Assembly (NCBI RefSeq): GCF_047663525.1 | Contig: NC_092587.1 | Location: forward strand, 44,228,501-44,292,500 | Source: Anas platyrhynchos | Taxonomy: Eukaryota > Chordata > Aves > Anseriformes > Anatidae | Reading direction: 5' to 3' | Length of the DNA stretch: 64,000 nt | In this document: positions 1 to 64,000 of the stretch, piece by piece | Layout of the letters: each line of letters starts with the position of its first letter | How positions within the stretch are numbered: position 1 is the first letter of the stretch | Made by a program: the position numbers and the translations under genes | The notes under the pieces: model-generated | The model's database searches: none | What the model saw: the letters and a program-made list of their open reading frames with translations, nothing else | What the model was told of the DNA's origin: nothing

Positions 1-2955
1 GCATCAGAATTATGATTTTTTTATGTATATCTGTAGATGCAAGACAGGTTTTTCCCTACCACCTCTTTTACTTTTTTTCAATACTGGCACAAAAAAACAC
101 ACCAGGCAGGCATCTTCAACAAGCCCTTGCTGAGCAACAGCAGGTCAAAACCCCACCTCAGGCAAATGCCAACCAGAATGCTAGAGTTCTTATTTTATGG
201 CAGTCATTAAAAACTTCAGAAGATACATTAAAAACTTCAGAGAGCAAGGGGATAGGGACAATAAGACTGACCCATAATCCATGTATTTAATATTCTGTTT
301 ATGAATATTAAGTGGTTTTGAAGAGAGAAAGAATGAACAAGACAGTATTCTGGGGTGGTGAAGCCTACACACATCTCAGGGGTGAATTTCTTCTTTCTGT
401 CTTATAATACCTCTCGGACATGTTCTGGCTCCAGAGCATAATGTTCAACAAAGACAATACAGTAGTACTGTGCCAGGACTTTTACTTATCCAGTTTCTTT
501 CAACAAGGCCAGCTGGACTTGTCATGTAAATAAACATTAAAAAAAAAAAAAAAGTAAGGATTTAAATAGAAGGATGTTATAAGAGGAAAATAATTTATAA
601 TATAATCTGTGAAACACCACACTAATTTTATTTTTGTAATATTTTTAATTAATAAAAACCCTGTGCAATAACACCTAAGAAATGGTATGTTTGATGACAG
701 CTCTTTTCCCTTTTTGATCTCTTAGTGGGCTAGTCAAGTACTATAGCCAGTTGATAGCTGAACTCTGCAAGTAGATACTCACTTCATCTCAAGTATTCAT
801 CCTAGACACATAACTAAATTGGCAGCTTTCTCTGAAGTTAGAATGGCCCATAAACTATAGAGGAATTCATTTTATTTCTTCACGGTACTGTAATTTCTTT
901 GAGGGGGAGCTAAAAGACACTTTCAAGGAATAGAGCAATATGGTCACTGCCTATCCAACAACACACTGCTGTTGTCAGAGTCTCAGATGAAACAGGCTGG
1001 AAAAGGAGAGGAACAGTTCTATGAGACCCAATCCAATGCTCCTTAAAAAAATCATACTTAACATTTATTTAAAAAAAAAAAAGTTTTTATTTCAGTGGGA
1101 TAAGTGATTTCACCATTTCAAACAAAGTACAATGTTTACCCCTCTTACCAGTCTTTGCAAGGAGATCAGCAACAGAAGGCTGGCCAGCAGATGTACTGAC
1201 ATCCTAGAGTCCACCCAAGACATTATAAAGAACGTTGAGCTGAAGCAGAGAACACCTGCATCTGTTTCTTTTCCTTTTTTCTTGAATTCTGAAGTTTCTA
1301 ATTTGCACTCACATTTTTGTGACAATTCTTCAACCAAAGATTGTTTGGTAGATTCTTAAAGCAATTCAGAGGTCATTAATCAATCTACACAGGTAAAAGT
1401 GGAGCCATAATCCATAGGAAAGGGCCTAGAAGCATTGAGACCTTATGAGTTGTTTCTTCACTCCAACTTTAGTTGGTGTAGATGTCCTTTGCCTTGATAT
1501 TGCTTTTAATTCTAAGGTATCTTGCACTCTTGTTCTTGCAAAGAGGAAGAAAACTCTGACTTGGATAAGTCTAAGGGAGTTCTTTCCTGAGGACTGTATG
1601 TGAAGATGAGGTGGAGAGTACTCCCTTCCTAAGAGCTTAAAAAGTCCCCTTAATGAAGTGCTGAGCTCTGATAAAGCCAACACAGAAATACATGGTAGGT
1701 TGGGATCCCATCTGGAAGCAGAGATAACATAACTGTCACACTCCTCCTTAGTTCCTCCCAGTTCCTAATAGTGTGCTACCAATCCTCCATTCGTATCACT
1801 ACAGAGTGGCCCCTTGTTGAACTGTTTAAATGGATATACTCAGAATAAGGGCATAAATCCATATTCTACACCAAGACTAATCCCTCTCTACTGGCCACTT
1901 TCCAGTTATTCTTCCAATCAAAGGGCAACGAGCTACTCACATGCAAAGACCCATGGCCTCTGACAATATTTCTGCACAGAAAAACAGCAAAAAGGAGTCA
2001 TCAGGGCCTCATTCTGTGACACAGAGCATTGAAGCTTGCTTTTCATTACCTGCTAGTGATAGGTTGGTCAGAGAGATTTTGAAGAGGGGCACCTGCAGTC
2101 ATAGTGTGATTCCATGGGAAAGGCAGCACCTGTGCAGCTGCTTGTTTTCTGTGGACAGAGAGCATTTGCTGAAATAGCATGAGGGATGACAGAAAGGTCT
2201 CATACTGGGTTGCCTAAACATGATCTATAACACTGCACTAACTGATTCTGATTCTGAGTGAGTGACAGTATCTGCAGCCACTGGTGACATACAATGACAT
2301 GAAAGATGATGCAAAAGTTGAACATGAAGGATGATACAAAGAGAGAAACTCAGCCTATCCACTTCTCCTTGGAATTGCCCCATCACTTTGGGCTGTACTT
2401 CAGAAAGCAGTTCTTCAACTGGCAAAGTGAGTGCAGAGAAAGGGTTGTGAATTTATTCAGAGGAACCTCCTCTCTTGTTTATGTAGAGATAAAAAATAGC
2501 TAACAACTGTGAAAGGCTCCAGTGGTAAATTCAGTCAGGAAAAACAGCCACTCTAGAATGTGAGAGTTGCTATCAGTCCAAATGGATATAATTCAGTTGC
2601 AGATCATGTCTCTTGACTTTTTTTTTTTCCTGTCCTTTTAGCATATGATGCATTATGAAGTGAATGAGGAAGGAAACCCACTCACTGGCTTTGCATTTTA
2701 AAATCCTTCAAAAGTAACGTAGGGTACTGTCTCATGACCATAAATACAATGGCCATAAGATGGCAGCAGAGGATGTGTAATGGCATTTAAATGTACCTTG
2801 AGCAGGTGAAAATCGAGTTCCTTCAATCCAGCATTATATTTGTAATCTGAATTGTACACTCAGCTCTCCAAAGGCCATTCTGACTTCAGCCTATATAAAG
2901 ATCTGGTGACACAGAACAGATTACAGGACCAAGGCCTTAATGTTCGCCTTCCCAG

Positions 2956-2987
2956 AATAAATAAATAAATAGATAGATAGATAAATA
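2956..2987 (+). repeat. (ATAA)n/(ATAG)n microsatellite
   Basis: A compound tetranucleotide run: three ATAA units, then three ATAG units, then ATAA, in the AT-rich left flank. Confidence 0.85.
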
Positions 2988-3140
2988 TCAACAGGAAGAT
3001 ACAAATATAAAACAGAAAGATGCAAATACACACAGGATAATTTTAACAAACAAAACTATACAAAAACAACGAGCCCTAACATTAGTACAGCAGATATTAA
3101 GAGCTCATTAATCTCTACTAATCTTCCTGATGAAAATTTT

Positions 3141-3332
3141 CACAGAATTACAGAATTTCTAGGTTGAAAGAGACCTCAAGATCATCGAGTCCAACCTCTG
3201 ACCTAACGCTAACAGTCCCCACTAAACCATATCCCTAAGCTCTACATCTAAACGTCTTTTAAAGACTTCCAGGGATGGTGACTCCACCACTTCCCTGGGC
3301 AGCCTGTTCCAGTGTCTAACACTGCTTTCAAT
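3141..3332 (-). mobile_element. CR1 LINE 3' end fragment
   Basis: Reverse complement of the CR1 3' end. It holds the last part of ORF2 (the stretch for the GRLPR-like and [14 protein letters not shown]-like region), the 3' UTR and octamer tail remnants. It is closely similar to the 3' end of the element at 36283-37370, differing at scattered positions, so both belong to the same or a sister subfamily. Confidence 0.9.
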
Positions 3333-4074
3333 GAGCACTTTGTTCATTTTTAATAGATGTCATTCAGAGTTGAGTCTTGTTGTGAGCAGTGAAGCTCCAT
3401 CAGTTTATGCTAAAAGAGGAATCAGCCTCAGGTACTTGACCGAGACAAGCAGGGGTAATTATTAATGTTTTCTCCTTGGCCAAGGTCAGTATAGCCAATG
3501 CAAGTCATGACGGCTTGCCAAATGAAGGCTGTCACACACACATCAGCACTGGGGCAAGGTCATCTAGAGAAATGCTGAACTCAGTAGATGGTGAATCAGG
3601 AAAAGCTTGGTTCTCCTCTCCCTTACTGTCAGTGTACCGGAATCGTGATCTGAACTTCAGTGTAGTCACTGCTGATTCACTTTGGAGCACAGGAGGGGAG
3701 AAGGAAGCCTCATGTATCTGGATCCTGCTCTTCAGGGTCAACAAGAGCAGTCTTTATCTTCTGGACATCTCTTTAACTGCAGATATAGGTCATACAGAGG
3801 AACAGAGAGAAGCAGCACACCAACCTGCTTTATGTAAGCAGTATTTATTGCAGTCAGTAGCTGGGAACGGCTGCACCAGATTACATGGAAACAGAGAGAT
3901 TTGGTCTTCCTCAGTCTCCTGTGGTTCAGCAGTCCCTATTGTTGCAGATGGGATCTGCCATCTACCTCTCAGGGAATGCAAGATGACAGACCACGTCAAG
4001 AGAAGCTGTGCAGAAAGTTGCTGACATGCAATATTCATACTGGGAGACAGAACAAGTAGTGCAGATGGAAGACT

Positions 4075-4130
4075 ATATATATATGCACATGTATATGTTA
4101 TATATGTATATACATCAGAGAGAGAGAGAT
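4075..4130 (+). repeat. TA/TG/GA dinucleotide-rich stretch
   Basis: A degenerate TATA and TGTATA run followed by (GA)n. It lies just downstream of the proposed 3' end of the osteocalcin-type gene. Confidence 0.8.
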
Positions 4131-4187
4131 ACAAACTGCCTTGTATAAACAAAATGTTGGCCCAACTTCAATCCACTATTGAAATGC

Positions 4188-4199
4188 TTTATTTTTATT
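4188..4199 (-). terminator. Probable polyadenylation signals of the osteocalcin-type gene
   Basis: Two AATAAA hexamers lie almost end to end on the minus strand (reading AATAAAAATAAA). They are the first such signals downstream of the stop codon that I found, and would give a 3' UTR of about 600 bases. Confidence 0.45.
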
Positions 4200-4799
4200 T
4201 CATAAAGTTTATTTTTTGTTGTTTATTTGTTTCTTTTGAGAGCTCTTTTAACACATTTAGATTCAAGCATCAATGCTAAAGCATCAGAGGAACAGATTTG
4301 TTGTTTCTGCTTGGGTATATCCAGTTTCACTGGAAATCAGTTGTAGCAAAAACAAGAAGAGATTTCCAATTCACTTTTCATGGTCATTGATTGTAGCATA
4401 CAAATGGAAAGGCTCATCCAAAAGGACTCCTCAAACACACTTTTTCAGATTTAAACATTGATGCAATACAGGCAGATTTTGTGACAGAATAATCAGAGCA
4501 GTGTACTGAGACACGATTTCTGGCTATGTAAGAGCATTTACAAGGGAAACAGGTAAGACAGTCTTCTCAACAGTGAAAATACCATGAAAGTCAATTGAAT
4601 AGAAACATTTTTCATGAAAGCAATAAAGATAATGCAACCTAGAGAAGTGGGATAACTATTGCCTTGTTTTTTTCAGCTGGCTAGGAAGACAATTGAAGAA
4701 GGTCCCAGTCTATCTTCCCTCCTTCCCACCCACAACCTTCTTCCTGCTGAGAGGTTCAGAGTGGTCCTAAGCCAGATGAACAAAGTGATCATCCCATCC

Positions 4800-4929
4800 T
4801 TAGTATCTCCCAAAGAAATGGTTGTAGGCCATGAAAAATCCTATTTGGTCAGACAGATAATCACAAGGAGGGTAGCTTTCACAACGCTCATGCATCTGCT
4901 CCATTGGGGTTTTGTAATGCATAAAGTAC
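4800..4929 (-). CDS. Osteocalcin-type gene, coding exon 4 (Gla domain)
   Basis: The acceptor is TCTGTCCACTCCAG; the exon enters in phase 2 and ends at TAA (4800-4802). It encodes 42 complete residues, including PMEQMHERCE aligned with PLEPRREVCE of human osteocalcin, then SYPPCD and a C-terminal helix rich in Phe and Tyr ending GRY. This exon alone identifies the family. Confidence 0.93.
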
Positions 4930-7900
4930 CTGGAGTGGACAGAGAGAAAGATGCTGTTCTGCATATTCAGTCAATGGAGTTGGAGAGGTTTCATAGCCCC
5001 ATACCAGCAGGAGAAGAGTGATTCCCCAGGGTACTTCTCATTGTGAGTTAGATACCTACTTACATGGGGATAGACCTCCTTGAGAAATGCTGAGGGAAGT
5101 TGGAATTGAACCCATCTTAAAGCAACAGCTCTTGAAGTTTTATCAGGAAATGAGACCATAGAAGCAATTAGTATTTTTTTGTTTGGTTGTTTTTTGGCCC
5201 CAACCTCATTCCTCAGCTATCTGGCAATTTATTTTTTTATTATTATTATTAAAAAAAAAAAAAAAAAAAAAAAAGTTATTATTTATTTTATAATTAATTT
5301 GTTTTATTATTTCTTTTTTACCTTTATTTGTGCCCAGTTTCTGCTCATTTTCCCACTAGATACTCTTTTCCCTTAGTATAAGCAGTTTTCCCTCATCATC
5401 CTCACTTCTATTGTAGACAGCAACCCTTTCCCCTCACAGTTCTTGTCCTGCCATACTGAGCAAGCCCAAATTTTTTAGTCTCAGCTACACAGTAGTTTCT
5501 TGTAGCAGAAGCTACTTTTATGATGACCCACCTGTAAGGGGGCGGTCAGTGTAGTCAGCAGAGTTGCTACTTCTGAATTTCTTTTTTTTTTTTAATCATT
5601 CCAGGTTTCAACATCATTCAGTTCCCCTGCTACCATACACTGATCCTCTTCTCTACAGATGGGACCTCCCACTTTTCTATCATCTAAAAACTACATCATC
5701 TTTCCAGTCCAAGACAGATCAAATAATAATTCTTTTTGACACGGGCCTACATGAGACAGCAGCTTAACAACTTCTAGGAAACATGTGAAGAATATTCTTG
5801 GATGAGCTCAAATTTCTCCAAGTGTTTATATCCAGGATTTCTCCAAATCTTTGTGCCTAGAATTTCTGCACAAATGGATATAGGACCTGCAGCTTCAGAT
5901 TTAGCTTAATCACTACAACAGAGCTGTGCTTCTTTTGTATGGAGGTAGAGGTAGTGACCAGGACTCTGTGATGCTCATTATCCTGGAATTTGGATCTAAT
6001 GTCCCTGTAGGTTTAAGCAGCTTCTAACTTGTACCCTGTTGTCCCCATGGCTAGCCCAGAAAGCTAGTACTGTCCTCCATGGGAAGGAATAACAAAGTCT
6101 AGCTATAAGCTCCCAAAAGGATATTTATGAGAAAGGGGAAAAAAAAAAAAAAAAAAAAAAAAAAAGCCATTTATCTATCACTGTCGGTCTCTTAATACTT
6201 TTTTGTTTCTATACATGATGTGTAGATGTGTGGCAAATGATGAATACTTTGCCATGGCCCCCCACCTTCCCACCCCCTCTTCAGAACAGGTCCAGAGTCC
6301 AGCTCTCAGCCTGACTCATGCATCATTACCGTTCGTAAAAGTCAGATCTCTTCTGCCTCTTCACAAAGGCATTGGCAACTTCCTTTTTAATCTTGATGCC
6401 TACCAAGAGAGAATGCAGCAGGTTAGAGATGCAGGACCATTGACTACAGAAATCAGAGATCAGTCTACACTTTGAAAATGGACTGTTTTATTTCTTCATA
6501 AGGAGGTAACTTCTGCAGCCAGTCCTACCTGCCCTACCCCACTGTCTACTCCAAGATTTGACAAGTGGGCTCACTCTTCACCCCAACCTGCCTGTCTACA
6601 TGGAACAAGGGCTCTTCTGTCTTAAACTTCATTCCCTTATCATGTAGCATAATATCATAGAATCATACAATTATTTAGGTTGGAAAAGATCTCTAAGATC
6701 ACCTAATTCAACCTTTATATGAGTCCATAGCAAATTTACAGAAGTCAAATTCATGACAGAATAAGATATGAATAAGGAGAAAATGAAGGGAATGGCATCC
6801 TGTCTCCCTAGTGCAGCTAACTTCAGTCTTGGCTTGCTTTCTATAACCTGCCTCAGACCGAGTGATGTGGGACAGGAGGCACCAGACCTTGAAATACCTG
6901 TAATTAGCCATAAGCTACAAACAGCACATGGAACTGCTGATGCTCACATGTGCACAGTTCCATGGAAAGTGAAAGGTATGAAATAACAAAAGTAAATGTT
7001 ACACCGGGAGAAATACACCCAGGACATGCACATCCCAGTGTTCGGGCACCTGGAGAACATGAGAGGTCTTTTTGCCATGTCAGCATTCACCCCTGGTCTC
7101 TACTAACACACCTTGTCAGCACAAATTTCTTATTTGCCTCCTTGGATTTGTGGCTGTGCAAACAAAGGAGGGTTGTGGAGCACCCCACAAGCAGGAGCTA
7201 AAGCCACCTCACTGTCCCCAGCCAGGACTGAGCACAGCACAGCCTCTCTCTGTCAGATGGGCCCACAACCGCAGAGGTGTGCGTGAATGCTGGCACACTG
7301 GCAACTCCAGCAGCTGCACACCAGCATGTTTCAGCAGAGAAACTGGGAAACTATCAGTGTCACTGAGGGAGTGCAATTTCTAAGAGACGGTGGATTTTGT
7401 GCCCTTCCAACACTGTGGGATGTTTGTTTCTGCTTAGCTGGTGAGACGTGTCCCCTCACCAGCACGCTGGGTTTACTCAGGATCCAAATATTGACTGCAC
7501 AGAAACTACCAATTAATGACTTGTCAGAAATCACCGCCTTTCCCTGAACACTCTTTTTGTGTGTGCTTTTTTTTTCTCTCTTTCCCAAATGATGTTTTTA
7601 TTGGCTCACTGGAGAAATACCAGCTTTCATGCTCACCAGCAGCAATGTTATCCTTCAAGGTGTAAAAAAGGAGGGACAGAGAAGATCAAGGGGGATTTTC
7701 CATGCAGATTTCTGTCAGGATCAGCTTGCCGTGAAACCTGTGGACATCCCAAGGCATGCAAATCTCCATGTACTAGGCAACCTGACAGAGGAGGGACTAC
7801 AATCCTCAGCTGCAGCCAAATAAGGGACTTGCTTTCAGGTATTAAACCTTTCTTCTCTGTGATCCTACGCACTAGCCTGGCTGAGCAGCAGATCCCCCAA

Positions 7901-10345
7901 AAAACAGTGCTTGGAAACCCTCGGACAGGTTCTGATCTCTTGAGAGGCTGGGGACACAGCAGTCCCTTTGGAGGGGTCCCTGAGGGCAGATCAGAGAAGC
8001 AGGGAGACCAGTCATATTACTCCATCCACATCACCCTGTGTCATGGAGGGGAGGTGCAACCAGCCTCTAACAACCTGCAGGGCTCATGTCTTGCCTCAAG
8101 GGTTGTGGAGATAGAGGCTATGGTTCTAGCACAGCCAGAGTGATATTCCCTTGCCAGTACAGCGAGGCTGACCCCTCTTGTGCCTCCCGCCCCATGGCTG
8201 TGAAAGGCAGCCCCTCCATTTGCTGCACGTGCTCCTGCACCTCAGGGGTGGCGGTACTGAGGGAGCAGAAGGGGAGCAATTAGAGGGAGTCAACATAGTT
8301 CTTGTTCATCCCTTCAACTCATCAAAGGGAAGAAGAGAGGTGGATGCAGGGGAATGGAGCTAAGACTCATTACAACAATATACTCACTGGCAGCGCTGGG
8401 AGGTCCTGAGGGGTCTTCGGGATCTGTAAGACAGACAGACAGGAGAGTTTGCATGTGACATCTGCTCTTCTGGTCCACTCTCTACCTGAATCCCTCTTTC
8501 TATTGAATGGATCCAGCTCCCCCCTTTTCCAGAAGGTCTGTCCTTCCCAGAAAGAGTTTTATCAACATCCAAAATTCAGGGATGTATTTCTCCACCACAA
8601 AATTCACTCATTATGCCTGGATTCATTTAAATTCAACTTCTCTAAACAAGGTCAAATGACACAATAACCATACAACTACTGTGGAAGCTGGAGGAAGACC
8701 TTCTTTTTTCTTCCTCCCTACCCTTGCTAAGAGCAGAGACAGTTGGAGCTCAGGGACCATTTGAGCAAAATCCCAGATTTGGACAGAATCAGAAGATAGC
8801 TGAGCATCTCCTCTCTCTTTTGAAAGAGTGCTTTCCCTGACTCTAGGAAGAAATCACAAGCTGTTAATAGGGAAGAGAAATAGAGGTGAAAATTAAGAAA
8901 AACTCTACCCTCACAGCTTTGCAGCCTAGGGTTGGAGTATCTGGCTCACCAATGACCTCCTTCCCTCTCCCCTAAACAACAATAGATTTACACAATGTAT
9001 TTCTGTTTTCATTTCTAAAGTTAATTTTTAATGCTGTCTGCAAAAACCCAAGCAACACGTCATCTAAGAGAAATGTTAGGTCTCCTCTTCATCTTGGCTT
9101 TCCCACACTGGACTGTTTCACAATTATTTTTTTTCTTCCGGTCTTTAACCATATTTTTCTTCAACAGTGTTTGTTCCATCCAAGTCACCAGCTCCTTGGC
9201 ATAAGCATACTCATGGGCAGAAAGAGGACTGTGGAGACCAAAAAATAACAACTCTGCTTAAACAAAGACTTTGTGAGAAGGGATGTGTGTAGTTCTATTT
9301 TTAAGCAATGTATACATTCCTTGGATTTCAAAAACAAAAATAAAAATTAGAAGTTCCTCCAAAGTTATTAAGCAATCTGGAACATAACAACTGGGAAAAC
9401 CAAAAACAAACAACAAAAAAAAAACATAGAGATACACTCAAGAGCGAGAAAGTGAACAAGAGACCGACAGAGGGAAAACACAGATCAAACAAAATACATG
9501 AAATATATTTGCCAGTATTGAATCATGTATCTGATGCCAGGGACTTAATGAAAATTAACTTTGAATGAGATAATGCAGGCAAAAACAGGGCCCCTTCCTA
9601 CTTGGCTTCTCTTTTCCTGCTGTCAGGAGAAAACACTTGCTGTTCCTGATCTTTTGTCCTTTCCCTCTCTCTTCAAATAAAGAGTTGTCACTGCATTACT
9701 GTCTCTTGATTATAAAATCACCATGGCTAAATCACCTGTGTTTTTATTCAATGAGGTGGCTTCCAGTTTTTCTAACCATCAATACAAGGTTTTTCCCCTC
9801 CAGAGTTCTCCACATCCTACATTTTTCTTCAGGTGACGACTTGACTCAGTGCCTATCTCCACGATCCCACGGCACCCCAGTGCTGGCAGGTACTAAATCC
9901 TCCTCACTGTGATTGACACAACGCTTGCCTGCAGCTCACCCCGGGGCTGGGTTACCCAGTGACTCCAAACTGAGCATCCAGCCTACCTTTGCCAGGTCAC
10001 CTAAAAGCTTCAACATGTTAAAATAGTTGGAATTCTCTGCTGCAACGCAATGGTGCAATCCTAATTTTTTTGACCAGTGGAACAAAGCGCCCAGTAGGAG
10101 ATAAGGCTTCCTAAACCCAAGCCCTGTTTTTAATTTACAGCTGCCCCTCAGAGACCTGAGGTTGTGCAATGACCCGCGGCGCTGCCTCCCCCCAAAACCT
10201 TGAATCTCTCCCAGGGTAGAGGGAGGCTCCCTGGGGGCTGCAGCTCCAGCAGCTTTCCTAAGGAAGGCATCCTCTTACCTTTTTCACAGCAGCACAGCGC
10301 TGCCAGGGCCATAGTCAAGACGAGCAGTGCCAGCAGACTCCTCAT
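4800..10345 (-). CDS. Osteocalcin-type secreted Gla protein, tandem to MGP (4 coding exons, 100 aa)
   Basis: Coding exons are 10279-10345, 8388-8423, 6330-6399 and 4800-4929. Intron phases are 1, 1 and 2, the same as in the MGP gene upstream. Residues 1-18 form a signal peptide (MRSLLALL..., hydrophobic 4-17), followed by Cys18-20. Residues 23-52 look like a propeptide ending in the dibasic furin-type site RQKR (49-52). The mature peptide would be 53-100, 48 residues against 49 in human osteocalcin. It aligns without gaps to the osteocalcin Gla domain: Glu68, Glu72 and Glu75 sit at the three Gla positions, Cys74 and Cys80 form the disulfide pair, Asp81 follows, and CDYLSDQIGF matches CDELADHIGF of human osteocalcin. 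By family, vitamin-K-dependent carboxylation makes Gla that binds calcium and bone mineral outside the cell. It differs from MGP in having a cleavable propeptide and no basic C-terminal tail. It could be an OC3-like paralogue, but I cannot place it without a tree. Open in all four exons, with a TATA box upstream. Confidence 0.9.
5251..5274 (+). repeat. A24 homopolymer
   Basis: It follows a TTA repeat, in intron 3 of the osteocalcin-type gene, about 320 bases before exon 4 on the sense strand, where it reads as poly-T. Confidence 0.95.
6139..6165 (+). repeat. A27 homopolymer
   Basis: It lies in intron 3 of the osteocalcin-type gene, about 165 bases past the exon 3 donor. Confidence 0.95.
6330..6399 (-). 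CDS. Osteocalcin-type gene, coding exon 3 (propeptide and cleavage site)
   Basis: The acceptor is TTCTCTCTTGGTAG and the donor is CG then GTAATG, which is modest. The exon enters in phase 1 and leaves in phase 2, as MGP exon 3 does. It encodes the carboxylase-recognition stretch, then AFVKRQKR, which resembles the propeptide end of chicken osteocalcin (RRQKR), then SDFYE, the start of the mature peptide. Confidence 0.88.
6652..6715 (-). mobile_element. Old CR1 LINE 3' tail fragment
   Basis: The minus strand reads as a diverged CR1 3' end: AGGTTGAATTAGGTGATCTT, then TTCCAACCT and a GATTCTATGAT tail. It lies in intron 2 of the osteocalcin-type gene. It is more diverged than the other two copies, hence older. 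Confidence 0.75.
8388..8423 (-). CDS. Osteocalcin-type gene, coding exon 2 (36 bp micro-exon)
   Basis: The acceptor is a good pyrimidine tract ending TCTTACAG and the donor is GTGAGTA. The exon is phase 1 on both sides and encodes DPEDPSGPPSAA plus the first base of a Ser codon. A short proline- and serine-containing exon 2 also exists in osteocalcin and MGP genes; MGP exon 2 in this window is also 36 bp. This is the least certain of the four exons because so short a peptide gives little homology. Confidence 0.75.
10279..10345 (-). CDS. Osteocalcin-type gene, coding exon 1 (signal peptide)
   Basis: It starts at the ATG (CAT on the plus strand) and encodes 22 codons plus one base (phase 1). 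The donor is strong (AAAAAG then GTAAGAGG). Like MGP exon 1, it holds the signal peptide and little else, and both proteins begin Met-Arg-(Ser/Thr)-Leu. A TATA box lies about 90 bases upstream of the ATG. Confidence 0.88.
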
Positions 10346-10430
10346 GTCGTCTTTGGCTGCGCTACTCTTCCTTCACACAGAGCGTTCCTGGAGGATACCG
10401 TGGCTCTCTGGAGCTTGCTTTCAGGCAGCA

Positions 10431-10439
10431 CTTTATATT
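10431..10439 (-). promoter_or_regulatory. TATA box of the osteocalcin-type gene
   Basis: The minus strand reads AATATAAAG, about 90 bases upstream of the start codon. Transcription would begin near 10405, giving a 5' UTR of about 60 bases. I saw no clear RUNX site (ACCACA) in the next 150 bases upstream. Confidence 0.7.
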
Positions 10440-10449
10440 CTGTGATAGC

Positions 10450-13400
10450 CTGGAGAGATCAGGGCTCTGGCTTGCGTTCCTGTGTCTGAGCTCCAAAACA
10501 AAGCCCGTCCTTTGGGCCAGGAGACATCAGGTCCTGGCAGCCTGTTGCATTAAAGGGGACTTATCAGAGCCAAACGTTTGCCTGTTTCAGAGCTTCGGTG
10601 AGGACTTTCACTGAGACATTTTCACAAAGTAGAACATATTTACTAAAGTGACAGATATAACATATTTGGCATTGCTGTTGATAAACACACTGAGTGCAAT
10701 AGCGCTAATATAACAGTGCTAGCAAACGGCTGTACTGGGTACTTCTCACCAAAAGCTGAAAGCACAGAGATTACCAAGAAGGTGTTCCTTGTCTTTGTGG
10801 AGGAGAAAGAAGCATTGCCTGTCAACTGCCTCTTCCAGGTCTACAATTTCTTCTCTCCCACCCACTCCCACCCACTTTTCTTTTTTTTCCTAACTCTAGC
10901 ATTTTGTCCTAACACTAACTCCCATTTAATATCCTAACCTTAACTGTTTTTCTCCCTGGAGTGACATTTATCATGATTTGGGTCTAGTGCTATAGTCATA
11001 TATGTGTTTAGCATGTTCTTCATTGAGCTCGTTATCATGTTCAGAGGTGTTAACTTTAATATTCATTTTACAAATAATTAAGTAAAAAGTTTTACTCCAG
11101 TTACTGTAGCCTTCAAGATTCTGTTCTGCTGCCAAAACAGGGCTGCCCTGCCACCACAGTACTCCTTTCTTCAGCAACCTCTCATACCAAGCTTGAGGAC
11201 CTGCATCTACAAAGTTTGTTTAAGAGATAAACAGGAGCAAGCTGCTCAACTGCCCCTTGGCCAAGGGCGGTGTTTATCATGACACTAGCAAGTCTGACTG
11301 TTCTCCACAGAGCTATTTGACATCCATCTCAGGACTCATGGCATTTCCAGAAGATTTTATCTGAGGTTTTGAATAGGTCTGTTGAAGAAAAACGTCTGGG
11401 TAAAAAATCAGTTTTATTATAAACATGGAAGTCATTCAGCTTCTCGCAGGAAAGCCAGGGGACAGACCAGAAAAACCTGAAGTGGAGCAGTTGCTTTCAT
11501 GTGGTGCATGGGACTTACCCATGTGGAAAATAAAATAAAACAACCTGATGGTGACTCTTTTCCCTCATCCTACCCTTCCCTAAAGAAAAAGACATCCATA
11601 AAACGGTTTGCATAGGGCAAACATACAGTAGGTTTTTACTTCAGACAGTTTCAAGAAACCACTCCAGAGAGCTGAGATGTTTACATTATTGGGATCTTTG
11701 GAAGCTAGTTTGGGGAAGTAGGGGGGTGTCTTTCTTTTTTTTTTTCTCCCTGTAAATCTTTCCAGTTTGGAGGCTATGAGTCTGGCCTCTCTTGTCTCAA
11801 GATCAAATAAGTCTTGAGACTCCGGGGTTCTTTTATTTTTCAGGACTTGGTGGCTGTGGTTACTTGGTATATCAAGAGACCCAATATACTTGGTATATTA
11901 AGGCCAAAAGTATGATTGTGCCCCTGACAGCTCATCTCAACATGCTCCCTTTAGCAGTGATGGTGTCTGCAAAGTCCCGCATGCATGGAAGCATCACTGC
12001 TGTCCCTGTCTGTGGAAGCATCAATGAGGAGCACCCAGAGCCCACACTGCTCTTAGCACTGGTAACAAACCAACCAACCAACCCCAAACATGTAAACTCA
12101 AAGGACAAACATAAACTTAAGTTGTGGAGGGCCTTTTTTTTTTTTTCCAGTTTATATGAATTATACAGAATCTATTAATTTCAGTGAGTATTGTAGCTCT
12201 GCCTTAAAATTTAAATTAAGTCCTTGGGTATGTCCTCAGATATGGTGACAGCCATTTCAGCTTCATCACCAAATGTACTGTTTTATGTTATTTATCGAGT
12301 CAGATGATGGGCAGTGCTTTTGTTCACACACAATATGACTCAACCTCCTCTTGCTCCTCACTGTGTGACCGTCTTCTACAGCCTGTCTACCAGTAACCCC
12401 ACATTCCCCAAAACCAGTAGCCAAGTTTCCAAAACTATGTCCTGCACACAGCACATGGATAACATCTTCCTCCACCTCACATCCAGTTCTCCTTGGCCTC
12501 CCACACAGGGGAGACATCCAATGGTTATGGAATTAAAAGGCTCACAGCCACTGGGGATTCAGTCAATCCTCAGAAACATTCTTTTATCTTACACAGAAAT
12601 TAGAGAAATTTCAAGTTTAAAAAACAAATGTTTAGCTTTTCTACAGTCCAGGAGAGATTGAATGCATATACTAGAAACATCCAGCACAAGTGTCTTAAAA
12701 AGAAACATGCTATAAATAAATAAATATACTAAACTACTGGGTATTCTAAGAAAGCCATGCTTCCAAAAGAGAGCATGAAAGAATATAAATCCAGAATTCT
12801 AATTATTCAAACAGCCTTATTTCTCTTCCCAGCTTTTCCCAAGCTTTTTAATCATTATGTAGTCTCTTAGACATGTTTGGTTATTGCTTACATTAACAAA
12901 ATCCCTCTGAAACCTCTGCTATTATTCATTATTTATCCTGGTAAACCAGCGGTTGAAATTGCCAGATATTTCTGGACACAGACACAGACAACACTAGTGC
13001 TGATCCTTCTGTTTTGGTGGTGTGACAGTGTCAAGTTAAACCCAGACACTGCAGACTTGTTGACTGTTAGGGTATGAAAGTTTTGCTTTGGTTGGTGTTC
13101 ATAAGATTCACCTACTTGGGAACATGCAGAACAAGTGAGGGTGCAAAAATACCTAATCTGTACAGCTTTTTTTTTTTTTTTTTTTTTTTTTCCCTATCCT
13201 CATTTCTCTCTCACTTTTTCCTTTGGACAAAACTTAAGCAACTTTAAGGGTGGAGTTTCCTATCAGAAGTGTTTTCAAATAAATAAATCTGTTTTCTTTC
13301 CAAAAACTCATCTGCCAAGCTGGCAAAGCCTTGAAGTGTATTTCTGAAAAGATGCATGTTTCTAATGTGGAAGGTAGATTTGGCTCTAGACTTCATTTCA

Positions 13401-14530
13401 TAGAATAGTCAGCAGCTTGATACTTTATATCTCATCGCCTTTGATAGTGTGCCATGAATCTTTCCCACTTCTCTAATTTGCAGGTCCCTGAGGAAAACTG
13501 AAGATGTGCATACTGGAACAAGCTGTGCCAAGCTGAAAGAGAAGATTTATGTCTCCTAAACTACCCACACCGATGGGTGTTCAAAGAGCTGTGGCTGCAT
13601 CCTTCTGCCTCAGAGGCAAAGAGAGCAGAGCAGAGGAGTGAGAGCTATGGGGTCAGGCTGTCTTACTTGGTGCCAGTGGGGTGACAGACAAGGTGGCAAG
13701 ACTCAGCGCTACCGAGAGGAGCCCTACTACCTCCCTTCAGCCCCTCACCACTATCACCAGTCCTTCCTCCTGTGGGGCTGCAGCCATCACACAGTCTCCT
13801 AGCCATGTGGTAGAGTACTTGCCCCATCTCTCCTCAGATACAAGTCCCTCTTTTGTCACTTGCTGATGCTTTGGCTCTCAGATCTCCTCTGCCTCCTGGG
13901 TTCAGAGTGACACAAGAGGGGAGAGAAAGAGTATACAAGGAGATATGTTTGCCTCAGGCTGACTTTCTAACAACAAGAACAAGGTGCTGAGCCAAGGGGA
14001 ATATATGCCTGCAATCTTGGCTTTAGCTGAAGAAATAAAAATAATAATAATTTTCATATAATATTTCAAAGTAAAGGGTTAATGATAAAGTTGTCTGGAA
14101 TGATTCTAAGTGGAAGAAAGGGGATAAAACAGCACTCCTAACAGAAATATGAATTAAGTCTGGACCACACTATGGGAGCACCAAATGCCAGAGCCAAAGG
14201 ATAGCTGGAAAGATACATGTAAGATGTCATTTACAGGCTTTTTCTGTCACTAACTCTCAACTGAATTTTGCCTTTAAGATTAAACAGACACCTTCTGAAT
14301 TTTATTTACCCAACTGAGAAAAGATGGTGTAAATTTCGTTTTCAAAAAGTGCATCTCGATTTTAGACCCTGGAGCAAAACCACAGTAGATCATTACAAAC
14401 CTCATGTGATCATGTGGTGGTGACTTGTTTCCATAATCGGCACCAGATTCTGTGATAAGGAAACTTAGCTTCTTCGTGAAAAATTATGCACCAAAATACT
14501 GTGACTCATGAGAAGATAGTATCAAAGGAG
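10450..14530. other. Intergenic space between MGP and the osteocalcin-type gene
   Basis: About 4.1 kb. It contains the T25 run, a CCAA run near 12068-12082, and no coding exon I can support. It must include the proximal promoter of the osteocalcin-type gene just beyond 10440. Confidence 0.6.
13167..13191 (+). repeat. T25 homopolymer
   Basis: The only long homopolymer of the window that reads T on the plus strand. It lies between MGP and the osteocalcin-type gene. Confidence 0.95.
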
Positions 14531-14533
14531 CAA

Positions 14534-14539
14534 TTTATT
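14534..14539 (-). terminator. MGP: Probable polyadenylation signal of MGP
   Basis: AATAAA on the minus strand, about 215 bases past the MGP stop codon, implies a short 3' UTR. It leaves about 4.1 kb between the MGP 3' end and the start of the osteocalcin-type gene. Confidence 0.6.
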
Positions 14540-14754
14540 GTGCAGTAACCACCCACATCCTGAACTCTCTCTGATCTCTGCTATGTCAGCTCAGCGCTAA
14601 TCGACACTGTGCAGGAATCCATGGCTATACGGGAGAGAAGCAGCAGGCAGGATAACATACAGGGACACAAGCAACTGAATATGTTTCAGAGCTATATCTT
14701 TTTTCTGGGAGGATACCCTGGGCTCCAGGCCCCAGGGTGGGGACACATCATCCT

Positions 14755-17700
14755 TTACTTAGTCCTCCTCCTCCCATAATAATGCCTGTAAGCAGCAGCA
14801 TAGCCATGGCGAGAAGCGTACAGTTCGCAGGGGTAGTAGTCTTCGCAGATCTCCCTCTGACGCTCCTGGGGTGCCTTATTACGTTCCCTGATCCTGCAGA
14901 AGTAGGATAGATGAGGGGTAAGTGTTGTTATCTTAAATACCTGTCTACAGCCCTTTTTCCCCCCCACAACACCCCACCAGGATTAAGAGCCCATCCCCAG
15001 CCCCCATCACCAAGCTACCAAGACCATGGCATACCAGCATCTGTATTCACCACACCCAAGGGACTGATGTGAGCACAGCAGGAGTGTTTTGCCTCCCCAG
15101 GTAACATTTTACTTCAGGGCTAAGTAGGGTGGTTCAGCTCCTGCCTCAGCCTAGTGCAGACGGAGGAGGCTTCCAGCCTTCTCCCTTCAGCTATTTCACT
15201 ATTCCCTAAACCCACGCATGAAGCAGAGAGCCGAAACATCCTGCAAAGGGGACAACATGGTGCTGCTGAGAGGGTTTGCCTCAGTTCCTCTTTAGGAGAG
15301 GATTTCTGTGCCTCAGCTTTTATTGTCACAAGCCCCACATGAGACATAAAACTGCCTGTATCTGCCTTTTATAGATGAGGAAAGGAGGCCCACAGAAGGC
15401 CTTGTGATTTAGAAAAGGTCATGCAAATCCTGCATGAGACCTGAAGACTGGAACAAGATCTCACATTGAACTTTCTGGGTATCCCACACTGACTCTCTCT
15501 CCTTTTGTTGCTGCTTCCTTCAGACAAATTAAACAGAGCCCTCCCAGTACAGGACATGTCCTCAAACACAAGGACCCACTCTGCTGCCTGAGCTTTGGCT
15601 TCTCCCAGGGCTGGGGACTTGACAGGCACCTCAAGCTGAGGGAGGGGCTGAGGCTTCTCAGAAGTCACCATGGCTTCTTCCCCTGCTACCAGCCTGTGCT
15701 TGACAAGGAGAAACCTCTCCCCACTCCCACCCTCAGTACCCCGAGGTCACAACATACCTCTCCTGAGCAATAGCTTCTAGTCTCATGTCAGTTTGCATGA
15801 AGCCGTTGGCCCTTCGCCTGTTGATGAAGGGATCTGAGAAGACAAGGTTCTGTTTTGTTTTGTTTGCAGAGTATATAAACACTTTTCACGAGACCTGATT
15901 TCCAGAAAGCCCATCTCCCACACTGGTGACAGCTTCTCTCTCTGCCCTCCCCTCACAGTGAAACCCAGGACTCCTTAATACTCCCCACCATGCACCCTGC
16001 TGGCTCTCCCTATGGCTTGTGCAGCCTGTATGGAAGCTCAGGGTGCCCAAGGGAAAGCTACTGTGAGCCTGGTGCTGCAGCCCCCCTGACTGGAGCTTGG
16101 CCAAGGGTTGGGTGCCAAGCTGTGCAGACCACAGGAGGGCTGGGTGTACTCAGTAAAATCAGCAGGACTGTGTAGCTACAAGTGGGAACAGGAAGGGCCT
16201 GAACAGGTTTATCTGCCTCCATGGTTAGGCAGTAGAAAAGGTCTGTGTGGAAACTTTGAACTGAAGCGTCTGAAGGTCCCTTCTGTCCTTTTTGAGAAGC
16301 AGCACAGTCCGACTGCAGAACTGAGGAGTCTGGGGATGTCTTTGTCACTGGCTCCCACTTGTGCCTTTGTGCTTCTGACTCACTGCTCTGTGAAGTCCTT
16401 CTCCCAGATGGTCTCATTTCTTTTTAGCTTTGATCCATCTGTTCTCTAACCTCTCCAGGCTATTGCTCGTTCCTAAATGATGCTCTCCACCTTCTCCCAC
16501 TGCTTCTGTGACACTAACTCTCATCCAGAACAAAGATGCCTCCTGCCCACACACCCACCTGCTTCTTCCAAGGTGCTGAGAGTTCAGTTCTCCCTGTCTT
16601 TGAGTAAGGACAGCCAGTGTCACTGTCTCTTTCCACTCTCCTCCCAGAGCTCTTTGAATAATGCCCTCTTCTAGTACCTTTTCTAGTACCTGCTTTAGGT
16701 GCATGCAGCAGAGATCCAAGTTCATTGCTCTTTGCTTTCCAATTCTTATTACATTCTTTGCAAAGCACAGTGGTATGTACTTGTGCCCAAACACGTGAAG
16801 TCTTTTTTATCTCTCTTCCTATTCATCCTGAACTCTGACATCCAATAAATTCAATTTCTTTGAGCTGAGTAGTTCTGCCTATTTAATCCCCATAGTAAAG
16901 CACAAGGAAATAGTCTTGGAGATGTCTGCAGCACACTTTGAATTAAAAAAAAGTAAATCAGTCTCTTACTGAGATACTCATGGGATTCCATGCTCTCGTG
17001 GGACTCTGGGGAAAGAAAGAGCAAAAAGGAGTAAGACACTGTATTCATAGGATTCGCAGAGTCTCACACACGACAGATCAGTAGAACATGCACACACAAA
17101 TCAGAGAAAACAGATTATAAGGCACCTGTTTAAGAGGAAAAGAAAGGGTTCAGTAGTGTCATGTAGTATTTATATGAGGAGTTTACAATGTTCATGTGTT
17201 CAGGATGCAGCTATCTGGTGTCCTAGCCAGGACTTCAAGGGTCCCACTTGGTCTTCCAGTATGTGATTCTCAAGCATATTTCTTTCCTTCACATTCTTGA
17301 CACTACAGTGTTGCTTAACCTCAAAGCCTACATGTGTGCCTAGGAAATGGATTAGCACAGGGAAGTGTGCTTGACTCTTGCATAAAATAGCATCTTAACT
17401 TCATCCGTATGCCTGACAGGAGGAAGGTGCTCATATTACAAAAGGGGAAAGGGAGATCTACCATTAACAATGAAGAAGTCTTGACTTGGTGTGCAATAGG
17501 GTAGCAATTATGCCTTGCAAAATAGCCTGTGGGACTGTCACAGCCCGAGCACCTCCTATGCACCCCTGTATGGCTCAGCCTTTAGAGTTGTTCTGGTGAT
17601 CAGCTGTGTCCCCCAGCCATCCTGCAAGGTAACTATAAGTTGGAATGACCATTTCAAAAATGATGTAATCTCTTCCAAGTCCTGTTATTGTGATACAGAC

Positions 17701-17993
17701 AACAGAGGAGTAGTCTGCAGTGTGAGCTGGAGCAGAGTGGAAGGGGCTGAAGCATCCTGGACTGCAAAACACAGTGACTGGAGCTGGCTGCTCTGGAGCA
17801 GGGCTGACACAAGGGCAGGAAAGCAGAGTTAAAGGGAAAGAAAAAACAAAGGTGAATAAAAAATTCCAAACAGATCCAGAGATGTCTGCAACTTTGGAGC
17901 TGTTGGTCTACCCCATAAAAATGATCACCTACCATAGCAAGTAGCGGCCATGATCAAGGTAGCCAGGAGTGTCAGGATGATGAGAGTGCGCAT
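14755..17993 (-). CDS. MGP: Matrix Gla protein (4 coding exons, 103 aa)
   Basis: Coding exons are 17933-17993, 16970-17005, 15758-15833 and 14755-14893, with phases 1, 1 and 2. The 103-aa product equals the human length. Residues 1-19 are the signal peptide ([12 protein letters not shown]...). Exon 2 gives [12 protein letters not shown] with three Ser-X-Glu sites, the phosphorylation sites of the family. Exon 3 gives [10 protein letters not shown], and exon 4 [18 protein letters not shown], then YYPCELYA and a basic tail ending RRRTK. Cys pairs and glutamates of the Gla domain are kept. Known role: secreted, vitamin-K-dependent inhibitor of soft-tissue calcification in cartilage and vessel wall; unlike osteocalcin, its propeptide-like recognition region is not cut off. 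The C-terminal part ([13 protein letters not shown]) differs noticeably from mammalian MGP but keeps the helix pattern. Confidence 0.97.
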
Positions 17994-20900
17994 TGTGCAA
18001 GTGCAGGGAGGGCTCCCTCACTCTGTCTTCCTTGTTGTGTCTCGCTCTCTTCCCACAGAGGGCAGCCAGAGATCCTGGGCTGCCTGCAAAATTAGCAGTG
18101 GAATGTTTATTATGAAAACAGAACCAGGAGGGGGCCCAGAAAGGACCTGGGGAAGGCGATGTCTGGCTGGTACACACTCATGGAGCTATTACAAAACATT
18201 CTCTATTAGCAGACTGAATCAGGTTTTGGGAAGGAGGGGGCATGCCCCCTTCCTCTCTCAGTTCAGGGTGGGGGGCACAGTTCACAGGCAAGCATGTCCC
18301 TTGCACTCAGAAACCTGGCCTGTGCAAGAGGAAGGCGTTCCAGGGGCTGCCGGGGGCCTGCAGGGAGAGGCATGTGCTGATCCCAGATGTACATGTTTGC
18401 CTTTCTAATTTTTCCTCTGATCTGCCCTCTCTGCCCTCGCCATCCTCTGTCTGGAAACACAGCCCAGACTGTTCTGTCAGCTCTGCTGGTGGAGACATGG
18501 AGAGTAGGGCTTCAGATGCTTCCTCCCCACTCAGCCCCCCTTCCTCCAGCTGGCCCCACCGCCCTCCCAGCCTGCCAGCTGCCAGAGCAGGAATCCAAGC
18601 CCCCTCCCACCTCCTGCTTTCCTGCTCCAGAAGTGACAAGCAGCAACACAGAAGGATCCCTTCTGCTGGAGGGATCATGAGCTTTGCACTGGGACAACAT
18701 CAGCAGCACCACCCATAACTCTATCTCTGCAGGTCCTCGCTGTGCTCCTGCCCCTACGCTGCCCCTCTGCCAAGGGACATCTTCCTGAAAGCAGGGGAGA
18801 CCAGGTGAAAAGGTGAAAAGCAAAGATTACCTTTGCCTTTTCAATGCCAAACTCATGCTCTCTGCCTGAAGCCTGTGCTCTCTGGGAGATGAACTGAGCA
18901 GGGCCTTCAGCTTCAGGCCAAACAGAAAGAATTGTTTTTCTTCCCCGCTATTCCACCCCACACAGAGAGCAGCTCAGTCCTTCACCATCAATGTCCCCCA
19001 TACCATCCACGTCCTGCCTGTTCAGTGCTTAGCCTAAGATGAGGAGGAAAACTAGGTTGTGCGGTGACAGAAAAAAAAAGTCTGTTTTAGTCACAGGGTC
19101 ACAGAACTAAGACTTTTCTCCTGTCCCTCTGTGCCCTGTCCCACTCTGGTCTCTTTAAGTGAATTCTCTGCTCTGGGATTGTTTTCATTCCTTAGAGTCC
19201 AGGGTTTTGGAGTTGGTATTGAATGTGGATTTTATAGGTTTCCTGAATGTTTTGTACACTGTGACAGCTCATTGGAACTGCCAAGAAAGGGAGGTTTGAG
19301 GGAGAGAGCCCAGCGGGAAAGCAGTGAGGCACAGGAAGGAAGATGCTGGGAATGCTGTGGAATGAAGGTGAGGCTGCACATTGGGAAACTCCAGCAGACT
19401 TTCCAGCAAACCCCACTTTATTTACCTATCTGCACTCAGGGCAGAGCCTTCTCACTGGAAGACCACTCCCATTTCAGAAACTCACTGATCCCAGTACACC
19501 TGGAGCATCCCCTGCCATCATCACAGCAGAAATGCCTCAAGCACCACTTTAACCCAAACATTTCACTTTTCGCCACAGAAGCAATGCATTTTCTAAGAGA
19601 TTAAAGAAATTGCTGACTACACAGCTCTATACCAACAAATTGACTTCAGGGAACACATTGCCTTGCAAAGATACACTGCCCCTTGACTCCCCCTGCACTC
19701 TTGATTCTTCAGCACACATCTCTCCTCCCCAGCATCAGCATGCTGCCATAGAGATAACACACCACAAAGTACAGGGAACTCAATCCTCCTGCTTTCTACA
19801 AGCATCCACTGGTTGGAAATACAGAAAGAGGAGGTAGAATAAACTGCCTGCAAACACCAGGGAGATTTCCACAATCCCCCCCAAAAGGGGAGATCAGAAA
19901 AGCAGCCCTCTGGCCTGTCTCCTGCTGGAGCGGAGAACCACGATGTCACACATGCCATAGCAATCACTCCTAACATTTTGCAGCTGTGAAGCACCAGCAA
20001 GGCATTAATAATGAGAAGCCATCCAGGAAAAGTAAGGCGGTCCCTGCATACTCACTAAGCCGTCCTTCCTGGCCAGCCTGCAGCTCGTCTGAGGGGGCAG
20101 CTCTCCCGGCGTCCTGGACCCTGTACTGAAGGAGAGGGACCTTTTATTTATTAGCATTGATGAATGACTCCTCCCCTCTTCTGTCTCCCACTCCTGATCC
20201 ACCCCCAAGCTTCCACCTTCTCAGTCAAAAACACCTTCTGCCCACAGCCAGGAAACAAAAACCTCAAGGAACTGAGCCAAGGGGGAAGAGGAGAGAGCCA
20301 GAACAGGCACCAAGGGCCAGTGGGGCACAGCCACAACCAGGCTGCTTTTCTGTGCCCAGGAGCAGTGAGTGGGCAGAGGTCCAAGGGCAAGCTCGGTCTT
20401 CCCCTTTGCAGCCTGATGCCCCCCATCTTCTGCCCCCTCCACACTCTGTTCAGAGCCACACTGATGGCTAGGCCACCCGCTCTTCCATGGTGAGCACAAG
20501 TCCAGGAGGCCCTCGCCTGTCTCCTTTCATGTTCCTTTTGTGGCTGCCTGATGTCCCCTCTTCCAGACCCACAGCAGTGCTGGACAGCCCGCTGGACAAC
20601 CCAGGACATGCCCAGCTCGGTGGGCTGTTGGGTTCCTGGGCTCCTGGCTCTGATTGTGCCTGAGGTACCCTGGCCAGGAGTATACACACATCTCACCGGG
20701 GCTGGACTAGAGTCATATCATTATTTCCAGAGACAGCTTGCAGAGTTTTAGGGATGGCCAATACATAGTCCTTGTGACCAGTGTTGGGTCTGGTTATTAC
20801 ATATTGAGTTCAGCGCACATACACTTCCAGAGATGAAAGCTCTGCCCTGATCTCTGATATGACAGAGATCTGTTTACTTATTTCATTCCTCCAAGGACGG

Positions 20901-21790
20901 GGGAGGAATGGTACATTCTGGTAAAATGTTCCCCAGAAGTCTTCAGGGTGTAGGGGCATTGCCCTGAGCCATATTTGAAAAGCAGTGTAAAGAGCAGAAC
21001 ATTTCTTGCTCCCTCTTCTACCACCTTCCAGGGACAGCTGAATATTTGCCCCTGTGTTGTGCAGAACCCTGAGAGAAATCAGGACATGGAAGATCTGTTT
21101 GTTCCCATATGTCTTGGTATCAGGAAAGCTTTGGCCACAGTGCCATCTGGCAAATTTTTAGTTAAGTTGGAGGAAATGGATGCTGAAGCCAAAAGTGTGA
21201 GATGGCAAGGAAGCAGACAAATGAGACAGAAGTTTGAGCAGTGGAAAAGAGAAATGTTGAGAAATTACCATTTGAATTCCTCTTGGGATTAGCTTAACTG
21301 AATACTTCAGTTAATGATTTGCTCAGAAAGGGAATACTTTCTCAATGAAGTTTTTTGATAACACAAAGCAATAAAGCAATATCAGTGGAAGGGATGCCTG
21401 AGAGGTCCTGCAGGAGGAAAAAGACGGCCTTGAGAGCTGGAGTAACAGAAACAGGGTAACACAAAATAGTTCAAATGCCAGGTCTTCAGGTCTTCCAAGG
21501 GGATTAGCAGAAAGAAAATCCTGCTGCAAACGAGCTCATAAGCTAGGGGAAAAAAACAAAAAAAAACAAAAAAAAAACCTTATGAACCAACAGCAAAAAG
21601 GTGATTTCAGAATGGTGATTCTGAGACATCTGCTGAGAATCTACCAGCAGAGATGGGCAACTGTTAGCACCACTTGTTTAGGATACCAATGAGGCCTCAG
21701 AAGAAGTCCTCTGTATGGGCCAAGTCACTTGTATTCAGGGAAGAACTCCCATGGAAATAAATGAGAATGATGTAAACAATGCTGTTAAGG

Positions 21791-21814
21791 AAAAAAAAAA
21801 AAAAAAAAAAAAAA
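21791..21814 (+). repeat. A24 homopolymer
   Basis: Located in the gene-free stretch between MGP and ERP27. Confidence 0.95.
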
Positions 21815-23689
21815 GCTCATTGAGCTAATGAAGGGATATAATTTTCTGTCTATGAATGTGTTGTGATAAGCACAAGGGAGGTAGAATTATTAAAGCCAAG
21901 GGACAGTACTTGAACAAAAACACATGGGTGTTGTTTATGTCCCTGAAGACATGGGGGCTTGAAATGGGACGTTTCCTAACCATGACAGCTGTGGGCTCTG
22001 AAACAACCCTAGGGGTGTACTGGAAATAAAACCTAATTACCAGTCTATTTTCCTGCTGTAAAAGCCTTGTGGTCAACAAGGAGAGGCTCAGTGACTCCCA
22101 CAGGTGATGGCAAAAAGATCTGTCATTTTGGGGGTGACTAAAAATCACCCCCCACAAGTGCCCAGCACACTGAGTGTCCAGCTTTTATACCTCTAGGAAG
22201 GCTTTGGCAGAATCACTCACTGAGCACTGACCACAGCAAGGGAATAAACCCCATCAGCTCCATGGCAGAGATTTCCAAATCCAGGTTGCCCAGAGTATCA
22301 AGTGACTGAACTCACTGACCTGGAGAGCCCTTCCCAAGCTTGCTCTGATGTTTCAGGATTTAAGTTAGTCAACCACCACATGGGCTACGGCTTAGCGATT
22401 TCTCAACATGATAAACAAGTACTTTTTGGAACAACTAGTTCTACAGCACATGAGAAAACAAGACTTTATTTTTACTTTTTCATTTAGTCCTAAGTAATAC
22501 CTAGGAACAGATCCAAGAAGCAAGTATAAATGAGCCACTAAGTAACAGTGTCTGAGTATTCACGATATAATTAAAGTCAACAACCTCATAAAATAAATCG
22601 TGCTGAAAACTAGCATACAGACACTAAGCTTTAGAAAGGGAGATTTTTTTTAAAAACACAGGGGCTAGTCAAAAGACTATGAAATAAAAATAAATGGAAC
22701 ACATTTCAGACATTGAGAGAACTTGATATACATATCTGGACGTGTGCTAGCTCTGGCAGCAAACTCACTCAGCTACCCAATATTAACCCTAAATCTAGTT
22801 CAAAAGTCATTTTTTTCAATCTGGGAAAAACATACATTTAAACATTTCAAAACTAGATTTAAAAAGCCCCAGAGATTAAAAGAAATAAGGTACACATAAG
22901 TATGAGAAACCTAGTTTCACAGCAATCAAACAATTTTTGTTTCAAAGTAACTGAAGTGATTTATTTCCATTTCAGTGGAGGGGTGGGGAGAAAGGAGTAA
23001 TTTTATAAGAAGTAAGTGTGTTTTAGTTTTTTTTTTTTTCCAAAAATATTTAAGCCCATATGTTTGAAATCTGTTTCTACCTTTCCCCTGTGAAGAATCT
23101 TGTCATCAGCATTACAGCTTTGTGCAAAAAGAAAAGTTTCTAGTGGGAAAACACCTATTAGTTCTGACTAAAATTTCTTCTAATGAAGCAAATATATGTC
23201 ATATGTAATCATAGGACCACCTCAGAAACTACCATCTGAAGCTTACAGGTAGCATCTGTCTCATATGGAAGTGGGAAGTTCCCATGCCAGCTCATAGCTA
23301 TTTTCTTAGATGCTTCCTCCAAAGTTTTGGGCTGGGGTACATTTTAGAAACTCTTCTTTAAATCGTACATGATGCCTTTCAGTGATCTTCTCCTGCCCAT
23401 GTACATGGAGCACACCTGCACATTCAACCTGATGGATGTCACTTAAGTCTGGGATGACTGGTTGCTCAGTATTCCAGTACCAAAGGAGCAGGACTGAAAT
23501 TAAGCAGCATGAAACAGCCCAGTTCCTTCCCCGTCAAGCAAATCCAGAGGGTGAGATGATAAACATTTTTTCACCTGCAGTGTCCTACAGAATTTGCACT
23601 ACCGTAAAGAGAGGTTTCCAATTTGTCAGCTGTGGGATTTGTTTGGATGACTGGTTGGTTGGTTGGTAGATTGTTTTGTTGTCGTTGTC

Positions 23690-23693
23690 ATTG

Positions 23694-23724
<31 letters not shown>
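23690..23724 (+). repeat. (TTTTG)n microsatellite
   Basis: Five or so TTTTG units, preceded by a GGTT run at 23659-23669. Confidence 0.85.
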
Positions 23725-26433
23725 CTAGCTGCTGTATTCTTTTGTTGGGGACAAATCTTTAATCTATTGTGATTCAAAGAATAGTGTCCAGATACAACTT
23801 CATAGCCATGGTCTATGGAGCTGTGATCTTTGAAATTACTCCTCGTAATCCATCAGACTTCAAAATGAAACCCAGTATAAATACAGGAGCATTTGGGGTC
23901 AGCAGTACAGCTCAATGGGAAGTCATTACTCTCCATTTCTGCTTGCTGCAAAAAAATGAGTCTGGCTCAAGCCTTTGACTCCAATACTCAGCACTCTCCA
24001 TGGGATTTCATTTAGTTACCTCTAAGACTGACTCGCTGTGTTTGGCCAGGGCTTCCCAGAACAGCTGTGTTCTGAAACAATGAGAAAAGATTTCTGGTAA
24101 CAGGAAGTTCATGAGCAAAGAAGACCAGAATTTCACAGAAGCCAAACCAAGGTTATTTAATTCACTGGATAAAGCAAGCAAAACATATAAAGTATTCAGG
24201 ACTAAGATATAATTCTGTTGCTTCCTTTGGCTTCACCCCACACTACCCCCACCCACCTACCCACCCACACATGTCCATATGCACTAATCAGCCTATTTCT
24301 TTTGCTGTCTGGGAAAGAAGGATATTGTTAATATTATTTGGATGTTGAGAAATTTGGCAGAGGCTCCTGTGCAGGGATTAAATAATCCATACAAGTAACT
24401 AAAATTGCTTGTACTTCCAGTATCCTATGAAAAACTGAGCAAACAAAAAGTTTGAACTCTGACTGTAAAAACAGAGTGTGCTTCTGGTTTGCAGCAATCT
24501 CTTCTCCTTTTCCACCTGCAACCCTTTTGCTTCACCACATGAACACAGAAATGCCCTGACTTGATTCATTCCTGGGGATCACAGGAGATTTACCCGCCTT
24601 ATTTCCTGCCCAGACGTGCAGTGTGATAAGAAAGCAGCTGTGGTTTCACTCTGCTCATCCATCTGGTAAATAATAAAGAACAATATTGTCTCTTTTTTAA
24701 TCAATGATCTTAGACATCATCTTAGATCCAAAATCTGCAAGTCCTTGTGAGACCAAGATTAGACCTAAACATTTCTGTGCTCTCTTGAACGCAGGAAGCC
24801 ACTAAAATATTTACAAGCACGATTGTCATGCTATATATGTCTCTTTGTTCTGTCTCAGTTTCAGTATCTATAGTATAGATTTTGTCTTTAGTAAGCAAAT
24901 AACATTTTCTGTGGCACACCAAGACCTGATCTTCACCTCTGTTTGTTGTCAATGTCTGATAGGCTTCAAAGGAAGATGAAAGGAATGGGGGGAAATCCAT
25001 GATACCCAGCTAATTGTGAAATACTGTTTGTGGTGAGAAGAAAGGCTTCCTTATTCCTTGAAGCACTAAATCCAGTTATTCTTATCTTCCAGTGCATAAC
25101 TACAAATTATATTAATGTTCCTAACATCACACACTAGCCAAGTCATTTGACCTGATGATCTTCCATAGTAATGAATTTCATATACTGTTTTGGAGACATG
25201 TTTATGATTTGTATGAAATTTGACAACTGTTTATTTTTATCAAGAAACATCTTCTCATAAAGCAGGAAATAATTTTAAAAGGGGAAGGAATGACAGATCA
25301 ATTTTTATCGGTTTTCAATTATTTTTTTCTTTTTCCTCCAATGGCACTGGATCCAGAATTTACTACTTTACCAGGGATAATGTCTTTATCACTGGTGATC
25401 ATAATTTCCTTTAAATTGTAATAAAAACAATAAGATTGGCATAAATGGAAGGAGAGCTGTGGGTGTGGAAGTGCTAGGAAGAAAGACAGAAGGTCTACAA
25501 GAACAGCACATATTGATGGCACCTAGAATATCAGATCATGAAGTTCCCAGCATTTGACATACAGAACCTCTAGATATCAAGATTGGAAAAAAAAAAAAAA
25601 AAGAAGAAGAAGAAAAAAAAGAAGGTCTAAAAACATGATATGTACTAAAACAAGGGAGAAAGCATACTTAAGACTTAAAAAGGGCCAAAATCAAACCATC
25701 AGAGATGATGGTGTTAAGAAAAAGGACATGACAGAGACATGAGATACCCAGATAAGGAGGCAAAAAACAGTGAGACCTTATGGTACTCAGAGGTGGGAAA
25801 AGATAAAGAGACGAAAGACGACAACTACTGCCAACCCTTCAAGGATGCAGGAGATGCATCTAAAATGAACATATGGTGGCCAAACTAAGACAAATGTGGG
25901 AGACATAAATGAAGACTCTAAAGCCCTTGTCCTGCATCTTCTGTGTCATTTAAAGTAAACCAAATTGTATGAATAAATACATCTTGGTGTTTGTGAATAT
26001 GTAGTTATGAGAGTTCTAGTCTGGATAAGTGAAACCAGTGTGGCTTAAAATAAAACAACCTTTCCTTTCCTTAGTGTCTCACATTGATTTCTGCTGTTCC
26101 ACTACTGCAACTGTATTTAATACAAAATGAGGTATTAAAAGGTACCATGACTTTTTAATGATATCTTCAGTATATAGAAGTCTTAATCCAAAACCATCTC
26201 ACATCAATCTGCAGCTTTGGCAGTGCTCTGTGTCGTAAGAAACTTCCCTCAGAGCTCTTACCACTTTGGCTTGTGGTCCTCTTTACCAGATACCAAGAGA
26301 AAACTCAGGTCAGATACACAAGAAGAGCACCAGTATTGCAGGCATGAGGCTTGGGGTGACATTCTTGGATTCACCCTCCTTCCTCGTCTGGCTTGGTCAA
26401 TGTTGGCTGGGGTCTGATGTGCTGACACTGTTC

Positions 26434-26552
26434 ACCCATTTTTCTCTCTGTACATGATAAAGGATGGCCTTTTAAGACTCAGTACATGCTCCAAAACTAC
26501 ATAAAATCCCACAAATGACTTCTATCATATATCAGTCCCAGAGGTTGCATAG
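26434..26552 (+). repeat. Diverged duplicate, copy A
   Basis: This 119-base block matches 28320-28438 without a gap at about 92 of 119 positions (counted by eye). Weaker similarity extends about 30 bases to the left of both. I do not recognise the family. Confidence 0.7.
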
Positions 26553-28319
26553 AAGTTTTTCCATAGCAGGACTTTTCAATAAAGACTTCTACCAGCAAAA
26601 ACACTTCTGTCCTTCCTGGTCTTGTAACTAAGATTTTATTCACCCTTTGTTCTACTAGTGGGATCTATAGGCAATACTTCCTGGCTCCCAAAGAGTTGTA
26701 TTAATTGGGATTTCTATTTATACGGTCTTCTACATACAGCCACACCTGTACTGGAAAATGGTGCTGCATGTTCATCAGCAAGATACACTGCATGAGTAAC
26801 CTCTTCAGTACATAAGCATTGACAACTCTGCTGGCTGACTAAGACTAAGATTAATGAGGACATTATCTAATACCACACATTTTCCTAAAGCAGACATTGC
26901 CTGAGAGTCTTTGCTCTGCATATGTTATTTACCAAACATTTGTACACATTTGTAGAATGAAGTTTCTTCCATATTACTTGGCTAAATGTTTGTCTGTCAC
27001 TTCTGCTCTTTGAGGTAGGCACATGTCTTGCTCGATGGTCAGTTCACTAGTAAACCTGCTGGATCATCTAATAAATAAAAAATACCCACTAGCTCTTAGA
27101 AATACCCTTGTCTGTTTCTAGACCTGAGCATTCATCTCAGATGAACAGCTAACTCCAGTAAGGACTGCAGTCAGAACAGTCTCTTCCAGAATATCCCCCA
27201 AATACCTTACTAGCACTATGGTCCTGTTTGTGCCAGGTCCTGTACGAGCCCCAGAAGGGAGAGACGTGGTTACATGCCTGTCCTTGCCCCTCCACAGGAG
27301 AAGATGCCTGTCTGTCAAGAGCACCTTTCTCAGCTGAGGAACCCCTTATCATTGCCTGGCCTCCCCAAGCCTCGGGCTTGGTGATAACAGATGATACGCA
27401 GGCATCCAAAGGCTCAGATATCAAGTTCACCATCTTCTTCAGCCCTTGAAGCCCTTCTCTTTTATCTGATCTCTCTGCCCCGCTCTGCACTATCAATGAC
27501 AATCTGTTGCTGTCATCCAGCAACTATTGCAGACACCGGGCTGCTACACAAAAGCCTGCTGTTGTTATACCTCAGGCCTGTTCCTAGCTGGGGAGATTAT
27601 CAGATAGTAAAACCATAAGAAAATAAACCACAGTGGGTTTGTGCTTCCAGAAAGGAAGCGCAGAATGTCAATGGGAGTGTTACAAGGAGCCAACGAACAA
27701 TGAGACCTGCAAGGCCGGAGTAAGAGCTGAGAGCCTGTCTTTAGCTCCTTCTTTCCTACCTGAAAACAAGCTCCCAGGATTGCTTTGGTCATGTTCCTGT
27801 GTCCTCTGTGCAACATTCAGCACTGAGACACAACACTGACCTTAAACTGCTCCTGAGAAAAAGGCTCCTGCTGGCTTGCTGATGAACCTTTCGTGCCCAT
27901 CCTGCCATTCTTGGTGGCTGCTGTTTTTTCTTCTTGGAGTATGCGGAGTCGTGAGCTCCCTGAAAGGCCTCCAGGCCCCAGGCAGGATTTTTTCTGCAGC
28001 GCTGCCCTCCAGCTGCTCCTGCAGCAATGTGAACCCTGCCCTTCCCACCAGAGCAAGTGCCCAGCAGTCACAGAGGAGAGAAATGGCTTGGGAGAGGCCA
28101 ACAGGCTGGGATGACCAGACTAAGACAGCTTACCTGTACGAGTCTGAATTCCATTAGGTATCAGCAGGCTTTGATTTTGTTGGGAAAGGCCAACAAGGCT
28201 TCACCCTGAGGCCAAAGAGGGCCTGGAGCAGGTGGGAGCTGGCGGTGCCATATCTATTGTGGAGGGGACAGACAGCCTGGGGAAGGAGACAGGGCTGTAT
28301 CTTGGAGTGCAGGACACTA

Positions 28320-28438
28320 GTCACCCATTTTTCTCACCATACTTGATAAAGGATTGCATTGTAAGGTTTGATACAGGCACCAAAATCATATAGAACCACA
28401 CACACGACTTGTAGCATGTATCAGTCCTAGAGGTTGCA
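28320..28438 (+). repeat. Diverged duplicate, copy B
   Basis: Partner of the block at 26434-26552, same orientation, 1.9 kb away. Both share TCACCCATTTTTCTC at the left end, TGATAAAGGAT inside, and TATCAGTCC with AGAGGTTGCA at the right end. Confidence 0.7.
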
Positions 28439-31400
28439 CACCACCTAGAGGTGGGACACACCAAGGCAGCAGCCCCAGCCCCAGCCCCAGGCCAAAAGCA
28501 GCTGCATAAATAAGGAACAAGGCAGCAGACCGAAGTCCTGGTTCCCTGGGGCCTGTCTCAGGACTCTGTCATCTCCGCTCTGCCCTTACAAGCATTTGGG
28601 GCAGATGACGTTGCCGTTCCTCCCAGCCCCGTCCTCTTTGCTGTTGGTGGAAGTTTGCTGCTTTTCCCAACCACAAGGAAATGTGCTAAGTGGGTGGTGG
28701 GACTGGGGGGGAAACTGGAGGAGGGGAATGCTCGTCTGGAAGCAGAGCCCGCTCAAACACACACCACCCAAACATGGCATGCCTGCCTGTCAGAGAGAAA
28801 TTCACAGACAGATTTAATACATTAAACATAAACAAAACAGCGCCAAGCCTTTGGCAGATCATCACAGCTAGAAATAGAAGCTAGCCACTTCAGGGGCTTT
28901 GGGTTTGCGTGCGTGATGGGTTCCCAGCACAAGGACAGACATTCAGGCTAGCCCTAGCCCAAATGAAAGTAAACATTCCTGCCTGGATTTTCAAGAATGG
29001 GGTACAGAGGTGAGTTGGAGAACTTCAGCACCTCGCAAGGCACTGGGCAAGAAGCTAGAAGCAGCTCCAGAGCAGTTTGTCTCAGGCAGGGGCTGTCTTG
29101 AGTGCCCCAGCAAGGATGAGAAGGCATGTAGTGGGTCAGAACCACCACACCACCAGAATAACAAGGTTAATGATACAACTTTTGTGGACTTTCCTTTTCT
29201 GCTTAACACATTAGTACCACAAAAGCAGTAGCACCGATAGTATCTTAAAGACCCCTGTCATGCTGTCAGGGGCAGCTTGTCATTTGTAAGGGGGGACAGG
29301 ACAAGTAGACACACAAAACACCTCATTTCCATACAAACAACCACAGAAATAATCCCTCCCTATCACGTTAAATGCTGGTAAAGGAGCTTTTCAACTTACA
29401 AACATCCTGAGTACTGTTGTCTTTACTATTAAAATAAGGAAAGTGTTTTTGTCCTAGAACCAGTTCTGCCAAGAGGGACCACTGAAATACTGGTCCCAGG
29501 ATCAAGCAATAATGGTAAGGCAACTAAAGATGGCTGATTCTCTGATACAAGCATCACTGTCTCAGATACAGCATCAGAAATACCCTGAATCTATTTACCT
29601 TTCACTGCAACAGTCCCTTCGTCCCTTCATTTCTGCAGTGTTGTTGCCTTGTTGAAGGTCTTCCCAAAACTAAAATATACCAAGCAGTGGTGCCTCATTC
29701 ACATGTTCCTCTGACCTGCCATAGATCTTTTTTAATCTTCTTAATGTGTGAAGATATTTTTAGAAATATCTGAAAATATTGATATTAGGATGTCTTAATA
29801 AAATAAGACATATGTTAATATCTTTAATAAAATATTCTCAATAAAAGAGTATTCTGGATCCATGAGATCTGGGTTCTCTTTCCAGCCCTGCCCACAAGCT
29901 TCCTCTACAATCTGGGGTAAATTACTGTCTCTTCCGTTTCTTAGCCAAATAACAAAAATAATTGGCCAAGGAAAATAAAATCTTGATTACAATGGCAAGT
30001 CATGAAATAGCCTAGGATCAACACCCACACTGAATTCCAAAATGCCAATGAGTCCTTAAAGCACAATAGTGTTTTAAGATACTGAGAATATTGTGTCTAT
30101 TATTTTAAGAAATAATCTTTTGGGCATGCAGTTCTGTATTACTCGTGGATAAGAAAATGGATGAAGAGTATTTCTGGGGGTGATTATTCTGTTGATTCCA
30201 GTCATTAATATAAATACATAAATAAATAGATATATAAAAGGAAAATTGCAAGACTTCTCCACTAAATTCTTATAAGGAAACGAAGGGACATATTTCTCCC
30301 CACAGACCAAGGAACCAGAAGTGAACTGTACCAATGATGACTATGTCTTCTGTTACCTGTGGAAGTAATAACATGCTGTCTCAACCCTGTACCTCAAGAA
30401 TGTACAAAGAGCAATACAACCAATGACTCAGCTGCTAGATAAAGGGCAAGAATTAATGCTGGTGGTGCAGACATTATACAAACCACATGACCTGGAGGGC
30501 ACTGAATTGCACAAAGCCCCTAACAAGATGATGAAATCTGGACTCCAGGCTGGGAGGAGTGGGAGGTGGGAGAAGTGAAGGCACACAGTACTTGTAACAG
30601 AGGGACAGGGAGAAACCTGGGTGAGCATGGGGGGAGCAGGACACAGCACTAGTTACAGCCATGATAGAAAAGGCAAGTGCACAGCTGCCATACTCAGAGG
30701 CTTGGTGTAAAAGTGAGGCAGTTATTTTCCTCTTACCTGGAGAAATGTGCTGCTTTGCAGCTCAGGTGAATAACCTACCTGCCTGGATTTTTAGGTACAT
30801 TAGCAGTGAAGGTAAAAATTCAAAGGGGTGAACATGTACTTTCTTCTTCAACATGCATCTGAGGCTTTGCAGGTTTTTCCACTGTGAATATTCCTCTGAA
30901 GTTTTCTTAGTGACTAAGCCAAAGTGGGTCAAAGAGAAACTTGATTCACAGTCCCAGAAAAAAAAACACTGTTATATTCTCCTCCCCATCATTATCAGCT
31001 CCCTGAGGTACCCACCCAGCACCTTCTCTCACTGACCCTTGCCTGCCCCTGATGGCATCACCCCCTGGACAAGTTCTCTCCTCCTCCAAAACCAGTCTCT
31101 GGCGCTTCTCTGCCCTGCTCTTTCATGCTTCTGCAAACCACTTCCTCAGCTGCATCCTTCAGATATTTTTCTCTCCTGTGTCAACTGCCCTCACCTCTTT
31201 GCCAGCCCATGGGCTGCAGTTAGTGGTGCTGAGGGGAAGCCGTCTTGTGCAGAGGTGTGGAGTGACTAAGCCCTGCGGTTTGTCCACCTGTAAGACAGGG
31301 TTTGCTTCTAATATCGCTGCCTGGCTTTACTGGTCCAGCTTCCACAGTTTAGGTGCAGAGGTGTTTGGACTGAAATTCTAGGTTCACCCTGTAGCAGACA

Positions 31401-34400
31401 GGGGACACTACAGAGGGCTGTAACACAAACATCTGCATCCTCAAGGCACTTGCAAGCACCAAAGAGAAGTGCCAGAGACAGCTGAACAGTGTGCTACAAG
31501 GATCTGGAAGCTTGCTTCTCAAGGGGAGGGGATGTGGGGAGTACTCATGGGACCCTGCCCTCATTTCTAAGGAGCATTTATTTATTTTATGTCACACAAA
31601 ATTGTTTAGGTGGAAGAAATAATGATAATCAACAACAACAACAAAAATGTTAGTCCCCTTGCTGAACCTCCAGGCCTTTGTAATATTCTGCTTCTGGAGG
31701 TGTTCGAATCCTTTCTTACCAGCGATGAATGTGAATTGCATCTTCCACAGTGCAACCCAATTCCCTGTTCCCTGCTGTAAAGACAGCAGCTCTCACATGC
31801 TGTCACAGCCTAGCTTTGCTGTTAGGCAGGCTCAGCTGCCAGCTTAACTATTTTACAAGTCCTTTGGGTTCAGATGCTGCTGCAGAGCAGGGGCTCTCAC
31901 ACCACAGTGTCCTGCTGTCAGTTTGCATTAAGCCCTTCCTCTCCTTGAACACCAGCCCAGGCTCCCCAGCCAGCTCAAAACATCTGGTCCAAGCCACAAA
32001 CTCAGGTCAGAGATAACGTAGGTGGTGACAAAACCCAAAATCAAACAACAGATTGTCCCTCCACAAGATTCTGTCTCTGTTTTCTGCCTTGGATGTTTCG
32101 TCACAGTGATTAAACCCAGTGCTAAGGCTGCATTGCAGAAGCCTTAGAGCACAGGGATTAAAGCAAACCCCTTGGATCCATTGGCACCACCGTGAAAGTC
32201 CTGGGGCAGCTGGAGGAGGAGGTGGCTTTTCCTGTGGTTGCCTTGTGGCTCCCAAGGTTGTTGGTTATGTTGCCGAGGGAATTAACACCCCCCTACACCA
32301 CCGCTCAATGAAGATCCCAAAAAGCTGACCCTATATTTATCTGTGTACACAGTGAACAGTCACCGGGGACATGGCTTTTGCTCACAGGTTTGTTTGCAGA
32401 ACCAGGGCTTCTTTCACGTCCTGTTTTGTTTCCCTCTTACAGTGCGGAAGAGTCACATTGCTGTGCCCAAGTCCTGCAGTCATCGTGTCTCTACAGGGCC
32501 AAGAGAGGAACCTCAGACACCCATGCAGCAGGCCAGTACCCACACACTGTTTGGTTTGGACCACAGGGGTGCGTGACAGTAGAAACATCTACAACGCCAA
32601 GGCTCCTCACAGATGTCTCTGCAGAAGACCTTCCCACTGTACCTTGCGGCAAAGAAAGCAGTAAAAACAATTCCTAGGGAGGAACAAACTATAGCCATAA
32701 AAAAGGAGAAACTTTCTCAATGGGAGAAAGAAAGCAGAGCCCTTGCTAGAAGACACAGACCCGCATGTTCAAAAGCAGGAGCTCATACATGTCTCACACC
32801 ACTGGCACAGGGACGTAGGAAGGCAGGCAGGAGTTTGCGCTGCCTGGACTCTGGGCCACTGTGAGGTGACCCATCTCTGATCCCCAAACCTGTAAAATGG
32901 GGCCTGGGGTGAGACCCTGCATCTCCTCAGCACTTTGGGGGGGCCAGGCCCTGCAGTAACATCCTCACTCAGCCCTTGAATCAAAGACAACTGCACCCAG
33001 CTCCTCCTGCCTGGCACCACACGGGCCATGCATGGGCCTGGCAAGCCTCATACGTAGTGCAGGAAACTCCAATGAACCTCAGAGGTTTAAAACAGTTTAA
33101 GGGCTGAAGGCAGACACTTCTACTTTCACCAGGCTAAAGAAATAAATATGCACCACATAATGCCCCAATCTCACCTCTCCCATGACAGCCTCAGTTTTAT
33201 TATCTAGATGTGTCCAAAAGTGATACCAAAGGTTCTCCCATGCCACATGCAAACCAGAGGTTAGGGAGCACTCAGTTGTGACAAGGGAAAAACTGAAGAG
33301 AGGTGGTTTGCCACTCTCTCCTCTCCTTCCCTCCCTCTTTCCCCGCTCTCGTCTAACCTGCCTCATTTAGGAAACGGTTCTTGGCTATCGTGTTTACCAC
33401 AGAGCTTCTGAGATCCCATGTTGCTCACCTCTCTACCCCTTAGTGGGGTACAAATGTACACACTGTGCACAAATACACGCTGTTCCTCAGCTTTGCTATA
33501 CACAAGGAACAACCTTGAATATTGCTTTGGTCATCTACTCTCCCTTGGAAATGGGCAGAAATGCTGATTCCCCAAATGACTGTTAGAGCATTGGGCCTGC
33601 TTTAGGTAAGTGGAGGAGAAGGAAGGGTAGAGTACTAAAGCAGTTACATCCAGCTGTGGCCTTCACTGTGGTGGCTGTGAGTTTCTTTGCATCCCCTCCA
33701 GCTCCTGACCTCTCCCTCTGTGGTGGGGAGCTGTGTTTGCCTCATCTGCAACTCTTTTCTATTCCCAGTTCTGCGCCTGATGGCTGAGAAAGGACTGAGG
33801 TTTCTCAGCTCTACGCCTCTTAGACTCCCTGTCCCAAGCCAAGTCTCTCAAGCCCTGAGACACAATGCAGTCACTGTTTGACAGCAGCACTCATGCTCTA
33901 CGCCAAAGGATGCTGGGCCAAGTATGAGGCAAGGCTATTGCATGCATTTTGTACAGCAGAAGAGAGATAACTTGTACACCTCACTCCCCCTGTACCAGAA
34001 CTGAGACCCCAGACACCTGAGATCACTACAGACAACAGCCTTTCCCTCTAATGCAGTGCGGAGGTAGTTCCTATATTGCAATGCAACTTTCTACTGCCAT
34101 TCTACAACAGCTTCCATTTCTCAGTCTCCATCTCACTATTTTTTCCTGCACCAGCTCAGATCTGCTGTACACAGTGCTCTTCTTATCTCAGAATGTCACA
34201 GAAATCTCTCATCCTCATGGATGTGTTGGTCAGATATCTAATTCCACAGGGAAAGACTCTTAGCAACTAATCCGTCTGCTCAGACATTGCAAACCTGGCT
34301 ATATTCAGAGAAAGATTTTTGAGCTTACTCATTCAAAAATACATAAGCTTTGTCCTTAACAGGCAGAAATGGGCAGTGGGAAATCACATATTTGCATACA

Positions 34401-34422
34401 AATTAGGCTACTGACTTTCTGC

Positions 34423-34428
34423 TTTATT
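34423..34428 (-). terminator. ERP27: Probable polyadenylation signal of ERP27
   Basis: AATAAA on the minus strand, about 470 bases past the ERP27 stop codon. It is the first match I found downstream. Confidence 0.5.
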
Positions 34429-34896
34429 TAGAAAAATAAATGGAAAATTTTGTGTGACATCAAGGAACCAATCTGTTTCTAGTGTCAGGAGAAGCTGACA
34501 GTGGATCCCAGCATAGCACCAAATGCAAAGAGAACAAGTCAGGCACCATGAGAGAAACATATCTGTCAGTCTCTCTGGGAATTACAAGCTGTATCTGTGA
34601 TATTGCCATTTTGCTATATTGCCCTTTGCTCCATCAAAGGCAGTATGGAAGGACACCGGGTATTGCAATAGCAGAGCAAATCTGAGAAATGAGAAAAGAG
34701 CAAACCAGAAGGGAAGAGAGATGTGTAGAGAGGACAGACAGCATATATGTACATGGCATGGAGATTGGAATCCATGACTGACTTGGCCCCTTAATCCTAT
34801 TATCCCAGGAATTCCTGATCTGTGAGGCTCAGTGAACTCTTCATACACCAAGAACAGATGGCTCTAGGCACAGTCATCCTGTTGGCTTAGAAAGAA

Positions 34897-37800
34897 TCAG
34901 AGTTCCTCATTGAGGGCCTTCTTCTCTTGTTCCTCTTCTTTCTAAAACATATCAAAGGCATGAAATAAGTTTTGACATGGTTCAGTTTCTCAGTATAGTG
35001 ATAAAAGGAAACAATCCAGTGTAAGTGCTTCCCTCTGTTCTCCATGCCTTTACCCTGCCTATCCCATTTCAGTTGCATAACAGAGGGTCCTGATGCACAA
35101 AGCCTATGTGTTATAAGAAGGTGACATTTGACAAAGAGAGAACACTAACACTGAATGTTCACGGAGATTTAATTGTTCCTCTCCCAGCCCTGACCTCCAG
35201 TAGAGTCCTGAGCACATCTGTATACTCTGCTCTGTGGCCTTCTTGATAAATTTACTTCCTATCCCTGCCACTGTCTCCCTGATCCCCTCCTAACTGCTGA
35301 CAGCCACCATGACCATTCTCATTGCCCTAATGCACCCTTCACCCTACTGCCCTAGCTGCTGCTCCCAGAAAACAGATGCTTCCACTGAGTTGAAGTTCCT
35401 CATACAGTTGCAGAGGTCAGACAAGTCTTTTTGCTGTAGACTAAGAAGGCAGATCTCAATGAATAAAGAGGCTCTGCAAACACATCCATATCTGCTCTGC
35501 TCTAGATCTAATGCAAGTGAAAATGAAATAGAGGTGGCAGGGCTGGTGACAAAGTCAAGAAACTGAAGTCATCTCCTGAAGAGCCTTGTGAGCAACACCA
35601 TCTTTATACAAGATCCCAGCTTCCTGTAGACTGTACAGGAGTGATCCCTTACCTTTTGTATTCTTTGTAAGAAAGTATTACAGAAGTCCTGCACACGCTC
35701 AACAGAGAATTCATCCAGAGGCAACACATCGTGCTCCTCATCTGGTGTGTAGAATATAGCCAGAGCTGGCAGCTGGGACTTCTTCAGTTTGAAGTATGCC
35801 ATCACTTGTTCATTGCTTTTCAGATTAATGTCTACCAGGATAAAGAGAATCTGTGATGTAAATAAGAGATAAAATGTGAGCAAAACAGAGACCGAGAGAG
35901 AAAAGAGATCGCCAAACAACAATCATACAAAGATTAATAGTGATATTTCTAAAACGAGTTAGTGAAAACCTACCATACTCTGTTGGAATAACACTTTCCT
36001 CTGCCACTAACTGCTCCTTGCGGTGAATTTTTCCGTATTTTATCTAGTCCATATGTACACTATCAAACAAAATGTCTTGTTTTCTATTCTTTAAAAATAC
36101 ATTCATAGTATGGCAGGAAGGCAGTCTCCTGTTCTCTTAATAGATGAAGAAAAAAGATGTCTTTAATCTCAAAGGCACACGTAGAAAAAGCTGATGCCTC
36201 TTTTTGCATGTTTTCAGGATAATATGCTCACATCCTGAACTGATGCCTCTTTTTGCATGTTTTCAGGATAATATGCTCACATTTTGGACTGGCGCACGCT
36301 TCGTTGGGTGAGAAACTGGCTGGATAGCCGGGCCCAAAGAGTTGTGGTAAATGGAGCCAAGTCCAGTTGGAGGCCAGTCACTAGTGGCGTCCCCCAGGGC
36401 TCGGTGCTGGGGCCGGTCCTCTTTAACATCTTCATCAATGATCTGGATGACGGCATTGAGTGCACCCTCAGTAAGTTTGCAGATGACACCAAGTTAGGTG
36501 CGTGTGTCGATCTGCTCGAGGGTAGGAAGGCTCTGCAGGAGGATCTGGATAGGCTGCACCGATGGGCTGAGGTCAACTGTATGAAGTTCAACAAGGCCAA
36601 GTGCCGGGTCCTGCACCTGGGGCGCAATAACCCCAAGCAGAGCTACAGGCTGGGAGAGAAATGGTTGGAGAGCTGCCAGGCAGAGAAGGACCTGGGAGTG
36701 ATGGTGGACAGTCGGCTGAATATGAGCCAGCAGTGTGCTCAGGTGGCCAAGAAGGCCAACGGTATCCTGGCTTGTATCAGAAACACTGTGACCAGCAGGG
36801 CTAGGGAGGTGATCGTCCCCCTGTACTCGGCTCTGGTGAGGCCGCACCTCGAGTACTGTGTTCAGTTTTGGGCCCCTCGCTACAAGAAGGACATCGAGGT
36901 GCTTGAGCGGGTCCAAAGAAGGGCGACGAAGCTGGTGAGGGGCCTGGAGAGCAAGTCCTATGAGGAGCGGCTGAAGGAGCTGGGCTTGTTCAGCCTAGAG
37001 AAGAGGAGGCTCAGGGGTGACCTTATCGCTCTGTATAAGTACATTAAAGGAGGCTGTAGAGAGGTGGGGGTTGGCCTGTTCTCCCATGTGCCTGGTGACA
37101 GGACGAGGGGGAATGGGCTAAAGTTATGCCAGGGGAGTTTTAGGTTAGATGTTAGGAAGAATTTCTTTACTGAAAGGGTTGTGAGGCATTGGAACAGGCT
37201 GCCCAGGGGGGTGGTGGAGTCACCATCCCTGGAAGTCTTCAAAAGACGTTTAGATGTAGAGCTTAGGGATATGGTTTAGTGGGGACTGTTAGTGTTAGGT
37301 TAGAGGTTGGACTCGATGATCTTGAGGTCTCTTCCAACCTAGAAATTCTGTGATTCTGTGATTCTGTGATCCATGCAAGACCCAGAGTGGCATGGTTAAA
37401 AGGTATTTTGGTAAGTGGAAAATCAAACTCAATGGCCAGAATGTGGGAGTGAAGTACAGGGCAGCATAAGCCAGCAAGGATAAGAATACCAAACACAAAG
37501 GGTGTATTTATGTCAGCTGCAGTGACTAGAAATGAAGGTGCAATCATTTGGGAAACAGGAGTTGTTGGCACGACACCACTGCACGTAGAGCCAATCTCAG
37601 TGGAGACTTGTCAGACCTGGGGAGAGAAGCCCCTCAATGAGTAAGCCAGGGTGAGAACAGCCTATATTTTTCTGGGCTCCCAAAAAGTCTTGGAGAGCAA
37701 GACCAAGACAAGGATTAGGATACTGCCAGGCCAATTCAATAGTACTGACTTATCACAATTGGTGACCTACCCCATGATTTATTTAAGAGTAAATTTCAGC

Positions 37801-37924
37801 TGAAGTCTTAAAGGATTTCAACTTGAAGCCTTAAAAAATTTTGGAATCTTAAAGATTTTCTGTAAAATGTTCAGCTACCTCAAAAATGTTTGTTAAATTG
37901 TCTCAAATATTATGTATAAATTTC

Positions 37925-37960
<36 letters not shown>

Positions 37961-40900
37961 CAATAATCTGATTAAATAGAATCCTTCAGCAGGCGACATC
38001 CAAACCAAAGAAACAAACAACAAACATCCAGCTAACATGCATCACTTGATCTTCACTTTAAACCTTGCGGTCTACTGGACCTAGCATATACAACATAACT
38101 ACGGACATGAGTATGACTAATTTATACAAGAAAAAAGAGGAGTTTAAGAAAGAACATTAATGCAATGTGAATATGATGTGCCCAGTTCCCAGGCTGTGAC
38201 TCATGTTTTCCTTTCTTTTCAATCAAAAACACTCAAATTAGTTCAAAACTTTTTCTTCTCTAAAAATAAATTTGGTAAATCTACAATCCTTTATTAAATG
38301 TGTTCTGCAAAAACAAAAGTAAAACAGCAAAGAAAACAACCAGATATATCTGGAAACTTTCCTAGGCAACAGCCAATAGGAAGAGGGGATATTTAGGCTG
38401 GGATAAGGTTTAACAGCAGTTAATGAGTGTGATAAAGAAATGAGAGCAATGGCTTCACTGGATGTGACAGTCACCTACCACTAGCAATTTCTCTGACAAA
38501 AGTCAACTGTGCACCAAGGGCAACAAGCTAATGAGCAGACAGGTTGTGGGGAACTTCTCCCAGAGTGCTAAATTCATCCTTTTGTAGGATAAAACACCAA
38601 GCTAGAGAAGCATCACAGATTCAAGGGTCACAGATCTAAGTGTTTGGTCTAAGAGTTGGACTCCAAGCTTTCAGCTGGAGCAGAAAGAATTTGAACATGC
38701 CTTCTGCTGTAGGGCTCTCTTTCCAACATGCAAAATGGAAACAGAGGTTACTGTTGGAGGAACGTGCTTTCAGAGGAATGGTACAAGGGATGGTATTATA
38801 TTTTTCATCATTTCAATCACCAACTTTTGGTTTTCTCTAAGAAAAAATCACTAGACAATAACATTTTGTTAATCAAATGTTAAACACGAATTTAATCAAA
38901 AAAGTCTTTAGAATACCCAGTTTGTTAAATGCTAACTTATTCTATGCAAAAGTTCCTCCAGCTTTAAAAGAGATAAGTAGCATTTTAAAATGGTAATATA
39001 AATGTTAGTAAACCTTCTTCTCTTTATCAAGTTTCCAGCCTCTGTTAAAACTACCCAAACTAAGAAGCTATCTATGAACACAAAGAACAGAGTAAGAATA
39101 AAAGGATAAAAAGTTGGAGCATTAGAACCCCAAACATTTTTTTTTTCTTCCTTGCAGAAGAAAACGATTAAAACACATGAACAGTAGGCTCCTCAGCTAG
39201 GACAGATGAGATAACATCATTCACAGTTCTTGACTTGGATCCCTCTAATGACTCATATTTGGCTCACACATTTGCAGGATGCCAACATATAGCAAAAGTT
39301 CCTTCCCCTTCTGTGAATGATATTCCAGAAATAAGGGAAAGACAACAGTTTTATCTGCCCACTGTCAATCGAAATAAGACACCTTAATGCCAATCACACG
39401 TGTTTAAGAATGATATATTCCTGTAATGCAATGACATGGCATGAACCCTCCTTCAGAATTCACAAATCTGTGCATCCTGTACTGGATGCACTCCAGGGTT
39501 CCTGCCAAGGCTGGTGCTGCCTCGAAGTCACAACTATGAGACAGCCTGTACGGTGCCCTTGTACTGAGGCCACAGGCACTGAATGCCAGGTCTCCTCAGC
39601 AGCAAGAAACCAAGCAGATTTCTGAACGGGGACATGTCCACGGTAGATTCTATCTGGTGGAACTGGCATTTTCTCATACAGAATTTATTTTGTTATATGA
39701 TTTCCAGCTAACTCTAATCATAAACAATAAATGCAGTAACCATTGAAAATGACATTGACCCTCAGACAAGATTCACTTTGTCTAAGTCCTGATAGCCAAA
39801 TCTTGGTCTGGTCTCAGGCAGTAATCTAGGGCAACCCCTACAATAAATGGTGACAGGCAATTTATTTCACATGTTTTAGAAGGGAAGAAAGGATACTTGT
39901 CCTCCTCCACCAGTGCTGAATACAGTCTAAAGCCTTTGCTCAAACTCCTTACCAAAACTATAGGTCACCCAAACAAATTCCCCTTATGATGCCAACTCTC
40001 ATGTCACTGCTAGTAATTAGGTAGTTTCATCCAAAATAGAAAACTTGTTTTCTATTTCAAACTATCCTCTATAATAGCTATTTTTTTTTACTCCTGAAAC
40101 AATTTTCTATGAAATTGTTTTTTCTTGTCTGTGTTCTGAGACCTGCTAATAGAGACAGTGAAGGTTCTAGTGTATGTATGAGGAACTCTCAAAACAAATT
40201 CTTCTCTCCAGACATGATATTCCAAGAACACAGAACACAATGAAGTATTAGCTGTGCACTGTCATCTGCAGTACACTCTTTCAAAGATTTTTTTTTTACA
40301 CTGGTGCTGTCTTGGTGTCTTGACAACTTGCTTCCTAGCCCAGTGCTTTTAGAACATGAAGTTCCTGGTAAATACTAAGATATGGAATGATGTTATTCTC
40401 CAAGGAACTCAATGCAATTGAAAATAGTACTGCAATGGTAGAAACCAATTTCATGTTTCTTAGTTTTCTCTCTACAGAAGGCCAACAGGAAGGATGGTCA
40501 AGCTTCATATACGGTGTTTGATATTGAGCTTTATGGAGCTGTGACCTTCACTTTTAGGAGACTGTATAAGCCAAAAAAAAAAAAAAAAAATCTGAAATTT
40601 GAGTAATTTATTGAGTAGCTTACATAGTACACCAAAATAAAAAGAAAACATCAGTTGTAAATTAAAACAAACAAAAAAGCTATTAAAACAGCTTTACTTC
40701 AAATATCTGTCAAGTGACATCGACATTCCATATTTATGAGTTTTCCTGTTTATGACTAAAAAGAGGCATCTCCAAAGATAATCTGTCTCATTTCTGGAGC
40801 AATCAAAGTCTGGCAAGAAAAATAAAAAGTGTGTGAATGACTGTCCAAGAGAAAGGACACTATCCTTTCCTTCTCATAGAAGACCTCCTGAAGGCTTCTC

Positions 40901-43900
40901 AGCAGTTTCTCAGAACTCATTTCTAAATGGGTCTACATATAAGTTAAAAGGGACTTCAAGAACATGAGTACCCACATCTTTTTGACATTATAAGCCATGT
41001 TATATCAGTTGCAGCAGAAGCTGCTTTTGTTATTCCTAGCATCATCTTACTGAAAAACTTCTGCAAACACCTGTGAGGTACACCATCTGTCATTGTCATG
41101 TTATACTCTAATACTATGGAAAGAAGAGTGAAGATGCTCATGCTAGTTTGGCTCACTAGCACTAACCCTGACATTTCCTTTCCAATAGAAAGCTTGGATT
41201 CTTGGCAGTATTTTTCCAAATGAGCACATATTTGGTCCTTCCAAGGACACTGGTGGGTTCACTCTTGCAGCTGCAGTGCTGAGTTCTTTGTTCACTGTTA
41301 CCCACCCACAATTGTTTCTCAAGATCTGCTAGAGAAGCACCATGTTTCTTGTGATTCTTGTCAGCTCTTGGTAACTTAGCATCATCTAACATTTGCATTT
41401 TCCACTCCAGCATTTTACAACCCTCAGGCTCCACTATCAAATCTAGAAGAGTCCTCCAGATGAAAACTTGAGATTTTTCCCAGGCAAAAATGGAAAGAAC
41501 ATAAACCAAAGATGAAGGGACCATAGCCCAGGAACTGGTAGGGAAATCCCTTCCTTATGATCTTTTTTTTTTCTCACTCTGGGGTCAGACACTTACCAGC
41601 ACTTTCTCTTCATCTCCCTGTGAGTTCAAGCAACAGGTTCTCCTCTTCCCACATCTGGTGATGACAACAACAAGGACTATTCTTCCCTCAGACCCCAGCA
41701 GAGATATGTGAAAGGATGGGTACCCCCAATCCTGCCTGAGAACCCTCTGAAGCCTGCATCAGTGTTCTACACTGTCACTGAGGAGAAAGTGTAACACAAA
41801 TCCAGCCTCCCCTCGCTCTTCTGGCACTGTGCAAGCACTGTGAAAGACTGCTGGATGCAGTGGTACACCCTTAGAGTGGGCCTGAACACCTCTCCACTGC
41901 ACAGCAGTGCTTGCTCAAACCACCGACAGAGCTAACTCTGCAGCACAAACAAGCCTTTCAGCACCAGCCTACAGGCTGTGAATTTTTCACTTGTAATTCT
42001 GAATAAACTTAAATTCAAGAATCTTACATTTATTAACAGGACAATTTGCAAGCCACAAAAAGCACGTTGAGACAACCCTAAGTGGGCACATTGTTCTGCT
42101 TACTCCTTAGGATCCAGATCTAAGACCCAGGTGACCTGAACAAAGGTATCCTTACTCTTTCTTCCTGCTTTGTAAGAAGGCAGTCCAAATCACAAATTAT
42201 TCTGCAGAATGACCCTTCTTTGGAAAAAAAGAATATACTAGGTTCCCAGTCCCTTCATCTAGGTATCTTGCAGTACCCCTGCAGTAATATTCGGATAATT
42301 ATTCAAATGCCCACATCTTTAATCCCTACATTTTATTATGGAAAACTTCCTCTGGACTGATTCAGTTGGAAACATCCCTGCACAAATGTAAAAAAAAAAA
42401 AAAAAAAAAAAAAAAAGTTCAGATTTGGGTTGTTGGTAATTCATAAATTATTTGGACTTCAGTACAACTTTTCATCCAATTCTTCATGAGAAATTTCTAG
42501 GAAAATTATTCCCACTCACTCAGATCTAGGCATCATATTAAGGGAAAACTGGCTGCAGCTGCACCAGCAAGGGACTGTGGTGCTTGAGAGTATTGTCTTA
42601 GAAAAGTTAGCTGCTTGGGAGAGACCTGGATCTGGCTGTGCTGCTTATGGGCAAGGATAATGGTGTCATTGTAACACTTATCTCACATGTGACAGCTGGA
42701 ATTTTTCAGATAAACGAGTCTTCTTTTATCAGCATGTATTTGTTAAAGCAAAATACTTTTCAAAAGACCTTTTGACTTTCATGCATGGTTTCTGCCTGCT
42801 CTCTTGACAATGGGTGGTAGAGATGGCAAGGTCAAAAGAAGCCTTGCCATAAAAAAAAAAAATCCCAAGTCTCCTGAGTGTGCATGGTTCTGAGGTGGCC
42901 CCCCCACTTGGAGATAAAGATATACTTGATTTTTAATCTGCTCCTTCAGTACTGCAAACAGATGCATGCAGATATTCTTGTTCTCAAACCCCAACTCTTT
43001 TCAGCTCCACATTTCTTCCAGGATGGTCACTTTCATTGCCACTCAGTTCAGCCTTCTCCACTGCTGTGATCCTCCACCCCTTCCCATTTGCTATTCTTCC
43101 CCACGTTAAATGTCTGCTTGCTGTTCCCAATCCTCCTTTCTCTGTCCCCTGGACCCAAATTCCCCTGTAATCCAGCTGCTGGCAAGGAAACATCCATGGA
43201 AAGCTAAATTGCCTGGGGAGTTCTGCCCACACAGGGGTGGGAACCAGGGGAAATTTCTCTGAAAGACCCCATCTATCCCACCACCTTGCTGTGATAAATC
43301 CAACAATACCCATCCATAACTCCTTTAAAATAGCTCTTTCCCCAGGAACCAACCAGAGGGCTGAGGGTTAAGAAGTTCTGCGACATTAATTGCTGTCTGG
43401 TCACTTATATAATGCTCCTTGGCATCTCTCAGGCTGTATATACAAAATCACCTCTCACACCAGTGGAATGTGACCACTGCTGGGCTGAAGTGCAGCAGCT
43501 GTTCATCATCTCCCAGGGCAAGGGAACAACACTGGACCAGAAGCAAGTAAGTACACACTGTCCCACTGAGAGAGTGGGGGAGCAGAATACAAAGGATATT
43601 TTTCCCACATGGAGGCAAAACTGACAAAGGATGAACAGATCCAACTTCTCCACTTAATGATCCAGCTAATTGTCTTTTCATCCCACTTGGCCATTGCTCC
43701 TCTAATGCACAGAACAGCAGACGATGCCCACCCCATCCATGGACGAAACCACTGTCCTCCTATTTTTTTCTCTCATGGCTCCTCTTCCTCTCTGTTTGGA
43801 CTTACCTTCTTCTCAAAGAGCTCTGCTGCCGCACGATATCTTTGCATTCGCTCAGGGTGCTCTGGGGACTTCTTGTCTGTGATCAGGAGGAGGTGAATCT

Positions 43901-46900
43901 CGAGAGAACTGTGCATCACACCTACAGCTGTCTGCCAGAAGCATGGCCACCACAGACAGAGAGAGAAAAACACACAGACAAGGAGATTGAGAGCATTTAA
44001 TGCGCATTGGATGCACTGCCAAAGGGACATCAATACTCATGCCTCAGCTTAGGCTTCTTTGTAAATCAGCCCAACAAGCAGGACAACCTCCTTTACAGCA
44101 GAATGGATCCAATCTGGGTTTTTGTGGAAACACTTAACCTCTTGGTTTTGCTTATTCCAAAGCCAAGAGTTTGAAGACCACAAGTGTTCCTCACTGGCCT
44201 CAGGCCCGTCAGTGACTAGGCAGGGGGACTGCCTGGATGCAGCAAGCTGTCATCTAGAGGGACAAAAAGGAATTGGAAAGGTAAGGCCACCAAATGTGGT
44301 GCCCTGAATTTCTGGGGCCCAGCACCTGACTGAAATGGGAACAAGCAGGCTGGAATAATTTGGGATGCTAGGGTTGGTGTGTCCCCTTGCTCCCTTTGTG
44401 CAACACATTGTGCTGTGCATCAAACAAGGATGAGTCCAAAGCGTCTTTTCAGCAACTCCAGGGGCTGGGCAGCCTGCAGTGCTCTGGGTTAGAATAGGCT
44501 CTGCAGCCCTGCAGAGGGAAGGACCTGCATCTGGCGGTGCCCTGGGCAGGCACAGTGCACAATGGCCCTCTGTGAGCAGGCAGGGCTGGCACTGCCCAGG
44601 AAACCTTTGCACCATCTCCAGGCACTCAGTCGCTCTTCATCCCCCTTTCCCTGCAGCCCCTCCCTCAAACCAAACAGAATGGGGCCAGGCTGCTGCTGAC
44701 CTGCTGCCTCACCCATGCCACAGAAACCACGCTGGTGCAGGCAGTAGAGATCCCCGCCAGCACTTCCCCAGAGGAGGAGAAAGTTTCCACATACTCCAGG
44801 AGTAACAAGGATGGGGTCAGGGAGTGCATGTCTGCAAGGGCTGTGCACCACAAGGCATTCAGTTTCTCATGACCAGGACTTTCCCTTAGCCTGATGCTCA
44901 TCTGATGTTTTGTATCACTTCATTTCTCTGTGCTGTGCAGATGGGGCAGGGGAGAGTAGAGGGGAAGCAAACCAGGGTTAAAGAGCGTTAGAAGACCTCA
45001 TGGAAGAGGACAGGGCTGAAAGTGAGGGTGAAGCCATGCAGCACCAAGAGCCACAAGGACAACAGGGGCACAGCTCGAGCAGCAGCTCCTCTGGCAACTC
45101 CTCACAGAGGTGTGTCTGTCCACAAAACCTTTTGCAAGAGATTTGCATAGCTCATCATCATGAATGGATCACATTGCACTCTCCTGGGAAGTACACATGG
45201 TAAGCACTGCCTAAAAATGACTGAAGTACGTGGGTGAAACAGTGAGGGCCCCAGGACAGGGAATGAAACTCTTGGCAGTACTCAGTTTGATCCCTGTGAT
45301 CCAAGCCCTTGCTGACCTGCAGCATACTTGGATGTAAACAGCATATGCACTGGGAATAAATATTTATGGGGAAAAAAAAAAAAAAAAAAGGCTATGCTAG
45401 CAGACCTGGAAGGGCTTCAAGCCTTGGACGGCAGGAGGCACTGTTAATTGTAGCACCTTGCTAGGGATCCACAGTGTCAGGGGAAAAAATGAAACAGGAT
45501 GTGTGTTGCAAGCCAGGCTGGAGGGAATGGCTGAACAGCCTGGGGGTTCTGGGTCAGAGAAACAGTCTGGGTGCTAAATGGGACACCAAGGAGCAAGAAC
45601 CCCAGGTATCATCAGAAACACATGGAGAAAGACACAAGATCGGATGAATTGCAAAAAAAAAAAAACACAGTGGAGGCTACAAGCCTGGCCGTTTATGAGG
45701 ATAACAAGAACATCCCCACTGTTGTTACTTGGGTCATCTCAAAGACCTGTAAGGACAGTGGGGCAGAGTACAGCTTTTTTGTCCTAGGAAATGTTCCGTC
45801 ATTTTGAAATGCTTTTCATATCCCTTAGGTAGATGAAGTAAACAAAAAACAAATTTGCTTTTTTTTTTTTTTTTCTTTCTTTCTTTTTCTTTCAAAGAAA
45901 GTAGAACAGAACTTCTGCAGTAAGTTTTCTCTGGAAAGAAAATGTTGTATTTCCAAAACAAAATGCTCTCTCTCCTGGCAGGCTGAACCTGAACTGGGAT
46001 ATGTGCCAGCCCTCTTAGCTGATGTTTGGCATCCATTTGAAAAAGTACAGCTTTGAAACAGGTCAGGCCATTCTCCTTTGATTAAACTGAGCATGGTCAG
46101 CATTGCTGTAGCTATTCAGAAGTCTGCAAAAGACCCTGTCAGCAATGACAATTTCAGCCTTGCAGCCAGCTGGGTTTCACAGCAACCAGCCCAGTGAATT
46201 GCTAGCGCTTCAGGGGAGCCTAAATCCTTAGCCACCCTCTCTACAGGAAAGGAGCACCGGGAGCTTTTGATTGTCTGTCAGGTGGGTAAGTTAATAAAGA
46301 TGGCCAGCAAGGAAGCATCCTATGTCCAATTTTTCTTTGTTGAACTGACAAATTATGGGGTGAGGGATGCTGGGGATGGGAAAAAATTTTGCTTGGGAAG
46401 TTTCCAACCAGCTTTTGAATATGCTTTCAAATAGCCAGGTTTACGTTGGGCCCTGGTTGTTGGGTGACAAAGGAAAGCCTGCCTCCTAGAAGCAGGTCAT
46501 TTGGGTTCCCATGTTTCTTGAGGCTTCCCAGCCACACAGATGGGCAGGGTCTGCAGGCGCAGTACGACATGGCAAATGCCCAAGGGAGGAAGCAGCGGGA
46601 GTGGTAAGAAATGCAGCTCTTTGTCCACCAATGCCCCAGATTTACTGGAAGGCCAGAGGAACTGCCTCCTTTCCCCTCCCCACCCCACCTGAATGCCCCG
46701 GTGCTGCACCTGTTCCCGCTCACTCTATGCAGCAGCAGCAAAGAGTTGTGTGTCTTCCCCATCCCCATCTACACCACTGTGCAACCCTTGCATACATCCA
46801 CGTGCATAAACACTTGGGCCAGAGGAGGCCCATGAGGAGGAGACTGAGTGCTGGGGTGAAGGCTGTGAGGAGCTGGTAATTACCACAGGGTTGTACTCCG

Positions 46901-49900
46901 TCACCAGGCGGAGCTCGTTCATCCGAATGAAACGACTCATCTTCTCAGCATTGACGTCCTCACTGTCCACATCCAAATCTTTCCGGTCATTGTCTGCCTG
47001 AAGATATGCAAAGACACCTCCAGTCACAGCTGTCCTTTCCTCTCAGAACTTCCTCCAGAGCTGCTGATGGCTCTCACCCACAAAGACACCCACCCCTGGG
47101 ACACCACCCTCCTCTCCTTTCCAGGATATAATCCCCATTTCTTGAGGTCCAGAACTATTAGACCTACAGAGGTCTGCCACCACTTTGAGCTAAGGATCTT
47201 CTACCCTCCCTCAGTCTCCCAAGGACAAGGCAAAATCATGGCATAACAGAAATCCCTGGGCACCAGACATCCCTAGCATTATCTGCTCCTACTGCACTGG
47301 AGACAGGGAGGATTAGCTGATAAACCCTTCCAAGAGTTGTGGGGAGAGATCATTAATATAGCCTAACTCCTTACGTAGATTTTGGCTTTACATCCCTCTT
47401 TAAAATCTTCATCTGCTTATTCTATTTCTTCTACAAGTAATAAACATTGGCATGGGACTATATGGATTTCCTGGAAACATTGTGCAAGCAGGAAATCTCT
47501 CCAATAAAAAGAGGATTTTTTTCCAGTACAGCAGAAAAAAAAAAAAATCAAACACAGCACGTTTTAGCTTTAAAGGACTATCCATCCTGCCACACATCTC
47601 CCCACACTCACAGCCTCCAACCCCCAAGATGAGGTTTGCTTTACTTAGTAAACAGAAAAAAAGCAGGCAAACATCAAACAGTGGTTAAACCACCAAACGG
47701 GGCACAGTTGCTGTACAGGACCACTGCAGGAGGTGATTGAGTTGGGCCATGGGGGTGGTGGGCTGTGACAAGCAATAGGATCAAAGTCTGAGATTTGAAG
47801 ATTTTTCACACACATGTTGAATGAGGTTCTCGGCGCTGAGAAAATGTCCACATGCACGCCCTGTATGTTATTCTCTGCATGTGTACAACCTCTGAAAGCA
47901 CTCGTGTTAGTTTTTCCAGTGGTGTGCAGACATCTGAAGCCCTTTTTGCTGTTCCATGGTCATTGGCAAGATCTTTGATCTAGTAGGGGACCACTGTGCC
48001 TTGTCTGGAAAACCGAGCTGGTGATTTTCAGACTGTGCTGCCTGATTCCTCTCACAGATGTGCTCCAGAATAAAATGAAAGGACAGCTGTAGTGAGTAAA
48101 TGGGATCAAGCCAGTGCAACACCTGGGCAGGCGAGATCAGAGAAGCCTTGGGAACCAACCAAAAGCACCCTAGGCTCCACAGAAAACTTTCTCTTGACTT
48201 TTGTGGGCTTCTGTAAACTCCTGGTTTTCATGTTGGGATAATAATATCCTTCATCTGCTCTCAACATTTAGGATTCCAAGAAGGAAAAAAAAAAAAAGTG
48301 AAAATTATCCTGCATCTAATAGTTGAAACTCTGGCCAAAATGTCTTTATCACTCTATATAATTAGCTTATTAGCATCTGTTAATTAGGTCCTTCTTAGGT
48401 CTGTCAGGCCAGATCCTTCAACAGAATAAATCAGTTTTGCTCCACTACATGCTAAGAAGTCTCAGCAGCCCTTCCTGCTACTGTAATTATAAACTTCTCA
48501 GCCTTATATGTGCTTCATACTATGCAGAAGGAAAGAATGAGTTTATGCCTCCGATTCACTGCTATCCCGGTCACCCATCTTTATATTTTTCAAATGAGTA
48601 TTTCATTCCAAGTTCCTGTCTCAGTTCTCTTTTCTTTTCCTTTTTAGCTCTGACCCCTTACTCCTACACAGTCTCCAGCACAGAATAAAAGGAAAAATAA
48701 CATCTGAATAACTTAAATTTAAGGAAAAATGAAAATTAGGTAAGAGAATTGTCAACCCCATTTGAATCTAACTAGTGTGTTTGTTTCTTGCTTTTTTTTT
48801 TCTTATTAAACAAGAGTTCAGCTGCAAAAACTGGACTGTGAACAATAAAGTTTCAATACAATACAAATTCCCACAATCCAAACACTTCAAATACACTTCA
48901 AGCATCAAATACCCTCCCAATGCAGTCATCCTACTATCTGCCACAGTGCAAAAACAAAGGATAATTTTAAATGTTTTTGGAAGAAAATCACCATGCCTAA
49001 GAACCAACACTGAGATGGGTGTCACTTCAAATTGCAACATCTGCATGTGGAAAGTAAAAAGTTAAACAAAAGGACCTGCTTTCCTGTTGGTCACTCTTAG
49101 ATCATTCTCCTTGCACTGTTTGGATAATACCAGTGGTAAACACGGGGCAGGAAAAGATGAGAAATGGGGAACAAACTGGCTTTTGTAGTGTTGTATGATC
49201 TGCATCTAGAACTTGGCCAAGCTACCACATCCAGCTCCTCTATTACACTGAGCTACTCAATGAGCTTAGAGCTCTTGTGACACAGCACTTCACAGCCTTT
49301 TAGGACATCTTGTACCACCTAGTGTCCCTCTCCCTCTCTGACGTACCTCTCTACCCAGTTTTCAAGTGCCACATGGGGCAACAGGAGGTAGCTGATATGC
49401 CTGCTTTTAGCTTTTGTTTGGATTGTTTAAGTAAGGACATGGCCCTTCCAAACATTGTCTCCTTACATTTCAACAAGAATACCTTCAAATTCAAAGTGAA
49501 GCACCAGCAGCTATAGCTGGAGTCAATAAATAAATAAATAGATTGAATTTGCACAACACCCATCCCTCAGAAACTGCAAAGTAAAGGTAGTAATGGGTCC
49601 ACGGCCAAAGCATATTTAGGCAATTAAATCTTCTAAACATAATGTAAGACCCAAGACAGATCAGGGTGTTAGGAACTTCTTTTGGTGGCAGAGCATCTAT
49701 AGCTGCAGATTCCCAGCCTGGATCTGGTTTCAGTCATGATGGCAAAGTGGTGCACCCAGGGAGACAGACCTGCCTGAAGCGACACTTGGCAAGATTTGGT
49801 TTCAAGCCTGCTGTGTTGATCCCCTGTAACATGGCCCCTAGATGTTTTTCATGTGTCTCAGGAGGCTTTCCAAAACCACAGAAACCCCATCCAAGTAACA

Positions 49901-52900
49901 CCATGCTCCAGACTAGCTGCTCAGAAACAGAGCCATCATTCTTTGCAAAGCACTGAGCGCAAGGTTAAAATGGAGCATCCGATCAGGGGTAAAAACACTG
50001 CTCGTGTCAGGGATGCAAAAAGTAAAAGACCTCTTCAGAGCAGCAAGCTCTACAAGCTTTTACGTGCTTGGGCAGGCTGACTCAATGCTAAGCCCTCTTT
50101 GGCTTCCCAGCTCTAGGCAAAGCTGAGCAGCTTTAAGCCCTTTCTTTATCACTACCGACCAGCGATTACATTTCCTCTGTAACATGGTTGGGGGCAATTT
50201 TTAGGTGCTTGTTGTAAAACCTTGCTCACTAAAATTAGTCAGCAGGGTAATTTAACAAAAAAAAAAAAAAAAAAAATAATATAAAAAGGTAAAATAAAAT
50301 AAAACGGAGTGAGGTAAAATAGAATAAAATAAAATAGAATAAGGTAAAATAAAATAAAATAGAATAAGGTAAAATAAAATAAAATAGAATAAGGTAAAAT
50401 AAAATAAAATGGAGTAAGGTAAAATAGAATAAAATAAAATAAAATAAAATAAAATAAAATAAAATAAAATAAAATAAAATAAAATAAAATAAAATAAAAT
50501 AAAATAAAATAAAATAAAATAAAATAAAATAAAATAAAATAAAATAATAATAAAATAAAGCAAAACAAAAGTAGTGCGGAGGAGATGTGCTGCGGCACCC
50601 TGCGGAACAGCGTGACGGTGCTCGCCGAGACGCCGAAGTGCTCCAGGACGGCGGGGCTGCTGCTGATGCCGAAGGGCACCTCGGGGATCCGGCCGGCCAC
50701 CAGGCGCAACTGGGCCGCCGCGTCCCCCTGCGGCTCCTGCGGGGCACAGAGAGAGGAGGGCGGTGAGCGCAGAGCAGCGCAGCGCAGAGCAGAGCGGCCC
50801 GGCCCGGCCCGGCCCCGCCGCAGCCGGCGCAAGGCCGACCCCTACCGGCCGCCCGCGGGGCCCCCGCTCCGCCATTTCGCGGCCCGGCCCTTGCCCGGCC
50901 CGTGCCCTCCTCCCGCCCCGCCCTGCTGCGGTGCTGGGGAGCCCGGGGGCTCTTGGAGGGGTGATGTGGGGTGGGGTGGTCGTAGAGCCCAGAGGCAGCG
51001 CACTTGTGCGTGTGTGTGTGCTATACAAGTGGTAAAAATACTTCATTTTTAAGATAACCTCTTGATTCTGCACTCAGTGGGGTTACGCTGTTTAAACACC
51101 CCTGGTTAACAGTATCCTAGTTCCTTTTAAAATGGTATCCTAGTCCCTGTCTTAAACCTGCTCTTTAAATGTAGCAAATACAGCTGCATCAAAGCATAGA
51201 GCTGTGCAATTCTTCAGAAAGCTGGGGTCTGCTCCCTTCAGCTGAGAGCATTCACTGCAGCCTTAGACTGTGTTAAAGCATCCCTTACTACTTCCATTCC
51301 TGGCTTTTCTTGTGAGGGATGCATTTTTGATACTCCTTCTTACTGGATTTAAATCCTCAAGACACAGCCTGTGCTTGGAAATTGTTGTTTTTCTTTTCGA
51401 TTTGAACCATCAGCTCAGCTGTTTGCGAGCCCAGAGAGAATGGAAAACAAAATTCTTTCTTCGTTCGAAGAAAAACAGCTCTTGTGACCTGTTTTGGAAA
51501 TGCGAGCTCATCGACATGGCTGCGGTGAGAGCATGGTGTGGGAATAACCTCACTTTGTTTTCGATCATTCCTGTGAAAAATGGGGTTTAACCCAGCCAAG
51601 CAGGCCACTTTCTCACACGGGCACAGGGGGTTGCTGGAGCAGCATGCTGGTTTTCTATCATGGCGTGCAGCTCCCAGTCAGGGAGAACCACACTCATTAC
51701 ATGCGGAGCTCGCCGAGCTGCATGCTGCAGTGAAATGAAAGGCTGCAGCAGGGAAGTGATTTATGGTGAAGAGAGAACATGGGCATTATTTGGATGAATA
51801 TACTCTTGGGCGGAGGGCCAAGACAAGCCCTCATGGCACTCATACATCCTTATCTGCTGTTTAAAGGCAGCCCTGTCGTGCTCCACACATTGAGCGCACG
51901 CCAAGCTGCTGGCTGCTGGCAGCCGGTGCTGTCCCCACGCTGCGGGACAGCACAGTCGTCCCTCCCTGCCCTGGCACCCCCTGTGCTGCCTGGGACCAGC
52001 ATCTTGTTAACATCAGTGAATGAAATCGTGCAGCGGGAGGGATGCGGTGGCGTGGGACACTGGTGGCATAAGGCTTTGCCTGCAGGAGATCCAAGTGCAG
52101 AGCCCTGCTATAACCCCAGCCAGCTACCCAGGGGCAAGGAGACATCTGAGCAACTTTCCTTCGACCTGTGCAGATTGCCTCACTGGCTTGCAGGAGCTCG
52201 GAGGAGCTCTGAATGCCTGCAGGCTCCCAACCCGAGGCAGGTGGTGCTCTGTGATCAGTGTTTAGCAAGGCCCCGGGGTATTAGCCTCCAGCACTCACAC
52301 ACTTGTTGCAGCAGAAGCATCGGTCCTTGCTCTGCAGTGTGCCACAAGATGCTGTTGCCATACATCTATCTCACGACCACCTCCCTGGGCAGCCCTCCAG
52401 CCCCAGAACCAGGGCCCAAACCCTCTTAGAAATCAGAAGACCCATATCAGCACTGCTCCCTGAGACGCAGCTTCCTCAGCCCCACCATGCAGGCAGTGCC
52501 TTGCTCTGCCCTCAGTGACTAGAGCCAACAGCTGATGTTCCCACTCACCCCGTGCCAGTGCACTCGCTTTCTTTGCCACCCACGTCGCCCTCTTCCTTCC
52601 CCTGCAGCATTTCCCTTTCTCCCGCTCCAGGGCTCCCACCAACATCTTCACAATCCTCCCTTGCTCCATCTCCCTTTCCACGCACCCCTCCCCTAATCCC
52701 CCCACACTTCTGTCACAGCCCCAGCACCTTTCTGTGGAAGGAGCTGCTGTCTGAAGGTGTTTACACCACAGCCAGCCCTGCTCTCCCACCAGGGCAGGAT
52801 CTGGCTCCCACCTGGCAGAGGGGACCCGCTGCCAACACACCTGGAAGAACCCAACGACCGCCACCTCCTCCCTGCTGATGAAGGCCTCCACGTCTGCAAT

Positions 52901-53219
52901 GTCGTTCAAGGAGACGAGCTTCTCTGCATCTCCCTCTGCACCTGGAGAGGACAGGTCAGGGTTGGGCAGAGGGTGCATGAAGAGCAGCTCGGAGGCACCC
53001 CCACATGCACACGCAGACATCCCACCCCTCATGTGCTGCCCCCACACCTCTCCCACCAGGATACAGGATACGAAGCTTGCATAGCACACCCTCAGTGAGG
53101 TGGGCTCCCCACACCAGGCCCAGGAGAGCGGACTTACTGTGGGATGCAGAGCCACTGTCTGCAGCACAGCCCCCAGCAAGGAGGATGATGAAGAGACATG
53201 GGAAGACGGAGGTGCCCAT
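34897..53219 (-). CDS. ERP27: Endoplasmic reticulum protein 27, non-catalytic PDI family (7 coding exons, 267 aa)
   Basis: Coding exons are 53138-53219, 52841-52941, 50599-50736, 46884-46997, 43806-43931, 35653-35850 and 34897-34941. Phases are 1 and then 0 throughout, and 267 aa compares with 273 in human. The ATG at 53219 gives a signal peptide ([17 protein letters not shown]). Two thioredoxin-like domains without CXXC follow, as in the b and b' domains of PDI: about 40-145 ([26 protein letters not shown]) and about 146-253 ([35 protein letters not shown]). Exon 7 encodes an acidic-basic tail and the C-terminus NEEL; human ends KVEL. Known role: ER-lumen binding partner of ERp57 (PDIA3) that recognises unfolded substrates. 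The acidic DEEHD segment lies where the human ERp57-binding site is. Further ATG codons exist upstream of 53219, but they would push the hydrophobic segment inward. Confidence 0.95.
36191..36282 (+). repeat. Perfect 43-bp direct repeat at the CR1 5' junction
   Basis: Copies at 36191-36233 and 36240-36282 are identical, beginning CTGATGCCTC and ending GCTCACAT, separated by six bases (period 49). The second copy abuts the first CR1 base. I do not see a third copy at the CR1 3' end, so it is not an ordinary target-site duplication. Confidence 0.93.
36283..37370 (+). mobile_element. CR1 LINE, 5'-truncated, frame open to its stop
   Basis: The element lies in ERP27 intron 6, in the opposite orientation to the gene. 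It encodes the C-terminal part of the CR1 reverse transcriptase ORF2: [10 protein letters not shown] near 36391, FADD (catalytic Asp pair) near 36478, then the CR1-specific C-terminal region to the stop at 37277-37279. About 331 codons are open with no interruption. A typical CR1 3' UTR follows, ending in three ATTCTGTG octamers (37345-37368). Full-length CR1 is about 4.5 kb, so most of the 5' part is missing, as is usual for this family. The open frame and near-identity to the copy at 3141 suggest a fairly young insertion. Confidence 0.95.
37927..37959 (+). repeat. A33 homopolymer
   Basis: The longest pure A run, about 560 bases past the CR1 3' end in ERP27 intron 6. It is not the CR1 tail, which ends in octamers. 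Confidence 0.95.
42390..42416 (+). repeat. A27 homopolymer
   Basis: Located in ERP27 intron 5-6 territory, upstream (sense) of the CR1. No processed pseudogene body is recognisable beside it. Confidence 0.95.
43932..50598 (-). other. ERP27: ERP27 introns 3, 4 and 5 territory flanking exon 4
   Basis: Apart from exon 4 (46884-46997), the 43932-46883 and 46998-50598 introns show only short A and T runs (45371-45389, 45858-45874), an ATAA run near 49526-49541, and the pentamer array against the exon 3 donor. Confidence 0.6.
50257..50570 (+). repeat. (AAAAT)n array with a 25-bp higher-order unit
   Basis: An A run is followed by about 290 bases of AAAAT pentamers. Near 50341-50415 the pentamers are organised in three tandem 25-bp units (AAGGT, AAAATAAAAT, AAAATAGAAT); the rest is nearly pure. 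On the ERP27 sense strand this is (UUUUA)n starting about 28 bases inside intron 3. Confidence 0.95.
50599..50736 (-). CDS. ERP27: ERP27 coding exon 3, GC-rich, with a weak splice donor
   Basis: The exon encodes 46 codons, from EPQGDAAAQ to TVTLFRR. Homology to human (GVSFGIST and NTICLFRL) and the phase of exon 4 (ADNDRKDL against human VDNEQLNL) both require the donor at AGG then GTGCCG. That matches consensus only at GT. The base composition is far more GC-rich than the flanking intron 3, which opens into an AT-rich pentamer repeat within about 30 bases. Confidence 0.85.
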
Positions 53220-53276
53220 GGTGCCAGCTCGCCCTCTCCTCGCCATGCCACTTCCACTCCTCTCCTTGGCAAGCGA

Positions 53277-53283
53277 CACGTCA
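53277..53283 (-). promoter_or_regulatory. ERP27: UPR-element-like motif TGACGTG upstream of ERP27
   Basis: The minus strand reads CAGCTGACGTGTCG, about 60 bases upstream of the ERP27 start codon. TGACGTG is the core bound by XBP1 and ATF6 in unfolded-protein-response promoters, and also by CREB-family factors. Whether it lies in the promoter or the 5' UTR depends on the unknown transcription start. Confidence 0.4.
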
Positions 53284-54031
53284 GCTGCTTCTGGGGCTCA
53301 CAGTCCCTCCCAGGGAGGTGGGAAAGGAGCAGCTGGCCAGGGGCAAAGCCTTCAGCTCCTGAGATAATGTGTTGGCTGGGAGAGAGCCCTGGGCCTCCTG
53401 GCTGCACAGGCATCAGCCCCGGAGAAGCTCACCAGTGCTGCCACCAGTGTGCCCTCACCCACAGCGGTGGACATCTCAGCTCCTGCACCCACACAACCAG
53501 GCTCCCTAGGCTGTGAGAACACCCCTCCACATAGAGGGAGCCACTGCACCTCCCCAGGTGCTGGGTCTCACAGAGGCTGATGTCCCCTTGTGCTTGGCCA
53601 GCCAGTGGGACACAGCTCCTGCACTTCCTCTGGCTGGTGGAAGCTACAGCTGCCAGGTAAATGTTAAACATGAGAAAGCCATGGGCTACCTTCTTGGGCT
53701 CATTCAGCTGCCACTCTGGATGGCAGGTGGAGGCTTTTTTAGCCCTGAAGCCCACCCTGATTGTGGGCTTCAAAACAGGGTTCATGAACACCCTGAAGGA
53801 AGCCACTCTGAAATAATTTGCCTTTAAGGGGAAAAATATCTCTTGGCTTCCTATTCATTAGAGTTGGGTCGACGTTCTGAAGCAGAAGGGCTTTTTCCCT
53901 TATGAAACACACTGTTAAGCCTTCCTATAACACAGTCCCCACACACACCTCACTGCAAAACTCTGATGCAACAGTACCCACACTCTAGAAAAGAATGAAG
54001 CACTCATGCAGAGAAGAAGAAAGAAACCATT

Positions 54032-54037
54032 TTTATT
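54032..54037 (-). terminator. ARHGDIB: Probable polyadenylation signal of ARHGDIB
   Basis: AATAAA on the minus strand, about 595 bases beyond the stop codon and about 800 bases before the ERP27 start codon. The two genes are therefore closely spaced head-to-tail. Confidence 0.6.
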
Positions 54038-54631
54038 CTTGAGACACTGAAGTCTTGTTACAGCATCTAGCTGCATCCCCCTGACTGATTTTGCCTGCAC
54101 GAGTATGGATTTCAACAGGGTAGGGCACCAGATACAAACCAGGAGACCACCACGGGAGGTAAGTAGCCATTTACAATGAGTCAGAGCACATGGCAAGTGT
54201 AACTCAGAGAGGGATTTTCCAGGGACCAGTCCGCCCTGCCAGGAGACTCAAGGAGCTGGCGAGGTGATCTTGCTTCCTAGAAAAGGCACTTTCCGGGACC
54301 GGAGTTGGTATAGAAGGAGAAATGGAGGCAGCAGGAGGAAGTACTGGGAGAAAGGGAGGGAGATGCTTCCCAATTTAAACCATTATGTGTCGTGATGGGG
54401 CAGTGGTGAGAACGGGTGGGTTATTTTCAGTGTATCAGAAGAAGCAGCCAAGGCCACCTGCCGGCCTGTGCATTGACCAAGGCTGGCACAGAGCCCTGGC
54501 ACCCTCAGGAAGGGCTGCAAGGGCTGTGACCAGCCACAGTGGCAGGAGGGAGCAGCGTGGTGGGCATGGCCCACCTGGAGACTGGTGCAGGAGGCAAGGG
54601 GACGGGAAGGGGGAAGGCAAACTGGGTGAAC

Positions 54632-59040
<4,409 letters not shown>

Positions 59041-59051
59041 GATCACTTGGT

Positions 59052-62000
59052 CTGGGTAGCAGAGAGGAGCAGTCAGTGGTATTGCTCTGCAGGGGAACAG
59101 CGTCCCTGGGAGCACGTTGTGGGTCAGTCCCCAGGCAGTCAGGCAGGCACCTGCCTGGCGCTGAACTCAGCGGGATCGTCAAAGGCAAATGGCGACAGCG
59201 ATCGGCTGCAATCCCGACACTGCTGTGCTGATATCGAGGCTCGAACACAACCCCCTCCTGCCCCCACTCCTCTCCCTGCAGGCACCGCGCACACGCAGAC
59301 TTACACCAGCCTTCCCTCGCGGGGAGGAGGCGCGGGAGCGGAGGCTGAAACCGGCGTGATTTACAGCTGCTCTGCAGCACCATCGCTGGCCGGCAAGCCT
59401 GCAATTACAAGCCACCGCACGAGGCTTCAGCGCCTGCCAGAGATCTCACACAAAGAGCTACAGCCACGCAGCAGGGCACAGAGACATGAATGTAACCAAG
59501 GATGGGTGTTGCATTCGACCTCTTGTTCTAAGCCAGCAGTCAGGCAGCGTTTCATGAAAAGATCAAGTACCTGACATCTGCTCCCTTACACTAGCAAGTT
59601 TGCTAAAGCCCTCAAAGAAACACACACACTTCGGGCTATCTGCTGGCATCCCTGTTGTTTGCTCCTGGGAACAGCTCACCTCACACCCCTCAGGTCTCCT
59701 TCCTGCTAAGGAAGGAAGTACGAGGGTGACTGCATCGAGCCCAGCTGCAGAGCTGCCCCGCATACCTGCGCTTCATCCGCAGGGCTTCTCGGAAAAGAGA
59801 GGCAGGAAGGCTGGGGCTCGCAGCCACACACTCAGCACAGCCAGGTTATGTGATGCTGAGTGCTGGCAGAGTGAAACAGCTTGGGTAGCATCCCAAACAG
59901 GAGCTGGAGAAGGGAAAGGGTGATGGGCAGCCTGGCAGAGGGCACAAGATGGAGAAAGAGAAGACAAAGGCAAGCAAAAAGGAGGGAGAGGTGAGCAGCA
60001 CTGCGCCAGGTCCCCTCTGTCAGCTGCCTGCCTGGCAGAGCCAGCCGCATGGTCCTAACCTCCTTCCCGTCCTCCAGAGAAAGGCAAAAAGACAAAGCCA
60101 TGCCCTCCGGCGCCAGTGGGTGTTGCAAATGGCCAAGCTGCTCCTTGCTGTTTGACAGCAAGGTGATGTGGTTGAGCTACACAGACCATTCAGTTCACTT
60201 CAGCTTATCCTTACATTAACTCCTTCTCTGAGGCTGTCTCTGCTAGAAATTCACTTTTTGCCTGGTTCCTTGCAATTCCCCCATCAAGCCCTTTATACCT
60301 CTGTACAGCTGTGGCCATAATGCTCCCAGAATTTCCCAGAAGGGAGCTACCAGGATCGTTTTCTCATTCATTGAAACAGAACGGAAATAAATAAATAAAT
60401 AAATAAATAAATATGCAACAGTTCACAGTGAATCAGCAAGTGGAACCAGGCAGCAATGAGTAATATGCGGACCTCCCAATGTAATCCCAGCACAGGTGAG
60501 ACCAGAGAAAAACATTCAAGGAGGCATATATCAGCAAGGGCACATTACAGAGGGACAGAGAAGGACCGAGCAGCACAAGAAGGAGCGTACTCAGCCGGGC
60601 ATGCTAATGGATAACGGTTCTGATGCAAGACTGCTTTGCAACAGCGTGTTGCTGTGAGTCAGGAACTAGTGCAGGGGGGCAGCTGGGAAATAAAAGGAAA
60701 TCCCAGCTCAACTGGACAGGAAGAGAAGCGCGTCCCAGCAGCCAAATGCCCTAGGCTGAGTTCATGCCCATTCCTGGCTCCAGGAGTGCAGAGGACCTGC
60801 GTACCATGGGAAAGGCACCTGAGTTTGTCCTAATGAGGAAGGAAACCAGCAGCTCCCCGCCAGAACCACAGAACAGAGTTGTCTGCCTGCCCCTGTCCTC
60901 CACATATCAAGGCTGTGGTTTAATCACAGGAGGAGGAGAGACCCAGAAGGAGAGACAGATCCCACCAGCCACATGCACAGAGGGGGCAGAGTCAGGGTCG
61001 GACCAGCTGACTGCTGCCCATCCCTCAGACCTTCCCTTTACATCTCACCTGCCGCAGACTTTCCCTCCCAGCCCAGGGGGCAGCTCACTTGAAGCGGGGA
61101 TGCTTTTAGGCTTTGAAAACCTCCCAGAGGGGTACAGAGGCAGCCTGCTGTGCCAGTGGCAAGAGCCATGCAGAACGGCACCAGCCACGCTGCCTGGCAG
61201 GAACAACCCCCAGCTCAGGAGCGCCTTTGCAAGATGGCACCGATCAGACCCCACTCGGGTGCTTCTCCCCAAGCTGTGGGCCTGACCCTGCCTTCCTACG
61301 ATGCCCCCAGGCAGGGAGGTGATCATGAAGAAAGCTCACATTCCCGCTGCCCCTGCCCTTGTCTTGCAGGCAACAGCTGCCTGAGGCTGGGAAGAGCTGC
61401 AGGTAGTGGGGAGAGCTGGAGCTGGGAACAGCCCTGGGCTCTGAAGCTGCTCTCCCCAGCTCTGGGGACTCTGCAAGCAGAGGGATGCTACAGAGCTCAG
61501 GAACACTGAGTCTCCGTGGGTAAGCGTGTCAGCGCCCACCTGTCAGCGTGCCGGGCTCCCAGTACCACTAACCAGGCCATGGGCTCTGCTGGCACAGAGA
61601 CCCCCTGTGCCTCAGGCCATGAGACATATTAAAAGCAAAAAGCATTAACCCCATAAATGTTTTACGCAAGGAGAGATCTGGCTGATTTGTGCCCTGCTCT
61701 GCCCTATTCTTCTTGCTTCCCCACAGCCCTAACCCGCAGCTTTGCATTGCCTGTGCTTCCGAGGCCCAGGAGCTCCCAGGCAGCAGGAGGGCTGCATTAG
61801 GGACCCCCAGAGATGGCTGCAGGAGGACACGGAGGGATTGTGCTCTCACAGTCGGCACTGCCTGTGCCGGGGTGGGGGCTGCCCTCTCTCCTGCAGCATT
61901 TGGGGACAGGGGGCTGCAGACAGGGTGGGTGGTGGGCACCTCCTCAGCCCCCCACCCCGCTGTCACAGGGCACGAGGTGGGGTATCACAGGGGCAACATT

Positions 62001-62503
62001 TTATCCACGCTCCCTCTGCGCATCAAATTCACCCCCCAAACCTCCCCCCGACCCAGAACTTATCTCCGGTTAGCGGCTTTGGCAGGGGGGCAGCAATTTT
62101 CTACCACGGGGGAGCTCCGCGCCTGCCCGCCCAGCGCCCCCCATCCCACCCCCAGGGGTGCGAGGGCAGAGGGGGAGCCCAGCGCCTGCCAGCCCCGGCA
62201 CCCTCGGGTGCCAGGCAGGGGTTCCCCCTCCGCCGCCATCCCCTTGCCCGTGCCAGTGCCCACCCGCCACCCTGGGGGGCACAGGGGCCGCCCCCCGTTC
62301 CTCTGCCCCTCCGCCCATCTCCATCCCTCCCAGCCCAACTTCCCCCGAGGATGCGGGCAGGGCCCTGACCTCCCTGCCCGTCTCCCCGGGCGGTGGAGCC
62401 GCAAGCCAGAACAAAGGCGCAAAGTTGCGGGGCGCAGCATCTCGCCCCCTCCCCGGCCCCCCCGACCCGCGGTCGGTCCCCCCCCGCCCGGGTCCGCACT
62501 CAC
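59052..62503 (-). other. ARHGDIB: ARHGDIB first intron (proposed)
   Basis: Moderately GC-rich, with the (AAAT)n run and no exon I can support. A GC-rich patch at 59260-59400 could hold an alternative non-coding exon, but no decisive splice pair is visible. Confidence 0.45.
60384..60412 (+). repeat. (AAAT)n microsatellite
   Basis: Seven AAAT units in the ARHGDIB first intron. Confidence 0.9.
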
Positions 62504-62590
62504 TGCCTGCGCGGCTCCTGCCTCCGGGGTCCTCCTCTGCTCGCAGCGCTCCGCTTTCAGCTTTGGCAGTTGGAGCAGGAAGGAAGTTGG
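62504..62590 (-). promoter_or_regulatory. ARHGDIB: Candidate non-coding first exon and promoter edge of ARHGDIB
   Basis: On the minus strand a GC-rich stretch runs to a good donor (GGCA then GTGAGTG). It could splice to the exon 2 acceptor CTACCCAG at 59052-59053. Two GGAAG motifs (ETS-factor cores) lie at its 5' side on the plus strand near 62577-62587, which fits a blood-cell gene. No transcript evidence is available, so the exon is an inference from position, donor quality and CpG content. Confidence 0.45.
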
Positions 62591-62621
62591 TGGAAAAAAA
62601 AAAAATAACACTCACACGCTC

Positions 62622-62648
62622 AAAAAAAAAAAAAAAAAAAAAAAAAAA
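62622..62648 (+). repeat. A27 homopolymer next to the ARHGDIB promoter
   Basis: It sits between two CpG-rich blocks, just upstream of the candidate first exon; a shorter A12 run lies at 62594-62605. In the sense direction of ARHGDIB these are poly-T tracts, which disfavour nucleosomes. Confidence 0.95.
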
Positions 62649-62829
62649 GCCACCACCAACCCACTCGAAGAGGAAGCCCCGAGACGCGGCCAGGCTCCGC
62701 ATGCCGCGGAGCTCCGCGCACGGGGGCGCAGCGCCCTGCCCCGCTTTGTCTGCGCTGCGCGCCTCCTGCGCCGCTTTGTCCCCTGCGCGGCCCCGGGCTC
62801 TTTGTGCCCGCTGCTGCACCTGGGGGTGG

Positions 62830-64000
62830 CCCTTTGTTTTTCAGCCCCGGTTTTAGTTGAATTGATTTTCCTCCTTGCTCGGGATGCTGTGATTAAGGTG
62901 GATTTGAAAAGCTGACCCCCATTTATACCGCTGTTATACTGCTGTTATACTGCTGTTACACCGATTTATGCTGATGGTAAGTGGAGAATCAGGTCGTGCG
63001 CATCCATGCATACGTGGGGAGCTTGTAAATGGGGGTCGTTACACATGAACCTCATTTTTTCCCGGTTAGCACATGCTACCTGCTGCATTTAATCAGCGAA
63101 TTGTTCCCATTCAGCCGCGTGTTCCCAACTCTCAGCCATTTTCAGACAAGCAATTTCAAAGATCAGCTACCTCAGGAATAAGCTCACCTTTCCTAGGGAT
63201 GCTTAAATGATCACAAAGATTTTACAACACTTCCTCTCTGAAATATCAGCAGATTTTAATCTTCCTCTTCCACTCACAAATTGCCCACTTAGTTCTTCAG
63301 TCACATAGCTCCTGCACACACATAATCCTCAGCGCAGAATTGAAGAACAAATTGGATCATTGGTCTGCAACCGACAAACCTGGATCTGAAATGACTGATG
63401 GACTCCTTTTAATGCATTTGCAGAAGCAAACCAAGCAAAACAAATCTATTGTCAAGGGGATTCAATTCACTGCCCGGGATCCACGTGTCTATTAGAAAAT
63501 ATTTATCATACACAGATTTTGAAAGGCTGCAGACAACTAAGTAAGAGGAATCTCTGTCAGATATGAGACTGATCTCAGAAGGGGGAGATGATTTTCTCAG
63601 CCTACATTGTTTTGATTCAAGCTATGGATGGCACTTTGAATTCTACCCTCATGCATTTCAAGGGACAAACAGAGCATATCTGGCTGGCAATAGATTTCCA
63701 TTTAGCCAGAGCTGTAGCCTTAGAAACACTTTTAGCCTCCATGAATTAGCTCCAAGACCAAGAGAAATTATTTTATGCTCTGCTGCTCTTTCTCACTCCT
63801 ACATTCACCCTTCTTGTGGGCCAGCAAAAGAGAGCTGAACACAGCACTAAGCTGTTTTAAACATACCTGCCAAAAATAGGTAAGCAAATACGTAAGTATA
63901 TACCAGTGAGTTTATACATACAAATACAAATGTGAAAGTATATAAAGAAGAGTCTTCCATCCTTGTTCACTTGTGTTGGCACAAGGGAAGGGGCTGTGTG
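62830..64000. other. Right flank, no gene supported
   Basis: AT-rich sequence upstream of ARHGDIB. It includes a short near-repeat of GCTGTTATACT-like units at 62930-62956. PDE6H is the expected next gene from human order, but none of its exons is visible before the window ends. Confidence 0.55.

Follow-up and report, generated by a model that had tools for sequence, protein, structure and literature searches.

Locus and gene model

The window analyzed here, a stretch of 64,000 nucleotides from the duck Anas platyrhynchos, contains a four-exon locus on the minus strand (positions 4800–10345) that is a real and intact gene for a small osteocalcin-like, vitamin K-dependent matrix protein. Exons of MGP (matrix Gla protein), of an ERP27-like gene, and of ARHGDIB succeed one another beyond it on the same strand. 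The features are as follows:

4800–4929 (130 nt), minus strand: coding exon 4 of the osteocalcin-like gene, with the Gla domain (E-x3-E-x-C-E-x4-C-D), QIGF, AY, and the stop codon
6330–6399 (70 nt), minus strand: coding exon 3, with ANAF (the ANxF docking motif) and the RQKR cleavage site
8388–8423 (36 nt), minus strand: coding exon 2, part of the propeptide
10279–10345 (67 nt), minus strand: coding exon 1, signal peptide (MRSLLALLVLTMALAALCCCEK)
10432–10437, minus strand: TATAAA box, exact match starting at 10437, 92 nt upstream of the ATG; candidate promoter element
14755–17993, minus strand: MGP, four coding exons, 103 amino acids (PDB 9nub, E 2.5e-23)
17993–17933, 17005–16970, 15833–15758, and 14893–14755, minus strand: the MGP coding exons, with phases 1, 1, 2 and an exon 2 of 36 nt
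50242–53428, minus strand: ERP27-like exons, in pieces only, with coordinates that span two open segments; PDB ERP27 2l4c, E 2.1e-11, with a query in which these segments were joined by hand and eight stray letters stood at the end
54635–54961, minus strand: open segment containing the C-terminal exon of ARHGDIB (Rho GDI 2; PDB Rho GDP-dissociation inhibitor 2, E 9.8e-41)

When joined, the four exons of the osteocalcin-like gene form a single open frame of 100 amino acids plus a stop codon, with stops in both other frames, and the three introns are all GT-AG with cumulative phases of 1, 1, 2. The precursor is ordered as signal peptide, propeptide, RQKR site (residues 49–52), and a Gla peptide of 48 residues, which carries Glu68, Glu72, Cys74, Glu75, Cys80, and Asp81, and also Asp85. 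The start, stop, splice sites, exons, and Gla-domain residues are all intact. The initial annotation had proposed four in-frame minus-strand exons with these phases, the RQKR site followed by 48 residues, the complete osteocalcin pattern at the first six of these residues, a TATA box, and a tandem arrangement with MGP. All of these are found in the window, MGP lying 4.4 kb upstream in the same orientation with equal phases. Junctions 2 and 3 (8388/6399 and 6330/4929) rest on the splice-site sequence and the exon pattern of the family.

Two other elements were observed in the window. Near the ERP27-like coding sequence, at positions 50258–50570, the pentanucleotide AAAAT is repeated about 62 times. 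On the plus strand, an open segment of 335 codons (36272–37276) matches the reverse transcriptase family RVT_1 of Pfam (E 3.7e-16), and we presume that it belongs to a CR1-type LINE.

Similarity to osteocalcin and MGP

The place in the osteocalcin family assigned by the initial annotation held up in a phmmer search of PDB, in which osteocalcin chains were the top matches of the 100-residue protein (E 2.2e-12, residues 4–98) and MGP was far weaker (E 0.018), as was fish osteocalcin 1vzm (E 0.058). The 64-residue part without the signal peptide gave E 2e-8 for osteocalcin and 0.011 for MGP, which is the fairer comparison because the PDB chain of MGP has no signal peptide. With the MGP of the window as query the order was reversed (9nub, E 2.5e-23; osteocalcin, E 0.002). 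In pairwise alignment, 37 of 98 aligned positions were identical to the osteocalcin chain 9mqb, with a local score of 135 against a maximum of 55 in 500 shuffles. By E-value and identity the protein is nearer to osteocalcin than to MGP, with the exception of fish osteocalcin 1vzm.

The likeness to osteocalcin (Bgp1, BGLAP; PDB 9mqb, 13ib, 9bur, 1q3m, and 1q8h) extends over the signal peptide, the basic cleavage site, the three Gla positions, the two cysteines with the following Asp, and the IGF and AY residues. The duck gene differs from osteocalcin in its position at the MGP locus, in having ANAF at −10 to −7 instead of the GSEV of 13ib, and in having Lys rather than Phe at −16. With MGP, both that of the window and 9nub, it shares four coding exons, the phases 1, 1, 2, a 36-nt exon 2, ANxF, and the Gla core, whereas MGP lacks an R-x-[KR]-R site, carries an N-terminal stretch of 10 residues of its own, and differs in the C-terminal half of its Gla domain.

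Translation of the window in all six frames gave two instances of the full Gla core, E-x3-E-x-C-E-x4-C-[DE], one in the osteocalcin-like gene and one in MGP, and none was present in 200 pair-block shuffles. The short form (E-x3-E-x-C-E) has three sites, compared to 0.115 per shuffle, and the stray one at 46846 on the plus strand is without such context. Up to its second Cys the core is common to osteocalcin and MGP, and it has no power to separate the two. A tblastn search of the window with both proteins identified no third Gla exon (best other match, E 0.27). Pfam returned only chance matches and no Gla match for the protein; the MGP of the window also had no Gla match there, and hence the missing match says nothing about the osteocalcin-like gene. 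A single-sequence AlphaFold model had a mean pLDDT of 49.8 and was unusable.

The strand, the phases, and the length of exon 2, all equal to those of MGP, could also be expected of a second, lineage-specific MGP copy that had drifted towards an osteocalcin-like sequence. ANxF is present in both proteins, and 31 of 101 aligned positions are identical between them (score 119; maximum of 47 in 500 shuffles). Nevertheless, we consider such an origin highly improbable, as the osteocalcin chain 9mqb is nearer and the MGP chain 9nub (19 of 62 positions identical, score 71) is hardly above its best shuffle (64, n = 500). The furin-type site, missing from the MGP of the window, is present here. Moreover, in a tree of 107 sequences, the Bgp genes of bony fishes form two clades and Bgp2 from other species is placed inside the Bgp clade, the node of Bgp1 and Bgp2 being poorly robust by SH-aLRT according to its authors (Leurs et al., 2021, PMC8006282).

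Probable identity as Bgp2/OC3

We consider the gene to be the duck ortholog of Bgp2, also named OC3 (“osteocalcin 3”), an osteocalcin paralog in tandem with MGP, with a probability of about 0.95. Bgp2/OC3 was reportedly also treated by Cancela and colleagues in 2014, as cited by Leurs et al. In the description of Leurs et al. (2021, PMC8006282), Bgp2 is kept beside MGP in amphibians and sauropsids, with MGP, ERP27, and DDX47 as markers of the locus, and its loss is inferred in mammals and in actinopterygians. The duck gene shares with the tetrapod Bgp2 genes described there both the place beside MGP and the osteocalcin-type Gla domain. The adjacent MGP, with ERP27-like and ARHGDIB exons beyond, agrees with Bgp2 as described, and two of the markers, MGP and ERP27-like, are present in the window, the comparison covering these two. 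The suggestion of the initial annotation that the family has an additional, unknown member here does not stand, as the gene fits the Bgp2/OC3 already described (PMC8006282) and an accession for chicken OC3 (NM_001201386.1) is in print.

For chicken OC3 (NM_001201386.1), RT-PCR primers with a product of 120 bp have been published (PMC9150503), and their sites in the duck lie before the start of exon 1 and across its 3′ end. The reverse primer matches the spliced duck model at 18 of 21 bases across the exon 1/exon 2 junction (coding nucleotides 62–82, with the junction after 67), while its best match to the unspliced window is 16/21, and of 5000 shuffled primers none equalled it on the model. 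For the forward primer, 14 of 20 bases agree in the 5′ UTR, which is weak evidence by itself, because 48 of 5000 shuffled primers were as good and 14/20 was also reached elsewhere in the window. The product predicted on the duck model is 120 nt, equal to the published size. These matches to the first exon junction, part of the 5′ UTR, and the product size support the predicted exon 1/exon 2 junction and the proposed orthology with chicken OC3, a support that consists of 41 bases from another species and reaches the first junction only.

Two of the three differences from chicken at the reverse primer change an amino acid, although 21 bases are too few to judge selection. Such changes might be seen in a recently dead or dying copy that is intact by chance and neither expressed nor selected in duck. 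That the exons, splice sites, start, stop, and Gla-domain residues are all preserved, and that the chicken ortholog is transcribed in published data (see below), speak against it, and we regard it as very unlikely. Least probable of all is a classical osteocalcin gene (Bgp1/BGLAP) that never left its ancestral position near MGP. Such an arrangement exists in ray-finned fishes, but Bgp1 is inferred to have been translocated before or early in tetrapods, every tetrapod Bgp2 found by Leurs et al. sits in the MGP locus (PMC8006282), and the chicken OC3 primers match at the duck locus.

Expression in chicken and proposed role

The Bgp2/OC3 gene is transcribed in chicken, according to the data of others from that species. 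Leurs et al. (PMC8006282) came across no account of where Bgp2 is expressed, and the chicken OC3 RNA literature used here comprises seven papers (PMC12208832, PMC11802539, PMC10867563, PMC9150503, PMC9260106, PMC9689937, and PMC4979145), represented by passages in which OC3 is a list entry or a qPCR check from bulk samples that may include adjoining tissue. In the trachea, which contains hyaline cartilage, OC3 belongs to the top 20 genes and falls together with EPYC, ACAN, CHAD, and C1QTNF8 from the same lists, CHAD and ACAN each appearing in just one of the two comparisons; MGP is absent from the main text of that paper. In the preoptic hypothalamus, OC3 rises with MGP, CHAD, and C1QTNF8, in a set of 18 genes that reach no more than FDR < 0.1, and the signal may come from adjoining tissue in the sample. 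In the liver, OC3, given by symbol only, is differentially expressed and listed with MGP near two SNPs on GGA1. OC3 RNA has also been reported by qPCR in liver, by RT-PCR in spleen, and in granulosa cells, and in breast muscle OC3 is only one of the nodes of a predicted network of circRNAs, miRNAs, and genes. Among the seven datasets, CHAD and C1QTNF8 accompany OC3 in at least two and MGP is named in two. These co-changes suggest a cartilage or connective-tissue source of OC3.

Judged from the precursor and its family, Bgp2/OC3 likely acts in the matrix as a secreted and carboxylated peptide that binds mineral. The signal peptide would direct the precursor to the secretory pathway, where gamma-glutamyl carboxylase would dock on the propeptide, in which ANAF closely precedes the cleavage site, and modify Glu68, Glu72, and Glu75 (Glu16, Glu20, and Glu23 of the mature peptide). 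A furin-like protease would then cleave after RQKR, a disulphide would form between Cys74 and Cys80, and the 48-residue peptide would bind calcium and mineral through its Gla and Asp side chains. By analogy with the family, we think it probable that the whole chain of steps operates.

Some details of the propeptide bear on docking. ANAF stands at −10 to −7, right beside the furin-type RQKR site, and ANxF is named as a docking motif for Mgp (PMC8006282). A furin-type R-x-[KR]-R site before the mature Gla peptide is present in the duck Bgp2 and absent from the MGP of the window. Residue −16 is Lys in the duck propeptide and Phe in the osteocalcin chain 13ib. Phe at −16 is important in docking of the carboxylase, and if it has the same weight here, the Lys would count against tight docking.

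The peptide could act mainly in cartilage and connective-tissue matrix and tune the deposition of mineral there much as MGP and osteocalcin do, a suggestion by analogy that we hold tentatively and at somewhat less than even odds. More doubtful is a fuller version of this proposal, in which Bgp2 would be a Gla protein of cartilage and connective tissue unlike bone-type osteocalcin, with its control partly shared with MGP and an ANxF propeptide recruiting the carboxylase in the manner of MGP, and would have been lost in mammals. We consider this version unlikely, and slightly more so as the main text of the trachea paper makes no mention of MGP.

As a gene, Bgp2/OC3 is already known, and the value of the present result lies in annotation. 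Bgp2 is mostly missing from gene sets according to Leurs et al. (PMC8006282), yet it is intact here. Since OC3 in chicken changes alongside CHAD and C1QTNF8 in two datasets, alongside ACAN and EPYC in one, and alongside MGP in another, matrix, both in cartilage and in connective tissue, is a concrete place in which to look for its product.
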